In this document: positions 1 through 64,000 of the stretch, piece by piece
How the letters are laid out: each line of letters starts with the position of its first letter
Numbering within the stretch: position 1 is the stretch's first letter
Assembly: GCF_004365655.1 (NCBI RefSeq)
Contig: NZ_SOEO01000003.1
Coordinates: 62,001 to 126,000, forward strand
Length of the DNA: 64,000 nucleotides
Reading direction: 5' to 3'
Source: Epilithonimonas xixisoli
GTDB taxonomy: Bacteria; Bacteroidota; Bacteroidia; Flavobacteriales; Weeksellaceae
Translations under genes and position numbers: made by a program
Notes under the pieces: model-generated
Seen by the model: the letters and a program-made list of their open reading frames with translations, nothing else
Told to the model about the DNA's origin: nothing
The model's database searches: none

Positions 1-311
1 TGGAAGCGATTTATCCTGAAAAAAGAGATGTGAATGAAAGTGCTTATCTCGGCGATTTGATTGTAACAGCATATTCCTTATTCTCAAGAAACAGAAATCT
101 TGGAAACTTGATTGGAAAAGGTTACACCGTGAAATCTGCAATCCAATCGATGAGTATGGTGGCAGAAGGTTATTACGCAACGAAAGGAATTTACTCAATC
201 TGCGAGGAGAAAAAATTGAAATTGCCGATTATCAACGCTGTTTACGACATTCTTTATGAAGGAAAAAATGCGGAGAAACAATTTGCAAAGCTGACCGACA
301 GATTGACTTAG
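1..311 (+). CDS. gpsA: Glycerol-3-phosphate dehydrogenase [NAD(P)+], C-terminal part
   Basis: The gene enters from the left edge; the reading frame is open from base 3 to the TAG at 309-311, so only about the last 102 residues are present. GpsA reduces dihydroxyacetone phosphate to sn-glycerol 3-phosphate, the backbone for phospholipids, in the cytoplasm. The visible part matches the all-helical C-terminal substrate domain: a DLIVTAYS stretch, a SRNRNLG stretch that contains the family's conserved Arg-Asn, and a later GYYATKGIYSIC helix. Identification rests on these C-terminal motifs only. A GTG at 30 could be mistaken for a start but lies inside the conserved domain, so this is a window truncation and not a short gene. 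Confidence 0.9.
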   Translation, partial: EAIYPEKRDVNESAYLGDLIVTAYSLFSRNRNLGNLIGKGYTVKSAIQSMSMVAEGYYATKGIYSICEEKKLKLPIINAVYDILYEGKNAEKQFAKLTDRLT

Positions 312-405
312 TAATTAATTAACAAAACATTACGATTTTCTATGATTTGATTGGAATAGAATTTGCGAAATTTGATTCGTTAAAAAAACAAACACAAAAA
401 CAAAA

Positions 406-747
406 ATGAAATATTCAAAATTAAAACTGGCTCAGGAGGCCATCAAACACAAAGGTTTTCTCCAGAAGATTCCTTCCGTGTACCGAATGTTCAAATTATG
501 GTACAGAGGCGAATATAAAATGAAATTCACCGATGTCTTGATTCCCGCTTTGGCATTGATCTATGTCATTTCGCCAATCGATATCATTCCGGATTTTGTG
601 CCTGTTGTAGGCGCTTTGGATGATTTGGCAATCTTAGCTTTGGCCATTCCAATGCTGATGAAAGAAGTGGATAAATTCTTGCTTTGGGAAAGCCAACTAA
701 GAAAAGGAAATAAAGAAATTCAGGATGCTGAAATAGTAGAAAAATAA
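406..747 (+). CDS. YkvA family protein (DUF1232), small membrane protein
   Basis: 113 residues. The middle carries the DUF1232 signature: a hydrophobic stretch at about residues 45-60 followed by SPIDIIPDFVPVVGALDD, typical of YkvA proteins, then a second hydrophobic stretch (ILALAIPMLM). The biochemical role of the family is unknown; it is predicted to sit in the inner membrane. It starts about 95 nt after gpsA on the same strand and ends at a strong hairpin, so it could be co-transcribed with gpsA or have its own promoter; I found no clean TAnnTTTG box. The start ATG follows an A-rich stretch common before flavobacterial starts. Confidence 0.85.
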   Translation: MKYSKLKLAQEAIKHKGFLQKIPSVYRMFKLWYRGEYKMKFTDVLIPALALIYVISPIDIIPDFVPVVGALDDLAILALAIPMLMKEVDKFLLWESQLRKGNKEIQDAEIVEK

Positions 748-780
748 AAATCCCGATTCAAATTTTGAATCGGGATTTTT
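746..780. terminator. Bidirectional hairpin terminator
   Basis: A near-perfect inverted repeat (AAAAATCCCGATTC pairing with GAATCGGGATTTTT) sits between two convergent genes, with A and T runs on both sides, so it can end transcripts from either strand. Confidence 0.9.
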
Positions 781-784
781 ATTT

Positions 785-1033
785 TTAAACGCTGATAACT
801 TCTTGTATCTCCGGCGCAAATTGCTTGATGGTGTTTTCCACACCCAGTTTCATCGTAGAAGCGCTGATACCACAGCTAGAACAGTTTCCAAGCAGTTTTA
901 CAAAAACTTTGTCATCCTGCACATCTACTAGCTCAATATCGCCACCATCTTTTTGCAAAAACGGACGAATGCTGTCCAAAGCGTCCATCACTTTGGTTAC
1001 CAGTTCTTCTTGAATTTGATTAATATTATTCAT
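785..1033 (-). CDS. NifU C-terminal-domain Fe-S scaffold protein
   Basis: 82 residues, consisting of just the NifU-like (Nfu) C-terminal domain, with the cluster-binding pair C51-S-S-C54 in the LLGNCSSCGIS context and the N-terminal IRPFLQKDGGDIEL signature of the family. Nfu proteins carry an Fe-S cluster and pass it to apoproteins in the cytosol. It lies 4 nt after the Mrp/NBP35-type ATPase on the same strand, so the two form an Fe-S cluster assembly operon; the pairing itself supports the role of both. There is no N-terminal A-type scaffold domain as in NfuA. Confidence 0.92.
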   Translation of the reverse strand: MNNINQIQEELVTKVMDALDSIRPFLQKDGGDIELVDVQDDKVFVKLLGNCSSCGISASTMKLGVENTIKQFAPEIQEVISV

Positions 1034-1037
1034 TTTA

Positions 1038-2147
1038 TTATTTTTTCTTAGGCGAGCAACCTGCCATAGTTGTGATTTTCACAGCCTCGGTCGGTGGCAA
1101 ATTTGTGTTTCTTTCTACAAGGCTTTCCACCATATTCTGAGCAGTCTTGATGTAGATTTCAGATATTTTAGAATCCTTTTGTAGCGCCGCTGGTCTTCCA
1201 ACGTCACCCGCTTCTCTAATGCTTTGAATCAATGGAATCTCTCCCAAAACTGGAATTCCCAAATCCTCTGCCATAAACTGAGCACCTTGTTTTCCAAAGA
1301 TATAATATTTATTGTCTGGTAGCTCTTCTGGCGTGAAATAAGCCATATTTTCTATCAATCCCAAAACCGGAATGTTGATACTTTCCATATTGAACATTGC
1401 GATTCCCTTTCTCACATCTGCCAAAGCAACGTGTTGAGGTGTACTCACAATCACGGCGCCAGTAACAGGAACTTCCTGAATGATAGACAAATGAATATCA
1501 CCAGTTCCCGGAGGAAGGTCAACCAAAAGGAAATCCAATTCGCCCCAATCAGCATCACGAATCATTTGATTCAATGCTTTGGAAGCCATTGGCCCTCTCC
1601 AGACAACCGCTTGATTTGCTCCTGAAAAATATCCGATTGACAGCATTTTCACACCATAATTTTCGATTGGCTTCATCAGGTTTCTGCCGTTCACTTCTAC
1701 AGAGATTGGCTTGTGTCCTTCCGTGTCAAGCATTGTTGGTACAGACGGTCCGTAGATATCAGCATCCAGCAATCCAACTTTGAATCCCATTTTTGCCAAT
1801 GTCACCGCAAGATTTGCCGCAACAGTAGATTTCCCAACGCCACCTTTTCCGGAAGCAATTGCGATGATATTTTGAATTCCAGCAATTTGCTTTCCTTTGA
1901 TTTCGTTTGTCACAGGAGTGGCAGGCAATTCAGGGGAAGTTATTTTCAATTTCAAGTTGATGTGTTCGCCAAATTCCGAAGCAAAAGCTTGTTTCATAGC
2001 AACTTCCAATTTCTTTTTCTCGTGCATTGCAGGCGAGTGCGAGGTCATATCGATATACACATCATCACCCATCACTTGGAAATTACTCACAAGGTCATCC
2101 ACTTCTATCTCTTTCAGAAAATCCTGAACTTTTGATTTCGTTAGCAT
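1038..2147 (-). CDS. Mrp/NBP35 family Fe-S carrier ATPase
   Basis: 369 residues. Residues 1-75 form an MIP18/DUF59-type domain. From about residue 90 there is a ParA/MinD-like ATPase with a deviant Walker A, GKGGVGKST (100-108), the DADIYGPSVP motif typical of Mrp, and VDLPPGTGDIHLSI as Walker B. Members (ApbC, Mrp, Nbp35) load Fe-S clusters on target proteins. The canonical CxxC near the C terminus is not present; one Cys remains in the tail (MAGCSPKKK). First gene of the operon with the NifU-like protein. A TAAATTTG box on the minus strand lies at 2172-2179, about 25 nt before the start. The family is firm; the specific client proteins cannot be told. Confidence 0.92.
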   Translation of the reverse strand: MLTKSKVQDFLKEIEVDDLVSNFQVMGDDVYIDMTSHSPAMHEKKKLEVAMKQAFASEFGEHINLKLKITSPELPATPVTNEIKGKQIAGIQNIIAIASGKGGVGKSTVAANLAVTLAKMGFKVGLLDADIYGPSVPTMLDTEGHKPISVEVNGRNLMKPIENYGVKMLSIGYFSGANQAVVWRGPMASKALNQMIRDADWGELDFLLVDLPPGTGDIHLSIIQEVPVTGAVIVSTPQHVALADVRKGIAMFNMESINIPVLGLIENMAYFTPEELPDNKYYIFGKQGAQFMAEDLGIPVLGEIPLIQSIREAGDVGRPAALQKDSKISEIYIKTAQNMVESLVERNTNLPPTEAVKITTMAGCSPKKK

Positions 2148-2171
2148 AAAATTTATTATTCTTTGTGACTA

Positions 2172-2179
2172 CAAATTTA
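2172..2179 (-). promoter_or_regulatory. Candidate -7 promoter box of mrp-nifU
   Basis: Minus-strand TAAATTTG fits the flavobacterial TAnnTTTG consensus just upstream of mrp. A TTG that could serve as -33 lies 24 nt further upstream, which is longer than usual, so only the -7 box is claimed. Confidence 0.45.
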
Positions 2180-2261
2180 CGGATTTTAAAATTAATTTAG
2201 AATCAATACGATTTGTGATTTTGTCTATCTGGATGATTTTTGGCAGGTTAGGTTGGTTAGG

Positions 2262-2330
2262 AGAGTTTGAGCGTTCGAGCGAAAAGTACCAATTAAAAAC
2301 TCTCAAACTCTCCCACACTCCAACTCAATC
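2262..2330. repeat. CTCTCAAACTCTC-type low-complexity repeat
   Basis: A run of ACTCTCAAACTCTCCC and ACTCCAACTC units, preceded by GAGAGTTTGAGCG, so that the two halves can pair. Similar units (CTCCAACTCTCGAACTCTC) recur inside waaA near 36866. No gene is supported here; an open frame at 2215-2493 is an artefact of the repeats. Confidence 0.6.
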
Positions 2331-2440
2331 AGGAGCCGGGAACCTGCTGTCCGTTGCGATCTTTTTTGCATTACGTTTTGTCAGGCTGAGGTTCTCGAAG
2401 CCCACGCAAAAAAGGATTTCCACTACCATCAGGGCTAGGG
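2331..2440 (+). repeat. Two-arm intergenic repeat, copy A
   Basis: Starts AGGAGCCGGG, has a CCGTTGCGATCTTTTTTGC arm, a short middle, and a GCAAAAAAGGATTTCCACTA arm that ends AGGGCTAGGG. The same arms in the same order occur, reverse-complemented, at 31421-31518, and a related version occurs at 17752-17890 and 35724-35857. The T-rich and A-rich arm ends are complementary, so the unit can fold into an imperfect long hairpin. Confidence 0.7.
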
Positions 2441-2481
2441 AGTTTGTACATCAATTTGAACTTATGTCAATAAACACAATT

Positions 2482-2557
2482 TTGTCATTCTGAAAGAATC
2501 TCAACAGTTTAGATTGACTTCATCTAACTACTTTGTTAGTTTTCCTCCGGAATGACA
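2482..2557 (+). repeat. TTGTCATTC/GAATGACAA palindromic repeat, long version
   Basis: Bounded by TTTGTCATTC and GAATGACAA inverted ends, with AAGAATCTCAACAGTTTAG inside. It is the same as the copy at 4198-4251 except for an extra roughly 27-nt stretch (GACTTCATCTAACTACTTTG and the next few bases) before CCTCCGG. Confidence 0.75.
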
Positions 2558-2596
2558 ATTATTACAGATTATCTTTTAGTAAATTTCATTTGAAGA

Positions 2597-2685
2597 GCCA
2601 CGAAGTGTCTCAATATCAGTAGCGTCGGGTGAAACCCGATGTCAATCAGATGCCACGATGAAAAAGCCCTGAAGGGGCGAAATGT
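2597..2685 (+). repeat. GAA-loop hairpin array, three hairpins
   Basis: Three short stem-loops, each with a GAA loop (centres at 2602-2604, 2631-2633 and 2671-2673). The stems are CCAC/GTG with one mismatch, TCGGGT/ACCCGA and GCCCT/GGGGC. AATATCAGTAG follows the first and GAAATGT follows the last, as in the copies at 33680 and 59801. It abuts the 3' end of the minus-strand hydrolase gene. Confidence 0.7.
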
Positions 2686-4134
2686 TTACTCAACCTTAAT
2701 GGTCAAATTATTATCATTAGGATTTCCATTGTTGTTAAGTGCACTGTAAGGTGTCGTAAACCAACCATTCTTATTCATCACAAATCGGAATTCATAAATC
2801 TTTCCTTTCTCGAATTGAGATTTTGGCAAAACCAATTCAAACCTGTTTTTGTCCTTTAAAACCATTTGATAAGCTGTATTCCCAGGATTCCAATCATTGA
2901 ATGAACCAGCAACAGATATTTTATCTATAGCTTCAGCATTTAAATCTTTAGGGATTTTGTAAGTGAAAATCACTTTATCATTCTCAATTCTATAACCATA
3001 GATTTCTTTTTTGATATGAGGCTTATTAATAATTTCAGAAGCAACCGATTCTTCTCTTGACCAATAAGGATTCTCTAAATGTTTATCAATCAATCCTGCA
3101 ATATGGTTGACTATAAAATAAAGAGGTGGAAAAGAATTGTATTTGTAACCGTTCGACATAAAAATGATTGATAAATCATTATCAGGAAAAATACTGTAAG
3201 CGCTCACGTTTCCGCCGGAAAAACCATAAGACGTTACATTTCCAGTTTTGGTAATTTCCCAGCCGTGCGCAAAAACATCTTGTTTATTGGTATAATCAAA
3301 AGGTTTCCACATCAACGTTTTTGTTTCGTCTTTTAGGAATTTGTTGGAGTCTAGGTTGATGTTCCATTGTAAAAAATCTGGAAGGGAAATTGCCAGTCCA
3401 TTAGCAGGATGCGCTCTCAAACCACCAACGTGCGTAGATTTTTTAAACTGTTTCAGAGAATCATTATATCTGTAAAACTGAATACGATTCGGAATTTTTT
3501 CAAAAGAATTGGAATTGAATATGATTCTATTCTTAGCATCAGAAAACTGATTTTTCAAAACAAAATCCTCAAATTTTTGTCCGGTTATTTTTTCTGTAAT
3601 CATTGCCAACATCATATAATTAGTCTGATTATAACTGTATTGATTACCAGTTTCGAATTCCATTTTTTCTTTAGACAGTCGTTCAAAAACTTCAGAGTTG
3701 GAAATGTTTGTAGGTAAATTATGGCGTTCAAAATCAGGAATGCCAGATGAATGCGACAACAGATTTTTTATTTTCACATCTTGCCATTCTTTCGGAAGAT
3801 TGTCAACATACTTCGAAATTTTATCTTCAAGAGAAAGTTGTCCTTTTTCAATCAATTGGAAAACAGCAATATTGGTAATCAATTTCGTCGTAGAGTAAAC
3901 CCTGAAAAGCGAATTAGAATCCACTTTTTTATCAGACTCCAAATTTTCTCTGCCGTAATATTTTTGAAAAATTATTTTATCATTCTTTACAACGCCAACT
4001 GCCAAACCCGGAATATCGTAAGTTTTCATCACTTCGGCCAGGTAATTGTCGATTGATTTTGTTTGCTCTGTTTTTTGACAAAATCCTAAAAATGAAAGAT
4101 TTAAAAAGAATAAGATTAAAAAGGCTTGTTTCAT
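2686..4134 (-). CDS. Exported serine hydrolase (beta-lactamase family) with C-terminal CBM48-like domain
   Basis: 482 residues with a signal peptide (about 1-19). Residues 25-350 are a class C beta-lactamase/DD-peptidase type fold: nucleophile motif S81-T-T-K84, LLSHSSGIPDF typical of esterase-like members, and YNQTNY (168-173) in the place of the Tyr-x-Asn motif. The last 80 residues (from about 400) resemble an early-set/CBM48 glycogen-binding domain: VAGSFNDWNPG and a later YEFRFVMNKNGW. It probably acts in the periplasm or on the surface; the substrate (peptidoglycan, ester or lactam) cannot be read. The fusion recalls a protein whose activity is tied to glycan binding, but the binding domain may equally be structural. 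A true resistance beta-lactamase is less likely. Confidence 0.82.
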   Translation of the reverse strand: MKQAFLILFFLNLSFLGFCQKTEQTKSIDNYLAEVMKTYDIPGLAVGVVKNDKIIFQKYYGRENLESDKKVDSNSLFRVYSTTKLITNIAVFQLIEKGQLSLEDKISKYVDNLPKEWQDVKIKNLLSHSSGIPDFERHNLPTNISNSEVFERLSKEKMEFETGNQYSYNQTNYMMLAMITEKITGQKFEDFVLKNQFSDAKNRIIFNSNSFEKIPNRIQFYRYNDSLKQFKKSTHVGGLRAHPANGLAISLPDFLQWNINLDSNKFLKDETKTLMWKPFDYTNKQDVFAHGWEITKTGNVTSYGFSGGNVSAYSIFPDNDLSIIFMSNGYKYNSFPPLYFIVNHIAGLIDKHLENPYWSREESVASEIINKPHIKKEIYGYRIENDKVIFTYKIPKDLNAEAIDKISVAGSFNDWNPGNTAYQMVLKDKNRFELVLPKSQFEKGKIYEFRFVMNKNGWFTTPYSALNNNGNPNDNNLTIKVE

Positions 4135-4197
4135 TGGTTATCGGTTTACGACATTAGGACAATTCTAAGCTTTGATTTGTTACATCACTAAAACGCA

Positions 4198-4251
4198 ATT
4201 TTGTCATTCTGAAAGAATCTCAACAGTTTAGATTCCTCCGGAATGACAAAA
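4198..4251 (+). repeat. TTGTCATTC/GAATGACAA palindromic repeat, short version
   Basis: The ends TTTTGTCATTC and GAATGACAAAA are inverted repeats, with AAGAATCTCAACAGTTTAG and CCTCCG between. It shares about 35 consecutive identical bases with the copy at 2482. It lies between two minus-strand genes. Confidence 0.75.
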
Positions 4252-4275
4252 TTATATATATAGTAAAATAAATAT

Positions 4276-5511
4276 CTAACTCTCCAATTGCCCTTCCCAC
4301 TTACTCACAGCAGAAGTAGCCAAGGCATTGCCCAAAACATTCGTCATACTTCTTCCCATATCGCAGAAATGGTCAATTGGTAGAATCAAAGCAATACCTT
4401 CAACTGGAATATCAAACATTCCACACGCGGCCACGATGATTACCAAACTTGCTCTTGGAACGCCGGCGATTCCTTTACTCGTTAGCATCAAAACCAAAAG
4501 CATTATGATTTGTTGCCCCAATGGCATATCAATACCATAAATCTGAGCAATGAAAATTGAGGCAAACGTCATATACATCATACTTCCGTCTAGATTGAAG
4601 GAATATCCCAATGGCAAAATGAACGAAACAATACGGCTGTTGCAACCAAATCTTTCCAATTCTTCTACCAATTTCGGGAAAACAGCTTCGGAACTTGTGG
4701 TGGAAAATGCAATCAACAAAGGTTCTTTGATTCTTCTCAACAATTCGAAAAGTCTTTTGCCCAGAATCATATAGCCAACCAAAAGCAAAACTGCCCAGAG
4801 AACCGCCAAAGCAAAAAAGAAATCGCGCAAATAGATGGCGTAAACTTTGAAAATCTCAAAACCATTCGTGGCAACCACCGCAGAAATCGCTCCGAATACG
4901 CCTAATGGAGCAACCCACATTATGTAGCCAACCATTTTCAAAATCGCGTGGGCAATCACGTCCAGTCCTTTGATGACAGGCTTTACGTAATCTTCACCCA
5001 TCGCAGACAATGCAATCCCGAACATCACGGAGAAGACAACGATTTGAAGTACTTCATTGGTAGCAAATGCTTCGAATAAACTTTTAGGGATGATATGTTT
5101 CACAAAGTCTTCCATCGAGAATCCTTTGCTGTTGCTCACGATTTCGGAAGCGGAAGAAGTATCTGTGATTGGAAGTTGTGTCACGTGACCAGGCTCCAAC
5201 CAATTTACCAAAACCAATCCGATTGTCAATGAAACCAAAGATGCTGTGATAAACCAAAGCATCGCCTTCGTCCCAACACGTCCAACCATTTTGATGTCAC
5301 CCATTTTTGCAATTCCCACAACCAAAGTCGAAAAAACCAACGGTGCAATAATCATCTGAATCAGACGGATAAAAATAGTTCCCAGCAACTTGATGTTTTT
5401 GGCAAATTCTTCTTTAGAATCGGGATAAGTTGTGTGGACAATTCCTCCTAAGACAACGCCCAAAATCAATGCGAAAATAATGGCGAAAAACAGTTTATTC
5501 TGACCTTTCAT
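4276..5511 (-). CDS. Dicarboxylate/amino acid:cation symporter (GltP/DctA family)
   Basis: 411 residues, multiple membrane segments, and the standard length of the DAACS family. Signatures are AFSTTSSEAVFPKL (the serine-rich re-entrant loop, about 270-285), FNLDGSMMYM (the NMDGT-like cation/substrate site with Asp kept) and LTSKGIAGVPRAS. It imports glutamate, aspartate or C4-dicarboxylates with Na+ or H+. The loop reads STTSSE rather than the usual SSSSxT, and NLDGS replaces NMDGT; both are seen in members of the family outside proteobacteria, so I do not assign a substrate. It stands alone between repeat-rich gaps. Confidence 0.9.
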   Translation of the reverse strand: MKGQNKLFFAIIFALILGVVLGGIVHTTYPDSKEEFAKNIKLLGTIFIRLIQMIIAPLVFSTLVVGIAKMGDIKMVGRVGTKAMLWFITASLVSLTIGLVLVNWLEPGHVTQLPITDTSSASEIVSNSKGFSMEDFVKHIIPKSLFEAFATNEVLQIVVFSVMFGIALSAMGEDYVKPVIKGLDVIAHAILKMVGYIMWVAPLGVFGAISAVVATNGFEIFKVYAIYLRDFFFALAVLWAVLLLVGYMILGKRLFELLRRIKEPLLIAFSTTSSEAVFPKLVEELERFGCNSRIVSFILPLGYSFNLDGSMMYMTFASIFIAQIYGIDMPLGQQIIMLLVLMLTSKGIAGVPRASLVIIVAACGMFDIPVEGIALILPIDHFCDMGRSMTNVLGNALATSAVSKWEGQLES

Positions 5512-5540
5512 ATGTAACTTTTATTATAAATTCTAATTTT

Positions 5541-5692
5541 TTTAAACGCAAAGATTTCTTTTTTGCGACTTCATATTTTAGAGAGCAAAGGAACGAATGA
5601 ATCCGTTTCTAAGCACTCGCTTCATCATTTGCTTTAGCAAAATCTTTGCTCACTAAAATGTTTTCAGCAATCAAAAATCTTTGCGTTAAAAT
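5541..5692. repeat. AACGCAAAGATTT nested palindromic element, copy 1
   Basis: The outer ends TTTAAACGCAAAGATTT (5541-5557) and AAATCTTTGCGTTAAA (5675-5690) are inverted repeats; an inner pair, GAGCAAAG (5583-5590) and CTTTGCTC (5644-5651), is nested. The same plan is found at 19060-19226. The element fills the divergent gap before the LpxH-like gene. Nothing else is recognisable in 5512-5910. Confidence 0.75.
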
Positions 5693-5910
5693 CACAGCAA
5701 AGCATTTCAAAATGTGCAATGTAAATTGTAACTGAACAAAACTAATATTTTTGAGAGAATAACCACTTATTTTTTAAATTAATATTAAGACAATCAGGAA
5801 ATTCATCCGTTTCGCATCATCAAATATAAAATACGATTCACGCACAGTTCAAATTAGAATTCGTTCTTTGTATAAATCTGATTGTGAATGAAATCGCCCT
5901 TAATCAACGA

Positions 5911-6735
5911 ATGAAAAGAGATGTTGAAATTGTCATTATTTCCGATGTGCATCTTGGAACTTACGGTTGCAAGGCGAAGGAATTGTTGCGCTATCTCAAT
6001 TCCATTCGGCCAAAAACTTTGATTCTGAATGGTGACATCATTGATATTTGGCAATTCAAGAAATCTTATTTTCCGAAATCTCATTTGAAAGTGGTCAAAA
6101 AATTAATCTCATTTGCAACAAAGGAATCGGAGGTTTTTTACATCACGGGCAATCACGATGAAGCGTTCCGAAATTTCACAGATTTCGAATTGGGAAAACT
6201 GAAGTTGTGCAACAAACACGTTCTGAAACTTGGTGACAAAAAAGCCTGGATTTTTCACGGTGACGTTTTTGATGCGTCGGTTCAACATTCCAAATGGATT
6301 GCGAAATTGGGCGGACAAGGTTATGATTTGCTGATTGCGATTAACAATCTCGTGAATTGGTTTTTGGAGAAAATCGGAAGGGAGAAATATTCATTCTCGA
6401 AAAAAATTAAAAATAATGTCAAGAAAGCGGTGAAATACATCGGCGATTTTGAATTGACAGCTTCGGAATTGGCGATAGAAAATAACTTTGATTACGTGAT
6501 TTGTGGACACATTCACCAACCTCAAATCCGTGAAGTGATTGGCAAAAAAGGAAAATGCACTTACTTGAATTCCGGAGATTGGGTGGAAAATCTCTCCGCT
6601 TTGGAATATCAAAATGACGAATGGAAACTCTTCGTCTATGAAGATGAAAAGCACACTTTAATTGACGATGAACCTGAAGAATTAAAAGAAATGAATAGTG
6701 AGGAACTAATGAAAATCGTGACTCAAATAATATAA
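5911..6735 (+). CDS. LpxH-like calcineurin phosphoesterase (UDP-2,3-diacylglucosamine diphosphatase family)
   Basis: About 274 residues from the ATG at 5911. A GTG at 5884 would add nine residues, but the ATG gives MKRDVEIVI directly before the first motif and is preferred. The metal-site motifs are in order: SDVHLG, NGDIIDIW, GNHDE, HGD and CGHIHQPQ. The family includes LpxH, which cleaves UDP-2,3-diacylglucosamine in lipid A synthesis, but also related hydrolases, so the exact substrate is open. It is followed 11 nt later by a glycosyltransferase, suggesting a shared envelope glycolipid role (inference). Confidence 0.83.
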   Translation: MKRDVEIVIISDVHLGTYGCKAKELLRYLNSIRPKTLILNGDIIDIWQFKKSYFPKSHLKVVKKLISFATKESEVFYITGNHDEAFRNFTDFELGKLKLCNKHVLKLGDKKAWIFHGDVFDASVQHSKWIAKLGGQGYDLLIAINNLVNWFLEKIGREKYSFSKKIKNNVKKAVKYIGDFELTASELAIENNFDYVICGHIHQPQIREVIGKKGKCTYLNSGDWVENLSALEYQNDEWKLFVYEDEKHTLIDDEPEELKEMNSEELMKIVTQII

Positions 6736-6746
6736 AAACACAAATA

Positions 6747-7715
6747 ATGAAAATATTATACGCCTTCCAAGGCACAGGAAACGGACATCTCGCCAGAGCT
6801 CAGGAAATCATCCCGATTCTCAAAAAACACGCATTGGTGGACACTTTGATTAGCGGACATCAAACGCAATTGAAATCGGATTTTGATATTGATTTTCGGT
6901 TCAAAGGTGTGTCTTTGCTTTACAACAAAACCGGCGGATTGTCTTACAAAAAAACCTTTCTTGAGAATAATTTTTGCAAGGCGATGAAAGTGATAAAGGA
7001 TTTGGATTTGTCTGCTTATGATTTGATTATCAATGATTTTGAGCCGTTGACAGGTTGGGCTTCCAAACTTCGAGGTTTGCCAATCATCGAGCTGAGTCAT
7101 CAGGCTTCTTTGACTTTTAAGGAAACGCCAAAACCGGAAAAGAAAGATTGGCTGGGAAGTTTGATTCTCAATAATTATGTGCCTTGCAAGAAGAAAATCG
7201 GGTTTCATTTTGATAATTACAATTCAAGTATTAAAAAACCAGTTATTCGTCAGAAAATTAGGAAATTAGAGCCGAATAATCAAGGTCATTATCTGGTTTA
7301 TCTTCCAAGTTTTTCGGATGAGGTGATTACCAATTTTTTGACGAGAATCGATGTTCAGTGGAAGGTTTTTTCCAAATATGCAAAGCAACATCAGAAATTC
7401 AACAATGTGGAGATTTTCCCGATTGATGAAAAAAAATACCTCGAACTTTTCGAATCTTGTGAAGGAATTCTTTGTAATGCTGGTTTCGAAACGCCTGCAG
7501 AAGCTTTGTTTATGAACAAAAAACTATTCGTAATCCCAATTGAAAATCAATACGAACAAGAATGCAACGCCTTTGCTTTGAGTAAAATGGGAATTTCGAC
7601 TTGCGAAAAATTGGATCCAATAAAAATCCGTGAATGGATTAATTCTGAAAATCTAATTGATGTGGATTATCCGGATAACATCGAAAGTATTTTGACGAAA
7701 GAAGTTTTGTATTAA
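6747..7715 (+). CDS. Glycosyltransferase, MJ1255/MurG-like GT-B family
   Basis: 322 residues. The N terminus YAFQGTGNGHLARAQEI matches the GxGH loop of GT-B enzymes related to MurG and the MJ1255/VC2487 family. The C-terminal half has ILCNAGFETPAEAL and an IPIENQYEQECNA region that fits the nucleotide-sugar binding site. It probably transfers a sugar to a lipid or polymer at the inner face of the inner membrane. Second gene after the LpxH-like hydrolase, same operon. Its 3' end overlaps the 3' end of the convergent receptor gene by 4 nt. Confidence 0.8.
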   Translation: MKILYAFQGTGNGHLARAQEIIPILKKHALVDTLISGHQTQLKSDFDIDFRFKGVSLLYNKTGGLSYKKTFLENNFCKAMKVIKDLDLSAYDLIINDFEPLTGWASKLRGLPIIELSHQASLTFKETPKPEKKDWLGSLILNNYVPCKKKIGFHFDNYNSSIKKPVIRQKIRKLEPNNQGHYLVYLPSFSDEVITNFLTRIDVQWKVFSKYAKQHQKFNNVEIFPIDEKKYLELFESCEGILCNAGFETPAEALFMNKKLFVIPIENQYEQECNAFALSKMGISTCEKLDPIKIREWINSENLIDVDYPDNIESILTKEVLY

Positions 7716-10369
7716 CTTTTCTTCCCTCCAAATTGACTCAGATTCATCATTATTGATAACATAAAATAACGTCTAAGCACAAGATCTTCTCTATCTTCGA
7801 TGTAATTGTCACCAATGTTTCGGATGGCATTTTGACGTTGGTTCAGAACATCATTGATATTAAATCTCACAGTCATTTGCTTTTTGTAGAACTTGTAATT
7901 CACGCTTGCATTCCAAAAATAAGACGTTCGATTGAAGCCTGCAGAAATATTATTATTCTTAGTAACGTTGAGGTCATTAGTAAAAAAAAGATTCGATTTC
8001 AAAAAATAATTGACGATTCCGAATGCGTAATTCTGTTGCGCAGAACGCGTTTTATCAACCCGATAATTGGTGTAGTTGGAAAAATTATAATTGAGACTTG
8101 CAGAACTTGTCACATCCAGAATCTCTTTCAAATTCAATCTCAAATTAATTCGAGGAGAAAAATTATAAATCGTATTCGTGAATTGCACGCCATCTACAAA
8201 GCCTTTTCTATGCGCATAACTTGAGAAAAATGTGGGCGAAATCCGAAGCTGATTTTTGTTCCATTTGTAAGTTTTTGAAAAGCGAGCATCCCAACTTAAA
8301 TTTTTATTTCCGCTGATGTTGGCGTAAGTTCGAAACTGTCGTCCAGTATCGTCGTAGAAAGAGAAGTCTGAAATTTGATTATCAGTATAATCGAATTTTA
8401 ATTTCGCAGAATACGTGATGTTTTTCGGAAGATTTCTGTTGACAAAATAGATGGAGCTCGTGTTTTTCCAAGTGCTTTTCAAATCAGGATTTCCTTGTGT
8501 GGTAACCAGCGGATTGGAAATATCTGTGAAAGGATTGAGCGCAGTCATCGTCGGAGCTGTGAAGTTGCTTTGGTTGTACAATTCCAAAGAATTGCTGTTG
8601 GAAAAATTATAGGTGAACCTTGTTTCGTAATTTGGAAACACAAAATTTCTTTTAAAATTGATATTCTCACTATTGAAAATGCTTTGAAAATCATTCGCAT
8701 TGAAATCCAAATGAGCATTGAAGAAAAACCGGAATTTGGTCTTATTCAAATCATAGCCAACAACGGCATTTAGGGAATTGATGTCTTGATTAATCGTATT
8801 GGAAAGCAATGAATTGTAGATGGAAAATTCTTCCGATTCAGTATCGAAATCGTTAACTTTTCTGTCATTTCTCAAGGACAAAGATTTGTAAGTCAATTCT
8901 GTGGAAACGATTGCCGAGTCAGAAATAGGCTCGTCATATTTCATATTAAACGAAAAATCTGTGTTTTGCCTTTTGGAAATCGAACGCTGATTTCGATAAT
9001 CATTTTCTTCGGGAGATTGATGGAAAATCGTTGTCATCAAATTGTAATCTGTTCCGCTGTTTTCTGTAAAATTACCATCAACCGAGGCTGAAAAAGTTCG
9101 TCTTTCTTTCTTGAATTTCTTTGTGATTCCCAACGATTGAGAAAACCCATTGTTGATGGATTTTTGCTTCACAGAACCCGAGCTGGAGTTCAGCAAAATG
9201 TCGTCTCGCAAAGTGGAAGATTGATTATTGGCATCGCTTTCCGTGATATTGTTGTTAAAACCGGCAGAGAAAATCAAGTTGGTGAATTGGTCCAACTTAA
9301 GAACCGCATTGGAACTAAATCCCAATCTTTGATAACTTCGGTTGTCAGAACGTTCTGTGTTTCTATCCAATTTGTAGTCTGGTAAAAACGTTGTCCGCGC
9401 GGTTTTGGAATAAGTTTCCGTATTTCTTTCATAAAAATTGGCATTCAAACGTTCCAAATCTAGATTGTCAAATTTGTCTGAATAAGTAACATTTACCACC
9501 GAAGTTCGAAAAATTCCTGTTCCAGAACCAGTTTTGCCGGATAATCCTGCATTGATATTATTAGAGCCTGCAGAAATTGCCAGCCGTGAATCTTGTTTAG
9601 TTTTGGTGAAAAATAGCGCGCCGTCATAACGGTTGTTGGAACCATAACCAAGTCTGAGATTGGTTAGAGTTCCTTGGCGATGCTTTTTGTCCATTTCAAA
9701 ATTAACCGTCAAACTATCTGTAATGGGCGCTCTGCCAGTCAATTCTTGTTCTTTGGTTTTGGAAGTAGTAACCTGAATTTTTTTGATAATGTCTGCCGGA
9801 ATGGTTTCCAGTTCGGTTTTTCCGTTTTTGTCGAACAGTGGTTTTCCGTTGATGTGGATTTTGCTCACAGATTTTCCGTTGACCGTGATTTTTCCATCGC
9901 TATCGATTTCTGCTCCGGGAATTTCTTTTATTAGTTCATCAATTTTTGAATCCGGTTTTACCTTGAGAAAAGAAGCATTATATTCAATCGTATCTTTTTT
10001 GATTTTTACAGGAGAAACAGTGATTTGTACTTCCTCGATGTTGGTAATCAGTTCTTTATTAAGTTTAATTACCCCAAGATTTTCATTTTGATAAATCGAT
10101 TCGAATTTCCGTGTGAAAGTTTTCAATTTATCGCCCGAAATCTGAAGAAAGGAAGCTTCTTTCTGCTCAGGAATTTTTAAACTGAAGCTTCCACTTTTGC
10201 TCGTCCCGATGAAATTGATAATAGAGGAATCTTTTTGCTTCATCAATGAAACAGAAACATTTTCCAAAGGATTGTTGTTTTCATCAAAGACTTTTCCATT
10301 TACGCTGTACGTTTGAGCATTCAGCTTCAAAAAAGTAAAAATGAAAACAAGCCAGAATTTTTTCATCAA
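7712..10369 (-). CDS. TonB-dependent receptor-like outer-membrane beta-barrel protein
   Basis: 885 residues. Signal peptide (about 1-19, ending LKLNAQ), a carboxypeptidase-regulatory-like domain (about 20-100, with VNGKVFDENNNPLENVSV), a plug-like segment (about 115-200, with a PGAEIDSDGKITVNG stretch) and then a large barrel of the OMP_b-brl_3 type ending in a hydrophobic strand region. Such proteins bind a ligand or a secreted partner at the surface and depend on TonB/ExbB/ExbD. No SusD-like partner is adjacent, so the ligand is unknown. The next gene on the same strand lies upstream beyond a terminator, so this gene has its own start region; a minus-strand TATTTTTG box lies at 10391-10398. 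Confidence 0.87.
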   Translation of the reverse strand: MMKKFWLVFIFTFLKLNAQTYSVNGKVFDENNNPLENVSVSLMKQKDSSIINFIGTSKSGSFSLKIPEQKEASFLQISGDKLKTFTRKFESIYQNENLGVIKLNKELITNIEEVQITVSPVKIKKDTIEYNASFLKVKPDSKIDELIKEIPGAEIDSDGKITVNGKSVSKIHINGKPLFDKNGKTELETIPADIIKKIQVTTSKTKEQELTGRAPITDSLTVNFEMDKKHRQGTLTNLRLGYGSNNRYDGALFFTKTKQDSRLAISAGSNNINAGLSGKTGSGTGIFRTSVVNVTYSDKFDNLDLERLNANFYERNTETYSKTARTTFLPDYKLDRNTERSDNRSYQRLGFSSNAVLKLDQFTNLIFSAGFNNNITESDANNQSSTLRDDILLNSSSGSVKQKSINNGFSQSLGITKKFKKERRTFSASVDGNFTENSGTDYNLMTTIFHQSPEENDYRNQRSISKRQNTDFSFNMKYDEPISDSAIVSTELTYKSLSLRNDRKVNDFDTESEEFSIYNSLLSNTINQDINSLNAVVGYDLNKTKFRFFFNAHLDFNANDFQSIFNSENINFKRNFVFPNYETRFTYNFSNSNSLELYNQSNFTAPTMTALNPFTDISNPLVTTQGNPDLKSTWKNTSSIYFVNRNLPKNITYSAKLKFDYTDNQISDFSFYDDTGRQFRTYANISGNKNLSWDARFSKTYKWNKNQLRISPTFFSSYAHRKGFVDGVQFTNTIYNFSPRINLRLNLKEILDVTSSASLNYNFSNYTNYRVDKTRSAQQNYAFGIVNYFLKSNLFFTNDLNVTKNNNISAGFNRTSYFWNASVNYKFYKKQMTVRFNINDVLNQRQNAIRNIGDNYIEDREDLVLRRYFMLSIMMNLSQFGGKKS

Positions 10370-10390
10370 GTATTTTTAGTTTTTAGCTTT

Positions 10391-10398
10391 CAAAAATA
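10391..10398 (-). promoter_or_regulatory. Candidate -7 box of the receptor gene
   Basis: Minus-strand TATTTTTG, 22 nt before the start codon, fits TAnnTTTG. It overlaps the T-run of the upstream terminator; no clear -33 box. Confidence 0.4.
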
Positions 10399-10402
10399 GA
10401 AA

Positions 10403-10426
10403 AAACCCCTGAAAGATCAGAGGTTT
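10403..10426 (-). terminator. Terminator of the BON/SH3 operon
   Basis: A ten-pair stem with one mismatch (AAACCCCTGA with TCAGAGGTTT, AAGA loop) followed on the minus strand by a T-rich tract. It ends the two-gene operon at 10451-11353. Confidence 0.8.
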
Positions 10427-10450
10427 CATTATTATTAAGTTGTTTTGAAA

Positions 10451-10867
10451 TTAAGCTTTCAAATATCTTGCGTAAGCATAACCTTCCTCGCCATCAGCCG
10501 TTTTGATTTTCCACCAGTCGTCAGAAGATTGTTCTACCAAAGTTACAGTTTCTCCTTTTGCAGCTTTACCCACAATTGCTCCTTCTGTAGAAGGCTCTTG
10601 ACGGATGTTTAGGTTAGATTCATCTGTTGCAACAGTCAAAGATGCGCCAGCTGCCAATCCGGAAACTTGTACATCTACATTGATGTCGGTTGCAGTATAA
10701 GAAGGGTCGATTGCACCCAATGCGTTCCAAACGCTGTCTTTTGCTGCGCTGTTTGTTGCTTTTCCAGTCACGTACAAAACGCCATCTTGCTCTTGTACAG
10801 AAAGGTCAGAAAGTCCAGCAGATTGTGCTGCAGAAACTACACTTGCATATTTATCTTGTAAACTCAT
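10451..10867 (-). CDS. BON-like and SH3 domain protein
   Basis: 138 residues. Residues 1-70 look like a BON-type alpha/beta unit (VQEQDGVLYVTGKATN). Residues 75-138 form a bacterial SH3 (SH3b) domain: SNLNIRQEPSTEGAIVGK, a WWKIKT strand pair and GYAYARYL. No signal peptide is visible, which is odd for a domain that usually binds peptidoglycan. It starts 6 nt after a BON lipoprotein gene, and the two probably act together in the envelope. The role is otherwise unknown. Confidence 0.75.
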   Translation of the reverse strand: MSLQDKYASVVSAAQSAGLSDLSVQEQDGVLYVTGKATNSAAKDSVWNALGAIDPSYTATDINVDVQVSGLAAGASLTVATDESNLNIRQEPSTEGAIVGKAAKGETVTLVEQSSDDWWKIKTADGEEGYAYARYLKA

Positions 10868-10873
10868 TTGTGA

Positions 10874-11353
10874 TTATTTTACGGTGATTTTGTTATCGTA
10901 TTTACCAATTTTAAGAGCATCTACAGACTCTTTTACTTTTCTTGCGTTAGCAGAAGTTGTAGAACCTGTCAATGTCAAAGTTCCTGCAACATCTTCAGCT
11001 TTCACGCCCGGGATGTCTTTCAGCGCATCATTTACTCTTTGTAAAACAGCTGCGTCAACAACGTTCACTTCTACCGGCGCAGCTACAGGAGCTACAGTTG
11101 CCATATCGTGAACATCTTTTACGCCTTCTACTTTTTTCAAAGCTTCGATAGCGGCAAGTTTGTCGGCCTCTGTTGCGAAAACGCCACTCAGGTGCGCTTG
11201 TCCTTCTTTCACTTCCACAGAAGTTCCAGGATAAGACGTGATTACTGTTGTAGCTTGTGATGTCAAATCTGCATCAGAAACTTTCTTTTTACAAGAAACG
11301 GCTGTCATAGAAACCATCAAGGCAAGAGCAGCGATTTTAAATGTTTTTCTCAT
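10874..11353 (-). CDS. Double-BON-domain lipoprotein
   Basis: About 159 residues when started at the ATG at 11351-11353; a longer frame to 11407 would place 18 residues before the signal peptide and is rejected. Signal peptide with lipobox VSCKKK (Cys about residue 22). Two BON domains follow: one around YPGTSVEVKEGQAHLSGV and one around IPGVKAEDVAGTLTLTGS, joined by an Ala/Val/Pro-rich linker. BON domains are found in periplasmic proteins such as OsmY and bind phospholipid or stabilise the envelope. First gene of the operon with the SH3 protein. Confidence 0.85.
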   Translation of the reverse strand: MRKTFKIAALALMVSMTAVSCKKKVSDADLTSQATTVITSYPGTSVEVKEGQAHLSGVFATEADKLAAIEALKKVEGVKDVHDMATVAPVAAPVEVNVVDAAVLQRVNDALKDIPGVKAEDVAGTLTLTGSTTSANARKVKESVDALKIGKYDNKITVK

Positions 11354-11682
11354 AGTATAAAAATAATTTTTAAGTTGTGCTTTTACAAGAATGAAAATTG
11401 ATGCCAAAGAGTTAGATTTTTATAAATTCTTGAACATTTTTTCAAACTTTCACTAATTGTAAAATTAATTTATTTTTTTGTTCCATCAATAATATTTAAT
11501 TAAAATTAATAGAATTGATGTTCAGTATTTTATATTAAGAAAAAACATATTTAGCAATAAGAAATATGAATTTTGATTATTGTTAGTTTAATAATCTTTT
11601 ATGAGTGTATTTGAAGTGGAAAATTGGGTTTAAAATTATTTTATTCTCAAGAAATAGTTTCTCAATCCAAAAAACTTTTGGC
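11354..11682. other. Gene-free AT-rich stretch
   Basis: About 330 nt with no coding frame, repeat or hairpin that I can support. It must hold the minus-strand start region of the BON lipoprotein gene, but no TAnnTTTG box is evident. Confidence 0.5.
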
Positions 11683-12693
11683 TTATTTAAACTTCGTATT
11701 AGAAATTGTAGCTTCTTTGTTTTTATAATAATCTATCCAATTCTTTATTCTTCCAACAAACATTTTTAGATAGTTTTCAGTAAAAAATATATTAGACCAA
11801 TCAAATCTCTGAGCCTGGACGCCTAAGTAAAAAATAAAAATCGAAGCGCCTGAATCTGCAATTAATTTTAGTTCAATTTCTGATAAATATCTTTCTTTTC
11901 TATAACCATCTAGAAAACTTTCAACCTTCGATTCGTAGATTTTTTTATCAGATTCTATGAAGAAAAGCTGTTTGCAGAAATACCCAATATCCATAATCAG
12001 CCACCCATTTCCACAATTGTCAAAGTCGAAAATGGTAATTTCGTTTTCATTATTCACGCTCAGATTATCGTACCAAATATCCAGATGAACTATGCCTTTC
12101 TGATTGTCGGATAAATTAACTTTTTGAAAGTTGTTGGATATTTTGGTACTTATTTCTTTAAGATATTTCATTTCATACAAATCTTCAGAAAAATAAGTAG
12201 TTAGGTAATCATAAGGTTGATTCAGCAAAACATCAGAATTATAATTTATCCTATCGATTTTTTTATTTGCTGTAATGTTGTGGATTTTCGCCAATAGAGA
12301 ACCTATTGCAGAGCAGGTTTCATTGGTCATAAATCTCATTTTATCTCCTTTGGCAAATGAGAAAACGACAGCGTATCGAAGTCCTTCCGGCGCGTTTATT
12401 TCCTGAATGTAATTTCCGTCTTTGTCAGGAATTGGAAATGAAATCGAAAGATTGTGGCTTTGAAGTAATTTTAATAATTCTAATTCTTCTTGAATTTCGA
12501 TTTTAGTTCTCCATTGATGACAGTAAACTCGGACAACAAATTTCGTGCTCGTGTCTGACAAAAAGTAAGTGTGATTGACGCCAGTTCTAAATAACTTACA
12601 ATCGAAATTTTGATTTAATTGATATTTTTCTTTGATGAAATTTCCTAATTCTGTTTCAGATAATGTGGAAGCTGTTACTGGAAAAGTGGTCAT
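11683..12693 (-). CDS. Aminoglycoside phosphotransferase-fold kinase
   Basis: 336 residues with the protein-kinase-like APH fold: an N-terminal RTGVNHTYFL nucleotide loop, FVVRVY with a basic residue, the catalytic loop HLDIWYDN and the metal motif FDFDNCG. The fold covers choline, homoserine, fructosamine and aminoglycoside kinases; the sequence resembles the homoserine-kinase-II/APH branch, but the substrate is not determined. Lies 32 nt downstream of pncB on the same strand, so it is probably in the same transcript. The DNA is AT-richer than its neighbours. Resistance is not implied. Confidence 0.75.
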   Translation of the reverse strand: MTTFPVTASTLSETELGNFIKEKYQLNQNFDCKLFRTGVNHTYFLSDTSTKFVVRVYCHQWRTKIEIQEELELLKLLQSHNLSISFPIPDKDGNYIQEINAPEGLRYAVVFSFAKGDKMRFMTNETCSAIGSLLAKIHNITANKKIDRINYNSDVLLNQPYDYLTTYFSEDLYEMKYLKEISTKISNNFQKVNLSDNQKGIVHLDIWYDNLSVNNENEITIFDFDNCGNGWLIMDIGYFCKQLFFIESDKKIYESKVESFLDGYRKERYLSEIELKLIADSGASIFIFYLGVQAQRFDWSNIFFTENYLKMFVGRIKNWIDYYKNKEATISNTKFK

Positions 12694-12725
12694 TTTTAAC
12701 TTCTATAATTTTAGCGATTTACTTT

Positions 12726-13901
12726 TTATTTAATCCTTAAAAACTCCTTCGCCAACTCAATCATTTTCGGGTCGCCCGTATATTTTCCTTTTTCGTCGGA
12801 TAATTTCACAGTCGGAATCCATTCATTATTAATGCCTTTTACGCTGATGAGTTTCATTACGATATTCATTGGTTTGAGTCCGACATCATTTGTCAAATTA
12901 GTCCCAATTCCAAAAGAAATCCCGATTCTACCTTTGCAGTAATTTGTAATTTCTTCTACTTTTTCAAGATTTAATCCGTCTGAGAAAATAATGTATTTGA
13001 ATAATGGATTGATGCCTTGCTTCTGATAATGTGCAATCGTTTTGTCCGCAAATTCCAAAGGGTCTCCGCTGTCGTGACGAACGCCGTCAAACAACTTCGC
13101 AAATTTCTTATCAAATTGCTGGAAGAAAACTTCCGTCGTATAAGTGTCGGAAAGTGCAACTCCAAGATCGCCACGGTAAACATCCACCCAATTTTCCAAT
13201 GCGATAGAATTCGCCATCTTGAAACCAAATTCCGCCGCGTGAAACATAAACCATTCGTGCGCGTGGGTGCCAATTGGTTTTACGTTGTAAAGCATCGCCA
13301 AATGAACATTGGAAGTTCCTGTGAAAGTGGACTTCTTGTCCTGAATCAAAGCGTCCATTACCAATCTGTGAACTTTATAAGAATGTCTTCTTCGAGTCCC
13401 AAACTCCGCAAACGGAACACCGAGTTCTGTCAAATGAACAGCCTTTTCTACGGTTTTATCAATGACTTCTTCGTTGGTTTGTCTTTCCAGATGATTCATT
13501 TCATAATGAAGTTCACTGATAAGAGCGAGCAAAGGAACCTCCCAAAGAATCGTTCTGTACCAAAGTCCTTCTACAGAAACTTTAAGCTCTGTTCCACTTT
13601 GTTCAATTTTTACTTCAGATGGGTCGTAATGAAAACCTTCCAGAAAATCAAGATAGGGAAGTGCTAGATATGGACAAGTAACTTTCAGATATTTTTTTTC
13701 GTCTTTGGTCAGCTTCAGTTCTGCCATTGCATTGACAGATTTTCTGAGTTCGTCAGCAAAACCTTCCGGAAACTCGTGTTTTCCTCGATTGATGAATTCG
13801 TATTTTACAATTTCGTTGGTAAATAATTTCACGACTGCATTTTGCATTGTGATTTTGTAAAAGTCATTATCCAGAATAGAATTCAGCCGAACTTCGCGCA
13901 T
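12726..13901 (-). CDS. pncB: Nicotinate phosphoribosyltransferase
   Basis: 391 residues, the usual length of bacterial PncB. It makes nicotinate mononucleotide from nicotinate and PRPP with ATP, the first step of NAD salvage. Motifs seen are the N-terminal LDNDFYKITMQNAV, the FGTRRRHSY loop that carries the regulatory/catalytic His region, TSNVHLA, and RHDSGDPLEFADK near the phosphoribosyl site. Starts at an ATG; a minus-strand TAGATTTG box lies at 13918-13925, about 17 nt upstream. Upstream neighbour in a likely operon with the APH-fold kinase. Confidence 0.95.
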   Translation of the reverse strand: MREVRLNSILDNDFYKITMQNAVVKLFTNEIVKYEFINRGKHEFPEGFADELRKSVNAMAELKLTKDEKKYLKVTCPYLALPYLDFLEGFHYDPSEVKIEQSGTELKVSVEGLWYRTILWEVPLLALISELHYEMNHLERQTNEEVIDKTVEKAVHLTELGVPFAEFGTRRRHSYKVHRLVMDALIQDKKSTFTGTSNVHLAMLYNVKPIGTHAHEWFMFHAAEFGFKMANSIALENWVDVYRGDLGVALSDTYTTEVFFQQFDKKFAKLFDGVRHDSGDPLEFADKTIAHYQKQGINPLFKYIIFSDGLNLEKVEEITNYCKGRIGISFGIGTNLTNDVGLKPMNIVMKLISVKGINNEWIPTVKLSDEKGKYTGDPKMIELAKEFLRIK

Positions 13902-13917
13902 AAAAATATCGTTTACA

Positions 13918-13925
13918 CAAATCTA
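13918..13925 (-). promoter_or_regulatory. Candidate -7 box of pncB
   Basis: Minus-strand TAGATTTG fits the TAnnTTTG consensus and would give a leader of about 10 nt. No -33 box is visible at the expected place. Confidence 0.45.
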
Positions 13926-13963
13926 AGGAATTTTGTTGAGGAGATTTTGGTTGTTTTAATTTT

Positions 13964-14100
13964 AAACCACAAAAGTCACACAAGCAGTATTATTTTTAGC
14001 TTTCCAAAGTTCAAAAAAGAAGAATGAAACTTAACTCTTTCCTTTTTTGCTCTTTTGAAAATGTTTTTAATTAGATTTTCTTTTGTGACTTTTGTGGTTT
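13964..14100. repeat. AACCACAAAAGTCACA palindromic element, copy 1
   Basis: AAACCACAAAAGTCACA (13964-13980) and TGTGACTTTTGTGGTTT (14084-14100) are a perfect 17-bp inverted pair around an A/T-rich core. It fills the divergent gap between pncB and the next plus-strand gene. Related ends are found at 37263-37367 and 63161-63180. Confidence 0.8.
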
Positions 14101-14150
14101 CGAAAACATCATAAAATTTACAATTCTTACTTTTGCAAAAATGATTTGAA

Positions 14151-14483
14151 ATGGTAAAAGCGCTGATGTATTTTGTAGTCGGAACGTTAATTAGTTTTTT
14201 CTTGAGACGTTTTATGGGAGAGCCTGTAGGTTTTTGGGTAGAGCTTTATGTGGCTTCAGCTTTCGGAATCGGTTGGGGATTGGCTTATTTCGTTGACCAT
14301 CCAGATTGGGCTTTGCCAAAAAAAATGGTAATTTCTTTTATTGGAATTGTTGCTTTGGTAATTGTCGGGCTGATATTTTTCGATTTCGAAACTGCAGTTC
14401 CTTCTATTATCAAATTCTCTACAGTTTTCGTAGCTTATTATATGATTGCAAGTTTCCGGGAAAGCAAATCGTTGAGATATTAG
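14151..14483 (+). CDS. Small hypothetical membrane protein
   Basis: 110 residues with three to four hydrophobic segments (about 4-20, 28-46, 60-78 and 85-100) and short polar loops (HPDWALPKK). I do not recognise the family. The charged C terminus (FRESKSLRY) and lack of signal peptide suggest an inner-membrane protein. It stands alone between a palindromic element and a terminator shared with the convergent DUF3667 gene. Confidence 0.65.
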   Translation: MVKALMYFVVGTLISFFLRRFMGEPVGFWVELYVASAFGIGWGLAYFVDHPDWALPKKMVISFIGIVALVIVGLIFFDFETAVPSIIKFSTVFVAYYMIASFRESKSLRY

Positions 14484-14520
14484 TTAGCTGATAGCATTTG
14501 GCTTTTGGCAATTTGCTTTC
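14484..14520. repeat. GGCTTTTGGCAATTTGC-type short repeat
   Basis: Low-complexity TTTGGCTTTTGGCAATTTGC. Similar strings, in either orientation, follow rpsI (16691-16810) and accA (18011-18044). Confidence 0.5.
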
Positions 14521-14542
14521 AATTTGATACTTATAATTTATA

Positions 14543-14576
14543 AAAAAGCCAGACTTCTTAGGAAATCTGGCTTTTG
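14543..14576. terminator. Bidirectional hairpin terminator
   Basis: AAAGCCAGA pairs with TCTGGCTTT around a short loop, with A and T runs on both sides, between convergent genes. Confidence 0.85.
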
Positions 14577-14581
14577 CTTTT

Positions 14582-15628
14582 TTAGTGAATCATCAAGAAA
14601 CTTATGAATGCTAATCCTATTACTAAAAATAAAAACGCAAAATAATTAATCCAAAGCGTTATAAATCCGATGATTAAGCTTACTCTTTTTTGAGTTTGGT
14701 AAACCCGTTTGTGAGCTATGAAAAAATAGATGACGTCGTAAATGAAAATACAAGCAATTCCTAAGTATAAAAACTTGTTGATTGCTGGTATGCTAGAATA
14801 TTCTGTGATTTTATATAATAACAATGAAAATAATAAAGAGAGCAACAGAAAGGAAAAGTAATGTAGTGTGAAAATACCGTGATCAAAATACCACCATCTC
14901 TTTTTGTTATGAAACAGCCATAAAATAAAAGCGAAAATCGGAAGGTAAATGAAAAGTGCTTTTGGAAGATTATGAATAGTTGTTTCTATAAATCCAGTTA
15001 AAATCTCACTTTTTTTGTAACCTTTCTTCTGTAGTTCAGCTAGTTTATTTGATATAGGTCGGTTGACGAAATTGTTGTCCGAAATGGTGACTTCATTATC
15101 CTGCAGTTTCTGGTCCAGATCCAAAGTTCTTTCAATTTGATTGATTTTTGAAGAGTCTGTAAGAGCAGAGTTGAGTTTCGCAATATACATACTATCTTCT
15201 TTCGTTAGCTTTTCTTTGGTCTTAGTGTCATTAATGGCTTTTTGTATTTCTGATATTTTGTCCTTTTGTGAAAATAACTTTGTCTTTCCTTTTCCTTCAA
15301 AATTAATATCAAAAGGTGGAAACACCGCAAACAGAAAAAATGTAATAAAACTGACGAAAATATAAAGCTTGACCGGTGGAACAAATTGCTGTCTTTTTCC
15401 TTCCAGATAAGTGGATGTCAATTTTCCAGGTTTGAAGAACAAGTTTTTCATCGTTCCCCAAAATTGCCCATCGTAATGCGTGAAGTCCTCTATGAAATGA
15501 GTGATGAGGAAATGGAAAGGTTGTTTAGTGTGGATGTTATGCTGACCACAGTTGGGGCAATATTTTTCCTCGACAATATGTTCGCAGTTTAAGCAGTCTT
15601 TTTCTTCTCTCAGTTTTCCGTGGCTCAT
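14582..15628 (-). CDS. DUF3667 membrane protein with N-terminal zinc ribbon
   Basis: About 348 residues from the ATG at 15626-15628 (a GTG at 15646 would add six residues). Zinc ribbon near the N terminus: CLNCEH ... CPNCGQH. Then the DUF3667 core with FTHYDGQFWGTMKNLFFKPG and a first membrane segment after PPVKLYIFVSFITFFLF. A charged, helical loop of about 130 residues follows, and then four C-terminal membrane segments. The function is unknown; the family is common in Bacteroidetes. The gene stands alone. Confidence 0.82.
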   Translation of the reverse strand: MSHGKLREEKDCLNCEHIVEEKYCPNCGQHNIHTKQPFHFLITHFIEDFTHYDGQFWGTMKNLFFKPGKLTSTYLEGKRQQFVPPVKLYIFVSFITFFLFAVFPPFDINFEGKGKTKLFSQKDKISEIQKAINDTKTKEKLTKEDSMYIAKLNSALTDSSKINQIERTLDLDQKLQDNEVTISDNNFVNRPISNKLAELQKKGYKKSEILTGFIETTIHNLPKALFIYLPIFAFILWLFHNKKRWWYFDHGIFTLHYFSFLLLSLLFSLLLYKITEYSSIPAINKFLYLGIACIFIYDVIYFFIAHKRVYQTQKRVSLIIGFITLWINYFAFLFLVIGLAFISFLMIH

Positions 15629-15790
15629 TTTCAGAATTTTCACCAAAAATATAAAAAAGCAACCTTATATAAGAAGTCGGATATTAATTAATTTTTAAAA
15701 TGCGGATGAGGATTTATTTCAATAACTCATTAATAATTAGAAATTTAAAATCTTTTTTGCGGATAAGTTTTTCATCCGAGAAAATTTTGC

Positions 15791-15840
15791 TACCTTTGCA
15801 CACCCGTAAGGGAAAATTATGTTTAATCGTAAACGATAAA
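15791..15840 (+). promoter_or_regulatory. rplM promoter -7 box and short leader
   Basis: TACCTTTG (15791-15798) fits TAnnTTTG; transcription would begin near 15805. The leader holds a CCC-GTAA-GGG mini hairpin (15803-15812) and GTTT...AAAC (15821-15834) just before the GTG start. An inverted pair CGGAT...ATCCG (15760-15778) lies upstream of the box. Self-regulation by L13 is possible but not shown. Confidence 0.45.
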
Positions 15841-15842
15841 TT

Positions 15843-16298
15843 GTGAATACATTAAGTTACAAAACAGTATCGGCAAACAAGGCTACAGCAAATAAAGAAT
15901 GGGTTGTTGTAGATGCTGCTGAGCAACCGTTGGGAAGATTAGCTTCTACCGTTGCAAAGATTTTGAGAGGTAAGCACAAAACGAATTACACACCACACGT
16001 AGATTGTGGAGACAATGTAATCGTTTTGAACGCTGGGAAAGTTACACTTTCCGGAAACAAGTGGGCAGATAAAACTTACATCTGGCATACAGGATATCCT
16101 GGTGGTCAGAAGTTTATGACTGCTGAGGAGCTTAAGAAAAAAGATGCTCTTAAAGTATTAGAAAGATCTGTAAAGGGAATGCTTCCTAAAAACAGATTAG
16201 GTTCTGCTTTATTCAAAAACCTTTATTTATATGAAGGAACTGAGCACAAACACGAAGCGCAGCAGCCAAAAGTAATCAATGTTAACGAATTCAAATAA
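15843..16298 (+). CDS. rplM: 50S ribosomal protein L13
   Basis: 151 residues; starts at GTG, since no ATG is in frame nearby and the MNTLSYKTVSANK beginning fits flavobacterial L13. Recognised by EWVVVDA, LGRLAS, the KTNYTPHVDCGDNVIV core and the GMLPKNRLG motif. Early-assembling large-subunit protein that binds 23S rRNA. Followed 5 nt later by rpsI, the conserved pair. Confidence 0.97.
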   Translation: MNTLSYKTVSANKATANKEWVVVDAAEQPLGRLASTVAKILRGKHKTNYTPHVDCGDNVIVLNAGKVTLSGNKWADKTYIWHTGYPGGQKFMTAEELKKKDALKVLERSVKGMLPKNRLGSALFKNLYLYEGTEHKHEAQQPKVINVNEFK

Positions 16299-16303
16299 TT
16301 AAT

Positions 16304-16690
16304 ATGTCTACAGTACACAAAATCGGAAGAAGAAAAACTTCTGTTGCAAGAGTGTTTGTTAAGCCAGGAACTGGTAACATCACGATAAACGGTAAAGATG
16401 CTAAGACTTATTTCTGTACAGATGTTTTGGTTTACAAAGTGAATCAGCCATTTTTGTTGACAGAAACACTTGAGCAATACGACCTTAAAGTTAATGTTTT
16501 TGGTGGAGGAATCACTGGTCAAGCTGAGGCTATCAGACTAGGAGTTTCTAGAGCATTGTGTGAAATTAACGAAGAATTCAGATTACTTCTTAAACCTCAC
16601 GGATTGTTGACCAGAGACGCAAGAATGGTAGAGAGAAAGAAACCAGGTCAGAAAAAAGCGAGAAAGAGATTCCAATTCTCAAAACGTTAA
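16304..16690 (+). CDS. rpsI: 30S ribosomal protein S9
   Basis: 128 residues. IGRRKTSVARVFVKPG at the N terminus, VFGGGITGQAEAIRLG in the middle and the basic C-terminal tail ending FSKR that reaches the P-site tRNA. Forms the conserved rplM-rpsI operon. A repeat and possible long hairpin separate it from rpsB. Confidence 0.97.
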   Translation: MSTVHKIGRRKTSVARVFVKPGTGNITINGKDAKTYFCTDVLVYKVNQPFLLTETLEQYDLKVNVFGGGITGQAEAIRLGVSRALCEINEEFRLLLKPHGLLTRDARMVERKKPGQKKARKRFQFSKR

Positions 16691-16810
16691 GACTTGCTGT
16701 TGGCAAATGGCTTCTGGCTGTTGGCTACAGATTTTTTCAAATCATTTATTAAAGTTAATCCGGCGAAAAGCCAATTGCTATTAGCAAAAAGCCAAACGCC
16801 TATTGCCCGT
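16691..16810. repeat. TTGGC/GCCAA inverted repeat region between rpsI and rpsB
   Basis: TGTTGGCAAATGGCTTCTGG in the first half and AAAAGCCAATTGC...AAAAAGCCAAACGCC in the second half are of opposite sense and can pair imperfectly. The same string type occurs at 14484 and 18011. It may separate the two ribosomal transcripts. Confidence 0.5.
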
Positions 16811-16896
16811 TACGTTTAGCATCCAAACTTTACTCCCATCTAAAGTAAAGTTGATTGCAGAAAAGCGGAAAGTAAACTAACAAAAAACAAGAAAAC

Positions 16897-17658
16897 ATGG
16901 CAAAAGCAAATGTAAAAGACCTTTTAGAGGCTGGCGTACACTTCGGTCACATGACTAGAAAGTGGAATCCAAATATGGCTCCATACATTTTCATGGAGAA
17001 AAACGGTATTCACATCGTAGATTTACATAAAACAGCTGTTAAATTGGACGAGGCTTGTGTAGCTTTGGAAAAATTAACTTCTGCAGGTAAAAAAGTTCTT
17101 TTCGTAGCAACTAAAAAGCAAGCGAAAGAAGTAGTAGCAAAACACGCTGCTGAACTTAACATGCCTTATATTACAGAAAGATGGCCAGGTGGTATGCTTA
17201 CAAACTTTGTAACTATCAGAAAAGCTGTGAAGAAAATGAACTCTATCGATAAAATGAAGAAAGACGGTACTTTCGAAACTTTATCTAAAAAAGAAAGATT
17301 ACAAGTTGATCGTCAAAGAGCAAATCTTGAGAAAAACTTAGGATCTATCTCAGACATGGTTCGTCTTCCTTCAGCTATTTTCGTAGTTGACATTATGAGA
17401 GAGCACATCGCAGTAACTGAAGCTAAAAAATTGGGTATCCCAGTTTTCGGTATCGTAGATACTAACTCAGATCCAAGAAAAGTGGATTTCGTAATCCCAG
17501 GAAATGATGATGCTTCAAAATCTATTGATATGTTGTTGAGCGTAGTTTCAGAATCTATCAAAGAAGGTTTATCTCAAAGAAAAGCAGACAAAGAAAAATC
17601 TAAAGAAGAAGGCGAAAAAGTTTCTGCAGACGCAGATGCTGATTTCGATGCTGAATAA
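16897..17658 (+). CDS. rpsB: 30S ribosomal protein S2
   Basis: 253 residues. Motifs: LLEAGVHFGHMTRKWNPNM, FVATKKQAKEV, ERWPGGMLTNF, and GIPVFGIVDTNSDP. The C-terminal 30 residues are an acidic/charged tail (ESIKEGLSQRKADKEK and an Asp/Ala end), longer than in many S2 proteins. Late-assembling small-subunit protein at the S1-binding site. The usual downstream partner tsf (elongation factor Ts) is absent: rpsB is followed at once by a terminator and a minus-strand gene. Confidence 0.97.
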   Translation: MAKANVKDLLEAGVHFGHMTRKWNPNMAPYIFMEKNGIHIVDLHKTAVKLDEACVALEKLTSAGKKVLFVATKKQAKEVVAKHAAELNMPYITERWPGGMLTNFVTIRKAVKKMNSIDKMKKDGTFETLSKKERLQVDRQRANLEKNLGSISDMVRLPSAIFVVDIMREHIAVTEAKKLGIPVFGIVDTNSDPRKVDFVIPGNDDASKSIDMLLSVVSESIKEGLSQRKADKEKSKEEGEKVSADADADFDAE

Positions 17659-17678
17659 TCAGATTTTATCTAAAATAG

Positions 17679-17709
17679 AAAAGCGGTTCAATTTATTTGA
17701 ATCGCTTTT
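17679..17709 (+). terminator. rpsB terminator
   Basis: AAAAGCGGTTCAA pairs with TTGAATCGCTTTT (one bulge/mismatch), followed by a T run. Confidence 0.88.
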
Positions 17710-17751
17710 TTTGTAATATTATTTGAACAATAATTGATTTTGAAATTATTT

Positions 17752-17890
17752 TGGGCAGCTATTTGACATTCGTCGAAATCAATCTATTGATTTTTTATGG
17801 CAGCTTTTCCGCCTTCCGTTCCCGCTTTTTTTGCCAAGGCTTTTCCCAATCCAAAAAAGAGCTCCACTCAAGTCGGGCTGCAGCTTCGCA
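17752..17890 (+). repeat. Two-arm intergenic repeat, copy C
   Basis: TGGGCAGCT start, a CCGCCTTCCGTTCCCGC arm ending in a T run, CCAATCC, then an AAAAAAGAGCTCCACTCAAG arm ending CGGGCTGCAG. Nearly the same as 35724-35857 and of the same plan as copies A and B. It follows rpsB. Confidence 0.78.
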
Positions 17891-17951
17891 AGATTGGACA
17901 TTTGGTTATAAATTCACGATTTGAATTTTATTGAAACTTAGACAAACAAAA

Positions 17952-17984
17952 AACCCTTCCAAAGTTTCAAACTCTGAAAGGGTT
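17952..17984. terminator. Recurring terminator hairpin, accA side
   Basis: AACCCTTCCAAAGTTT with AAACTCTGAAAGGGTT, an imperfect version of the perfect palindrome at 34474-34506. Lies downstream of minus-strand accA. Confidence 0.75.
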
Positions 17985-18010
17985 ATATTTTATTAGGTTT
18001 AAAGGTGTTA

Positions 18011-18044
18011 AGCTAAAAGCAAAAAGCGAATTGCCAAAAGCCAA
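18011..18044. repeat. GCCAAAAGCC short repeat after accA
   Basis: AAAAGCAAAAAGCGAATTGCC and CCAAAAGCCAAA directly abut the accA stop codon; same type as 14484 and 16691. Confidence 0.45.
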
Positions 18045-18045
18045 A

Positions 18046-19002
18046 TTACCCTTTGAATTCTCCCATCGCAATGAATTTCTCCTGACGGTCGTTTACCAAT
18101 TTCTCAGGCGCTTGCTTGGATAGTGATTTAATGTCTTTTAACAATACTTTCTTCACGTTCTCAAAAGTAGTCGCAGAATCATAATGTGCGCCTCCTAACG
18201 GTTCTGGAATAATGCCGTCAATTAATTCCTGTTTTAGCATATCATCAGAAGTCAGCTTCATCGTTGTTGCTGCAGTTTCTTTGTATTCCCAGCTTCTCCA
18301 AAGGATTGCCGAACAGTTTTCCGGAGAGATTACAGAATACCAAGTATTCTCCATCATATAAACTTTATTCCCAACACCAATTCCCAATGCGCCACCACTT
18401 GCACCTTCACCGATGATGATGGTGATAATTGGCACTTTTAGAGAGCACATTTCAAAGATGTTTCTAGCAATCGCCTCACCTTGTCCACGTTCCTCAGCTT
18501 CAAGACCTGGATAAGCGCCTGGTGTATCAATCAAAGTTACTACAGGAATGTTGAATTTCTCTGCCAATTTCATCAAACGCAAAGCCTTTCTGTAACCTTC
18601 AGGATTCGACATTCCGAAACGTCTGTGCTGACGTTCCTTTGTTGTTCTTCCTTTTTGAGTTCCTATCAACATTACCGTGTTTCCGCTGATGCTGGCAATT
18701 CCGCCAATCATCGCAGGATCATCACCAAAGTTTCTGTCACCGTGAAGTTCTACAAAACTTCCAGCGTCCGCCAAACCGTTGATGTAATCAAGCGTGTAAG
18801 GTCTGTCCGGATGTCTCGATAGCTGAACTTTTTGCCAAGGCGTCAGATTTCCGTATATTTTTTTCTTAGTTTCTTCTATTTTGGTTTTGATCTTTTTGCA
18901 GGATTCATCTACATCAATGCCGCTTTCTGTACCCAGTTGCACACATTTTTCGTACTGATCTATCAATTCCTTTACAGGTTGTTCAAATTCTAAATATTCC
19001 AT
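18046..19002 (-). CDS. accA: Acetyl-CoA carboxylase carboxyltransferase, alpha subunit
   Basis: 318 residues, the usual length. Part of the enzyme that makes malonyl-CoA for fatty acids; AccA pairs with AccD to move CO2 from carboxybiotin to acetyl-CoA. Seen: the N-terminal helical segment, [41 protein letters not shown] and [14 protein letters not shown] (oxyanion holes). accB and accC lie about 8 kb away in this window; accD is not in the window. Minus-strand TATTTTTG at 19024-19031 is a candidate -7 box. Confidence 0.96.
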
Positions 19003-19023
19003 GTTTTGTTTGGATTAAACCCT

Positions 19024-19031
19024 CAAAAATA
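19024..19031 (-). promoter_or_regulatory. Candidate -7 box of accA
   Basis: Minus-strand TATTTTTG about 21 nt before the start codon. The -33 box is not evident. Confidence 0.4.
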
Positions 19032-19059
19032 ATGTTTTTTTTTGAATTGGATTTTATTT

Positions 19060-19226
19060 AATCGCAAAGGTTTAGTTTTAATTCCGATTATTTAGGGAGC
19101 AAAGTTTTTATCAATTAAAATTGACTTGAGGAAGCTTGAATTTTAACTCAGATCCTTCTTCATCGACAAGGTAGAAATCTTTGCTCACTTGAAAAATCAG
19201 TTTCTTCTTTAAATCTTTGCGTTTAA
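19060..19226. repeat. AACGCAAAGATTT nested palindromic element, copy 2
   Basis: ATCGCAAAGGTTT (19061) and AAATCTTTGCGTTTA (19211-19225) form the outer imperfect pair; GGGAGCAAAG (19095-19104) and CTTTGCTC (19178-19186) the inner one. Same plan as 5541-5692. It fills the gap between gltX and accA. Confidence 0.7.
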
Positions 19227-19230
19227 AATA

Positions 19231-20739
19231 TTAATTTATACTTATAGCTTTTTCTAGTCTTGCAAGCGTTTCTTCTTTCCCGATAATGTTCATAATGTCT
19301 GGAACATCGGGACCTTTCAGTTCGCCTACTAATGCAAGACGAAGTGGCATCATCACTTTTCCCATTCCCAAAGAATGCTCTTCTGCAAAATGATGAATCG
19401 CCTCTTTCAAAGTTTCAGAATCAAATTCTGAAGTTTCTAATTTCCCTGCGAAATCCTTCAAAATCGCTGAAGTTGTATCGTTCCAAGCTTTTTTCAATGC
19501 TTTTTCGTCGTAAGAAGTTGGCGCTTCGAAGAAGAATTTTCCATCGTTGTAAATATCAATCACAAAAGTTGCTCTTTCTTTCATCAATGAAACGATTTTC
19601 AATAATTTGTCATCAGAAAGATTTAAAGCTTTCACTTCCTCAACCTCTTTTAATAATTCTAAAACTTCTTCATTCGATTTTAGTTTCAAATATTCTTGAT
19701 TAAACCATTTTGCTTTCTGAGGGTCAAATCTTGCGCCTGCTTTATGAACTTTGTGAAGATCAAATTCTGCAATCATTTCGTCCATAGAAACAATTTCTCT
19801 GTCGTTTGCTGGTGTCCAACCCAACAAAGCTGTCATATTAATAAAAGCTTCTGGAAAATAACCAGATTCTTTGTAACCTTTCCAGATCTCATCACTTTCA
19901 GGATCTTTGAAGTTCATTGGGAAAACCGGAAATCCGAATTTGGCGCCGTCTCTTTTGCTTAATTTTCCTTTGCCTTCTGGTTTTAATATTAATGATAAAT
20001 GAGCGAATTCCGGAGCTTCCCAATTCATCGCTTCATAAAGCAAAACGTGCAATGGCATAGATGGCAACCATTCTTCACCACGGATCACGTGAGAAATTTT
20101 CATTTCGAAATCATCAACCACATTAGCGAAATGGTAAGTTGGCATTCCGTCATTTTTAATCAAAACCTTGTCGTCCAAAGTATTTGTATTCACAGAAAAA
20201 TTACCTCTAATGATGTCCTGAAGATTCAACGTTCTATCAACCGGCATTTTGAAACGAACGACGTAAGGAACTTTTGCATCCAACAATTTCTGAACTTCGT
20301 CTTGAGAAAGAGAAATACTATTTTTAAGTTGTTGTCTTGTCTGATGATTGTAAGAGAAAACATCGCCTTTGGCCTCGAAGTCTTTTCGGATCGCATCCAA
20401 TTCTTCTGGTGTATCAAAAGCTAAATAAGCATACTCTGTTTTCAGGATTTGCTCTTTGTATCTGTCGTAGATGTCGCGTCTTTCAGATTGTCTGTAAGGC
20501 GCGTAAGGCCCGCCAACTCTTGGGCTTTCGTCTGGAATGATACCGCACCATTCGAGAGAATTCATAATGTAATCTTCCGCACCTTCAACATATCTTGCCG
20601 TGTCTGTATCTTCGATTCTAAGGACAAACTCGCCACCTTGGTTTTTTGCGAAAAGGTAGTCATATAAAGCAGTTCGAACACCGCCTAAGTGTAAAGCTCC
20701 TGTTGGACTTGGCGCAAAACGCACTCTTACTTTTTTCAT
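19231..20739 (-). CDS. gltX: Glutamate--tRNA ligase
   Basis: About 502 residues from the ATG at 20737-20739 (a TTG at 20745 would add two). Class I synthetase: HIGH-like motif in FAPSPTGALHLGGVRTAL at the N terminus and the KMSKS-like KLSKRDGAKFG at about residue 255. It charges tRNA-Glu. HVIRGEEWLPSMPLH is the GluRS-specific segment. A minus-strand TAATTTTG box lies at 20835-20842, giving a leader of about 90 nt. Confidence 0.96.
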   Translation of the reverse strand: MKKVRVRFAPSPTGALHLGGVRTALYDYLFAKNQGGEFVLRIEDTDTARYVEGAEDYIMNSLEWCGIIPDESPRVGGPYAPYRQSERRDIYDRYKEQILKTEYAYLAFDTPEELDAIRKDFEAKGDVFSYNHQTRQQLKNSISLSQDEVQKLLDAKVPYVVRFKMPVDRTLNLQDIIRGNFSVNTNTLDDKVLIKNDGMPTYHFANVVDDFEMKISHVIRGEEWLPSMPLHVLLYEAMNWEAPEFAHLSLILKPEGKGKLSKRDGAKFGFPVFPMNFKDPESDEIWKGYKESGYFPEAFINMTALLGWTPANDREIVSMDEMIAEFDLHKVHKAGARFDPQKAKWFNQEYLKLKSNEEVLELLKEVEEVKALNLSDDKLLKIVSLMKERATFVIDIYNDGKFFFEAPTSYDEKALKKAWNDTTSAILKDFAGKLETSEFDSETLKEAIHHFAEEHSLGMGKVMMPLRLALVGELKGPDVPDIMNIIGKEETLARLEKAISIN

Positions 20740-20834
20740 AATCAAATATTTGTTTTTTCAGAAGTCATAAAAGATTATTATTGATAAATGATAAAATCTG
20801 CTTTATAACATTCTGATGTCTAAAAAATGTGGTG

Positions 20835-20842
20835 CAAAATTA
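20835..20842 (-). promoter_or_regulatory. Candidate -7 box of gltX
   Basis: Minus-strand TAATTTTG followed by GCACC, a common flavobacterial start context. No clear -33 box. Confidence 0.4.
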
Positions 20843-20870
20843 AGAAATTCTGAGCGTTTTGCCTTTTGAA

Positions 20871-20902
20871 TTTGGTTAATCTTTTCCGAAATAGTACTTT
20901 TG
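20871..20902 (+). promoter_or_regulatory. Two-box flavobacterial promoter of the cupin gene
   Basis: TTTG (20871-20874), 20-nt spacer, TACTTTTG (20895-20902): both boxes match the Bacteroidetes consensus. Transcription from about 20909 decides the cupin start in favour of the ATG at 20921. Confidence 0.75.
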
Positions 20903-20920
20903 CTTATTAAAATAAGAGTT

Positions 20921-21265
20921 ATGTTAGAAATTGGCGAAAGACCTTGGGGAACTTATTTTGTTTTGGCAGATGAACCTCATTACAAGCTGAAGAGAATTAT
21001 CGTGAATCCAGGTGGGAAATTGTCTTACCAGTTTCACCATCACCGTCAGGAGTTCTGGACAATTGTAGAAGGAAACGCTGTTGTGATTTTGGACGAAAAG
21101 GAAATTCAACTTGCTTACGGCGAAAGTATCTTCATCCCGCAAGGCGCGAAACACAGAATCATGAATCTTACAGACAAGCCTGTTGTTTTTGTAGAAGTAC
21201 AGACTGGGACTTACTTTGGTGAGGATGATATTGTGAGATTGGATGATGAATATGATAGAGAGTAA
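20921..21265 (+). CDS. Mannose-6-phosphate isomerase-type cupin protein
   Basis: About 114 residues from the ATG at 20921; an earlier start at 20900 lies upstream of the predicted transcription start. Single cupin domain like the C-terminal half of bifunctional ManC/GMP enzymes: ERPWGTYFVL, LSYQFHHHRQEFWTIVEG with the metal-binding His/Glu set, and IPQGAKHRIMN. It may isomerise or epimerise a sugar phosphate or act as a stand-alone phosphomannose isomerase. It lies next to the glycosyltransferase cluster, with which it is convergent, which suits sugar-nucleotide supply (inference). Confidence 0.82.
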   Translation: MLEIGERPWGTYFVLADEPHYKLKRIIVNPGGKLSYQFHHHRQEFWTIVEGNAVVILDEKEIQLAYGESIFIPQGAKHRIMNLTDKPVVFVEVQTGTYFGEDDIVRLDDEYDRE

Positions 21266-21271
21266 ATTTTA

Positions 21272-22417
21272 TCACATTAATATTGATTTCCAAGATTGCG
21301 CTATTTTATCTTCCATAAAATGTTCTTTAAAATAGGTTTTGCTTTGATTTTTTATTAAATCATAAAATTCTTGATTCGATAATACTATTTCAATATTTGA
21401 TGCAAATTCTAGAGGGTTATCTGCCGTTATACATCCATTAGCATTTTTATCAAGAAAACCATCTACTGTTTTAGTCGTTCCAATCACAGGTAAACCATAG
21501 GATAAAGCCTCTACAACTTTAATTTTGATACCTGTACCTTCTAGCATAGGGCAAAGAGCAACTTTTGAATTGTAATATAAGCCATCAAGATCTTCAGCAT
21601 AAATAATTTTATCAAGATTTTCAAAATCTGGGATGTGATTACAAATCCTACCTATCACACAAATTTTTGTTTTAATTTTAATCAATGGAAACACTGTCTC
21701 AAAAAACCATTTTAGTGCTTTGATATTGAATGGGTTATCGGAGCCAACGAATATAAGGTCATACTTTTTCTCGGAAAACTTTAAAGTTTCATTTTCTGTT
21801 TTGTCTGGAAAGCCCGGCGGGATATTAATAACTTTTTTTCCAAGAAAACTTTTAAAAATAAAATATTCATCAATGGAAATGGTAACAATGTGATTAAAAA
21901 ATGATAAGTTTTTAATTTCCTCGCCAAATTTTTCGCCTATATCTATTTTGGGATTATTGTAGAAGTTGTTAAGCGTCATCCAATCGTGAGTATCTATAAT
22001 AAGCTTGGATTGTTTTGCTATTGTATTATGGACGAGTGGAGCCCAAGTTTCGTAATTAACAAAAATTAGATCATATTTTTTTTGTGAAAGAATTTTCTCA
22101 AAAGAATCGATAGTATAACTACTGAGGAAACCATTGTATTTAAATGGTTTATTAATTTTTTTTTTGAATTTATATTTCAAATAAACTAGGATATTTTTCT
22201 TATTCGGTTTTTTTGAAATTAAAAATAATGTATTCACAACATTTTTATCAAAATATTCCTTGTCCGACATTTCTTGGTAAACATCCTTAGAACCTACCAG
22301 GTCAATTTCATAACCTATTTTTTTTAGGATGTTAAGCGTGGAAAATGCTCTTTTGACATTGCCCGCCCTGTTTGAGAAGGGATTTTCGGGGAAGAAGAAT
22401 ATTGCTTTTTTTATCAT
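21272..22417 (-). CDS. Glycosyltransferase, GT-B (GT4-like)
   Basis: 381 residues. N-terminal FPENPFSNRAGNVKRA loop, central DLIFVGSDNPFNIKALKWFF and the C-terminal MLEGTGIKIKVVEALSYGLPVIGT, the sugar-nucleotide site of GT4-like enzymes that cuts with the typical E-x7-E pattern only in part. Probably builds surface polysaccharide or LPS in the cytoplasm. Last of three genes in a tight minus-strand operon (12 nt after the preceding gene). The DNA is visibly AT-rich. Acceptor and sugar unknown. Confidence 0.8.
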   Translation of the reverse strand: MIKKAIFFFPENPFSNRAGNVKRAFSTLNILKKIGYEIDLVGSKDVYQEMSDKEYFDKNVVNTLFLISKKPNKKNILVYLKYKFKKKINKPFKYNGFLSSYTIDSFEKILSQKKYDLIFVNYETWAPLVHNTIAKQSKLIIDTHDWMTLNNFYNNPKIDIGEKFGEEIKNLSFFNHIVTISIDEYFIFKSFLGKKVINIPPGFPDKTENETLKFSEKKYDLIFVGSDNPFNIKALKWFFETVFPLIKIKTKICVIGRICNHIPDFENLDKIIYAEDLDGLYYNSKVALCPMLEGTGIKIKVVEALSYGLPVIGTTKTVDGFLDKNANGCITADNPLEFASNIEIVLSNQEFYDLIKNQSKTYFKEHFMEDKIAQSWKSILM

Positions 22418-22429
22418 TTGCTTCGTAGT

Positions 22430-23719
22430 TTATTCCCAAAAATACTTCCTGTTTTTTCCTGTAATTTTGTTTTGGAAATTTTTAAAACCTTCTTTCAGTT
22501 TTATTGATGACAGACTTCGGAGTTTATCAATTTTCTTTTGAAGGATTTCATTTTCAAATTGCATAAGTTGTACTTCTTGAGAAGCAGAACTTGATTTGAA
22601 TGGTAAAATTTCCTTATGAATTACATGTAATCTTTTCTTTATTTGATTTCCAATTTTTTCTGGACTCAATTCTTTGCGTACGTCAGCTTTACCGCGTTCG
22701 GCAATTATTTCAGAACTTTTGGGATTTTCAAAAATGTATTTCATCAGTTCCGATGCATGAGCAATGTCAGGATCAGCCCACAGATTTTTATCATTGCTTC
22801 CATAGTAAATCTCACCAGTAGAGATGAGATTGTACTTTACAAGAAAACTATTGTTAATATTCATAAACTCCGCATTTGCAGAGAATGCCGTTGCAACTAC
22901 TGGTTTTCCAAAAAACATAGCTTCCGCCATAGTGAGTCCAAATCCTTCTGAGCGGTGGAGCGAGACAAAACAGTCACAAATATTGATTAATCCTTGAAGT
23001 TTTTTAGTTTCTAGAATTTCTTCAATTAGGATGATGCTTTTATTATCAGCAATTCGTGAAAGTAGTTTTGATTTTTCGGTTGGAAACTTTGTTGATATTG
23101 AGGTTTTAATGACCAACAGGGTTTTAGTATCGTTTTTTCCAAACGCTTTTTCGTATGCTTCAATCGTTGCAAATGGATTTTTTCTTTCGATATTACTGTG
23201 ATAATCAAACATTGTTAGAAAAACAAATTTCTCCTCCGATAAGTCAAATTCCGAACGTCTAAACTCCGATTCTTCCATCGCAATAGAATGCATCACTTTC
23301 AAAGTAGGGAGCGTAGAATCCTTGGAGATTGCCTCAGCGCAGAAATTACTTGGTACCCAGATTTCATCAAGGATTTTGAAAAACGGTTTTGCTTCCTCAG
23401 GCAAAGAATCCAGCTCCCAAGCCCAGAAACCAATGTTGTACTTCCCTTCGAAATAAGATTTGTTTTTATCACTAAAGAAATTATTAAGATTGTCAAAATT
23501 AACCTGAATTAAATTAACATTGTAAGGGTTTTCCTCAGTAAGATTGGCTATGTGATGATTGCCAGATTTTATTTCCTTCAGCAAAGAAAAATTGACATCA
23601 TTTACAACAAAAGGAATATTGGCCGTTTTTACAGCATTTATATTAGCCCGAACTGCCACACCAAGTCCAAAGTCTTTGTTAATGTAACCGGAAATATTGA
23701 TTCCAAATTTTTCTTCCAT
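22430..23719 (-). CDS. Glycosyltransferase, GT4 family
   Basis: 429 residues. N-terminal GYINKDFGLGVAVRANINA, a WELDSLP segment typical of this subgroup, and the C-terminal HRSEGFGLTMAEAMFFGKPVVAT with the E-F-G-L-x3-E donor-binding motif. The last 50 residues form a likely coiled coil (QLMQFENEILQKKIDKLRS). Middle gene of the minus-strand operon: it begins 2 nt after its upstream neighbour. Confidence 0.87.
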   Translation of the reverse strand: MEEKFGINISGYINKDFGLGVAVRANINAVKTANIPFVVNDVNFSLLKEIKSGNHHIANLTEENPYNVNLIQVNFDNLNNFFSDKNKSYFEGKYNIGFWAWELDSLPEEAKPFFKILDEIWVPSNFCAEAISKDSTLPTLKVMHSIAMEESEFRRSEFDLSEEKFVFLTMFDYHSNIERKNPFATIEAYEKAFGKNDTKTLLVIKTSISTKFPTEKSKLLSRIADNKSIILIEEILETKKLQGLINICDCFVSLHRSEGFGLTMAEAMFFGKPVVATAFSANAEFMNINNSFLVKYNLISTGEIYYGSNDKNLWADPDIAHASELMKYIFENPKSSEIIAERGKADVRKELSPEKIGNQIKKRLHVIHKEILPFKSSSASQEVQLMQFENEILQKKIDKLRSLSSIKLKEGFKNFQNKITGKNRKYFWE

Positions 23720-23721
23720 AA

Positions 23722-24747
23722 TTATTTTGGTAACTTTATTTCTTCAAAAGGAGGAATGTCTAAGACATAATTCAACCAGTTGGTGAAAGAATATTTTTGT
23801 TTTAATTTCTCATTTACTTTAGAATAAGGCTTTTTCATAAAATCTAAAAGTTCATCTGTAGTAGAAGATGTTGTATCCCAAATGAATATATTTTCCGGTT
23901 TATAGAAGTCATATTTTTTGATTTCGGAATTTGTAGTAATTAGTTTTTTGTCATAGTATAAAGCTTCAAACGTTCTAAAAGATAATCCTTTATGAGCAGT
24001 GTTTAAGAAATCAACCACAATTTTGCTCTGCTTTAAAAAACTAATGTTTTCTTCATAGGACAGATGCTTGAAAATATATTCTACATCATCATTTGGAAAT
24101 TCTTTTGCCAAATGTACTGGTTGGCAGTAAATCATAATCTTGGGGACAAAATGATGAGCGGTTAAAAAATTAGTAAAATCAATAATACTTTGCATTCTTT
24201 TTCTTACGAAACTACCTACAAAATAGACATCATAAATTTCTTCATTTTGTGACGCGTCTTTGTCATAATCAAAATAAAAATTAGTCAGGGGAAGAAGAAC
24301 TTTATCTTTCGATGAAATGTCGTTCTCATCAAAAACAAAAAATCGGTCGAAGTATTTTATTGTTGCGTGTACAGCTGGAAAACGATGCAAACCATCCCAC
24401 TGATATCCCACCAGTTTATTAGATTTTTTTTTAATTTTTTTGATAACCTCAATAGGATAAATATCTGGGCGAATCAACAAAGCATAATCCGCTTTTTCAA
24501 TACTATTCAGCTTTGAATTGATTTCAGAGGCATATTTTTTAAATTTTAGTCTCGTTTTGTATCCCTTGTCGTTCAAAAATGTTTTTCTGAGAAAGTTATA
24601 AAATTTGTCAAAAAAACTCGGATATTTGAAGTCGTGATCTACATAGCTGATATCAACAACAGTAAAACCAAGTTGCGTAAGATTTTTTTCCAGATTCTTG
24701 TAGAAACTGAAACTCTTTGGAAGACCTATAATGATGGTTTTACTCAT
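23722..24747 (-). CDS. CgeB-like/glycosyltransferase-like protein
   Basis: About 341 residues from the ATG at 24745-24747 (MSKTIIIGLPK). A frame open to 24891 would run across the divergent gene and is rejected. Resembles CgeB/GT-B-type proteins: YFVGSFVRKRMQSI in the middle and GLSFRTFEALYYDKKLITT, with the conserved Arg-Thr-Phe-Glu, near the C terminus. The role in glycan synthesis is inferred from this motif and the operon. First gene of the three-gene minus-strand operon; only 22 nt separate it from the divergent glycosyltransferase. Confidence 0.72.
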   Translation of the reverse strand: MSKTIIIGLPKSFSFYKNLEKNLTQLGFTVVDISYVDHDFKYPSFFDKFYNFLRKTFLNDKGYKTRLKFKKYASEINSKLNSIEKADYALLIRPDIYPIEVIKKIKKKSNKLVGYQWDGLHRFPAVHATIKYFDRFFVFDENDISSKDKVLLPLTNFYFDYDKDASQNEEIYDVYFVGSFVRKRMQSIIDFTNFLTAHHFVPKIMIYCQPVHLAKEFPNDDVEYIFKHLSYEENISFLKQSKIVVDFLNTAHKGLSFRTFEALYYDKKLITTNSEIKKYDFYKPENIFIWDTTSSTTDELLDFMKKPYSKVNEKLKQKYSFTNWLNYVLDIPPFEEIKLPK

Positions 24748-24769
24748 AGATAAATGAAATAACAAAAGT

Positions 24770-25843
24770 ATGAAAAATAATATTCTCATTGATGCGGAAC
24801 GGACGAGATATCTTTCTGGCATTTCTGTGGTTTGCAGAAATCTCCTTAAAGGTCTCAGTGAAATACCCGAAAGAAAATTCAACTTTACCATTTATGCAGA
24901 TATCAAGAAGTTTGGGTCACAAAAAAGAATGATTTTTAAACCGTGGAAATTTTGGCACAAGCTTTTCCACAGCAATTTAAACTCTTTTGACATCGTTCAC
25001 ATTTTTCATCAATCTAGTGATTACTTTCCTACAAAATTCAATGGTAAGAAAATTCTCACTGTTCATGATCTTAATTTTTTGCATGAAAATATTTCAGAAT
25101 CAAAGAAGAACAGGATTTTAAAAAAAGTCACTAATAATCTTAAAGAAACAGATCACATCGTCTGTATTTCCAATTTTGTGAAGCAAGATTTTGAAAAGAA
25201 TCAACATCTATTTGATCTGAAAAAACTGAAATCTATCGAAGTCATTCATAATGGAATCAGCTTTCCAGAGGATAAAGATTATAATTTGAACAGTTTCCCA
25301 TTTCTGGATCAAAAAAAATATCTGATTAATATTGGCGTTTTATTTCCCAAAAAAAATCAACTGACATTAATTAAAATGCTGATTTTTACAGAATTGCATT
25401 TGGTGCTTGTAACATCCGAAAGTAAAAGCGATTACGAAGAGCAAATTCTTTCTGAGATCAAAGATTTGAATTTAGAAGATAGAGTTCATATTTTGAAATG
25501 CATTTCTGATAACGATAAATATGCGCTTCTTAAAAACTGTGAAGGTCTTTGCCAGCCGTCCTTGGCAGAGGGTTTTGGTATTCCGCCAATTGAAGCGATG
25601 TATTTTGGTAAACCCGTTTTTTTATCAACTTTTACCAGTCTTCCAGAAGTAGGAGGGAAGTATGCTTTTTACTTTCAAAACTTTGAAGCAAAAGAAATGG
25701 CGCAAACCGTCATCAGTGGTTTGGAAAAATATAAAACCCAACCAGAACTGAAAAATCAGTTGACAGATTGGGCTTTACAATTCGATTATAAAGTGATGGC
25801 AAATCAATACCACAACTTGTATCAAAGGATTTTGAATGATTAA
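24770..25843 (+). CDS. Glycosyltransferase, GT4 family
   Basis: 357 residues. N-terminal [16 protein letters not shown] loop, [20 protein letters not shown], and the C-terminal [24 protein letters not shown] with the EGFGxPxxE donor site. Belongs to the mannosyltransferase-like GT4 group. Divergent from the three-gene glycosyltransferase operon and almost surely part of the same pathway. Its 3' end overlaps that of rocD by 4 nt. No promoter boxes fit in the 22-nt gap, so its promoter must lie within the neighbouring gene. Confidence 0.88.
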
Positions 25844-27090
25844 TTAGAGTATTCCAAAACCGTTTTTTCAATTATTTTTACACATTCCAAAAGCTGTTCC
25901 TCGGTGATTACCAAAGGCGGCGCCAATCGGATGATATTTCCATGTGTAGGTTTTGCAAGTAGTCCGTTTTCTTTTAGATTAACGCAAAGATTCCAAGCCG
26001 TTTTGCTGTCCGGAGTATCGTTGATCAAGATGGCATTCAGCAAACCTTTTCCTCTCACTTTGGTGATGAGATCAGATTTTTCTATTAATTTCTCAATTTC
26101 CGAACGGAATAGTTTTCCTAATTCTTCAGCTCTTTCGGATAACTTTTCATCTGCCACAACATCCAAAGCAGCCACCGCAACAGCGCAAGCGATCGGATTT
26201 CCACCGAAAGTCGAACCGTGTTGTCCTGGTTTGATGACATTCATAATTTCGTCGTTCGCTAAAACTGCAGAGACTGGATACATTCCTCCAGACAAAGCTT
26301 TTCCAAGAATTAAAATATCTGGCTGAACATTTTCGTGATGACAAGCAATCAATCTTCCCGTTCTTGCAATTCCGGTTTGGACTTCGTCTGCTATGAAAAG
26401 AACATTGTATTTTTTACAAAGCTCAGAAGCACTTTTCAAAAAGCCTTCATCAGGAACATAAACACCAGCTTCACCTTGAATTGGCTCTGCTAAAAATGCG
26501 GCGATATTTTGAGAATCTTGTTTTAAGATTTCTTCCAAAGCATTCAAATCATTGTAAGGGATTTTCTCAAAACCTGGCGTAAAAGGACCATAATTTTGAT
26601 TCGCATCCGGATCATTAGAAAAAGAAACAATGGTTGTAGTTCTACCGTGGAAGTTATTTTCACAAACGATAATCTTCGCAGCATTTTCAGCAATGCCTTT
26701 GACTTCGTAGCTCCATTTTCTGGCTAATTTCACAGCAGTTTCAACCGCTTCAGCTCCGGAATTCATTGGAAGAACTTTATCAAAACCGAAAAGCGTTGTG
26801 ATTTTTCTCTCGTATTCTCCAAGATTTGAATTGTAAAAAGCTCTCGATGTTAAAGCCAATTTCTTAGCTTGATTGACCAACGCTTCTACAATTTTTGGAT
26901 GAGAATGCCCTTGATTGACAGCAGAATAAGCGGAAAGAAAATCGTAATATTTTTTGCCTTCTACATCCCAAACAAAAACGCCTTCACCTTTTTCCAAAAC
27001 CACAGGAAGCGGATGGTAATTATGAGCACCATATTGATTTTCGAGGTCGATGAAATACTGCGATTTTTTTTCTTGAACTGCTGTTGACAT
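25840..27090 (-). CDS. rocD: Ornithine--oxo-acid transaminase
   Basis: About 416 residues from the ATG at 27088-27090 (MSTAVQEKK...); an ATG at 27129 would add a hydrophobic N terminus not found in the family. PLP-dependent class III aminotransferase that converts ornithine to glutamate semialdehyde. Seen: [36 protein letters not shown], the [12 protein letters not shown] segment with the PLP Asp, [14 protein letters not shown] with the PLP lysine, and HGSTFGGNP. These are the ornithine aminotransferase patterns. A terminator for accC sits upstream. Confidence 0.93.
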
Positions 27091-27140
27091 AACTTTTAAT
27101 TTTTGTAAAAATAATAAATTTGGAATCAATAAGACCTAAT

Positions 27141-27173
27141 AAAAATGCCCAACTTTTAAAGTCAGGCATTTTT
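27141..27173. terminator. Terminator after accC
   Basis: AAAAATGCC...ACTTTTAAAGT...GGCATTTTT: long symmetrical hairpin flanked by A and T runs, between accC and rocD. Confidence 0.87.
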
Positions 27174-27193
27174 ATCTATAAGGATGATAATCT

Positions 27194-28552
27194 TTAGATA
27201 TGATTATCAAAACTTTTATCCATTACAAAATCTTCCATAAACTTGGTCGTGTAATTTCCCGCCAGGAAATCCTCATTTTCCAATAGTTGTCTGTGGAAAG
27301 GAATAGTCGTTTTTACACCTTCGATATAGAACTCTTCCAAAGCACGTTTCATTTTTGCAATCGCTTCATCTCTTGTTTGAGCTGTTACGATTAATTTCGC
27401 AATCATCGAATCGTAGTTGGATGGAATTGTGTAGCCAGAATAAACGTGCGTATCAACTCTCACACCGTGTCCACCAGGAATATTAAGTTCTTTAATTTTT
27501 CCCGGAGAAGGACGGAAATCTGCGTAAGGATCTTCTGCGTTGATTCTGCACTCGATGGCGTGCATTTTTGGATAGTAATTTTTACCACTGATTGGTGATC
27601 CTGATGCCAATAAAATCTGCTCACGAATCAAGTCATAATCTACAACTTGCTCAGTAATTGGATGTTCTACCTGGATTCTCGTATTCATTTCCATGAAGTA
27701 GAAATTCCTGTGTTTGTCTACCAAAAATTCTATTGTTCCAACACCTTCGTAAGCAATGTATTCTGCTGCTTTTACAGCCGCAGCACCCATTTTTTCACGA
27801 AGTTCATCCGTCATAAAAGGAGAAGGTGTTTCCTCTATCAGTTTTTGATTTCTTCTTTGGATAGAACAGTCTCTTTCAGAAAGGTGACAAGCTTTACCAA
27901 ATTGATCTCCAGCAATTTGGATTTCAATATGTCTTGGTTCTTCGATCAATTTTTCCATGTACATTCCGCCGTTTCCAAAAGCTGCAACAGCTTCCTGGAT
28001 TGCAGAATCCCAATGTTCTTTCAGATCTTCTTCTTTCCAAACGGCTCTCATTCCTTTTCCACCACCACCGGCAGTTGCTTTGATCATCACAGGATAACCA
28101 ACTACTTTTGCGGTAGCCTTTGCGTCTTCATAGGAATCTATCAAACCTTCGGAACCGGGAACACAAGGGATTCCAGCTTCTTTCATAGTCGCTTTAGCCG
28201 TAGCTTTGTCGCCCATTTTTTCAATTTGTTCCGGAGTTGCTCCGATGAATTTGATTCCATTTTTTGCACAGATTCTAGAGAAATTTGCATTCTCAGAAAG
28301 AAAACCGTACCCAGGGTGGATGGCGTCTGCATTGGTAATCTCTGCAGCAGCAATGATATTTGGAATTTTAAGATAAGAGTCTTTGCTCATTGGCGGACCA
28401 ATACAAACTGCCTCATCCGCAAAACGAACGTGGAGACTGTCTTTGTCTGCTGTAGAATAAACAGCAACAGTTTTGATCCCCATTTCTTTAGCCGTACGAA
28501 GGATTCGCATTGCAATCTCGCCACGGTTTGCGATTAATATTTTTTTGAACAT
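27194..28552 (-). CDS. accC: Biotin carboxylase subunit of acetyl-CoA carboxylase
   Basis: 452 residues. ATP-grasp enzyme that carboxylates biotin on AccB. Seen: [30 protein letters not shown], the ATP-binding [12 protein letters not shown] loop, [14 protein letters not shown], and [19 protein letters not shown]. Lies 80 nt downstream of accB on the same strand, the usual accBC operon; the gap is an AT-rich string of AATTTGAAATTTGAAA-type units. Confidence 0.97.
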
Positions 28553-28632
28553 CTTAATGTAATTTGAAATTTGAAATTTTTAATTTGAAATTGATTTATT
28601 ATCAATTATCAATCATCATTAATCAATTATAA
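28553..28632. repeat. AATTTGAAAT/ATCAATTATCA low-complexity spacer
   Basis: Direct reiteration of AATTTGAAATTT and AATTATCAATCATC units between accB and accC. No gene. Confidence 0.5.
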
Positions 28633-29106
28633 TTAAGACGGATCTACCAAAAATAATGGTTGATCATATTCTACCGGAGAAGCGTCATCAACTAAGATTT
28701 TTACAATTTTTCCGCTAACTTCGGACTCTATCTGGTTGAAAAGTTTCATTGCTTCAATCACACACACCGTTTTTCCTTCTGTTACAGAATCGCCTACATT
28801 GACGAAAACATCTTTGTCTGGAGATGGTTTTCTGTAGAAAGTTCCAATCATTGGAGATTTGATTGTGATATATTTGCTGTCATCTGCAGAGCTAGCTGCT
28901 TCAGAACCTGCAGCCGGAGCTACTGGGCTGGCAGCTGGAGCAGAAACTGGAGTCTGATATGCAACTTGAGGAGTGACATAGCTTACAGGCTCACCTCCAA
29001 GTGGTGTTTTGATGTAGATTTCGAAGTCTTTATTTTTATATTTTACTTCGGAAACTCCTGCTTTTGCTACAAATCTTACAAGATTCTGAATGTCTTTAAT
29101 ATCCAT
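28633..29106 (-). CDS. accB: Biotin carboxyl carrier protein of acetyl-CoA carboxylase
   Basis: 157 residues. N-terminal helical segment, an Ala/Pro-rich linker (about 65-80) and the C-terminal biotinyl domain with [15 protein letters not shown], whose Met-Lys-Leu holds the biotinylated lysine. Carries carboxybiotin between AccC and AccA/AccD. A minus-strand TATATTTG box at 29130-29137 is directly upstream. Confidence 0.96.
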
Positions 29107-29129
29107 AAAATTTTAATTGTTTTGAATGC

Positions 29130-29137
29130 CAAATATA
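29130..29137 (-). promoter_or_regulatory. Candidate -7 box of accBC
   Basis: Minus-strand TATATTTG, 23 nt before the accB start; leader about 17 nt. A CAAA 13 nt further is too close to be a -33 box. Confidence 0.45.
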
Positions 29138-29139
29138 AT

Positions 29140-29178
29140 AAAAAACCACTCAAATTAATAAAATCCGAGTGGTTTTTT
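29140..29178. terminator. Terminator after rpmF
   Basis: AAAAACCACTC pairs with GAGTGGTTTTTT; T run on the plus strand and A run on the minus, between rpmF and accB. Confidence 0.85.
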
Positions 29179-29209
29179 ATGCTAAGTATAAGATTATCAA
29201 AGATAATTC

Positions 29210-29413
29210 TTAGTTTTCTTCTATAGTTTCTACGTTTTTCTCTACTACAACTTTTCCTCTGTAGTATAGTTTTCCTTCGTGCCAGTGCGCTCTGTGGTAT
29301 AAGTGCATTTCGCCAGACGTTGCGTCTTTAGCCAATTGAGGAACTACAGCTTTGTAGTGTGTTCTTCTTTTATCTCTTCTTGTAGACGACTGTCTTCTTT
29401 TAGGATGTGCCAT
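29210..29413 (-). CDS. rpmF: 50S ribosomal protein L32
   Basis: 67 residues. [22 protein letters not shown] is the L32 N terminus (shown by [16 protein letters not shown]); the CxxC zinc ribbon of some L32 proteins is absent, as in other zinc-free forms. Second gene after the YceD-like protein, a conserved pairing. Confidence 0.96.
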
Positions 29414-29461
29414 TGTTAGTACTTTTTAAAAAATTCTTTCGAATTATATTGTTGTTATTTC

Positions 29462-29989
29462 TTAATTATTGTCTTTTAATTTCTTCAAAGCTTCCCATCT
29501 CGGGTCAACTTGTTCCTCTTCTTCCTCGATTATTTTTGGACTGTATTTGTCTAAAAGATTCTGATATTCCTCATTGTCTTTTACAGAAGGTGCTACTTTC
29601 TTCATTGGGATTGATAAAACCACCGTTTCGTAGATAAGGTTTGCAATGTTGAAATCGCTGTCTTTTCTGTTGATGGTGATTACATCCTCGTTGCTGTCAT
29701 CGTATTCTTCTCCAAATTTCACAAGAACTTTCAAATCGTTTTCTATGTTTTCGGAAAATTCATCATTGCTAATGTCGCAAATCAATTGAACGGTTCCCGA
29801 AACTTCGAATATGAATTCCAAAAATGTCGTGTGCTTGTCCAAAAGAACATTTACATTAATATTTGGGTTGAAAAACTCCTGTTCAGTCTCAAATAAATCA
29901 AAGAACTCCTGATTGATCTCATAATTGAAATCGTGCTTTCCTGGTTTTAAGCCTACAAAAGCAATGTCGTAGTTTCTAAATCTGTCCAT
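29462..29989 (-). CDS. YceD family protein (DUF177)
   Basis: About 175 residues from the ATG at 29987-29989; a longer frame from 30031 would pass through the promoter. YceD/DUF177 proteins are encoded next to rpmF in many bacteria and are linked to 23S rRNA processing. Seen: the N-terminal FVGLKPGKHDFNYEI and VSGTVQLICDISNDEF in the core, and a C-terminal acidic stretch followed by DPRWEALKKLKD. The E/Q-rich acidic tail and DPRWEALKKL end are common in this family. Confidence 0.9.
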   Translation of the reverse strand: MDRFRNYDIAFVGLKPGKHDFNYEINQEFFDLFETEQEFFNPNINVNVLLDKHTTFLEFIFEVSGTVQLICDISNDEFSENIENDLKVLVKFGEEYDDSNEDVITINRKDSDFNIANLIYETVVLSIPMKKVAPSVKDNEEYQNLLDKYSPKIIEEEEEQVDPRWEALKKLKDNN

Positions 29990-30001
29990 AAAAATGGTTT
30001 G

Positions 30002-30032
30002 CAAAAATAATTTAATTTTTTCAAATAACAAA
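30002..30032 (-). promoter_or_regulatory. Two-box promoter of yceD-rpmF
   Basis: On the minus strand TTTG (30032-30029), 19-nt spacer, TATTTTTG (30009-30002). Predicted start near 29995 leaves a leader of only about 6 nt. Confidence 0.65.
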
Positions 30033-30111
30033 ATATTTTTTGGAAATACTTGAATTGCAAAAAATTAGTCCTCCAAAAACTTATTTTAATGTCTCAATTT
30101 TGAAGAAAGTT

Positions 30112-31197
30112 TTATCTTTCTTTTGGTAAATCCTCGTCTGGTCCGCTGTGTGCGTGTGTCGCTTTCGGACGGAGACGGTGCGCTCTCAATTCCTGATATT
30201 CGTCTCGGCTTTTAAAAATATCGATGGCTGTAAAAATAGCTTCGGAAAATGAAGTTTCGTCCGCAATATTTTTCCCCGCAATATCGTAGGCAACGCCGTG
30301 GTCTGGCGAAGTTCTGATAAAAGGTAATCCCGCAGTGTAGTTCACGCCTTCTTCATAAGCAATCGTTTTGAACGGTGCCAAACCTTGGTCGTGGTACATT
30401 GCTAAAACGGCGTCGAACGCTTTATATTTCTCCGGTTGGAAGAAACTATCCGCTGGATAAGGACCGAAAGCCATAATTCCCTCATTAAACAAATCCTGAA
30501 TCGCAGGTTGAATGATTTCGATTTCTTCTTTTCCGATAACGCCACCGTCGCCAGCGTGAGGATTGAGTCCGAGAACGGCAATTTTCGGCTTTTCTACGCA
30601 GAAATCTTCTTTAAGTGTTGCAACCAATTGCTTGACTTGTTTTTTTAAATTTTCTTTGGTAATGTTGCTTGCAATCTCAGCAACCGGAATGTGATGTGTG
30701 GAAACTGCTACTTTCAAAGCTTCTGTTACCATAAACATCACGGCTTTTTTGCCTGCTTTTTCTTCGAAATAACCGGTGTGGCCAGCGTGAGCAAAACCAT
30801 ATTTCATCATTTCGTCTTTGTTGATGGGCGCCGTTACAAGAACGTCGATTTCTTTGTTTAATAATGCTTCTGTTGCGGAGTTCAAAGAGTCGATGGCCAT
30901 TTTTGTGGATTCTTCCGTTGGGACACCAAATTCTATATTGCTGTTTTCCTTGGTCAGATTCACCATATTGATTTTACCTGACTGAGCTTCTTTCGCTTCG
31001 TTGATGTAATTGAAATTGGTCTGAAGTTTAAAAACATTTTTCTGATAAGTGAACAGTTTTCCTGAACCAAAGATGACGGGCGTAAAAAAGTCTGTGATGG
31101 ATTTATCTTTCAGAGATTTGAGAATGATTTCCGGACCGATTCCGTTGAAATCGCCGATTGAAATTCCTACTCTGATTTTATGGTGTTTGGAGCTCAT
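30112..31197 (-). CDS. pdxA: 4-Hydroxythreonine-4-phosphate dehydrogenase
   Basis: 361 residues. Step in pyridoxal phosphate synthesis. Seen: RVGISIGDFNGIGPEII, GHTGYFEE, LGLNPHAGDGGVIGKEE, MYHDQGLAPFK and RTSPDHGVAYDIAG, the PdxA motifs with their metal-binding His residues. A C-terminal tail of about 20 residues (THAHSGPDED) extends past the usual end. Alone between gaps on the minus strand. Minus-strand TAATTTTG at 31229-31236 is a candidate -7 box. Confidence 0.95.
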   Translation of the reverse strand: MSSKHHKIRVGISIGDFNGIGPEIILKSLKDKSITDFFTPVIFGSGKLFTYQKNVFKLQTNFNYINEAKEAQSGKINMVNLTKENSNIEFGVPTEESTKMAIDSLNSATEALLNKEIDVLVTAPINKDEMMKYGFAHAGHTGYFEEKAGKKAVMFMVTEALKVAVSTHHIPVAEIASNITKENLKKQVKQLVATLKEDFCVEKPKIAVLGLNPHAGDGGVIGKEEIEIIQPAIQDLFNEGIMAFGPYPADSFFQPEKYKAFDAVLAMYHDQGLAPFKTIAYEEGVNYTAGLPFIRTSPDHGVAYDIAGKNIADETSFSEAIFTAIDIFKSRDEYQELRAHRLRPKATHAHSGPDEDLPKER

Positions 31198-31228
31198 TTG
31201 TTTATCTTTGACATTTATAAAGAATTTA

Positions 31229-31236
31229 CAAAATTA
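31229..31236 (-). promoter_or_regulatory. Candidate -7 box of pdxA
   Basis: Minus-strand TAATTTTG about 31 nt before the start codon. No -33 box. Confidence 0.35.
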
Positions 31237-31301
31237 CAATTTTTTAGGTAGTTTTTCTTATGAAACGGATGCTAATATTTTTTATAACAATTTTCTTTGC
31301 C

Positions 31302-31362
31302 CCAACCCTAAAGGGGGGAAATAGTTTCAAAATTTTATCAAAATTACACCCTTTAGGGTTGG
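31302..31362. repeat. CCAACCCTAAAGGG inverted repeat
   Basis: CCAACCCTAAAGGG (31302-31315) and CCCTTTAGGGTTGG (31349-31362) are perfect 14-bp inverted repeats separated by 33 nt. The second arm recurs at 34532-34548. Confidence 0.75.
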
Positions 31363-31420
31363 AAAATTAATTTTGATGAAATTTAAGTGTTATTAAATTT
31401 GCAAAGTTTCTAAGGATGAC

Positions 31421-31518
31421 AAAGCCCATAGCCCCGATTGCAACGGCATCCTTTTTCTGCAGTGGCTTGAAAAAAGCGAGGGCGAAAAAGATATAGTGGA
31501 AAGCGGGATTAAGCTCCT
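31421..31518 (-). repeat. Two-arm intergenic repeat, copy B
   Basis: In the minus orientation it reads AGGAGC...CCCGCTTTCC...CTTTTTCG, then AAAAAGGATGCCGTTGCAAT and CGGGGCTATGGG, the same arms and order as copy A at 2331. It ends 25 nt before the ribE start. No riboswitch fold could be recognised in it. Confidence 0.7.
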
Positions 31519-31543
31519 AAAAATTTAAAAATATTAAGAAAGA

Positions 31544-32158
31544 ATGTTCACAGGAATTATTGAAGCTACGGGAAAAGTAGAGAAAATTGACAGAAACGAA
31601 AGTAATATAGATTTTACGCTGAGCGGACCTTTCACTCAGGAATTGAAAATCGACCAAAGTCTGGCTCACAACGGCTGTTGTCTGACGGTGGTCGAGATTA
31701 CCGAGAATACTTATAAAGTGACGGCGATCAACGAAACGCTGGAAAAAACCAATCTTAATTTTTGGAATGTCGGGACGGAAGTCAATTTGGAACGTTGTTT
31801 GCGATTCGAAGGAAGACTGGACGGACACATCGTGCAAGGTCACGTGGACAAAACGGGAACGGTGGAAAGTATCGAAAATCAGGACGGAAGTTATTTCATC
31901 ACCATCAATTACGACGAATCTGCTGAATATACAACTGTTCCGCAAGGCTCGATAACGGTGAATGGAATCAGCTTGACGGTTGCTGAGAGCGGAGACGGGA
32001 AGTTTTCTGTGGCGATAATTCCGTACACTTGGGAGTTCACGAATATGAAAAACTTGCAGAAAGGCGATGTGGTAAATCTGGAATTCGATATTATCGGAAA
32101 GTATGTTGCTAAACTATTGAAATCGCAAAGGTCAAACTTAATAGAAAAACATCAGTAG
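31544..32158 (+). CDS. ribE: Riboflavin synthase, alpha subunit
   Basis: 204 residues made of two similar lumazine-binding repeats (about 1-95 and 96-200). Starts FTGIIEATGKV, with SLAHNGCCLTVV and GHIVQGHVDKTG; second half begins after the second repeat's QGSITVNGISLTV. Dismutates two 6,7-dimethyl-8-ribityllumazine molecules to riboflavin. No FMN riboswitch is seen upstream. It precedes the histidine kinase on the same strand by about 54 nt. Confidence 0.95.
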   Translation: MFTGIIEATGKVEKIDRNESNIDFTLSGPFTQELKIDQSLAHNGCCLTVVEITENTYKVTAINETLEKTNLNFWNVGTEVNLERCLRFEGRLDGHIVQGHVDKTGTVESIENQDGSYFITINYDESAEYTTVPQGSITVNGISLTVAESGDGKFSVAIIPYTWEFTNMKNLQKGDVVNLEFDIIGKYVAKLLKSQRSNLIEKHQ

Positions 32159-32212
32159 GACAGGGTTTTGCGTAGCAATTTTAAACATAAAACAACAAAT
32201 GAAAAAAACAAA

Positions 32213-33667
32213 ATGCCATTAAGTGATTATAAAGGTTACAGGCTGAGAAATCGTGTGTTCGTCGGTTTTTTGGCTATTTGTATCTTGAGTGTGATAACTT
32301 CGGCGGTTTTGTCGTTTGTAATCTTGAGGGACAATGCAAAGATGCAGAGCAAAACCGATATGCAGAACAAGTCGCAGGCACTTTTGGCGTCGTTGGATTA
32401 TGCACTCAGCCATTCTCAGGTTAAGACTTATGATATTCCGAAAGTTCTGGAAAATAAGATTTATGAGATTGCGGATATCAACAAGCACGACATTGTAATC
32501 TATGATTTGAAGGGCAATTATTTGATTTCGAATAAGGAATTGAATCTGGTGCAACAAAAGCGAATGCCGGCGGAAATCATCAATTCCATCCATAAAAATG
32601 GGAAGCAATATGATGAAACCTCGTATGATGAAAAGTTAGGCGCAAGCATTGTTTCGTCTTATATGGTTTTGAAAAACAATATGTTGGAAGATATTGCCTA
32701 TATCTATTTCCCATATTATCACAACGAAAGTGCTTATATGCAGGTTTTTAAGCATTATTTTGCTTACATCATCGGCGTTAATATTCTGATTATCCTTTTT
32801 AGTATTTGGTTGAGTTGGATTATTTCTAATAATTTGACCGAGGCGATTATCCGTTTTACATCGATGATTAGCAAGATTAATCTGTTTGATAAAAATCTGC
32901 GTCCCATCAAATATTATAAAAATGATGAGCTGAATGCCTTGGTAAAAGCTTACAATAAAATGATTGCCGAGATTGCCGACCAACGCGAGCGGTTGAGTTA
33001 CATTGAGAAACAATCTGCTTGGCAAGAAATGGCGAAACAAGTGGCGCACGAAGTCAAAAATCCATTGACGCCGATGAAGCTGATGATGCAAAACTTCGAA
33101 AGGAAATTTGACCCAAATGACCCAAACAATGCTACGAAAGTTAAAAATCTGAGCGATGTTATCATTGGGCAAATTGACGTTATCAGTAGAGTAGCAGGCG
33201 CTTTTTCAGAATTTGCGCAGTTGCCGAAGAAAAATGATGAGGAGATTTCGCTTATTAAAGAAGTTAAAAATACACTTTTGATTTTTAGTGATGAGAATGT
33301 TTTTGTACACGCCAATCACGACGAGATTCTGATGAAAATTGACAAAGATTACCTCACCAGAATCATCACTAATCTCGTAACAAACGCCAGTCAAGCAAAA
33401 TCAGACGATAGAAAATCTGTCATCAATGTAGATTTGGAAAAAATCGAAAAACGAATCAAAATCACTGTTCAGGACAATGGTGTAGGGATTCCGGAGGATA
33501 AACTGGATCGGATTTTTGACCCAAATTTCACTTCCAAAAACAGCGGAATGGGAATTGGATTGACGATGGTAAAACGAATGGTGGAAGATTACAACGGAAC
33601 AATCACCGTAGTTTCCGAAGTTGATAAAGGCGCAACTTTCACGATTTCTATGCCTTCCAATTTATAA
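32213..33667 (+). CDS. NtrY-like sensor histidine kinase
   Basis: About 484 residues from the ATG at 32213; a TTG at 32168 would add 15 polar residues and is less likely. Membrane segment 1 at about 16-37, a periplasmic sensor of about 145 residues, segment 2 at about 182-205, HAMP, then phospho-acceptor H279 in QVAHEVKNPLTPMKL (the NtrY-type box) and an ATPase domain with NLVTNASQA, DNGVGI and GMGIGLTMV. The response regulator is not adjacent, so it is an orphan in this window. Confidence 0.9.
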   Translation: MPLSDYKGYRLRNRVFVGFLAICILSVITSAVLSFVILRDNAKMQSKTDMQNKSQALLASLDYALSHSQVKTYDIPKVLENKIYEIADINKHDIVIYDLKGNYLISNKELNLVQQKRMPAEIINSIHKNGKQYDETSYDEKLGASIVSSYMVLKNNMLEDIAYIYFPYYHNESAYMQVFKHYFAYIIGVNILIILFSIWLSWIISNNLTEAIIRFTSMISKINLFDKNLRPIKYYKNDELNALVKAYNKMIAEIADQRERLSYIEKQSAWQEMAKQVAHEVKNPLTPMKLMMQNFERKFDPNDPNNATKVKNLSDVIIGQIDVISRVAGAFSEFAQLPKKNDEEISLIKEVKNTLLIFSDENVFVHANHDEILMKIDKDYLTRIITNLVTNASQAKSDDRKSVINVDLEKIEKRIKITVQDNGVGIPEDKLDRIFDPNFTSKNSGMGIGLTMVKRMVEDYNGTITVVSEVDKGATFTISMPSNL

Positions 33668-33679
33668 GTCGAAGTTTAA

Positions 33680-33749
33680 ACGGCGAAGCCGTGATATGTT
33701 TGTAGAAAAATAGAAGCTACAGAAACGGAGCTCCGAAGGAGCGAAATGT
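33680..33749 (+). repeat. GAA-loop hairpin pair, 50-nt period
   Basis: ACGGC-GAA-GCCGT (33680-33692) and GCTCC-GAA-GGAGC (33730-33742), GAA centres exactly 50 nt apart. Between: GATATGTTTGTAGAAAAATA; after: GAAATGTCGGTTT. Same as 59801-59870 except in the stems. Confidence 0.8.
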
Positions 33750-33766
33750 CGGTTTCAGCATTATAT

Positions 33767-34468
33767 ATGAAAGAATTCAAATTTCAACAATTTTCAATTC
33801 AGCAAGATAAATTGGTTTTTCGAGTGGGGACAGATGCAGTTTTGCTCGGCGCTTTGGCTAACGTTTCCGATGCTAAAAATGTTTTAGAAGTTGGAACTGG
33901 AACCGGAATTATTTCATTAATGATTGCTCAAAGAAATCCAGATGCGAAGATTTTAGCAATCGATATTAATTCTGAAGCCGTCAATATTTCTCAAACCAAT
34001 TTTTCCAATTCTCCTTTTTCAAATAGAATCAAAAGTCAACTTCAAGATTTGAAAAACTTTGAAACCGACGAAAAGTTTGATTTAATCATTTCGAATCCAC
34101 CTTATTTTGAAATCAATAATTCCGAGAAAGATATTTTGGCAAGACAAAGGTTAGAATTGAATTTCTCAGATTTAATCAAAAAATCAAGTCAGTTGCTATC
34201 AAAAAACGGACTTTTCTCAGTCATTATTCCAATCGATTCTGAAAAGGAATTCACTGAGATTTGTTTTAAAAATAAATTATTCCTCCATCGAAAAGTCGTC
34301 ATCAAAGGAATAAAAACCTCAGAACCGAAACGTTTAGTTTTAGAATATTCATTGATTGAAAAAGAAATTAAAGTAGAAAACTTCGTCATAGAAAAATCCC
34401 CAAGAGTCTATTCCGATGAATATCTTGAACTGACAAAAGACTTTCATCAATTCAATAAAAAAGCCTAA
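33767..34468 (+). CDS. trmN6: tRNA1(Val) adenine(37)-N6-methyltransferase family protein
   Basis: About 233 residues from the ATG at 33767 (MKEFKFQQFSI). An ATG at 33746 lies in frame but its seven extra codons come from the repeat hairpin next door. SAM-binding VGTGTGIISLMIAQ and the NPPYF amino-methyltransferase motif (SNPPYFE) match the TrmN6/YfiC family, which methylates A37 of tRNA-Val. Also GTDAVLLGAL at the N terminus, typical of YfiC. Assigned by family; other N6-adenine targets cannot be excluded. Confidence 0.88.
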   Translation: MKEFKFQQFSIQQDKLVFRVGTDAVLLGALANVSDAKNVLEVGTGTGIISLMIAQRNPDAKILAIDINSEAVNISQTNFSNSPFSNRIKSQLQDLKNFETDEKFDLIISNPPYFEINNSEKDILARQRLELNFSDLIKKSSQLLSKNGLFSVIIPIDSEKEFTEICFKNKLFLHRKVVIKGIKTSEPKRLVLEYSLIEKEIKVENFVIEKSPRVYSDEYLELTKDFHQFNKKA

Positions 34469-34473
34469 CGAAA

Positions 34474-34506
34474 AACCCCTTCAGAGTTTCAAACTCTGAA
34501 GGGGTT
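34474..34506. terminator. Recurring terminator hairpin, perfect palindrome
   Basis: AACCCCTTCAGAGTTT and AAACTCTGAAGGGGTT, 16 bp each, one-base gap at the centre. Between convergent trmN6 and ftsE; related to 17952-17984. Confidence 0.85.
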
Positions 34507-34531
34507 GTATTCTTATAAATGAAATTCGACT

Positions 34532-34548
34532 CCCTTTAGGGTTGGGGC
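34532..34548 (-). repeat. CCCTTTAGGGTTGGGGC repeat arm
   Basis: Single arm of the element at 31302-31362, directly downstream of the ftsE stop. Confidence 0.6.
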
Positions 34549-34562
34549 AAAACGAATTTATT

Positions 34563-35273
34563 CTATTCAAAAAGTTCCGCAGTATCCAAAACAGAAACCT
34601 GTCCATTTTCGCAACGAATCGCTTCGCCCGGATAATTCTGAATCATATGGTAATCGTGCGTCGCCATCACCACTGCACAATGGTTTTCTTCCGCAAGATT
34701 CTTTAGAAGCGTCATAATGTCGTTAGACGTCTCTGGGTCAAGATTTCCAGTCGGCTCATCTGCAAGAATCAATTCTGGATGATTTAACAAAGCTCTTGCA
34801 ATCGCAGCACGCTGTTGCTCACCTCCGGAAAGTTGGTGAGGCATTTTATGCTTTTTGGTTTTCATTCCAACGCTGGATAGAACTTCATCAATTCTGGTTT
34901 CCATTTTCAATTTGTCTTTCCAACCAGTCGCTTGCAAAACAAATAGAAGATTTTTCTCAATATTTCTGTCTGGTAAAAGCTGAAAATCCTGGAAAACAAT
35001 TCCTAATTTCCTTCTCAAATTTGGAACTTCAGACTGCTTCAGTTTTTTCAAATCGAAACCGGCAACCTGTCCGCTTCCGCCTTGCAAAGGCAATTGTCCG
35101 TAAAGAACTTTCAAAAGAGAACTCTTTCCAGAACCGGTTTTTCCAATAAGGTAGCAGAATTTTCCTTTCTTGATATGAAGGTCAACATCATTCAGGACTG
35201 TGAAGTTTTTCTGAACAATCTTTGCGTTGCTCAAATCTATAATATCTACTCCCGGGTCGTTTCTATGCGGCAT
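34563..35273 (-). CDS. ftsE: FtsE-like ABC transporter ATP-binding protein
   Basis: 236 residues. Walker A GKTGSGKSSLL, Q-loop FQDFQLLPDRNIEKNL, signature LSGGEQQR, Walker B LILADEPTGNLD, switch H in ATHDYH. This is the FtsE pattern: it partners with FtsX at the divisome to activate cell-wall hydrolases. ftsX is not next to it in this window, which is unlike the usual order and leaves a slight doubt. Minus-strand TACTTTTG at 35328-35335 is a candidate -7 box. Confidence 0.88.
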   Translation of the reverse strand: MPHRNDPGVDIIDLSNAKIVQKNFTVLNDVDLHIKKGKFCYLIGKTGSGKSSLLKVLYGQLPLQGGSGQVAGFDLKKLKQSEVPNLRRKLGIVFQDFQLLPDRNIEKNLLFVLQATGWKDKLKMETRIDEVLSSVGMKTKKHKMPHQLSGGEQQRAAIARALLNHPELILADEPTGNLDPETSNDIMTLLKNLAEENHCAVVMATHDYHMIQNYPGEAIRCENGQVSVLDTAELFE

Positions 35274-35381
35274 AATTGCGATAATTGATAAGTTATGATT
35301 GATAAATGATTCAACAAATCATCAATTCAAAAGTAATAAAAACATCTTGTAATGCTTCTACTTTTGGGAAATTTTAACAAC

Positions 35382-35416
35382 AAAAAATGTCTGAAACAAT
35401 GTCCAGACACTTTTTG
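35382..35416 (-). terminator. rpmH terminator
   Basis: Stem TGTCTG with CAGACA flanked by A- and T-runs; on the minus strand it lies just downstream of rpmH. Confidence 0.75.
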
Positions 35417-35438
35417 TATATGATAATTTTTGAAGAAA

Positions 35439-35597
35439 TTATCTCTTAGCGCGAGATGCACTAACAGTTAAGCTCTTTCTGCCTTTCGCTCTTCTAGCTG
35501 CCAACACTCTTCTTCCGTTTGGTGTAGACATTCTTTCACGGAAACCGTGTTTGTTTCTTCTTTTTCTCTCAGATGGTTGGAATGTTCTTTTACTCAT
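35439..35597 (-). CDS. rpmH: 50S ribosomal protein L34
   Basis: 52 residues, translated by hand: begins [19 protein letters not shown] and ends in [26 protein letters not shown] is the L34 core. Basic, very short, and correct in length for bacterial L34 with a short C-terminal extension. It is often near the origin next to rnpA and dnaA in other bacteria; here it stands alone among repeats, between ftsE and waaA. Confidence 0.97.
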
Positions 35598-35641
35598 CAC
35601 TAATATATTTAGTTCGTAATTACTATTAAATTTTCAGATTG

Positions 35642-35671
35642 CAAATATACAGCTTTTATTTTGCGCCGCAA
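35642..35671 (-). promoter_or_regulatory. Two-box promoter of rpmH
   Basis: Minus strand: TTG (35671-35669), 19-nt spacer, TATATTTG (35649-35642); leader about 38 nt. Confidence 0.7.
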
Positions 35672-35723
35672 GTATTTGAAAACTTTTTTACAATAATTTT
35701 CAATAACTTATAATTTGATTTAT

Positions 35724-35857
35724 TTGGGCAGCTTTTGACGTTCGTCGAATAGCTAGTTGTTATTTTTTTTATGGTAGCTATTTCCGCCTTCCGTTCCTGC
35801 TTTTTTTGCCAAGCTATTCCCAATCCAAAAAAGAGCTCCACTCAAGTCGGGCTGCAG
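35724..35857 (+). repeat. Two-arm intergenic repeat, copy D
   Basis: TGGGCAGCTTTTGACG, then a CCGCCTTCCGTTCCTGC arm with a T run, CCAATCC, and an AAAAAAGAGCTCCACTCAAG arm ending GTCGGGCTGCAG. Nearly identical to 17752-17890. A 61-codon frame on the minus strand here is not a gene. Confidence 0.8.
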
Positions 35858-35877
35858 ATTCCAGCTTCGAATCAACA

Positions 35878-35955
35878 TTTGTCATCCGTAGGAAATCTAG
35901 CGAAGCCGTTCGACGAAGTTAATCTAGTCTGTTGAGATTCTTTCAGAATGACGGA
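35878..35955 (-). repeat. TTGTCATTC/GAATGACAA repeat, variant
   Basis: In reversed orientation: ends GTCATCCGTA and CAGAATGACGG, with CTGTTGAGATTCTTTCAG (the complement of the inner part of the copies at 2482 and 4198). The middle differs (GCGAAGCCGTTCGACGAAG). Confidence 0.65.
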
Positions 35956-35981
35956 ATTACAGTTTAATAATTTCTAATCCT

Positions 35982-35989
35982 TAGATTTG
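35982..35989 (+). promoter_or_regulatory. Candidate -7 box of waaA
   Basis: TAGATTTG, 17 nt before the waaA ATG; leader of about 11 nt. The -33 region (GTTTAA) is weak. Confidence 0.45.
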
Positions 35990-36006
35990 CAGTAGAAAAA
36001 TAAAAG

Positions 36007-37266
36007 ATGAAATCTCTATACAATCTCTTCGTTCACTTGATGATTTTCGGGATGAAGGTCTTTTCGCTCTTCGATTCCAAAACCAAAAAAGGAGTCCGAG
36101 GCAGAAAACAGTCTTTGGAAATTGTAAGAAATGCTTTTTCTCCAGAAGATAAAGTCTTGTGGATGCACGCCTCCAGCTTAGGTGAGTACGAACAAGGTTT
36201 GCCAGTTCTCGAAAAATTAAAAGAGCAATTCCAAGATTATAAAGTCTTAATCACCTTTTTTTCGCCGTCAGGTTATGAAAATGTGAAGAAGAAAAAACAC
36301 ATTGCAGATGCGATTTGCTATTTGCCTTTTGATAAAAAGAAAGACGTTCAGGAATTCGTTTACAGCTTTGATTGTCAGATTTTCTTTACTGTAAAATATG
36401 ATTATTGGTACAATCTTTTAAACGAACTGAAAAATCGAGGAACTAAGATTTATGTGATTTCTGCCTTGTTTTATGAGCATCAGACTTTTTTCGAAACCTA
36501 TGGGAAATGGTTTGTAAAACAACTCAAGAACAACATCGATTGGTTTTTCCATCAGACCACCAAATCTTCTGCTTTGGCAAAGAGTGTCGGTTTGATTAAT
36601 TCGTCCGTTTCCGGTGATACAAGATTTGACAGAGTGAAACAATTTCTAGACAGAGATAATCATTTGGAGTTTATTGAAGAGTTCAAAGGCAATCAGAAGT
36701 TGGTTGTTTTTGGTAGCAGTTGGCACGCCGAAGAAGATATTGCACAGGTTTTGGTAAAGAAGCTTCCCGATACCAAATTTGCCATCGCACCTCACGATTT
36801 ACAACGCGTTCCACATCTCTTGAAACTATTTCCAAACGCCATTCTTTACAGTTCACTTTCCAACGCTCCAACTCTCGAACTCTCGAACTCTCAAATTCTC
36901 ATCATCGATAGCATCGGGAAACTTTCCAAATTGTATTCTTACGCAGATTTGGCGGTAGTTGGTGGCGGATTTCATTCGGCGGGATTACATAATATTTTGG
37001 AAGCTGCGGTTTATGGTGTTCCTGTTATTTTCGGGAATCATTATCAGAAAAATCCTGAGGCAGATAATTTAATTCTTGCAAAAGGAGGAAAAAGTTTCGA
37101 CGATTTTGTGACAGCCGCAGCTTTCATCGAGGAAGTGATGAAAAAAGATTTGACGACCGAAGAAGGCGAAGTTTCTTACCTCAAAGAAATGGCAAAAAAC
37201 GCAGGCGATTTTGTAGAGTCGCAACCAGATTCTACGGAGATTATTTTGAGGAAAATTATACCTTAA
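36007..37266 (+). CDS. waaA: 3-Deoxy-D-manno-octulosonic acid (Kdo) transferase
   Basis: 419 residues. Inner-membrane enzyme that adds Kdo to lipid A precursor. N-terminal hydrophobic segment, WMHASSLGEYEQGLPVLE (WaaA family), FFSPSGYEN, and the C-terminal YSYADLAVVGGGFHSAGLHNILEAAVYG that holds the CMP-Kdo site. About 13 residues (SNAPTLELSNSQ, around 284-296) are encoded by a CTCTCGAACTCTC repeat like the intergenic one near 2262 and look like an in-frame insertion before the conserved ILIIDSIGKLSKLYSYAD. Otherwise a normal length for the family. Confidence 0.93.
   Translation: MKSLYNLFVHLMIFGMKVFSLFDSKTKKGVRGRKQSLEIVRNAFSPEDKVLWMHASSLGEYEQGLPVLEKLKEQFQDYKVLITFFSPSGYENVKKKKHIADAICYLPFDKKKDVQEFVYSFDCQIFFTVKYDYWYNLLNELKNRGTKIYVISALFYEHQTFFETYGKWFVKQLKNNIDWFFHQTTKSSALAKSVGLINSSVSGDTRFDRVKQFLDRDNHLEFIEEFKGNQKLVVFGSSWHAEEDIAQVLVKKLPDTKFAIAPHDLQRVPHLLKLFPNAILYSSLSNAPTLELSNSQILIIDSIGKLSKLYSYADLAVVGGGFHSAGLHNILEAAVYGVPVIFGNHYQKNPEADNLILAKGGKSFDDFVTAAAFIEEVMKKDLTTEEGEVSYLKEMAKNAGDFVESQPDSTEIILRKIIP
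36857..36905 (+). repeat. CTCTCGAACTCTC repeat inside waaA
   Basis: CTCCAACTCTCGAACTCTCG and further ACTCTCAAATTCTC units inside the open frame; same units as at 2262-2330. Confidence 0.6.
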
Positions 37267-37367
37267 CCACAATGTTCACAAAGTTTTTGCACAAGGCTCA
37301 CTATTTTTTAGTTCTTCAAAAAGATTAATTGTGTTCTTTGTGTAGAGCTTGGTGTCTTTGTGGTTAA
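37263..37367. repeat. AACCACAAAAGTCACA-type palindromic element, copy 2
   Basis: TTAACCACAATGTTCACAAA at one end and TGTCTTTGTGGTTAA at the other pair imperfectly. Lies between convergent waaA and the hypothetical gene. Less symmetrical than 13964-14100. Confidence 0.6.
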
Positions 37368-37371
37368 AATA

Positions 37372-37998
37372 TTACCTCAAAAATCCCTCACTCTTAATTC
37401 CTTTCACAATCAATTCAAAATGGTCGGGAATGTTTTCGCATTTCAGCCAGTTGAAATCTAAACCATTGTTGATGCATAATTTCTGTAAGTAAAGATTGTT
37501 GTCAATTTTTTCATAAAGTTTGTCGAGAAATTCATCAATTTCCATCCAGTAATCTTCGTCCAGTTTTTTGGTTAAAGTCAAGGCTTTGAAGATTTTGTTG
37601 ATGAGATAGATGTAAAGTTTGTAAACGTTGTCAAATCTTTGCGTTCCAAGTTTTTCGTTGTATTCTAAGATTTCATTGATTAAAAATAAATTCAAAGAAA
37701 CGTCTCCGAATTTGTCCGTCGTAATTTTCACGTGTTCTGTAATTTCCGCACTTATTTTTCTGATGAGAACAAGGAAATATTTTTGATTCGCAATGTATTT
37801 TGAAGCCAACGCAACTTTCTCACGGATGTTTTCTTCCATCGCATCTCGCTTGTCATCAACCGTTTCTAGGTCAATTAATTCGAAATATAGTTTCTTGGAA
37901 AGCAATTTGTCTTTCTTCAACAATCGGAAAATCAATTTGTCTTTTTCTGACGGAGAAAATTCGCTCAAAGCCTGCTTGAATTCTTTTGAATATTCCAT
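37372..37998 (-). CDS. Hypothetical protein with helical fold
   Basis: 208 residues, lysine/leucine/aspartate-rich, no signal peptide or membrane segment, and predicted to be mostly helical. I do not recognise the family. The start codon overlaps the stop of the upstream GT2 gene by 1 nt, so the two are translated together and it may have a linked role. Codon use looks like that of the neighbours. Confidence 0.7.
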   Translation of the reverse strand: MEYSKEFKQALSEFSPSEKDKLIFRLLKKDKLLSKKLYFELIDLETVDDKRDAMEENIREKVALASKYIANQKYFLVLIRKISAEITEHVKITTDKFGDVSLNLFLINEILEYNEKLGTQRFDNVYKLYIYLINKIFKALTLTKKLDEDYWMEIDEFLDKLYEKIDNNLYLQKLCINNGLDFNWLKCENIPDHFELIVKGIKSEGFLR

Positions 37999-38750
37999 TA
38001 ATTGAAGATTTTAGAATATTTGATAAAACCGTTGAATGCCCAATTCGCTGTGTAATACAGAGATCTCAAAGTGGAAAATTTCATATAATCTTTGTACACC
38101 AAATATTGGTCTTTCATAATATTCGTTTTTTTTCTGGAAACGCTGTTGGGCAACATTCGGTATTTTGATAAAGTCTTTTTCAAAGGTTTTCCCTGAGGGA
38201 TTTTCTTCAGAAGTTCCAGCCACATTACGTGGTCTTCGCGTTTTGTGCCTTCCGGAAAATAGAATTTTCCAACTCGTTTCGAATCATACATTGATGAAAG
38301 TAAAGATAATCTACAAGTTTTCAGTAGATTATTAAAGTTAACAATTGTGTCCGCTTCGAAATCGCCAATTGTAGGATTTAGATTTTCATCGCAACGGGAA
38401 TAGGTGGAGTAGGCCAATTCAGCATTTTCAGATTTCATAAAGGTGATCATTTCTTCGAGGAAATTCGTTTCCCAAAAATCGTCAGCGTCTAGAAATGTGA
38501 TAAATCTTCCAGTCGCGTTTTCCAAAGAAATATTCCTTGCGTGTCCTGCACCTCCATTTTTCTTCGCTTTGAAAACTTTAATTCGTGGGTCGTTTTGTTT
38601 TTCTAGGATTTCTACTGAATTGTCTGTCGAACAATCATCGGTAATCAGCCATTCCCAATCCTGAAAAGTTTGATTGAGGACAGAATTGATGGTTTCATTC
38701 AAATATTTTGAAGAATTGTAACTCGGTGTGATGATTGAGATTTCCGGCAT
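37998..38750 (-). CDS. Glycosyltransferase family 2 protein
   Basis: 250 residues. N-terminal ISIITPSYNSSKYLNETI, TDDCSTDNSVEIL and the metal-binding LDADDFWE (DxD-like), with WLELLKKIPQGKP near the acceptor loop. Transfers a sugar from a nucleotide donor, probably for surface polysaccharide or LPS, from the cytoplasm side. Minus-strand TAAATTTG at 38759-38766 gives a predicted start only 2-3 nt before the ATG. Confidence 0.88.
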   Translation of the reverse strand: MPEISIITPSYNSSKYLNETINSVLNQTFQDWEWLITDDCSTDNSVEILEKQNDPRIKVFKAKKNGGAGHARNISLENATGRFITFLDADDFWETNFLEEMITFMKSENAELAYSTYSRCDENLNPTIGDFEADTIVNFNNLLKTCRLSLLSSMYDSKRVGKFYFPEGTKREDHVMWLELLKKIPQGKPLKKTLSKYRMLPNSVSRKKTNIMKDQYLVYKDYMKFSTLRSLYYTANWAFNGFIKYSKIFN

Positions 38751-38758
38751 ATTAACTG

Positions 38759-38766
38759 CAAATTTA
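38759..38766 (-). promoter_or_regulatory. Candidate -7 box, GT2 gene
   Basis: Minus-strand TAAATTTG, 8 nt before the ATG: an almost leaderless transcript if used. The -33 box is not clear. Confidence 0.4.
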
Positions 38767-38843
38767 AAAATAATTACAATTCAGAACGTTATTTACGGCA
38801 TAAGAGTTGGAGTGTAATATCAATAACAAAAAAAATGCACATT

Positions 38844-39323
38844 ATGAAAAAGTTATTTTTAATGCCCTTGTTTTTTTTATTTATGTTAATTTCCGTTTTT
38901 TCTTGTAAAAATGATGATGACGATAATATGGAAAAAGCCAACCTCATTGGGAAATGGCAGCCATACAAATTGTCTCAATCGGCAACATTGTCTACAGGCC
39001 CGTTCAATAACACAACGGATTTAAATGAATGCCAACAAAGGTCTAGAATTCTTTTTAATTCGGATAATTCCGGACGATCCACGCTCTATTCAGAAGAAAA
39101 CGGAACTTGTAGTTTGCAAGCCGATTCCAACTTTACCTACACCTTCAATCCGGACAACAATGATTTGACTGTGAAAAGCCCCGATGGTTCTACACACTCT
39201 GGAACGGTGGAGTCTATTTCATCTACCAATTTGGTTTATAAATTAGTAGGAGAATATGATTTTGAAGGGGAAGATAATGTGCGGGTAACGACGATAATTT
39301 CGGCTAGGAAGACCACGAACTAG
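38844..39323 (+). CDS. Lipocalin-like lipoprotein
   Basis: About 159 residues from ATG at 38844 (in-frame ATG at 38835 adds three). Signal peptide with lipobox SVFSC followed by an Asp-rich stretch (KNDDDDN), which in Bacteroidetes fits surface export signals. After it LIGKWQPYKLSQS begins a lipocalin-like beta-barrel: repeated short strands with GTVESISSTNLVYKLVGEY near the end. Ligand unknown. Two Cys (NECQQ and GTCSLQ) could form a disulfide. Confidence 0.78.
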   Translation: MKKLFLMPLFFLFMLISVFSCKNDDDDNMEKANLIGKWQPYKLSQSATLSTGPFNNTTDLNECQQRSRILFNSDNSGRSTLYSEENGTCSLQADSNFTYTFNPDNNDLTVKSPDGSTHSGTVESISSTNLVYKLVGEYDFEGEDNVRVTTIISARKTTN

Positions 39324-39364
39324 AGATGTGCTGGTGATTACAGCAATTAAAATTTTAATAATTA

Positions 39365-39394
39365 GTCCTTACTTTTCCGAAGTAAGGATTTTTT
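39365..39394 (+). terminator. Terminator after lipoprotein gene
   Basis: TCCTTACTT pairs with AAGTAAGGA, then a T run, before leuS. Confidence 0.85.
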
Positions 39395-39407
39395 CATTTC
39401 AAAATCC

Positions 39408-39415
39408 TAAATTTG
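39408..39415 (+). promoter_or_regulatory. Candidate -7 box of leuS
   Basis: TAAATTTG followed by GTGAC; 21 nt before the ATG. No clear -33 box. Confidence 0.4.
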
Positions 39416-39436
39416 TGACTGATTTAAAATTATAAA

Positions 39437-42400
39437 ATGTTTTACGACCATCAGCAGATAGAAAAAAAGTGGCAAAAATACTGGGAAGACAATCAAACTT
39501 ACAAGACTTCCAACTCAACCGATAAACCGAAATTCTACGTCCTCGATATGTTTCCGTACCCTTCCGGAGCAGGACTTCACGTGGGTCATCCGCTGGGATA
39601 CATCGCGTCGGACATCTATGCGAGATTCAAAAGGCATCAGGGTTTCAATGTTTTGCATCCTGTTGGTTATGACAGTTTTGGACTTCCTGCTGAGCAATAT
39701 GCTATACAAACCGGAACGCATCCTGCGATTACAACGGAACAAAATATCACGAGATACGAGGAGCAATTAAGAAAAATTGGGTTTTCATTTGACTGGAGCA
39801 GGGAAGTGAGAACTTCGGACGCTTCTTATTATAAATGGACGCAATGGATTTTCATTCAGTTGTTTCATTCGTGGTATAATAAAGATACGGACAAGGCGGA
39901 ATCTATCGAAACCTTAATCCAACATTTTGAGGCAAAAGGAACGGAAGGTTTGAACGCCAATCAAAATGAGGAATTAAATTTCACTTCAGAAGAATGGAAA
40001 TCTTATTCTGATATTAAGAAAGAAGAAATATTATTGAATTATCGTCTGGCCTTCCGTGCGGAAACTACCGTGAATTGGTGTCCGGCTCTCGGAACTGTTT
40101 TGGCAAACGACGAAATAAAAGACGGAAAATCCGAAAGAGGCGGTTACCCTGTTTTCCAGAAGAAAATGATGCAGTGGAGTATGAGGATTTCTGCATACTC
40201 GGAAAGATTGTTGCAAGGTTTGAAAACTTTGGATTGGCCACAACCTTTGAAAGATGCTCAGGAATATTGGATTGGGAAATCTCAGGGCGCGCAAGTAAGA
40301 TTTGCAACTGAAAACGGAGAAACAATTGAAGTTTTTACAACCCGTCCTGATACCATTTTTGGAGCTACCTTTATGGTTTTGGCACCGGAAAACCCTTTGG
40401 TTCAAAATTTAACAACTCCAGAACAAAAAGCTGAAGTTGACCAATATATAGAAGAAACTTCCAAAAAAACAGAACGTGATAGAATGGCTGACGTGAAAAA
40501 CGTGAGTGGCGCTTTCACGGGAAGTTACGCCATCAATCCTTTTACTGGGAAGAATATTCCGGTTTATATTTCGGATTATGTGTTGATGGGTTACGGAACT
40601 GGTGCTGTGATGGCGGTTCCTGCTCACGACGAGCGCGACCATAGATTTGCGAAGAAATTTAATTTGGAAATCATCAAGGTTGTAGAATCTGATGTGGATG
40701 TTCAAGAAGAAGCCTATGATTCTAAGGATTCTGTTTGTGTGAATTCTGATTTCTTGAACGGCCTTAATTATAAGGATGCGAAATCCAAAATCATTGCTGA
40801 AATCGAAAACCGAGGAATTGGTCACGGAACGACGAATTACAGACAGCGTGATGCGATTTTCTCCAGACAAAGATATTGGGGCGAGCCGGTTCCTATCTAT
40901 TATAAGGATGGAATGCCTTACACTTTGCCAAATTCCGCTTTGCCTTTGGAGCTTCCTGAGGTTGAAAAATATCTACCAACAGAAGACGGCGACCCACCAT
41001 TAGGAAATGCGAAAACATTTGCGTGGGACGAGGCGAATCAGAAAGTGGTTGACACAGATTTGATTGATGATAAAACGGTTTTCCCATTAGAATTATCCAC
41101 AATGCCAGGTTGGGCAGGAAGTTCGTGGTATTTCCTAAGATATATGGACCCGAACGACGACTCGGTTTTTGCTAAAAAAGAACTGACCAATTATTGGGGA
41201 CAAGTTGATTTGTACATCGGGGGAAGCGAGCACGCCACCGGGCATTTATTGTATTCTCGTTTTTGGAATATGTTCTTGAAGGACAGAGGTTTCATTGAAC
41301 AAAATGAGCCTTTCCAAAAGTTGATTAATCAAGGGATGATTTTGGGGATGAGTGCGTTTGTTTATAGATTGTTTGGTAGCTATACTCAAGAGCAAGTCAA
41401 CGGAAAGCCCGATTATGAAAAACTAATTGAGCCTCAAAATATTTTTGTGTCTAGTAATTTTGCTAATATTTATGAGAAGTATCATTCTAAATTGGTAGAA
41501 TATAATTTTAAGAAACAAATTGTTGATTTTGAAAAACCGAAGGAAGTAGAGTATTTGGAAGATTTATATTTTCAAGAATTACAAAAACTAAATTCTGGTT
41601 CAAATCAATTAGCAGGTTTAGGAATTAATAATCTAAAAATAGGACTTCAAAACATACACGTTGATATTTCGCTGTTAAAAGGAACAACAAACGAATTAGA
41701 TACAGAAGCTTTCAAAACTTGGAGACCAGATTATGCTGATGCGGAATTTATTCTTGAAGACGGAAAATACATCACAGGTCGTGAAGTAGAAAAAATGTCC
41801 AAATCAAAATACAATGTTGTCAACCCAGATGATATTTGTAATGAATATGGCGCAGACGGTTTAAGATTGTACGAAATGTTCCTTGGGCCATTAGAACAAT
41901 CTAAACCTTGGAACACGCAAGGTCTTAGTGGAGTTTATGGTTTCCTGAAGAAATTCTGGAACTTGTATTTCAACGGCGATACGTTTGAAGTTTCTGATGA
42001 AGAACCGACAAAAGCTGAATTCAAGATTCTTCATACTTTAATCAAGAAAGTGCTTTTTGATATTGAGAATTTTTCTTTCAATACTTCGGTGTCATCATTT
42101 ATGATAGCAGTCAACGAGTTACAAAAATTGAAATGCAATAAGAGAGCGATTCTGGAGCCGTTAGCAATAATAATCTCGCCTTATGCGCCACACATCTGCG
42201 AAGAGGTATGGAATTTGCTGGGAAATAATGCTTCTATAGAATTTGAAGAATTTCCAACTCTTGACGAAAGCTATCTGATTGAAGATGAGATAGATTACCC
42301 TGTGAGCTTTAATGGGAAAATGAAATTTAAAATCAAACTTCCGGCAGACCTTACGAAGGACGATGTTGAGAAACTAATGATGCAAAATGAGGACGTGAAG

Positions 42401-42472
42401 AAGTTTTTAGGGGAAAAATCAGTTAAAAATTTCATTTTTGTTCCGAAGAAAATCATTAATATTGTCTCATAA
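39437..42472 (+). CDS. leuS: Leucine--tRNA ligase with long insertion
   Basis: 1011 residues against 860 in E. coli. Class I synthetase: HIGH motif in FPYPSGAGLHVGH (about 39-51), editing-domain TTRPDTIFGATFM, and KMSKS at 786-790. The zinc-binding Cys cluster after NWCPALGTVLAN is absent. Two insertions are visible: residues about 160-195 (between SWYNKDTDKAESI and AETTVNWCP), and about 646-737, right before IHVDIS and the KMSKS loop, where the leucine-specific domain sits; the second is strikingly AT-rich DNA. Charges tRNA-Leu in the cytoplasm; the insertion probably modifies tRNA or editing contacts. Confidence 0.95.
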   Translation: MFYDHQQIEKKWQKYWEDNQTYKTSNSTDKPKFYVLDMFPYPSGAGLHVGHPLGYIASDIYARFKRHQGFNVLHPVGYDSFGLPAEQYAIQTGTHPAITTEQNITRYEEQLRKIGFSFDWSREVRTSDASYYKWTQWIFIQLFHSWYNKDTDKAESIETLIQHFEAKGTEGLNANQNEELNFTSEEWKSYSDIKKEEILLNYRLAFRAETTVNWCPALGTVLANDEIKDGKSERGGYPVFQKKMMQWSMRISAYSERLLQGLKTLDWPQPLKDAQEYWIGKSQGAQVRFATENGETIEVFTTRPDTIFGATFMVLAPENPLVQNLTTPEQKAEVDQYIEETSKKTERDRMADVKNVSGAFTGSYAINPFTGKNIPVYISDYVLMGYGTGAVMAVPAHDERDHRFAKKFNLEIIKVVESDVDVQEEAYDSKDSVCVNSDFLNGLNYKDAKSKIIAEIENRGIGHGTTNYRQRDAIFSRQRYWGEPVPIYYKDGMPYTLPNSALPLELPEVEKYLPTEDGDPPLGNAKTFAWDEANQKVVDTDLIDDKTVFPLELSTMPGWAGSSWYFLRYMDPNDDSVFAKKELTNYWGQVDLYIGGSEHATGHLLYSRFWNMFLKDRGFIEQNEPFQKLINQGMILGMSAFVYRLFGSYTQEQVNGKPDYEKLIEPQNIFVSSNFANIYEKYHSKLVEYNFKKQIVDFEKPKEVEYLEDLYFQELQKLNSGSNQLAGLGINNLKIGLQNIHVDISLLKGTTNELDTEAFKTWRPDYADAEFILEDGKYITGREVEKMSKSKYNVVNPDDICNEYGADGLRLYEMFLGPLEQSKPWNTQGLSGVYGFLKKFWNLYFNGDTFEVSDEEPTKAEFKILHTLIKKVLFDIENFSFNTSVSSFMIAVNELQKLKCNKRAILEPLAIIISPYAPHICEEVWNLLGNNASIEFEEFPTLDESYLIEDEIDYPVSFNGKMKFKIKLPADLTKDDVEKLMMQNEDVKKFLGEKSVKNFIFVPKKIINIVS

Positions 42473-42765
42473 TTGACTATTAAACGATCGTTTTAAAATT
42501 TTAACAAAAATTTATTATATCCAACAAAGCATATTTTTTGAATTGTTTGCGATAAAAATAATGCCTGTTTTTTATAATTGTCTTGTGTGGTTTCTACAAT
42601 TATATAATAAATTCATAAAATATGAGTTTAATTTTGAAAATAAGTTAATAGTCTCTTGACAACGATGATGAAAAAAACAAAAGTTCATATTTATTTAGTT
42701 TGCATTTTTAAATAAAATGACTTTATTTTACAGAATAAATTTAACAATTATAATTTAGTTTTAAT
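42473..42765. other. AT-rich spacer with palindrome before exbB
   Basis: About 290 nt without a gene, containing a 12-bp palindrome AAACGATCGTTT (42482-42493). The promoter of the exb-tonB operon must be here, but no consensus boxes can be fixed. Confidence 0.5.
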
Positions 42766-43635
42766 ATGGAAATGAATGTTTCAAACAACGAGGAGCAAGT
42801 AGTTGCTAAAAAAGTAGGTGGATTAAACCCTGCGCTAATAATTCCTATCCTTATTGTGATAGGTGTTGCAATTTATTTATTTGTATTGGGTAACCCAGGC
42901 AATTTCAAAGCAGATCCAAGAATCAATGGTCTGTCATCAGTAGCTTTTGCTGATATTGAATCTAAAGAACTTCACCCTGGTGACGGTTTTATGGGTATTA
43001 TCTATATGGGTGGACCAATTGTACCAATCCTTATTTCTTTTATGATTATCGTAATCGTGTTCTCTATTGAAAGAGCTTTAGCATTATCAAAAGCGGCTGG
43101 TAAAGGAAACGTTGATGCTTTCGTATTGAAAGTAAGAAGCTTGCTAAACCAAAACAAAATTGACGAAGCAATTGAAGAGTGCGACAGACAACAAGGTTCT
43201 GTTGGAAACGTAGTGAGAGAAGGACTTACAACTTACAAAGTTTTAGCGACTGATTCTTCTATGAACAAAGAACAAAAAATGGTTGCGCTTAACAAATCAA
43301 TCGAAGAAGCTACTACATTGGAAATGCCAATGCTAGAGAAAAATATGATGATTCTTTCAACTCTTGGTACAGTTGCAACTTTGGTAGCACTATTGGGAAC
43401 TGTAATCGGGATGATCAAGGCATTTAGCGCATTAGGTTCAGGAGGAGGAACTCCAGATTCTGCAGCATTATCAATCGGTATCTCTGAGGCACTTATTAAT
43501 ACTGCGTTAGGTATTGGTACTTCTGCTGTTGCAATTATACTTTACAACTATTTTACTTCTAAGATTGACGGACTTACGTTCAAGATTGACGAGATCGCAA
43601 TGTCAATCCAACAATCTTTCGCAGAATTCCACTAA
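42766..43635 (+). CDS. exbB: MotA/TolQ/ExbB proton channel family protein
   Basis: 289 residues. An extra N-terminal membrane segment at about 21-41, then PIVPILISFMIIVIVFSIERA, and the conserved pair of membrane helices with TLGTVATLVALLGTVIGMIKAFSALGS and the C-terminal AVIILYNYF. This is the stator subunit that passes the proton gradient to TonB. First of four-plus genes of a TonB energising operon with two ExbD proteins. Confidence 0.93.
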   Translation: MEMNVSNNEEQVVAKKVGGLNPALIIPILIVIGVAIYLFVLGNPGNFKADPRINGLSSVAFADIESKELHPGDGFMGIIYMGGPIVPILISFMIIVIVFSIERALALSKAAGKGNVDAFVLKVRSLLNQNKIDEAIEECDRQQGSVGNVVREGLTTYKVLATDSSMNKEQKMVALNKSIEEATTLEMPMLEKNMMILSTLGTVATLVALLGTVIGMIKAFSALGSGGGTPDSAALSIGISEALINTALGIGTSAVAIILYNYFTSKIDGLTFKIDEIAMSIQQSFAEFH

Positions 43636-43713
43636 GAATTCCGCTAGGATTGGAAATTGCTTCTGCGGAAGTGGATTTCAAAAACAAGAAGTTTAATAAA
43701 TAAATAATTTATA

Positions 43714-44316
43714 ATGGCGAGAGTCAAACCAAAAAGACATAATATAAGGGTAGATATGACGGCAATGACCGATGTATCATTTCTACTCCTTACATTCTTT
43801 ATCCTCACGGCTCAGTTTGCAAAACCTGATATCGAGACGATTACGACGCCATCTTCTATCTCTCAAAAGCTTCTTCCAGATGCGAGTTTAATGACTATTT
43901 TGAGTACAACGGACGGAAAATTCTATTTCACTCCAGTTGAAAACGGAACGGAAAGAATCGCTCTGCTAGATAAAATGGGACAGAAGTACGGCATGACATT
44001 TACTGATAAAGAAAAAGTTAATTTTTCTAATGCTCAGTCAATTGGTGTACCGATGAGTCAACTAAAAGGCTTTCTAGCTTTGCCAGATGCAGATAGAAAA
44101 GCATATAAAAGCCCAACGGGAATCCCAATGGATAGTACGAAAAAAGAATTGATAGACTGGGTACAACAAAGTTTGGCAGTTAATCCTGATTACAAATTGG
44201 CAATCAAAGGAGATGTGCAAACCAAGTATCCAAAAGTTAAATCTTTGTTTGAAGGATTAAGAGATATTGATTTTCTTAAATTCTGGTTAATAACAAGTCA
44301 GGAAACGGCACAATAA
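43714..44316 (+). CDS. exbD: ExbD/TolR family protein, first copy
   Basis: 200 residues, longer than the usual 140. Single N-terminal membrane helix with the essential Asp in MTAMTDVSFLLLTFFILTA, then a periplasmic domain with an extra segment (about 90-150). Works with ExbB as proton-driven stator. Starts about 78 nt after exbB and is followed 7 nt later by a second ExbD. Confidence 0.92.
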   Translation: MARVKPKRHNIRVDMTAMTDVSFLLLTFFILTAQFAKPDIETITTPSSISQKLLPDASLMTILSTTDGKFYFTPVENGTERIALLDKMGQKYGMTFTDKEKVNFSNAQSIGVPMSQLKGFLALPDADRKAYKSPTGIPMDSTKKELIDWVQQSLAVNPDYKLAIKGDVQTKYPKVKSLFEGLRDIDFLKFWLITSQETAQ

Positions 44317-44323
44317 TAAAGAA

Positions 44324-44866
44324 ATGGCAGAAGTACAAGTAAAAGACAGTAGCGGGAAAGGCGGGAAGGTGCGCTCCAAGAAGCAGGTGCCTCACGTAGA
44401 TTTGACTCCGATGGTGGATTTGGCGTTTCTTTTGATCACATTCTTTATGTTAGTGACCACTTTTAACAAACCAAACGTTATGGACCTAGGTCTTCCGGCA
44501 AAACCGAAAGACAAGACACAACAACCTCAAGATATTGATATTAAGTTACAAAACTCTATTTCTATTATTATAGGAAAGGATAACAGAATTTTCTATCATC
44601 AGCAAGATCAAGCTGGTCTTAATGATCAGACACTTCTTGAAACCAATTTTGACAGAGAAGGAATTACGAAAGTAATTGAGCAAGCAAAAGCTAGTGCGAT
44701 TGATAAAAACATTTTTACAGTAATTATCAAGCCTACAGACGATGCAGTATATAAGAATTTTGTAGATATGCTGGATGAAATGGCAATCACCAAGAATGAA
44801 AGATACGGTGTAACCGATATCAAACCTTGGGAAGAAGCTATTTATAAAAAGAAAGTTGGACAGTAA
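44324..44866 (+). CDS. exbD: ExbD/TolR family protein, second copy
   Basis: 180 residues. Cytosolic lead with Lys/Arg and VDLTPMVDLAFLLITFFML with the conserved Asp. The two ExbD proteins are diverged from each other outside the membrane helix (for example YHQQDQAGLNDQ), which suggests different partners or a heterodimer. Third gene of the operon. Confidence 0.92.
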   Translation: MAEVQVKDSSGKGGKVRSKKQVPHVDLTPMVDLAFLLITFFMLVTTFNKPNVMDLGLPAKPKDKTQQPQDIDIKLQNSISIIIGKDNRIFYHQQDQAGLNDQTLLETNFDREGITKVIEQAKASAIDKNIFTVIIKPTDDAVYKNFVDMLDEMAITKNERYGVTDIKPWEEAIYKKKVGQ

Positions 44867-44902
44867 TGCCTCGCTACAAATATCATATTTAATAATATAA
44901 AA

Positions 44903-45733
44903 ATGGCAGAAGATAATTTAAAATACAGTCCAACTCTTGATGAGATTGTATTTGAAAATAGAAATAAAGAGTATGGTGCTTTTGATTTAAGAACGGCCTA
45001 TCCAAAAATACTTACTAAGTCTTTTTTATTGGGTACTGCTTTATTTGTTTTTCTTGCAGTTTCTCCGCTTATCTATCTTAAGATTCAACAGATGACTGCT
45101 GAAGAGACGGTAGAAGTAGATGCAAATTTGGTTGAAATTTTAGAAGATCAACCAATCATAGAGCAACCTAAAGAAGAAGAACCGCCACCACCACCGCCAC
45201 CTCCAAAAGAGGAAGAGAAGCAGGAAGTGATTCAAAACGTTGTGCCAGAACCAAAAAAGGCACCTAAGATTGAAACACCACCGCCACCAATTACAAAACA
45301 ATTGGAAACAACAACAGGTCTTGTAAACCAAGAAGGTGTAGCTAAACCATCTTACACACCACCGCCACCACCACCATCAACTGGTAAAGGTGTTGTTGCA
45401 GAGGTGAAGGTGAATACAAACGAGGTTTACGACTCAGTAGATCAAAGTGCGGAATATCCTGGAGGTTTGAATGGTGTAAGAAAATACATCGCTGACAATG
45501 TTGACAGTTCTGGAATGGAAGGTGAAGGTCAGTTAACAGTAAAACTTAAATTTATTGTTGAGAGAGACGGAACAGTTTCTGATGTGAAAGCGACTTCGAA
45601 ATCTGGAAACAGTGATTTTGATGCAGAAGCTATCAGAGTTGTAAAGAAACTTAAAAAGTGGGCTCCAGCTAAGAAAAATGGAGAAAACGTAAGATCTTAT
45701 TACTCTATTCCAATTACAATGCAGTTCCAATAA
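44903..45733 (+). CDS. tonB: TonB energy transducer
   Basis: 276 residues. N-terminal membrane helix (about 35-58, FLLGTALFVFLAVSPL), periplasmic linker with two proline runs (about 95-150), and a C-terminal TonB domain: SAEYPGGLNGVRKYI, then VERDGTVSDVKATSKSGN and RVVKKLKKWAPAKKNG. It spans the periplasm and energises receptors such as the one at 7712-10369. Ends at a terminator. Confidence 0.94.
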   Translation: MAEDNLKYSPTLDEIVFENRNKEYGAFDLRTAYPKILTKSFLLGTALFVFLAVSPLIYLKIQQMTAEETVEVDANLVEILEDQPIIEQPKEEEPPPPPPPPKEEEKQEVIQNVVPEPKKAPKIETPPPPITKQLETTTGLVNQEGVAKPSYTPPPPPPSTGKGVVAEVKVNTNEVYDSVDQSAEYPGGLNGVRKYIADNVDSSGMEGEGQLTVKLKFIVERDGTVSDVKATSKSGNSDFDAEAIRVVKKLKKWAPAKKNGENVRSYYSIPITMQFQ

Positions 45734-45758
45734 GAACTTGATTGTAAGTTATTATACA

Positions 45759-45787
45759 AAAGAGAAGTTTTTATAACTTCTCTTTTT
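45759..45787 (+). terminator. Terminator after tonB
   Basis: AAGAGAAGTT pairs with AACTTCTCTT, followed by a long T run. The T run leads directly into the TAGATTTG box of the next gene. Confidence 0.85.
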
Positions 45788-45791
45788 TTAT

Positions 45792-45799
45792 TAGATTTG
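45792..45799 (+). promoter_or_regulatory. -7 promoter box that overlaps a terminator tail
   Basis: TAGATTTG only 4 nt before the ATG at 45804; transcription would start at or next to the ATG. The -33 region is inside the terminator hairpin. Confidence 0.5.
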
Positions 45800-45803
45800 T
45801 GTT

Positions 45804-45989
45804 ATGTTTAAATGGCTTTCTTTATTAGCAGGATTCATCTACATTGTTTTGGGAATCGTTGTTATCATCTACAAATTTTTCGGAGTCGTACTGGAACCCA
45901 ATGTGGCATACGCTTTGGGCGCATTATTGATAGCTTACGGTATTTTCCGTCTTGTGCGAGCTGCAACATCAATCAAAAACAAGGATTAA
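45804..45989 (+). CDS. Small two-helix membrane protein
   Basis: 61 residues: two hydrophobic helices (about 4-25 and 34-51) joined by a short loop, and a basic C terminus (ATSIKNKD). I do not recognise a family; ALGALLIAYGIFRLVRA is like small inner-membrane proteins. It stops 2 nt before the PstS-like gene, in the same transcript. Confidence 0.7.
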   Translation: MFKWLSLLAGFIYIVLGIVVIIYKFFGVVLEPNVAYALGALLIAYGIFRLVRAATSIKNKD

Positions 45990-45991
45990 AA

Positions 45992-46864
45992 ATGAAAAAA
46001 CTCTTTTTCCTTCTCATAGCAATATCTGCTATAGCTTTGTCTTGTTCCAAAGAGAAAAAGCCAGAAGTGGATATGCCCAACAAAGGCGAAATCACTATCA
46101 CGACAGATGAGTCTTTCCAAAGTGTGACCGAGGCTTTGGTTGATAGATATATGGCACTTTATCCCAATACAAAAATCAACATTATAGTGAAGAAAGAAGA
46201 TCTTGGTTTTTTGGATTTATTGGAAAAAAAAACAAGAGTCATTGTGATGTCCAGAGAATTGTCTGATAAAGAAAAAAAAGCATTTGACCAGAAAGTTGAT
46301 CTTCCTTGGTTACCAGCGAAATTTGCCGCAGATGCTGTTCTTTTTGTCGTTCCAAAGGATTCTCCTCTTGAGTCTATTTCGATGGAAGATATTTACAAAG
46401 AACTCCAGTCAGATGACAAAAAAATCATCTTTGATGGAACCAATTCCAGCAATCTTAATTTCGTAGCTCAGACTTTTCAGAAAAATCCATCGGAATTAAA
46501 ATTTTCTATCATCAATGGAAACGAAAATGTAGCAGAACAACTGAAAAATCATCCAGGGAAAATTGGTGTTATCAGTTACAACACCATCAGCAGACCATTT
46601 GGGAAAGAAGCAGAAAAACTCAGAAATGAACTGAAAGTCCTGAAAGTCATCAAAAATAATAAAGCATTTGAAGTGTCAAATGATAATCTGAAAAATATGT
46701 CTTATCCATTCACAAGAGTGCTCTATTTTCTTACCAATGAACCTTATTATGGTTTAGGAAATGGGCTTATCAGATTTTCTTGCCAACAGCTAGGTCAGAT
46801 TGTGGTGGAGAAGGAAGGACTTCAGCCTTATCACATTTTCAACCGAGAAGTCCAAATGAGATAG
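45992..46864 (+). CDS. PstS-like substrate-binding lipoprotein
   Basis: About 290 residues from the ATG at 45992; an open frame from 45812 runs antisense to sense of no known domain and is rejected. Lipobox IALSC. PstS-type periplasmic-binding domain: GEITITTDESFQSVTEALVD, then VIVMSRELSDKEK and FVVPKDSPLESISMEDIYKE. It resembles phosphate-binding PstS, but no ABC transporter follows; instead it sits after exb-tonB and before a TPR protein. Ligand unknown. Confidence 0.85.
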   Translation: MKKLFFLLIAISAIALSCSKEKKPEVDMPNKGEITITTDESFQSVTEALVDRYMALYPNTKINIIVKKEDLGFLDLLEKKTRVIVMSRELSDKEKKAFDQKVDLPWLPAKFAADAVLFVVPKDSPLESISMEDIYKELQSDDKKIIFDGTNSSNLNFVAQTFQKNPSELKFSIINGNENVAEQLKNHPGKIGVISYNTISRPFGKEAEKLRNELKVLKVIKNNKAFEVSNDNLKNMSYPFTRVLYFLTNEPYYGLGNGLIRFSCQQLGQIVVEKEGLQPYHIFNREVQMR

Positions 46865-46964
46865 GCTAAGTTTTAATATTTTTTTAACAGAAAAAACTTT
46901 TTTAATTAAAATAATGGTCTGAATATTGTGATTCAAACCATCGATTAATATTCTTAATAAAATA

Positions 46965-48617
46965 ATGAAAACAGAAAATATAATGAATTTATCCAAGAAA
47001 GTTGTTCTTACAGCAGCAGTAGGTTTTTTTACAAGTTTTGGTTTTGCACAATCTTTACAAGACGGAATCAATTTTGTTGACAGCCAAAAATACGCTAAAG
47101 CAAAACAAAATTACACAGACCTTATCAACCAAAATCCTAAAGATGCGAATAATCATTTCTATTTAGGAAACACATATTTGACTCAGTTTGATCCTAATTT
47201 TGATTTGGCTCAGGAAAGTTTTAACAAAGGTCTTGCGGTAGATGCAAAAAGTTATTTGAACAAACTAGGATTAGCTTCTGTTAAGTTAGGAAAAGGAGAC
47301 AAATCTGCGATCGCAGAGATCCAGCAGATTGTAAAAGATTCCAGAGAGAAAGATGCAGAAGTTCTTTTCAGAGCTGGTGAGGCATTGACTTTGTTTGAAA
47401 AATTCAGTGCGCCAGATTTGGCAATTACATTCTTGAACAAAGCTATAGAAAGAGCTGATAAAAAAGGAGTTCCTGCAAATTATTACTACTCATTGGGTGA
47501 TGCTTACAGAATCAAAAAAGATCCGGGTAACGCAATGACAGCTTATGACAAAGCAGAAGCAGTAGCGAAAAACAAAGCTTCAGTTTTCACAAGAAAAGGA
47601 ACACTTTGGATGGCCGCTCAACTATGGCAAAAAGCTAAAGAAAATATTGATAAAGCAATTGCAGTAGATCCAACTTATGCGCCGGCTTACAAAGCTTTGG
47701 CTGGCTATAACATCAAGTATCAGAAAAATGCAGAAGCAACTCAGAATTTGATTAATTATGCAAAATACGCAGATGAGGATGCTTATACGCAATTAGAAAT
47801 TGCAAAACTTTACTTTACAAACGAAGATTTTGCCAATGCTAAATCTACTTTAGATTCAGTTTTTGATAAAGTGAATGATCCTATCAAACACAGATTGAGA
47901 GCATACATCCAATATGGAGATGGCGATTATGCAGGAGCTCAAAAAAGCATCGAGACATTCTTGTCAACAGCTGAGAAAAGCAGAATCCAACCATCTGATG
48001 ACGGTTTGCAAGGTTTAATTGCTGCTGGAATGGCAAAAGATGAGAAGGATGCGGCTAAAAAAGCACAATTAGATGCTCTTGCAACTCAAAAAATTGGTAT
48101 TGCAAAAGCAGCTAAAGACGAGACGATGAAATGGGACGAAGAATTGGCGAAAATAAAAGGCGGGATTAATACTGCTTCTGTAGATCAAGGTCCAACTTCA
48201 CCAGCGATTGAAGCGCTTAAAAAGAAAGTTATAGAAAATCCTGCTGATACAGATTCTCTTTACAAATTGGCAACAGAATATCAGAATGTTCAGAACTGGA
48301 ATGGTGCCATTTTAACTTGGAGCAAAATGTCTTCTGCATTGCCAGATTGGGCGCCAGCTTATTACAGCCAAGGTTATGCTTATCAACAAGCGGGTAACAA
48401 TGAGATGGCAAAAGCTTCTTACGAGAAATTTATTACCCTTGTAAAACCTGCTGAGATAGAAGCTAGCAAACCAAGTTTGGGTTACGCATATTACTTTATT
48501 GCATTTTTGGAAAAAGATTCAAATCCAGAGAAAGCAAAACAATATGTAGCAAAATCTCTTGAGTATGAGCCAACTTACCAAGATGCAATTACACTTCAAA
48601 CTGCATTGAACAAGTAA
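46965..48617 (+). CDS. Exported tetratricopeptide-repeat protein
   Basis: 550 residues (an in-frame ATG at 46983 is the alternative start and gives a better signal peptide, ending GFAQ). Many TPR units of about 34 residues, for example AGEALTLFEKFSAPDLAI, YYYSLGDAYRIKKDPGNA, and AYKALAGYNIKYQKNAE, through to the end. It may sit in the periplasm or outer membrane and assemble partner proteins. It follows the PstS-like lipoprotein gene by 100 nt and ends at a hairpin; same strand as exb-tonB. Confidence 0.86.
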   Translation: MKTENIMNLSKKVVLTAAVGFFTSFGFAQSLQDGINFVDSQKYAKAKQNYTDLINQNPKDANNHFYLGNTYLTQFDPNFDLAQESFNKGLAVDAKSYLNKLGLASVKLGKGDKSAIAEIQQIVKDSREKDAEVLFRAGEALTLFEKFSAPDLAITFLNKAIERADKKGVPANYYYSLGDAYRIKKDPGNAMTAYDKAEAVAKNKASVFTRKGTLWMAAQLWQKAKENIDKAIAVDPTYAPAYKALAGYNIKYQKNAEATQNLINYAKYADEDAYTQLEIAKLYFTNEDFANAKSTLDSVFDKVNDPIKHRLRAYIQYGDGDYAGAQKSIETFLSTAEKSRIQPSDDGLQGLIAAGMAKDEKDAAKKAQLDALATQKIGIAKAAKDETMKWDEELAKIKGGINTASVDQGPTSPAIEALKKKVIENPADTDSLYKLATEYQNVQNWNGAILTWSKMSSALPDWAPAYYSQGYAYQQAGNNEMAKASYEKFITLVKPAEIEASKPSLGYAYYFIAFLEKDSNPEKAKQYVAKSLEYEPTYQDAITLQTALNK

Positions 48618-48637
48618 TAATTTAATTGATTGACAAT

Positions 48638-48672
48638 AAAAACTTCCTGATTCGAAAGATTGGGAAGTTTTG
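48638..48672 (+). terminator. Terminator after the TPR gene
   Basis: AAAACTTCC pairs with GGAAGTTTT across a 13-nt loop, followed by a T run. Confidence 0.8.
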
Positions 48673-48687
48673 TTTTTAGTATTTTTG
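48660..48687 (+). promoter_or_regulatory. Promoter of bshB1
   Basis: TTG (48660-48662), 17-nt spacer, TATTTTTG (48680-48687); leader about 34 nt. The TTG overlaps the preceding terminator. Confidence 0.5.
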
Positions 48688-48727
48688 TACCAAACGTTAT
48701 CATTAAAAACAAAATAAAAGTTACAAT

Positions 48728-49453
48728 ATGAAATGTGATATTCTGGCAATTGGCGCACATCCAGACGATGTAGAATTGGGATGTGGCGGAACAATCGCTA
48801 AACTTATTTCCGAAGGCAAAAAGATTGGAATCATAGATCTGACACAAGGCGAACTGGGAACCAGAGGCACCATAGAAACCCGCGCTCAAGAAGCAAGCGA
48901 TGCCGCAAAGATATTAGGTATCAGCGCAAGGGAAAACTTAAAGCTGAAAGATGGCTTTCTCAATAATTCTGAGGAATATCAACTTAAGATTGCTGAAATG
49001 ATCAGAAAATACCGACCGGAAATTGTTTTTGCCAATGCGATAGATGATCGTCATCCAGACCATGCAAAGGCAGCAAAACTCATTTCTGATGCTTGTTTTA
49101 TCTCAGGATTGAGAAAAGTTGAGACTTATAATGATAAAGGCGATTTGCAAGAGGTTTGGAGGCCAAAACATATTTTCCATTACATCCAATGGAAAAATGT
49201 TGAACCAGATTTTGTAGTCGATATTTCGGGGTTTCTTGATAAAAAAATAGAATCTTGCTTGGCTTACAAAACCCAGTTTTATGATCCAAGTTCCACAGAA
49301 CCAGTGACGCCGATTACAACCAAAGACTTTCTAGAGAGCTTGACTTACAGAGCACAAGATTTGGGAAGGCTTTCTGGCGTTGAGTTTGCAGAAGGTTTCA
49401 CGACAGAAAAATTGATTGCAATCAAAAATTTCGATGGAATAGTTTGCAATTAA
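48728..49453 (+). CDS. bshB1: Bacillithiol biosynthesis deacetylase BshB1
   Basis: 241 residues. LmbE-like zinc deacetylase: AIGAHPDDVELGCGGT with His/Asp metal ligands, and DDRHPDHAKAAKL. It removes the acetyl from GlcNAc-malate in bacillithiol synthesis; the length and ENLKLKDGF and ALG-like region match BshB1. Flavobacteria use bacillithiol. The -33 promoter box of the next tRNA gene is inside its last codons. Confidence 0.9.
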   Translation: MKCDILAIGAHPDDVELGCGGTIAKLISEGKKIGIIDLTQGELGTRGTIETRAQEASDAAKILGISARENLKLKDGFLNNSEEYQLKIAEMIRKYRPEIVFANAIDDRHPDHAKAAKLISDACFISGLRKVETYNDKGDLQEVWRPKHIFHYIQWKNVEPDFVVDISGFLDKKIESCLAYKTQFYDPSSTEPVTPITTKDFLESLTYRAQDLGRLSGVEFAEGFTTEKLIAIKNFDGIVCN

Positions 49454-49473
49454 ACGATAAAATGTTATATTTG
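49443..49473 (+). promoter_or_regulatory. Two-box promoter of tRNA-His
   Basis: TTTG (49443-49446) inside the end of bshB1, 19-nt spacer, TATATTTG (49466-49473). Transcription would begin about 7 nt before the tRNA, a fine match to consensus. Confidence 0.8.
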
Positions 49474-49487
49474 CACACGCAAAAACG

Positions 49488-49561
49488 GTGATTGTAGCTC
49501 AGTTGGTTAGAGCGCCGGATTGTGGTTCCGGAGGTCGGGGGTTCGAGACCCCTCATTCACC
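49488..49561 (+). tRNA. tRNA-His (anticodon GTG)
   Basis: Cloverleaf: acceptor GTGATTG, D-stem GCTC/GAGC with AGTTGGTTA, anticodon arm CCGGATTGTGGTTCCGG with GTG, T-arm GGGGGTTCGAGACCCCT, 3' strand CATTCAC and C73. The extra G (49487) typical of histidine tRNA can pair with C73. The pair at position 5-68 is T-T, not a normal pair. The CCA end is not encoded. Confidence 0.95.
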
Positions 49562-49569
49562 CACAGATT

Positions 49570-49602
49570 AAAAGCATTTCATTTTATGAGATGCTTTTTT
49601 TA
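49570..49602 (+). terminator. tRNA-His terminator
   Basis: AAAGCATTTCAT with ATGAGATGCTTT (one mismatch), then a T run. Confidence 0.85.
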
Positions 49603-49620
49603 TTTAGAATTTATCAATGA

Positions 49621-49650
49621 AAAAGCGCACTTCAGAAGAAATGCGCTTTT
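49621..49650. terminator. Terminator after the DUF3276 gene
   Basis: AAAAGCGCA and TGCGCTTTT, with T run on the plus strand and A run on the minus. Confidence 0.8.
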
Positions 49651-49669
49651 GCTTTGTTTTTAAAATGAA

Positions 49670-50005
49670 TTAAACTTCGTCGTCAGATTCTATGGTGAAA
49701 GATTTGGACTTGAAGTCTTTATCGTGTCTTTCAGAGATGACATCTTCGCCTTTTTGCTGGATGATAAAGTCTGTAGATTCGTTAAATAATTCTTGGAAAC
49801 TTTTGAAATCCTCTTTGTAAAGATAGATTTTGTGCTTTTCAAAAGTTGCTTCTCCATTTTCTCCGAAGTTCTTTTTGCTCTCGGTAATGGTTAAATAATA
49901 ATCACCTGCTTTGGTCTCGCGCACATCAAAGAAATACGTTCTTCTGCCTGCTTTCAACACCTTAGTGAAAATCTCATTCTCATGTCGTTCTTTAAATTCA
50001 CTCAT
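49670..50005 (-). CDS. PUR family nucleic-acid-binding protein (DUF3276)
   Basis: About 111 residues from the ATG at 50003-50005; the longer frame to 50038 is not needed. MSEFKERHENEIFTKVLKAG begins the PUR-alpha-like domain, with RRTYFFDVRETKAGDYYLTI. These proteins bind single-stranded DNA or RNA in Bacteroidetes and Spirochaetes. The acidic tail (SDDEV) is normal. Stands alone. Confidence 0.85.
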   Translation of the reverse strand: MSEFKERHENEIFTKVLKAGRRTYFFDVRETKAGDYYLTITESKKNFGENGEATFEKHKIYLYKEDFKSFQELFNESTDFIIQQKGEDVISERHDKDFKSKSFTIESDDEV

Positions 50006-50143
50006 CGTTAAATATTTTTTAGAAATCTCTGTTAACAAATATAACAGATTTCTCGGAATTTCAAAATTTTTTGTTAAAAAAAGCTTGTAAAACGCTAATT
50101 TTCTTAAATTTTTGATAAAATTCCGTCCAATTTATTATGAGAA

Positions 50144-51832
50144 CTAATTTAAATACAAGATTTCATCTGCACGTTTTGCACTTGATTCTCTGTGTGTTAT
50201 AATAATTGATGTGGTAGTTTTCAAATCCCTGTCAATATTCTGCAGAATGTTTTCTTCAGTTTCCGTATCTAGTGCGGAAAGGCAGTCATCGAAGATAAGA
50301 ATATTAGGCTGTTTTATCATAGCTCGGGCAATGCAAATCCTCTGTTTCTGCCCACCAGAAAGCATTACGCCACGTTCGCCAACCATTGTTTGGTATTGTT
50401 CTTTGAATTCTTCTATATTTTTGTGAACGTCTGCTTTTTTCGCCATTTCTACGACCAAGCTAGGATTTGGTTTGTCAATCGCAAAGCCGATATTGTTCTC
50501 AATCGTATCAGAAAAAAGATAACTTTCCTGCGGCGTGTAGCCAATTTGATTTCTGTACAACTTCAGATTATGGGATTTCAGATTTTTTCCATCAATTAAT
50601 ATTTCGCCTTCATCCGGATCTATCATTCGGCAAAGCAGTTGCGCAATTGTTGATTTTCCGCTTCCAGTTTTCCCCATTATGGCGAGAGATTTTCCAGAAC
50701 TTACTTTGAAACTTAGATTATCAATAGCTTTGATTCCTGTATTTGGATAGGTGTAGCTTACGTTTCGGAATTCGATTTCTCCGGAGATTGGATAGACTTC
50801 GTTATTGGTATTGATGATTTCGGATTCCATATCCAAAAACTCGTTGACACGTTGCATACTTGCTTCTGCTCTTTGGTTCACAGAGGTTACCCAACCCAGC
50901 ATAGAGAAAGGAAAAATCAACATATTAATGTACATAAAGAAATCTGCAATCGTTCCTACGCTCATTTCGCCAGCAATATATTTTTGACCGCCAATCACCA
51001 AAATTGCGACATTTAAAAGCCCGATTACAAAGATGATAATGGTGAAAAAATAAGCTTCTGTCCTCGCCAGATCCAATGCTTTGTCCTGATAATCTTTGAC
51101 TTTTACGCCATAATTTTTTTCAATATATCTTTCCTTGCTGAAGAATTTCACCACTCGGATTCCGGAAAAGCTATCCTGTACAAAAGTCGAAATCCCAGAT
51201 TGACTTTTCTGCATCACCTTGGATTTCTTATTGATAATATCGCTCACCTTATAAATGCCGTAAGATAAAATTGGCAGCGGAATCAATGTCCAAAGCGTCA
51301 TCTGCAGATCTGTCATAAACATATAGACACTTGTGATGATTAATAGAATTATCAAATTCACCACATACATTACACCGGGACCAAGGTACATTCGGATGGC
51401 TACAACATCTTCACTCAGTCTGTTCATCAGATCTCCAATGGTGGTTTTTTTATAATCTGTGACAGATAGTTCCTGATAATGACGGTAAATTTTGTTTTTC
51501 AGTTCATATTCGATTCTTCTGGAAGCTACAATGATGGTTTGGCGCATCATAAAAGTGAAAAATCCTGAAAGTAGAGAACATCCTATTAATATTCCAGAAT
51601 TGATGAAAATTACCCTGAAGTACGCCCAATTGTTCTGAACGTTTTCTATAATTCCAGCCGTCTCGGATAGGTTGAGAGTGGAATAATTTTTTTCAATAAT
51701 ATTAATAGTCTGCCCAATGTACTGGATTTTATAAATCGCAAAAAAGTTACTCAGAATGATGAATAGAAATCCCCAAAAAAGTAAGACGCGGTGTTTCCAG
51801 AAATATGGATTGAGTGTTTTTAAAGCTTTCAT
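50144..51832 (-). CDS. ABC transporter, fused permease and ATPase
   Basis: 562 residues: exporter-type six-helix membrane domain (about 15-310) and a nucleotide-binding domain (about 345-560) with Walker A GKTGSGKSTI, signature LSGGQKQR, Walker B LIFDDCLSALD and switch H in ITHRES. Type IV half-transporter like MsbA/MdlB; forms a dimer that exports a lipid or drug. The FDDCLS rather than the usual DEATS after Walker B suggests a MdlB-like subgroup. No partner is next to it, so it may be a homodimer. Confidence 0.88.
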   Translation of the reverse strand: MKALKTLNPYFWKHRVLLFWGFLFIILSNFFAIYKIQYIGQTINIIEKNYSTLNLSETAGIIENVQNNWAYFRVIFINSGILIGCSLLSGFFTFMMRQTIIVASRRIEYELKNKIYRHYQELSVTDYKKTTIGDLMNRLSEDVVAIRMYLGPGVMYVVNLIILLIITSVYMFMTDLQMTLWTLIPLPILSYGIYKVSDIINKKSKVMQKSQSGISTFVQDSFSGIRVVKFFSKERYIEKNYGVKVKDYQDKALDLARTEAYFFTIIIFVIGLLNVAILVIGGQKYIAGEMSVGTIADFFMYINMLIFPFSMLGWVTSVNQRAEASMQRVNEFLDMESEIINTNNEVYPISGEIEFRNVSYTYPNTGIKAIDNLSFKVSSGKSLAIMGKTGSGKSTIAQLLCRMIDPDEGEILIDGKNLKSHNLKLYRNQIGYTPQESYLFSDTIENNIGFAIDKPNPSLVVEMAKKADVHKNIEEFKEQYQTMVGERGVMLSGGQKQRICIARAMIKQPNILIFDDCLSALDTETEENILQNIDRDLKTTTSIIITHRESSAKRADEILYLN

Positions 51833-51972
51833 TTCAAATGCTCCGATTTTCCGAAGCCGATTGCAAAATTAACGATTTAAAATTTCAGAATAAACTCCGA
51901 AGCCAGAATTGAGATTTACTTAACAAATGATAGGAATTCATAAAGTCGCCTGTATATTATAACATTAATCTG

Positions 51973-51980
51973 TAATTTTG
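51973..51980 (+). promoter_or_regulatory. Candidate -7 box of mqo
   Basis: TAATTTTG, 19 nt before the ATG; leader about 13 nt. No -33 box. Confidence 0.4.
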
Positions 51981-51999
51981 CCTATTAATTATTCAGAAA

Positions 52000-53481
52000 A
52001 TGAATCCAAAACCTAAATATGATGTCGCATTGGTAGGAGCTGGAATTATGAGCGCAACGCTTGCAACGATGCTTCACGAGCTGGATCCTACCTTGGAAAT
52101 TGCCATTTTCGAAAGACTGGGAGAAGTAGCAAAAGAAAGTTCGTCTGCGTGGAACAATGCAGGAACAGGGCATTCTGCTTTTTGTGAATTGAATTACACC
52201 CCAGAAAAAGACGGAAAGATCGATATCACAAAAGCGGAATATATTGCAGAACAATTCGAAGTTTCCAAACAATTCTGGTCGTACCTTATTCATAAAGGTA
52301 TTATTGATTCTCCAAAAGAATTCATTAATTCCTGTTCGCATATGAGTTTTGTATTCGGTGAAAAAGGTGTAGAATATCTCAAAAAAAGACACGAGGCTTT
52401 GCAGAAATCGCCATTGTTCCAAGGCATGGAATATTCGGACGATCACGAACAGCTATCGGAATGGATTCCGCTGATGATGCAAAAGCGAATGGCAACAGAC
52501 CAACTTGCTGCCACCAAAATGGATCTGGGAACCGATGTGGATTTTGGAAATCTAACTTGCAAATTGATAGATCATCTCAAAACCACTGAATCTGTTGAAG
52601 TTTTCACGTATCACGAAATCAAAGAGATAGATGCCGACGGAAAAGGAAGCTGGAATCTGGAAGTGAATGACAGGAAGAATCTCCACAAGCAAACCGTAAA
52701 TGCTGATTTTGTTTTCATTGGAGCCGGTGGATACGCATTGCCACTTCTAGAAAGTTCCGGAATAGAAGAGAGCGAAGGCTACGGCGGTTTTCCAGTAAGC
52801 GGACAGTGGCTGGTAACAACCAATCCGGAATTGGTGGAAAAACACCACGCCAAGGTTTACACGCAAGCAACTGTTGGCGCGCCACCGATGTCTGTTCCGC
52901 ATCTTGACCTTAGAATTATTGAGGGGAAAAAAGCATTGCTGTTTGGTCCATTCGCAGGATTTTCTACCAAATTTTTAAAAGAAGGAAGTTATCTGGATTT
53001 GCCGGAAAGTGTCAATTTTAAAAATATCCGTTCATTATTCGGCGCTTGGTGGCACAATATGCCTTTGACGAGATATCTAATCCAACAAGTTACGATGAGC
53101 AAATCACAGAGAATGTCGCATTTGCGAGATTTTGTAAAAGATGCAAAAGATGAAGACTGGGAACTGAAACACGCTGGACAACGCGTTCAAATCATCAAAA
53201 AAGACAGATTCGAAGGAGGAAGATTGGAGTTTGGGACAGAAGTGGTGGTGAACAAAGAGAAAAATATTGCATCGCTTTTGGGAGCGTCACCAGGTGCTAG
53301 CACGAGTGCTTTTGCCATGATAATGGTTTTGGAAAATTGTTTCGGTGAAAAAATCAAAACCGACTGGAAAGAAAAACTGGAGGAGATGATCCCAAGCTAT
53401 GGCAAAAAATTAGCTGAGAATCCAGAATTAATCCAGCAAATCAGAGATTATTCTAAAGATAAATTACAATTAGAATACTAA
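52000..53481 (+). CDS. mqo: Malate:quinone oxidoreductase
   Basis: 493 residues. FAD-dependent enzyme that oxidises malate to oxaloacetate and reduces quinone at the inner membrane. Seen: FAD loop VGAGIMSATLATML, SSSAWNNAGTGHSAFCELNYTP (marker of Mqo), and the C-terminal LLGASPGASTSAF. Length matches the family. It overlaps by 1 nt a small unknown gene (TAATG junction). Confidence 0.96.
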   Translation: MNPKPKYDVALVGAGIMSATLATMLHELDPTLEIAIFERLGEVAKESSSAWNNAGTGHSAFCELNYTPEKDGKIDITKAEYIAEQFEVSKQFWSYLIHKGIIDSPKEFINSCSHMSFVFGEKGVEYLKKRHEALQKSPLFQGMEYSDDHEQLSEWIPLMMQKRMATDQLAATKMDLGTDVDFGNLTCKLIDHLKTTESVEVFTYHEIKEIDADGKGSWNLEVNDRKNLHKQTVNADFVFIGAGGYALPLLESSGIEESEGYGGFPVSGQWLVTTNPELVEKHHAKVYTQATVGAPPMSVPHLDLRIIEGKKALLFGPFAGFSTKFLKEGSYLDLPESVNFKNIRSLFGAWWHNMPLTRYLIQQVTMSKSQRMSHLRDFVKDAKDEDWELKHAGQRVQIIKKDRFEGGRLEFGTEVVVNKEKNIASLLGASPGASTSAFAMIMVLENCFGEKIKTDWKEKLEEMIPSYGKKLAENPELIQQIRDYSKDKLQLEY

Positions 53482-53873
53482 TGGAAACGATCGTTAAACC
53501 CATAATTGCAGAGGAACTACTGGAACAACTGCAATCTCAAACCGTGGTGGAGAAACAGGTGATTTTGCATTGCTGTTTCAAATCCGATTACATTACAGAA
53601 GAAAAAATCAGAATCTGGTCTTCCACCTATCTTGTTGATCGGAAATCTGAGCATATTTCCAAGCTTGTTCATTTCGAAAACATTAGTCTTTTTCCCAATT
53701 GGACAGATGTTCCGGTGGCAAAAGAATATTGGTTCACGCTTGTATTTGCCGGTCTTCCGGATGACTGCAAAGTTTTTGATTTTATAGAGTTGATTCCGCA
53801 GGCAGGCGGATTCTACGAAGAAGGAATCGTAAGAAACTCTTCCGATGTTTACAGAATTACTTTGGATGTATAA
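53481..53873 (+). CDS. Hypothetical protein downstream of mqo
   Basis: 130 residues; no signal peptide, mixed alpha/beta, two Cys next to each other (LHCCFKSD). I do not recognise a family. Start overlaps the mqo stop by 1 nt and the gene ends at a terminator, so it is co-expressed with mqo and may aid it or its cofactor. Function unknown. Confidence 0.7.
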   Translation: METIVKPIIAEELLEQLQSQTVVEKQVILHCCFKSDYITEEKIRIWSSTYLVDRKSEHISKLVHFENISLFPNWTDVPVAKEYWFTLVFAGLPDDCKVFDFIELIPQAGGFYEEGIVRNSSDVYRITLDV

Positions 53874-53877
53874 AAAA

Positions 53878-53908
53878 AGAAAGGTTCAGAAAACTCTGAA
53901 CCTTTTTT
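53878..53908. terminator. Terminator between mqo operon and dapA
   Basis: AAAGGTTCAGA and TCTGAACCTTT, 11 bp, with A and T runs on both sides. Confidence 0.88.
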
Positions 53909-53914
53909 AATGTT

Positions 53915-54790
53915 TTAAGAAAGTTTTTGCATTTCTGCTTTTATCTTTTCCTGAAGTCCTTCTGAAGCTGCTACCAGCGGAAGTCTCAAATAATTTTTAA
54001 TCAATCCTTTCTCTGCAAGAATCGTTTTGATACCACAAGGATTTCCTTCTGCGAAAATCAATCTTGTAATTTCTACCAAAGCGTTGTGAATCTTGTATGC
54101 TTCGTCCACTTCACGATTTCTTGCCAGTTTTACCATTGTAGAAAATTCCTTAGGATAAGCTTGCCCAATGACAGATATTACGCCATCGCCACCAGCTAAG
54201 GTTACAGGCAAAGTATATTCGTCATCGCCAGACATTAGAGAAAAGTTGTCCGGTTTTTGTCTTAGAATATCAAAGTATTGAAGAATGTTTGGAGCGGCTT
54301 CTTTGATCATAAAAAGATTCGGAAATTCCTTGGCTAAGCGCAAAGTTGTAGAAGCTTCCACGTTTTGCCCCGTTCTTCCTGGAACATTATAAATGATGAT
54401 TTTTTCTCCAGTCTCTGCCAACGCTTTGTAATGCTGATACAGACCTTCCTGATTTGGTTTGTTGTAATAAGGAGAAACCGACAATATTGCATCGAAATCG
54501 GACAAGTCAGATTCTTTGATCTGTTGCACTACTTCTGCCGTATTGTTCCCGCCTATTCCCAGAACCAAAGGCAATCTGTTGTTGTTGATTTTGGTAATGT
54601 GTGCAACCACTCTGTCTTTTTCGTCCTTAGAAAGTGTTGCAGCTTCCGCCGTTGTTCCCAGAACTACAAGAAAACTGGTTCCGTTGTCTATATTATAATC
54701 GATTAATCTCGTGATAGCATCGAAATCTATTGAAAGATCCTCGTTGAAGGGTGTTACCAATGCAACACCAACGCCTTTTAACTGACCCAT
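53915..54790 (-). CDS. dapA: 4-Hydroxy-tetrahydrodipicolinate synthase
   Basis: About 291 residues from the ATG at 54788-54790 (a frame to 54844 adds a leader unlike the family). Condenses pyruvate with aspartate semialdehyde in lysine/peptidoglycan synthesis. Seen: GVALVTPFNEDLSIDFDAI, GTTAEAATLS, YNVPGRTGQNV with the catalytic Tyr, and the MIKEAAPN segment with the Schiff-base Lys. Confidence 0.94.
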   Translation of the reverse strand: MGQLKGVGVALVTPFNEDLSIDFDAITRLIDYNIDNGTSFLVVLGTTAEAATLSKDEKDRVVAHITKINNNRLPLVLGIGGNNTAEVVQQIKESDLSDFDAILSVSPYYNKPNQEGLYQHYKALAETGEKIIIYNVPGRTGQNVEASTTLRLAKEFPNLFMIKEAAPNILQYFDILRQKPDNFSLMSGDDEYTLPVTLAGGDGVISVIGQAYPKEFSTMVKLARNREVDEAYKIHNALVEITRLIFAEGNPCGIKTILAEKGLIKNYLRLPLVAASEGLQEKIKAEMQKLS

Positions 54791-54814
54791 TTTGATTTGA
54801 AATATTAAATTTCT

Positions 54815-54844
54815 CAAAGTTAATTTATTTTGATTAATCGGCAA
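54815..54844 (-). promoter_or_regulatory. Two-box promoter of dapA
   Basis: Minus strand TTG (54844-54842), 19-nt spacer, TAACTTTG (54822-54815); leader about 18 nt. It fixes the dapA start at 54790. Confidence 0.65.
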
Positions 54845-54954
54845 GAATTATAATTGATAGGCACAATCAATCATTTGAACTTAAGTCTATTAAAATTAAT
54901 AAAACAATAACTTTTCAAATTGTTATTCAGTTAGTTTTAAATCCCGAAAATCAT

Positions 54955-54962
54955 TAGATTTG
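54955..54962 (+). promoter_or_regulatory. Candidate -7 box of the nucleotidase-PorZ operon
   Basis: TAGATTTG followed by TATCC, with a leader of about 57 nt. No strong -33 box. Confidence 0.45.
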
Positions 54963-55025
54963 TATCCATATTATTTTTAAATGAAATCGTAGATTCACGA
55001 ATTTCAATAATTAAAATAAAAATAG

Positions 55026-55793
55026 ATGACTATAAATAAATTATTAGGTCTTGGTATCGTTGGTTTTCTATTGATTGGTTGCAAAACGCCGCTCAATATT
55101 GCGAACATCCATTCTGAAAAAAATATTACCATTTCAGATGCTTTGCCGGCAGATAAAGCTATGGAAGCGGTAATCCAGCCCTATAAACTAGAATTGGAGG
55201 GGAAAATGAACACTAAAATTTCTCATACCAATACAGAACTCAACAAGTCCGGTGACAACAGCAACCTGGGAAATTTACTCGCAGATTATACTTTTGAAGG
55301 TGCCGAAGAATGGGCAAAAAAAAATAATATTCCATCAATCGATGCTGCGGTTATCAACATTGGCGGCATCCGAACCATCATTCCAAAAGGAGATATTCTT
55401 ACCAAGCAAATCTATGAAGTGATGCCTTTTGAAAATGAAATTGTCATCATCAAAATGAATGGTAAAGATGTGGAAGGTTTGTTTGATTATTACCTGAAAA
55501 CTCAGAAGAACAATCCAGTTTCTCATTTATTCATCGAAACGGATGAGAATGATGTGATATCGAAGAAGTTAATCAATGGGAAATCAATTGACTATAATAA
55601 AATTTATTACATCGCAACCTCGGATTATTTGGCTTTAGGAGGCGACAATATGTCTTTCTTCAGCAAAGGCGAAGTGATTTCTACGGGACTTAAAATGCGT
55701 GATCTTTTCTTAGAGAAATTCAAACAGAATCCAGAGATTACTTCACCAGACGACATAAGATTGATTTTCAAAAATAAAAAAGTAAAAGAATAA
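55026..55793 (+). CDS. 5'-Nucleotidase C-terminal-domain lipoprotein
   Basis: 255 residues. Lipobox FLLIGC. Only the C-terminal (substrate-binding) domain of bacterial 5'-nucleotidases is present: NLGNLLADYTFEGAEEWAKK, NIGGIRTIIPKGDIL, YEVMPFENEIVIIKMNGKDV. The catalytic half is the next gene, with a 1-nt overlap: a split enzyme in reversed order. Likely periplasmic, releases phosphate from nucleotides or UDP-sugars. Confidence 0.88.
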   Translation: MTINKLLGLGIVGFLLIGCKTPLNIANIHSEKNITISDALPADKAMEAVIQPYKLELEGKMNTKISHTNTELNKSGDNSNLGNLLADYTFEGAEEWAKKNNIPSIDAAVINIGGIRTIIPKGDILTKQIYEVMPFENEIVIIKMNGKDVEGLFDYYLKTQKNNPVSHLFIETDENDVISKKLINGKSIDYNKIYYIATSDYLALGGDNMSFFSKGEVISTGLKMRDLFLEKFKQNPEITSPDDIRLIFKNKKVKE

Positions 55794-56743
55794 TGAAAAG
55801 GAAAGAGTTTCTAAAATACGTTGGAGGCGGAAGTCTTGCTTTGACGCTTGCTCCCAATCTTTTGCTTGCAGAACAATTTGATGTTTTAAATAAAAATTCA
55901 GCTCATAAACTGACCATTCTACATACGAATGATCAGCATAGTAGGATAGAACCATTCGATGTTTCTTACACAAAAAATCCGAACCAAGGCGGTTTTGCGA
56001 GAAGAGCGTCGTTGGTAAATAAGATCCGAAGTGAGGAAAAAAATGTTTTGCTTTTGGATTCCGGAGACATTTTCCAAGGGACACCTTATTTCAATTTCTT
56101 TGGTGGAGAGTTGGAATTTAGATTGATGAGCATGATGAAGTATGATGCTTCTACAATGGGAAATCACGATTTTGACAACGGTTTGGAAGGTTTCCAAAAA
56201 GTACTTCCGAATGCAAAATTTCCATTCATCTGTTCCAACTATGATTTTAAAAATACAATTCTGGACGGAAAAACCGAGCAATATAAAGTCTTCAACAAAA
56301 ACGGAATCCGAATCGGAATTTTCGGAATCGGGATTGAGCTGAATGGATTGGTAGGTAAAAAAAGTTATGGCGAAACCATCTATCAAAACCCGATAGAAAT
56401 GGCGCAGCATTACGCCGATTTTTTGAGAAATGAGAAAAAATGTGATTTGGTAATTTGTCTTTCCCACATTGGATTCGATTACAAAGATGATCCGAAGAAA
56501 ATGTCCGATAAGCATTTGGCGGCAAAAACTTCCGGTATCGATTTGATTTTAGGAGGACACACGCACACTTTCCTTAAAGAACCTTTGAATTTCCAAAACA
56601 AAGATGGCAAGAATGTGATTGTGAACCAAGTAGGTTGGGCAGGGATTTTATTGGGAAGATTGGATTTTTATTTTGATAAAAGTAAGAATGTAAAAAATAT
56701 TTCTTGGAATAATCAGTTAATAGATGAAAACATAATAGTTTAG
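55793..56743 (+). CDS. 5'-Nucleotidase N-terminal (metallophosphatase) subunit
   Basis: 316 residues. N-terminal hydrophobic signal (KRKEFLKYVGGGSLALTLAP), somewhat like a Tat signal with Lys-Arg in place of Arg-Arg. Metal-site motifs: HTNDQHSRIEP, DSGDIFQGTP, GNHDFDNG, LSHIGF, LGGHTHTFL. Probably works with the C-domain lipoprotein from the preceding gene. The next gene, PorZ-like, begins after 1 nt. Confidence 0.9.
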   Translation: MKRKEFLKYVGGGSLALTLAPNLLLAEQFDVLNKNSAHKLTILHTNDQHSRIEPFDVSYTKNPNQGGFARRASLVNKIRSEEKNVLLLDSGDIFQGTPYFNFFGGELEFRLMSMMKYDASTMGNHDFDNGLEGFQKVLPNAKFPFICSNYDFKNTILDGKTEQYKVFNKNGIRIGIFGIGIELNGLVGKKSYGETIYQNPIEMAQHYADFLRNEKKCDLVICLSHIGFDYKDDPKKMSDKHLAAKTSGIDLILGGHTHTFLKEPLNFQNKDGKNVIVNQVGWAGILLGRLDFYFDKSKNVKNISWNNQLIDENIIV

Positions 56744-56744
56744 A

Positions 56745-59045
56745 ATGAAGAAAATTTTATTAATTATATCAATTTTTACAGCATTCGTTTCCCAAGCTCA
56801 GTCGAGCAAATGGAGCGATTTGTTCTCTTATAACAATGTTTTGGCCATTCGGGAAGATGGCGACAGACTGATTGCTGCTACTGAAAATGGTGTTTTCTAT
56901 TATAATCCAAGCTCTGGCGAAATCAAGAAATTATCAAAAGCCAATGGTTTACACGAGGTGAAAATTTCAGCTTTCGATTATGATGCCACAACCCAAACTG
57001 GAATCGTAGGTTACCAAAACGGTTCTATGGACGTCATCACACCAAATGGTATTTTTTTGATTGTAGATATTCCGCTGGCAACAGGATACAATGGAAGTAA
57101 GAAAATCAATCATATTTCTATGAATGGCGATCGAGCGATAATCTCTGTAGGCTATGGCGTTTCTATTTTCAATGTTTCCCGCCGTGAGTTTGGTGATACA
57201 GCTTTTTCCAAGTATAAAGATCCTATTACTAATCAAGATAGAACAGATGTGGTATACTCTGCAGTAATAAAAGATAATATTGTGTATGCCGCAACAAGTT
57301 CAGGCGTGAAATATCATGAGATCAATGCCACATTTGCACTTTATTCTGAATGGAATTTTCCATCCAATATTATTGAATCAGGGGAGTTTACAAAAATTGA
57401 TATCGGGAATACCATTGTGTATGCTAAAAAAATTATTACCAAGGCAGCAACACAAACAACTCCTGAAGAGTTCTATTACGAAGTGAAGTATAAATCTGGA
57501 AATTCGTTTAATACTATTAATAGACAATTTGTAAATGTCCAAGATTTGAAAATTACAGATAATCAAATCATTATTTCAGATAAGACTGATGTGTATATTT
57601 ATGGAATTAATGGTGTTCAGCAGAGAGTTTTGAATATAGGCGAGAATATCAACACTGCTTTTGTTTATAACAATCAAGTTTTTACAGGAACAAAATTATC
57701 CGGAATTTATAACGAACAGAAAAATTCTTTGAAGCCTGATGGGCCTTATAATAATGCGTCTTATAAAATGTCTCTTCTTAATAATCAGATATGGGTTTCT
57801 ACTGGAGGAAGAGAGAGTTATAATAATCCCGCAAATCGAGGCTTAGGGTATTATCATTATGATGGATCAAAATGGATCTATCCAGATTATTTTAAATCAA
57901 ATCCCAATTTTAACATTCTAGATGTTGTACCAAATCCGTCTAACCCATCGGAGATTTTTTTTACTAATTTTGTTTTTTCTGGTCAAAAGGGGATTTATAA
58001 GATGACTAATAATGAGTTTTCAAAATCATATTTAACGGGTTCTCCTGCAGTAGTTTATGATAGACCTATTGGATTGATTTATGATGACCAGAATAGATTG
58101 TTCTGTAGTGTAATGACTTTAAATGGAGGTAATGGAACGGTTGGATATTACTTATATAATGCTACTTCGGACAACTTTTCATTAAAACCAATTTTGAATA
58201 TTGGTGGAGCTCAAAAACCTATTGCTAAAAACGGTGTTTTGTATATTGGAGCGCCTTTCCCAAGTGATGGTGGTGTTTTGATGTATGATTATAACAATAC
58301 GCCAGACAATACTTCTGATGACAAGGTGAAAGTTCTTAAAACAACTAATAATCTTCCTAGCAACGGCGTAGTTTCCTTAAGTGTAGATAATAACGAAGAT
58401 CTTTGGATAGGAAGCAGAGAAGGCCTTAGAATTCTTTCAAATCCAAAATCTGCAATTTTAGAAGACAATCCGCAGGCAGATGAGATTATTATTGAGCAAA
58501 ATGGATTGGCGGAAGAACTATTCAGAAATGCTAATATTCTCCAAATTGCCACAGACACAGGAAATCAAAAATGGGTTTCTGTAGATGGAGGAGGCGTTTT
58601 TTATATGAGCTCAAACGGAGATAGGACGATTTATCAATTTACAAGAGCCAATTCCCCGTTGCCAAATGACAGTGTCACAGACATCCAAATTGATAATAAA
58701 ACAGGGAAAGTTTATTTTGCAACTTTAGATGGAATTATGGTTTATCAGGGTGATGTTGCCGAGGTGACTTCTACATTTGGAAATGTGTTGGTTTATCCGA
58801 ATCCAGTAGTTTATGCTCAATACAAAGGCAATGTAAGAATCCGTGGTTTGGCTTCTAAAACGAATATCAGAATCACAGATGCCGCAGGAAACTTGGTGCA
58901 TTCGGCAGTCGCAAATGGCGGTTATTTCGAATGGAATCTTGCCAACCAAAGAGGCGTGAGAGTAGCTTCCGGAATCTACTATGTTTTGATGACCAACGAA
59001 GACGGAACAGATACAGCAACAGCAAAAATTGCTGTAGTAAATTAA
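56745..59045 (+). CDS. porZ: PorZ-like T9SS beta-propeller protein
   Basis: 766 residues, near the 776 known for P. gingivalis PorZ. Signal peptide (about 1-19), two propeller-like domains made of repeated strand units (AIREDGDRLIAATENGVFYY, DIQIDNKTGKVYFATLDGIM) and a C-terminal type IX sorting-like domain: NVLVYPNPVVYAQYKG and GVRVASGIYYVLMTNEDG. PorZ belongs to the type IX attachment complex at the cell surface and binds anionic LPS. The name is inferred from this domain plan and length. Confidence 0.78.
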   Translation: MKKILLIISIFTAFVSQAQSSKWSDLFSYNNVLAIREDGDRLIAATENGVFYYNPSSGEIKKLSKANGLHEVKISAFDYDATTQTGIVGYQNGSMDVITPNGIFLIVDIPLATGYNGSKKINHISMNGDRAIISVGYGVSIFNVSRREFGDTAFSKYKDPITNQDRTDVVYSAVIKDNIVYAATSSGVKYHEINATFALYSEWNFPSNIIESGEFTKIDIGNTIVYAKKIITKAATQTTPEEFYYEVKYKSGNSFNTINRQFVNVQDLKITDNQIIISDKTDVYIYGINGVQQRVLNIGENINTAFVYNNQVFTGTKLSGIYNEQKNSLKPDGPYNNASYKMSLLNNQIWVSTGGRESYNNPANRGLGYYHYDGSKWIYPDYFKSNPNFNILDVVPNPSNPSEIFFTNFVFSGQKGIYKMTNNEFSKSYLTGSPAVVYDRPIGLIYDDQNRLFCSVMTLNGGNGTVGYYLYNATSDNFSLKPILNIGGAQKPIAKNGVLYIGAPFPSDGGVLMYDYNNTPDNTSDDKVKVLKTTNNLPSNGVVSLSVDNNEDLWIGSREGLRILSNPKSAILEDNPQADEIIIEQNGLAEELFRNANILQIATDTGNQKWVSVDGGGVFYMSSNGDRTIYQFTRANSPLPNDSVTDIQIDNKTGKVYFATLDGIMVYQGDVAEVTSTFGNVLVYPNPVVYAQYKGNVRIRGLASKTNIRITDAAGNLVHSAVANGGYFEWNLANQRGVRVASGIYYVLMTNEDGTDTATAKIAVVN

Positions 59046-59098
59046 AACAATTCTTAATCTAACTTCTAAAATCTAATGTCTAACATCTGATTGATTTA

Positions 59099-59776
59099 AT
59101 GACACAAGAAGTTTTTTTACTGTCTTACACAAAATATGGAGATCACGATGCTGTTCTCCATTGTTTTTGTAGGGAGAATGGCTTCGAAAGTTTCTTTGCA
59201 AAAGGCATCTACGCACCAAAGAATAAAAAGAAGGCTTTCCTTTTTCCATTGAATGAATTATTGCTTTTTACTTCCGACAAGAAAAAAAACATTCAAAATG
59301 TTCAAAAAATCGAGCAGAAAAATGTAGATTTTTTCAGTTCTGATATTCGGAAAAATTCGATTTTGTTTTTTATATCGGATTTGCTGAATCAAGTTTTGAG
59401 GAATGAAAATCAGAATGTTGGGATTTATTCTGAGATCTCTATTTTCTTGAGGCAGTTGCAGTTGGATAATTTCCAATCGCATTTGATTTTTATATTTAGA
59501 TTGCTAAAACAACAAGGTTTGCAACCCTTATTCTCGGACAAAATGTTCCTCAATCCCGAAACTGGAAATTTCGAAGATGTAGAATCTCACCATTTTTTTG
59601 ACAAAGATATTTCTGCCATTTGGAAAGAATTAATAGTTTCTCAAAATCCTTATGACATCAAACTAAGCCGATTTGGAAAACAGAATTTTTTGGATTCTAT
59701 TTTAGTTTATTATCATTATCACTTCACCGATTTTCGTGAGCCAAGATCTTTGGAGATTATCAAAGAGATTTTTTAA
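59099..59776 (+). CDS. recO: DNA repair protein RecO
   Basis: 225 residues, the usual length. N-terminal OB-fold: VFLLSYTKYGDHDAVLHCFC with FAKGIYAPKNKKKAFLFPL, then a helical region. The zinc Cys cluster found in some RecO proteins is absent. Loads RecA on SSB-coated DNA with RecR. Starts 53 nt after porZ on the same strand; the short gap contains a low-complexity AATCTAATGTCTAACATC string. Confidence 0.92.
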   Translation: MTQEVFLLSYTKYGDHDAVLHCFCRENGFESFFAKGIYAPKNKKKAFLFPLNELLLFTSDKKKNIQNVQKIEQKNVDFFSSDIRKNSILFFISDLLNQVLRNENQNVGIYSEISIFLRQLQLDNFQSHLIFIFRLLKQQGLQPLFSDKMFLNPETGNFEDVESHHFFDKDISAIWKELIVSQNPYDIKLSRFGKQNFLDSILVYYHYHFTDFREPRSLEIIKEIF

Positions 59777-59800
59777 ATCTTTGTTAATTAATGTAAGAAA

Positions 59801-59870
59801 GCAACGAAGTTGCGACATCTCGGTAGAAAAATAAAAACATTAAAGTAAAAGGTGCGAAGCACCGATATGT
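59801..59870 (+). repeat. GAA-loop hairpin pair, 50-nt period
   Basis: GCAAC-GAA-GTTGC (59801-59813) and GGTGC-GAA-GCACC (59851-59863), GAA centres exactly 50 nt apart; between GACATCTCGGTAGAAAAATA and after it GATATGTTGGTTT. The counterpart is at 33680-33749. Confidence 0.82.
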
Positions 59871-59897
59871 TGGTTTAATTAATATTAAAACTTTAAA

Positions 59898-60395
59898 ATG
59901 ATAATTTCCAAAGCAACAGAAACAAATATTCCAGTCATTCAAGATTTGGCAAATAAGTCTTGGAACTCCGCTTACGCACATATTTTAGAGCAAAAACAAA
60001 TTGATTATATGTTAGGTTTAATGTATTCTGAATCGACATTGAAAACCCATTTCGAAAACCCAAATTATCAATATTATTTAATTAATGAAGATGAGGTTTT
60101 CTTAGGATTTATCGGTTTCGAATTTCATAATGAGCCAGACACGACAAAACTTCACCGAATCTATTTTCTGAAGGAAGCACAAGGAAAAGGATTAGGAAAG
60201 AAAGCTTTAGAATTTGTAAAAAGTGAAACCGAAAAATCAGGCGACAAAAGATTGACTTTAACCGTCAATAAAAACAATAATGCCAAAAGATTCTACGAAT
60301 CACAAGGTTTCAAAGTCTATGACGAAGCGATTTTTGATATTGGAAACGGTTATGTGATGGATGATTATCTAATGGAATTCATCATCGATAAATAA
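59898..60395 (+). CDS. GNAT family N-acetyltransferase
   Basis: 165 residues. GNAT fold with acetyl-CoA loop EAQGKGLGKKAL (Q/RxxGxG/A) and the C-terminal TVNKNNNAKRFYESQGFKVYDE. Similar to RimI-like and PhnO-like acetyltransferases; substrate unknown. Starts 28 nt after the hairpin repeat and ends at a terminator. Confidence 0.87.
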   Translation: MIISKATETNIPVIQDLANKSWNSAYAHILEQKQIDYMLGLMYSESTLKTHFENPNYQYYLINEDEVFLGFIGFEFHNEPDTTKLHRIYFLKEAQGKGLGKKALEFVKSETEKSGDKRLTLTVNKNNNAKRFYESQGFKVYDEAIFDIGNGYVMDDYLMEFIIDK

Positions 60396-60400
60396 CTTTT

Positions 60401-60431
60401 AAAGCATTTGCAACCCTCGCAGATGCTTTTT
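60401..60431 (+). terminator. Terminator after GNAT gene
   Basis: AAAGCATTTGC pairs with GCAGATGCTTT (one mismatch) around a 7-nt loop, followed by T. Confidence 0.85.
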
Positions 60432-60686
60432 TTGGGATTGATTTTCTTCTTGATTTAATGTCAAAAATGAATGGATGATGAACAAATTCGAAACTTCAAA
60501 TTTTAGTTTGTCAACTAAAAAAAATTCTGTTTTGATTTAAATCCTGATTTTAAGTTCATTAATAAAATCAAAAATATTCTAAAAATCAATATTTCAAAAC
60601 AATGTTATGGCGATATTAATTCTCGTTGAAACTTCCCTGAATTGATTCTTAAGTATTATTAACAAAGGGATAATGATTCATTAAAG

Positions 60687-60714
60687 TTTGATATCAGGTA
60701 TAATTTTAGATTTG
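60687..60714 (+). promoter_or_regulatory. Promoter boxes with no coding gene behind
   Basis: TTTG (60687-60690), 16-nt spacer, TAGATTTG (60707-60714). Spacing is slightly short; the -7 box is perfect. Transcription would begin about 60721. Confidence 0.55.
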
Positions 60715-60720
60715 TCGCAG

Positions 60721-60812
60721 AATGAAATCAAGCAAATGCCTGATAGTAATTTTTCTTCATATACTATTTTTAAATTTAAGAAGTCTGTTATCCGTAGCAG
60801 ACTTTTTTTATT
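60721..60812 (+). ncRNA. Candidate small RNA
   Basis: About 92 nt between a TAGATTTG promoter box and a terminator hairpin (AAGTCTG...CAGACTT plus T run, 60781-60812). An ATG at 60722 opens 41 codons, but the frame reads through the terminator, so a peptide is unlikely. No homologous family recognised. Function unknown. Confidence 0.5.
60781..60812 (+). terminator. Orphan plus-strand terminator
   Basis: AGTCTG and CAGACT stem with an 11-nt loop and T7 run on the plus strand, although no plus-strand protein gene precedes it. Confidence 0.8.
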
Positions 60813-60837
60813 TTTCCCAAGGGAATTTTTCTATTAA

Positions 60838-61008
60838 TCACAGTTGAGGCAATCCTCCGCCGTGATATTCGGAATTTGGATATTCTAAAATCCATTTTGC
60901 CGAATTTTCATCAACATAATATGTATACCAACCATCTTCGCTCACGCCAACCTTAGTTAGATGTTTTTGTTTTTCAATTAAATCTTTTCCAACTAAAATA
61001 GTATTCAT
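60838..61008 (-). CDS. Very small Imm27-like immunity protein
   Basis: 56 residues, translated by hand from the ATG at 61006-61008 to the TGA at 60838-60840. The stretch GWYTYYVDENSAKWILEYPNS followed by EYHGGGLPQL matches the Imm27 C-terminal pattern (GW-x-T-L-Y-x-D, W-x-L-x-YP-x-S, HGGG-P-x-L). Immunity proteins of this family usually protect from a polymorphic toxin; none is visible here. It begins 23 nt after the recG stop (minus strand) and could be co-transcribed with recG. Confidence 0.75.
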   Translation of the reverse strand: MNTILVGKDLIEKQKHLTKVGVSEDGWYTYYVDENSAKWILEYPNSEYHGGGLPQL

Positions 61009-61031
61009 AATATTTTGATTTCGATTTAAAC

Positions 61032-63119
61032 CTAACTAATCTGCGACCACTTATTCTTCCCCTTATATTGCTTGATGTAATATTGCTTCATCATCTGATT
61101 GTCGGGACGCGTCAGTAGTGCATCTTGTTCCAATATCTTTTCCACAGCCAGTTTTGAAGCTTTGATGATGGCAGAATCCTCTATCAAACTCAATTTTTTA
61201 AAATCCACAACACCACTTTGCTGAGTTCCGAGAATATCGCCTGGTCCACGCAATTCCATATCGACCTCAGAGATTTTGAAACCGTCAGTCGTCGCTACCA
61301 TCGTTTTGATTCTCGTTCGGCTTTCCTTGCTGAGTTTATCGCCCGTCATCAGAATACAATAACTCTGTTCTGCGCCTCTACCAACACGTCCCCGCAACTG
61401 ATGAAGCTGAGACAATCCGAATCTCTCCGAACTTTCGATGACCATTACAGAAGCATTTGGAACATTCACACCAACTTCGATTACAGTTGTTGCTACCATA
61501 ATTTGTGCTTGTCCGGAAGCGAAATATTGCATATTGGCATCTTTCTCCGCAGGTTTCATTCGGCCGTGAACCATCGTCACATTGTAGCTTTTGAAGAAGT
61601 TCATTACGCTTTCCAAACCTTCCATCAAGTTTTTGTAATCCAAAGTTTCAGATTCTTCGATTAATGGATAAACAAAATAGATTTGTCTGCCTTTTTCAAT
61701 CTCTTCTCGACAGAAATTATAAACCGAAAGTCGGTCTTTTTCTCGTCTGTGAGCGGTGATGATTGGTTTTCTTCCAACCGGCATTTCATCGATTACAGAA
61801 ACATCCAAATCGGAATAAAAACTCATCGCCAAAGTCCTCGGAATCGGCGTTGCGGTCATTACCAAAATATGTGGCGGAATATTATTTTTTGCCCAGAGTT
61901 TTGCCCTTTGTGCTACTCCGAATCTGTGCTGTTCATCAATAATTGCCAAACCAAGATTCTGGAATTTCACTTTGTCTTCCAAAAGCGCGTGCGTCCCAAT
62001 CAGGATAGAAAGTTGTCCGTTTTCCAATTCTTCGTGGATGATTTTACGCTCGGCAGTTTTGGAAGAACCCGTCAAAAGTCGAACGTTGATATTCGTATTT
62101 TGAAGTAATTCTTTGATGGAATTAAAATGTTGTTGTGCGAGAATTTCTGTCGGTGCCATCAGACAAGATTGAAAACCATTGTCCATCGCAATTAGCATTG
62201 TCAAAAGTGCAACCATCGTTTTCCCCGAACCAACATCGCCTTGAAGCAACCGGTTCATTTGGGTCGAGCGTTTCATATCAATTCTGATTTCTTTCAGAAC
62301 GCGTTTCTGTGCATTTGTAAGTTCGAACGGAAGATTATTTTCATAAAAACTGGTGAAATATTCGCCGACAATTGGAAACGGATTTCCGAATGATTTTGTT
62401 TTTTGATGAAGTTTCTTCAAGCCGTAACCAAGTTGGAAAAAGAAAGCTTCCTCGAACTTCAAGCGCCTGTTGGCTTCATCAAATTGTTTTAAATCTTTTG
62501 GGAAATGAATGAAATAAAAGGAATTAAGTCTTCCAATCAACTTCATCGATTTCATCAAATAATCCGGCAGATTTTCCTGAATTAAGTTTTGTAAATCTTT
62601 CAGCAGATTGAAAATTACGGTTTGAAATGATTTATTTGTAATGCCTCGTTTAGTCAGCTTTTCACTTCCAGGATAAACCGGGAGAAGCGTTCCCTGCAAA
62701 GCTTTTTTCTCATCAACCTCGATTTCCGGATGAGGCATCGAGAAGTTTCCATTAAAGAAATTGACCTTTCCAAAAATGAAAATTTCCTGATTCAATGGAA
62801 TCGCATCTTTCATCCAATTCGTATATCGGAACCAGACCAAATCCATCGTTCCGGTCTCGTCCCGGAATTTCGCAGACAGGCGTTTTCCCTTCTCATAAAC
62901 CACTTCTTGTATGTCCGTAATTTTTCCTTTCAACTGAATGTCAGCTTCAGAGTCTTTAGCTATATTCCCAATTTTGTGGATTTTACTTTTATCGATGTAT
63001 CGGATTGGGTAAAAAGTGAGCAAATCTTCCACAGTCGAAATCCCCAACACGTTTCTGATGAGTTTTGCGCGTTCGGTGCCGATGCCTTTGAGAAATTCTA
63101 TGGAAGTTTCTAATGTCAA
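61032..63119 (-). CDS. recG: ATP-dependent DNA helicase RecG
   Basis: 695 residues, the usual length. N-terminal wedge domain, then helicase motifs: Walker A GDVGSGKTMVALL, DEQHRFG (DExH box), MTATPIPRTLAMS, and VATTVIEVGVNVPNA and QLRGRVGR. Restarts stalled replication forks and processes Holliday junctions. The gene begins at ATG about 130 nt after the thioredoxin gene on the same strand. Confidence 0.96.
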   Translation of the reverse strand: MTLETSIEFLKGIGTERAKLIRNVLGISTVEDLLTFYPIRYIDKSKIHKIGNIAKDSEADIQLKGKITDIQEVVYEKGKRLSAKFRDETGTMDLVWFRYTNWMKDAIPLNQEIFIFGKVNFFNGNFSMPHPEIEVDEKKALQGTLLPVYPGSEKLTKRGITNKSFQTVIFNLLKDLQNLIQENLPDYLMKSMKLIGRLNSFYFIHFPKDLKQFDEANRRLKFEEAFFFQLGYGLKKLHQKTKSFGNPFPIVGEYFTSFYENNLPFELTNAQKRVLKEIRIDMKRSTQMNRLLQGDVGSGKTMVALLTMLIAMDNGFQSCLMAPTEILAQQHFNSIKELLQNTNINVRLLTGSSKTAERKIIHEELENGQLSILIGTHALLEDKVKFQNLGLAIIDEQHRFGVAQRAKLWAKNNIPPHILVMTATPIPRTLAMSFYSDLDVSVIDEMPVGRKPIITAHRREKDRLSVYNFCREEIEKGRQIYFVYPLIEESETLDYKNLMEGLESVMNFFKSYNVTMVHGRMKPAEKDANMQYFASGQAQIMVATTVIEVGVNVPNASVMVIESSERFGLSQLHQLRGRVGRGAEQSYCILMTGDKLSKESRTRIKTMVATTDGFKISEVDMELRGPGDILGTQQSGVVDFKKLSLIEDSAIIKASKLAVEKILEQDALLTRPDNQMMKQYYIKQYKGKNKWSQIS

Positions 63120-63160
63120 GAAAGGAAAATTTGTTCCGACGAATTTCGGGAATTAAAATC

Positions 63161-63180
63161 TAACCACAAAAGTCACAAAA
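63161..63180 (+). repeat. AACCACAAAAGTCACAAAAG single end
   Basis: Matches the left end of the palindromic element at 13964-14100; no right end is nearby, so it looks like a remnant. A partial TTGTTATTCTGAAGGAATCTAA follows at 63193. Confidence 0.5.
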
Positions 63181-63251
63181 GAAAAACGCAATATTGTTAT
63201 TCTGAAGGAATCTAATTTTACTTTTCTTTTGAAATAGTTTTAAAAAAAATA

Positions 63252-63788
63252 TTAATCCTTAATCTTCGACTTAAACTTCTTCTGATAACCTTCCCATTCT
63301 CGTCGGGATTTGATGGTTTTGTAATCGTTGGACGCAATCATCGAGAAATAAGGCTCCACTTCTTTCGCTTTCAGAAATCCGGAAAGACTAGTAATCGGGT
63401 CGGTTTTTTCATCAAGGAAGACCATCGTCGGAATCATATTGATGTTCATATATTTGGAAAACTGATGAAGCGTTGATTTTCCTTTTTTTCCTTTGTATTC
63501 TGGATTTGTAAACTTGTGTCCAAGAAAATTAACGGTGGAATTTCCGTCGCTTTCAAACTTCACAGCGTAGAAATTTTCATTGATGATTTTTGCAATCTCG
63601 GGATGGTTGTAAGTGTTTTTGTCCATTTCTTTGCACGGCTCGCACCAATCTGCGTAGAAATCGATAAGGATTTTCTTCGGGTTGCTTTTCTGAGCTTCCA
63701 ACGCTTGTGAAATCGTCATCCATTGGACTTGCGCCATTCCAGCAGTTGGAATCACGAAGAGAATCATTAAAATTAATATTTTTTTCAT
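63252..63788 (-). CDS. Exported thioredoxin-like protein
   Basis: 178 residues. Signal peptide (about 1-19, ending AGMAQ). Thioredoxin fold of the DsbD-gamma/thioredoxin_7 type: DFYADWCEPCKEMDKNTY with CxxC, and MNINMIPTMVFLDEKTDP with the cis-Pro. The tail has a Lys-rich helix. Probably a periplasmic reductase or chaperone. On the same strand, downstream of the peptide transporter. Confidence 0.88.
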   Translation of the reverse strand: MKKILILMILFVIPTAGMAQVQWMTISQALEAQKSNPKKILIDFYADWCEPCKEMDKNTYNHPEIAKIINENFYAVKFESDGNSTVNFLGHKFTNPEYKGKKGKSTLHQFSKYMNINMIPTMVFLDEKTDPITSLSGFLKAKEVEPYFSMIASNDYKTIKSRREWEGYQKKFKSKIKD

Positions 63789-63826
63789 CTGTGTTTGGAT
63801 TGTTGAAAAGGACTTTAGTTAAATCA

Positions 63827-64000
63827 TTATCTCACTTCTTGCATTAGTTTTTTTACGAGAGGAGAAATCAAAATTAGCACAACGCCGGCAATTAAGGCGT
63901 ATAAACCCAATTGTTTGTATCCATCGGTGTAAGTGATGAGGGCGTCGTAATTGTTGGCGCCGGTTTTTACTTTTGCCATTCCTGCACCGATTTGTCCTGC
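63827..64000 (-). CDS. Peptide transporter (POT/PTR2 type), C-terminal end
   Basis: Only the last 57 residues are inside the window; the start is to the right. One membrane helix (LGLYALIAGVVLILISPLV) and a basic C-terminal KKLMQEVR. QIGAGMAKVKTGANNYDAL is typical of the last loop of POT-family proton:peptide symporters of flavobacteria. Ends 38 nt before the thioredoxin gene start on the same strand. Confidence 0.7.
   Translation of the reverse strand, partial: AGQIGAGMAKVKTGANNYDALITYTDGYKQLGLYALIAGVVLILISPLVKKLMQEVR

Follow-up and report, generated by a model that had tools for sequence, protein, structure and literature searches.

A conserved intergenic unit in Epilithonimonas that very probably encodes an uncatalogued regulatory small RNA

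We analyzed a 64,000-nucleotide stretch of the Epilithonimonas xixisoli genome (the window), in which a first-pass annotation had pointed to an intergenic promoter and terminator as a possible independent small RNA. That annotation took the sole nearby gene to lie on the opposite strand. A plus-strand GNAT acetyltransferase gene in fact lies upstream (Table 1), but it has its own intrinsic terminator (kept in most carriers in the alignment), which is followed by approximately 200 nt of weakly conserved spacer ahead of the RNA element. The GNAT terminator is predicted to insulate the RNA gene from upstream transcription. In all carriers, porZ, recO, and the GNAT gene were upstream of the element, within the extent of the stretches fetched. 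Downstream, recG was found in most carriers, at a distance from the core that varied from approximately 80 to 407 nt. The Imm27-family gene was present in some carriers and missing from others, and no toxin partner for it was noticed among the flanking genes looked at.

Table 1. Features of the locus (positions in the window)
Feature	Position	Strand	Basis or remark
GNAT acetyltransferase gene	ends 60395	+	Pfam; nearest plus-strand gene upstream of the RNA element
Intrinsic terminator of the GNAT gene (AAAGCATTTGC/GCAGATGCTTT, then T-run)	60401-60433	+	Sequence reading
Conserved promoter-upstream region	60632-60690	+	Mean pairwise identity, 0.79
Palindrome TAATGATTCATTA, centered near -42	60671-60683	+	Alignment; candidate activator or repressor site
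TTTG at about -32 to -33	60687-60690	+	Sequence reading
-7 box TAGATTTG (sigma-A consensus TAnnTTTG)	60707-60714	+	Sequence and alignment
Predicted small RNA, ~91 nt	60719-60809	+	5' end placed from the -7 box and 3' end from the T-run
Small, weak 5' hairpin (ATCA...TGAT), candidate	60727-60744	+	Folding and alignment
Near-invariant core AATTTTTCTTCATATACTATTTTTAAATT, 29 nt, predicted single-stranded; candidate seed	60748-60776	+	Alignment and folding
Intrinsic terminator, 13-bp stem, then T7	60778-60809	+	Sequence and compensatory changes
Imm27-family gene, 56 aa	60838-61008	-	Between the RNA element and recG
recG	61032-63119	-	Downstream neighbor

The -7 box was identical in 13 of the 14 aligned species and fitted the sigma-A consensus in all 14. 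The nearby TTTG noted in the first-pass annotation was kept in only 6 of these species, and its 16-nt gap to the box is a little under the usual spacing. Unlike the TTTG, the palindrome was mostly retained across the species, and this combination suggests regulated transcription, possibly through a regulator acting at the palindrome. We rejected the palindrome as a regulon-wide site, given that its exact arrangement occurred only at this locus and that copies with up to three mismatches were at chance level in the window. In Flavobacterium psychrophilum, the box TAnnTTTG is located at -12 to -5 (PMC9723704). The same placement here leads to an expected +1 at 60719 and an RNA of approximately 91 nt, which fits better than the start at about 60721 given in the first-pass annotation. 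Elsewhere in the window, the tRNA-His gene (49444-49561) likewise lies between a promoter of this type (TTG-N19-TATATTTG) and a terminator, and it could serve as an internal control.

Approximately 63 nt separate TAGATTTG from the terminator hairpin (60778-60807), which overlaps the T7 run (60803-60809). This plus-strand terminator, including its T7 run, had been claimed from the window alone; it was conserved in 14 of 14 species and covaried. In the carrier alignment, 98.9% of the pair cells of the stem were still paired despite sequence variation, with compensatory changes from UA to CG and from UA to AU and changes on both sides at two pairs. The 59-nt segment before the terminator was as unstructured as shuffled sequences (z = 0.11), and folding accordingly models the RNA as mostly single-stranded on the 5' side of the terminator. 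Without excess structure in this segment, the core is likely accessible. The small 5' hairpin varied in length and had zero compensatory changes among the carriers. The complement of the core reads AGTATATGAAGAAAAA. An apparent second copy (C2:379418) was dismissed as a chance match within an OmpA-family signal peptide.

To quantify conservation, we calculated the mean pairwise identity among 13 carriers and used the 4-fold sites of recO (0.52) as the neutral yardstick. The -7 region and the 29-nt core each had an identity of 0.99, and the 5' end of the RNA had an identity of 0.94. Values were lower for the hairpin loop region (0.62), the terminator (0.76 to 0.81), the spacer (0.58 to 0.60), and the sequence past the terminator (0.36). 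A plus-strand RNA gene predicts this picture, in which promoter and core stay fixed and the terminator drifts but remains paired. The check in relatives by which the small RNA reading was to be judged therefore came out in its favor, with promoter, core, and terminator all kept.

The element is, as far as we could determine, specific to the genus. A blastn search of 59 genomes (the E. xixisoli genome and relatives) detected it in 14 of the relatives, each belonging to the same genus, which makes 15 carriers among the 23 genomes of GTDB genus Epilithonimonas, with the element at one syntenic place. With a covariance model applied to 197 genomes of the family, the 14 carriers and the window's own element scored 104 to 115 bits, the next best match scored 45 bits, and nothing convincing was found outside Epilithonimonas. 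The matches of 37 to 45 bits outside the genus and the second matches inside it consisted mostly of post-gene sequence with an unrelated terminator (e.g., in L054, the sequence after an acetyl-CoA acetyltransferase gene) and were taken as chance. An exact search with the core among named genomes returned Epilithonimonas lactis, E. hominis, E. arachidiradicis, E. hispanica, E. caeni, E. hungarica, and one further species, as well as three records labeled Chryseobacterium and two clostridial matches (chance). Eight genomes of the genus were without the element. Four of them (G007, G008, G009, and G019) had clean empty sites, where GNAT was followed by recG at a distance of up to approximately 120 nt. 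The whole unit, from promoter to terminator, was present or missing as a single block across genomes. On the recO tree, its presence and absence required three changes, which is compatible with, but does not prove, one old gain and two losses.

Promoter-like and terminator-like sequences may pair by chance in AT-rich intergenic DNA, and TAnnTTTG by itself was frequent (668 sites in 464 kb, i.e., the window and 20 stretches totaling 400 kb of the genome). We searched this sample for TTG-N16-23-TAnnTTTG followed within 30 to 140 nt by a hairpin and a T-run. The full pattern was found six times, two of which were tRNA genes (His in the window and Met in L163), while six first-order Markov nulls contained 0, 0, 1, 0, 0, and 0 occurrences. 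On the basis of these counts, the pattern is a fair detector of RNA genes in the genome sampled. A chance pair is hardly credible here, considering conservation far beyond neutral, a covarying terminator, and presence or absence as a unit. Two further loci, L170:12685 (+) and L172:14838 (-), have a TAnnTTTG promoter and a terminator followed by an ORF and are candidate attenuated leaders or small RNAs.

Open frames do occur in the window, and a tiny peptide could in principle be read from the plus strand (MKSSK... or MPDSN...) or the minus strand (MKKNYYQ...). We regard this as extremely unlikely. Each of the two possible plus-strand starts is replaced by ACG in some or most relatives, and indels are not multiples of three; the loss of starts and the broken frames exclude these reading frames, in agreement with the earlier statement that nothing coding lies between promoter and terminator. 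The minus-strand frame is shifted in G001 and G021, and the core is almost unchanged at every codon position, compared with 52% agreement at the recO 4-fold sites. Since the same upstream genes always adjoin the element, it might instead act in cis, as a leader, a 3' untranslated region, or a DNA site for GNAT, Imm27, or recG. This is very unlikely given the GNAT gene's own terminator and the divergent 200-nt spacer after it, the convergent orientation of recG and Imm27 on the opposite strand, the absence of Imm27 from many carriers, and the variable distance to recG. The small RNA reading was thus upheld on conservation grounds, together with the covarying stem and the block-wise presence or absence of the unit. 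We are highly confident that this conserved, constrained noncoding unit, with its promoter and covarying terminator, is a small RNA gene. Because the middle of the RNA has hardly changed across the 14 aligned species, the product is very probably a real regulatory small RNA, uncatalogued and transcribed from a stand-alone gene.

The explanation that we favor as a whole, and consider likely, is a trans-acting small RNA of approximately 91 nt with its own transcription that pairs at start regions without Hfq. In the model that we infer, from transcription and the 5' end to the base-pairing mode, the RRM role, and the targets, the housekeeping sigma factor would initiate at approximately 60719, perhaps under positive or negative control by a regulator on the conserved palindrome near -42, and the transcript would end at approximately 60809 at the intrinsic terminator. 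The unstructured core would then be an extended seed: by annealing to A-rich regions of translation initiation (ATGAAGAAA-type starts), it would keep ribosomes from entering, in the manner of Bacteroides GibS and FopS. Pairing would proceed without Hfq, perhaps aided by the RRM RNA-binding protein encoded in the genome.

Several observations bear on this model. The core antisense resembles a Flavobacteria start region, with a score that matches the top quarter of true starts and places it among the highest-scoring 1.2% of ATGs in the sample, a resemblance that was noticed post hoc. Hfq (PF17209) was absent from the genome, in which positive controls were found. An RRM protein (L173:1495-1830) with a glycine/arginine-rich tail scored above the NCBIfam cutoff for RNA-binding regulators and is possibly, by analogy, the functional counterpart of Bacteroides RbpB. 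In Bacteroides, GibS, FopS, MasB, and BatR each pair close to start codons (PMC7366714, PMC11697453), and the GibS seed of Bacteroides thetaiotaomicron pairs around start codons without a Shine-Dalgarno sequence (PMC7366714). On the strength of the start-like antisense, these precedents, the lack of Hfq, and the RRM protein, our leading hypothesis is antisense repression at start codons. Taken alone, start-codon targeting is in our judgment evenly balanced.

Target prediction covered the sampled part of the genome (400 kb; 20 stretches). Pairing of the core at 351 starts was not significantly above that of shuffled cores, 6 of 60 of which were as good. Start-like 16-mers showed no enrichment in carriers: relative to the control pattern, they occurred 1.27 times as often there (excluding the element itself) and 1.50 times as often in noncarriers. 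Of the long complements at gene starts, the best one in the genome belonged to a secreted metalloprotease (L090). This gene and a GH28-like pectinase gene (L172) with a complement were rejected as targets since their pairing was not carrier specific.

That these tests confirmed no target would also suit a real small RNA that acts not through mRNA pairing but through a protein, by sponging or regulating an RRM protein, another RNA-binding protein, or an RNase. The core is U-rich and single-stranded, which would suit RRM binding as well, and an RRM regulator is encoded in the genome. Nevertheless, the 29-nt run is fixed at almost all positions and contains no repeated motif, a degree of constraint beyond the usual needs of a degenerate protein site, and the Bacteroidota small RNAs so far studied act by mRNA pairing; we therefore consider a protein-binding role rather unlikely. 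A bolder form of the start-pairing model is that of a genus-specific global regulator mimicking the antisense of the Bacteroidota start consensus lacking Shine-Dalgarno sequences, with an RRM protein standing in for Hfq. We consider this improbable; if it were true, one RNA would repress many mRNAs for secreted proteins with ATGAAGAAA starts.

Few small RNAs have been characterized anywhere in Bacteroidota. Rfam searches over the region, at the gathering threshold and with E values of up to 5, returned only chance-level matches. Neither 6S RNA (RF00013; zero matches in the region or the genome) nor Flavo-1 (RF01705; no match in the region) accounts for the element. The literature on small RNAs of Chryseobacterium, Elizabethkingia, Riemerella, and Epilithonimonas yielded nothing on the element, and no published small RNA from Epilithonimonas or Chryseobacterium was found in the literature searched. 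The element has no match in Rfam and did not turn up in the literature searched; it represents a new family of intergenic small RNAs, of a kind that is already known. Its 29-nt core is fixed, it occurs once and at one locus in each of 15 species, and natural noncarriers exist; it is therefore well suited for studying how RNA regulators are used by bacteria that lack Hfq and Shine-Dalgarno sequences and whether RRM proteins serve small RNAs beyond Bacteroides.

Among known systems, Flavo-1 is likewise a small RNA of Flavobacteria, but the Epilithonimonas RNA does not match it; two Flavo-1 copies occur in the window (31426-31514, plus strand; 2336-2440, minus strand), with more in L170 and L172. 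Rfp18 of F. psychrophilum (PMC9723704) is a conserved small RNA of Flavobacteriia that affects protease mRNAs, and one unconfirmed complement here is a metalloprotease start. By description, Rfp18 is strongly folded into three or more stem-loops, the third of which does the pairing, whereas the Epilithonimonas RNA is mostly unfolded. The FopS family of Bacteroides resembles the Epilithonimonas RNA in layout, with a single-stranded stretch leading into a terminator hairpin, and FopS acts near start codons and is bound by the RRM protein RbpB (PMC11697453). FopS has 12 to 15 paralogues per genome in Bacteroidaceae, while the Epilithonimonas RNA is single copy. FopS is reported to have been deposited in Rfam (PMC11697453). 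As to relation by descent, the Rfam release used, which may or may not contain the FopS model, gave neither a match above threshold nor a plausible weaker one. GibS (PMC7366714) shares several traits with the Epilithonimonas RNA, i.e., a stand-alone intergenic location, genus restriction, a largely unfolded RNA, a highly conserved single-stranded seed, an intrinsic terminator, and a host without Hfq. No sequence relation between the two was found, and they differ in length (145 nt versus approximately 91 nt), in the seed at the 5' end of GibS, and in promoter type (PM2 versus TAnnTTTG).
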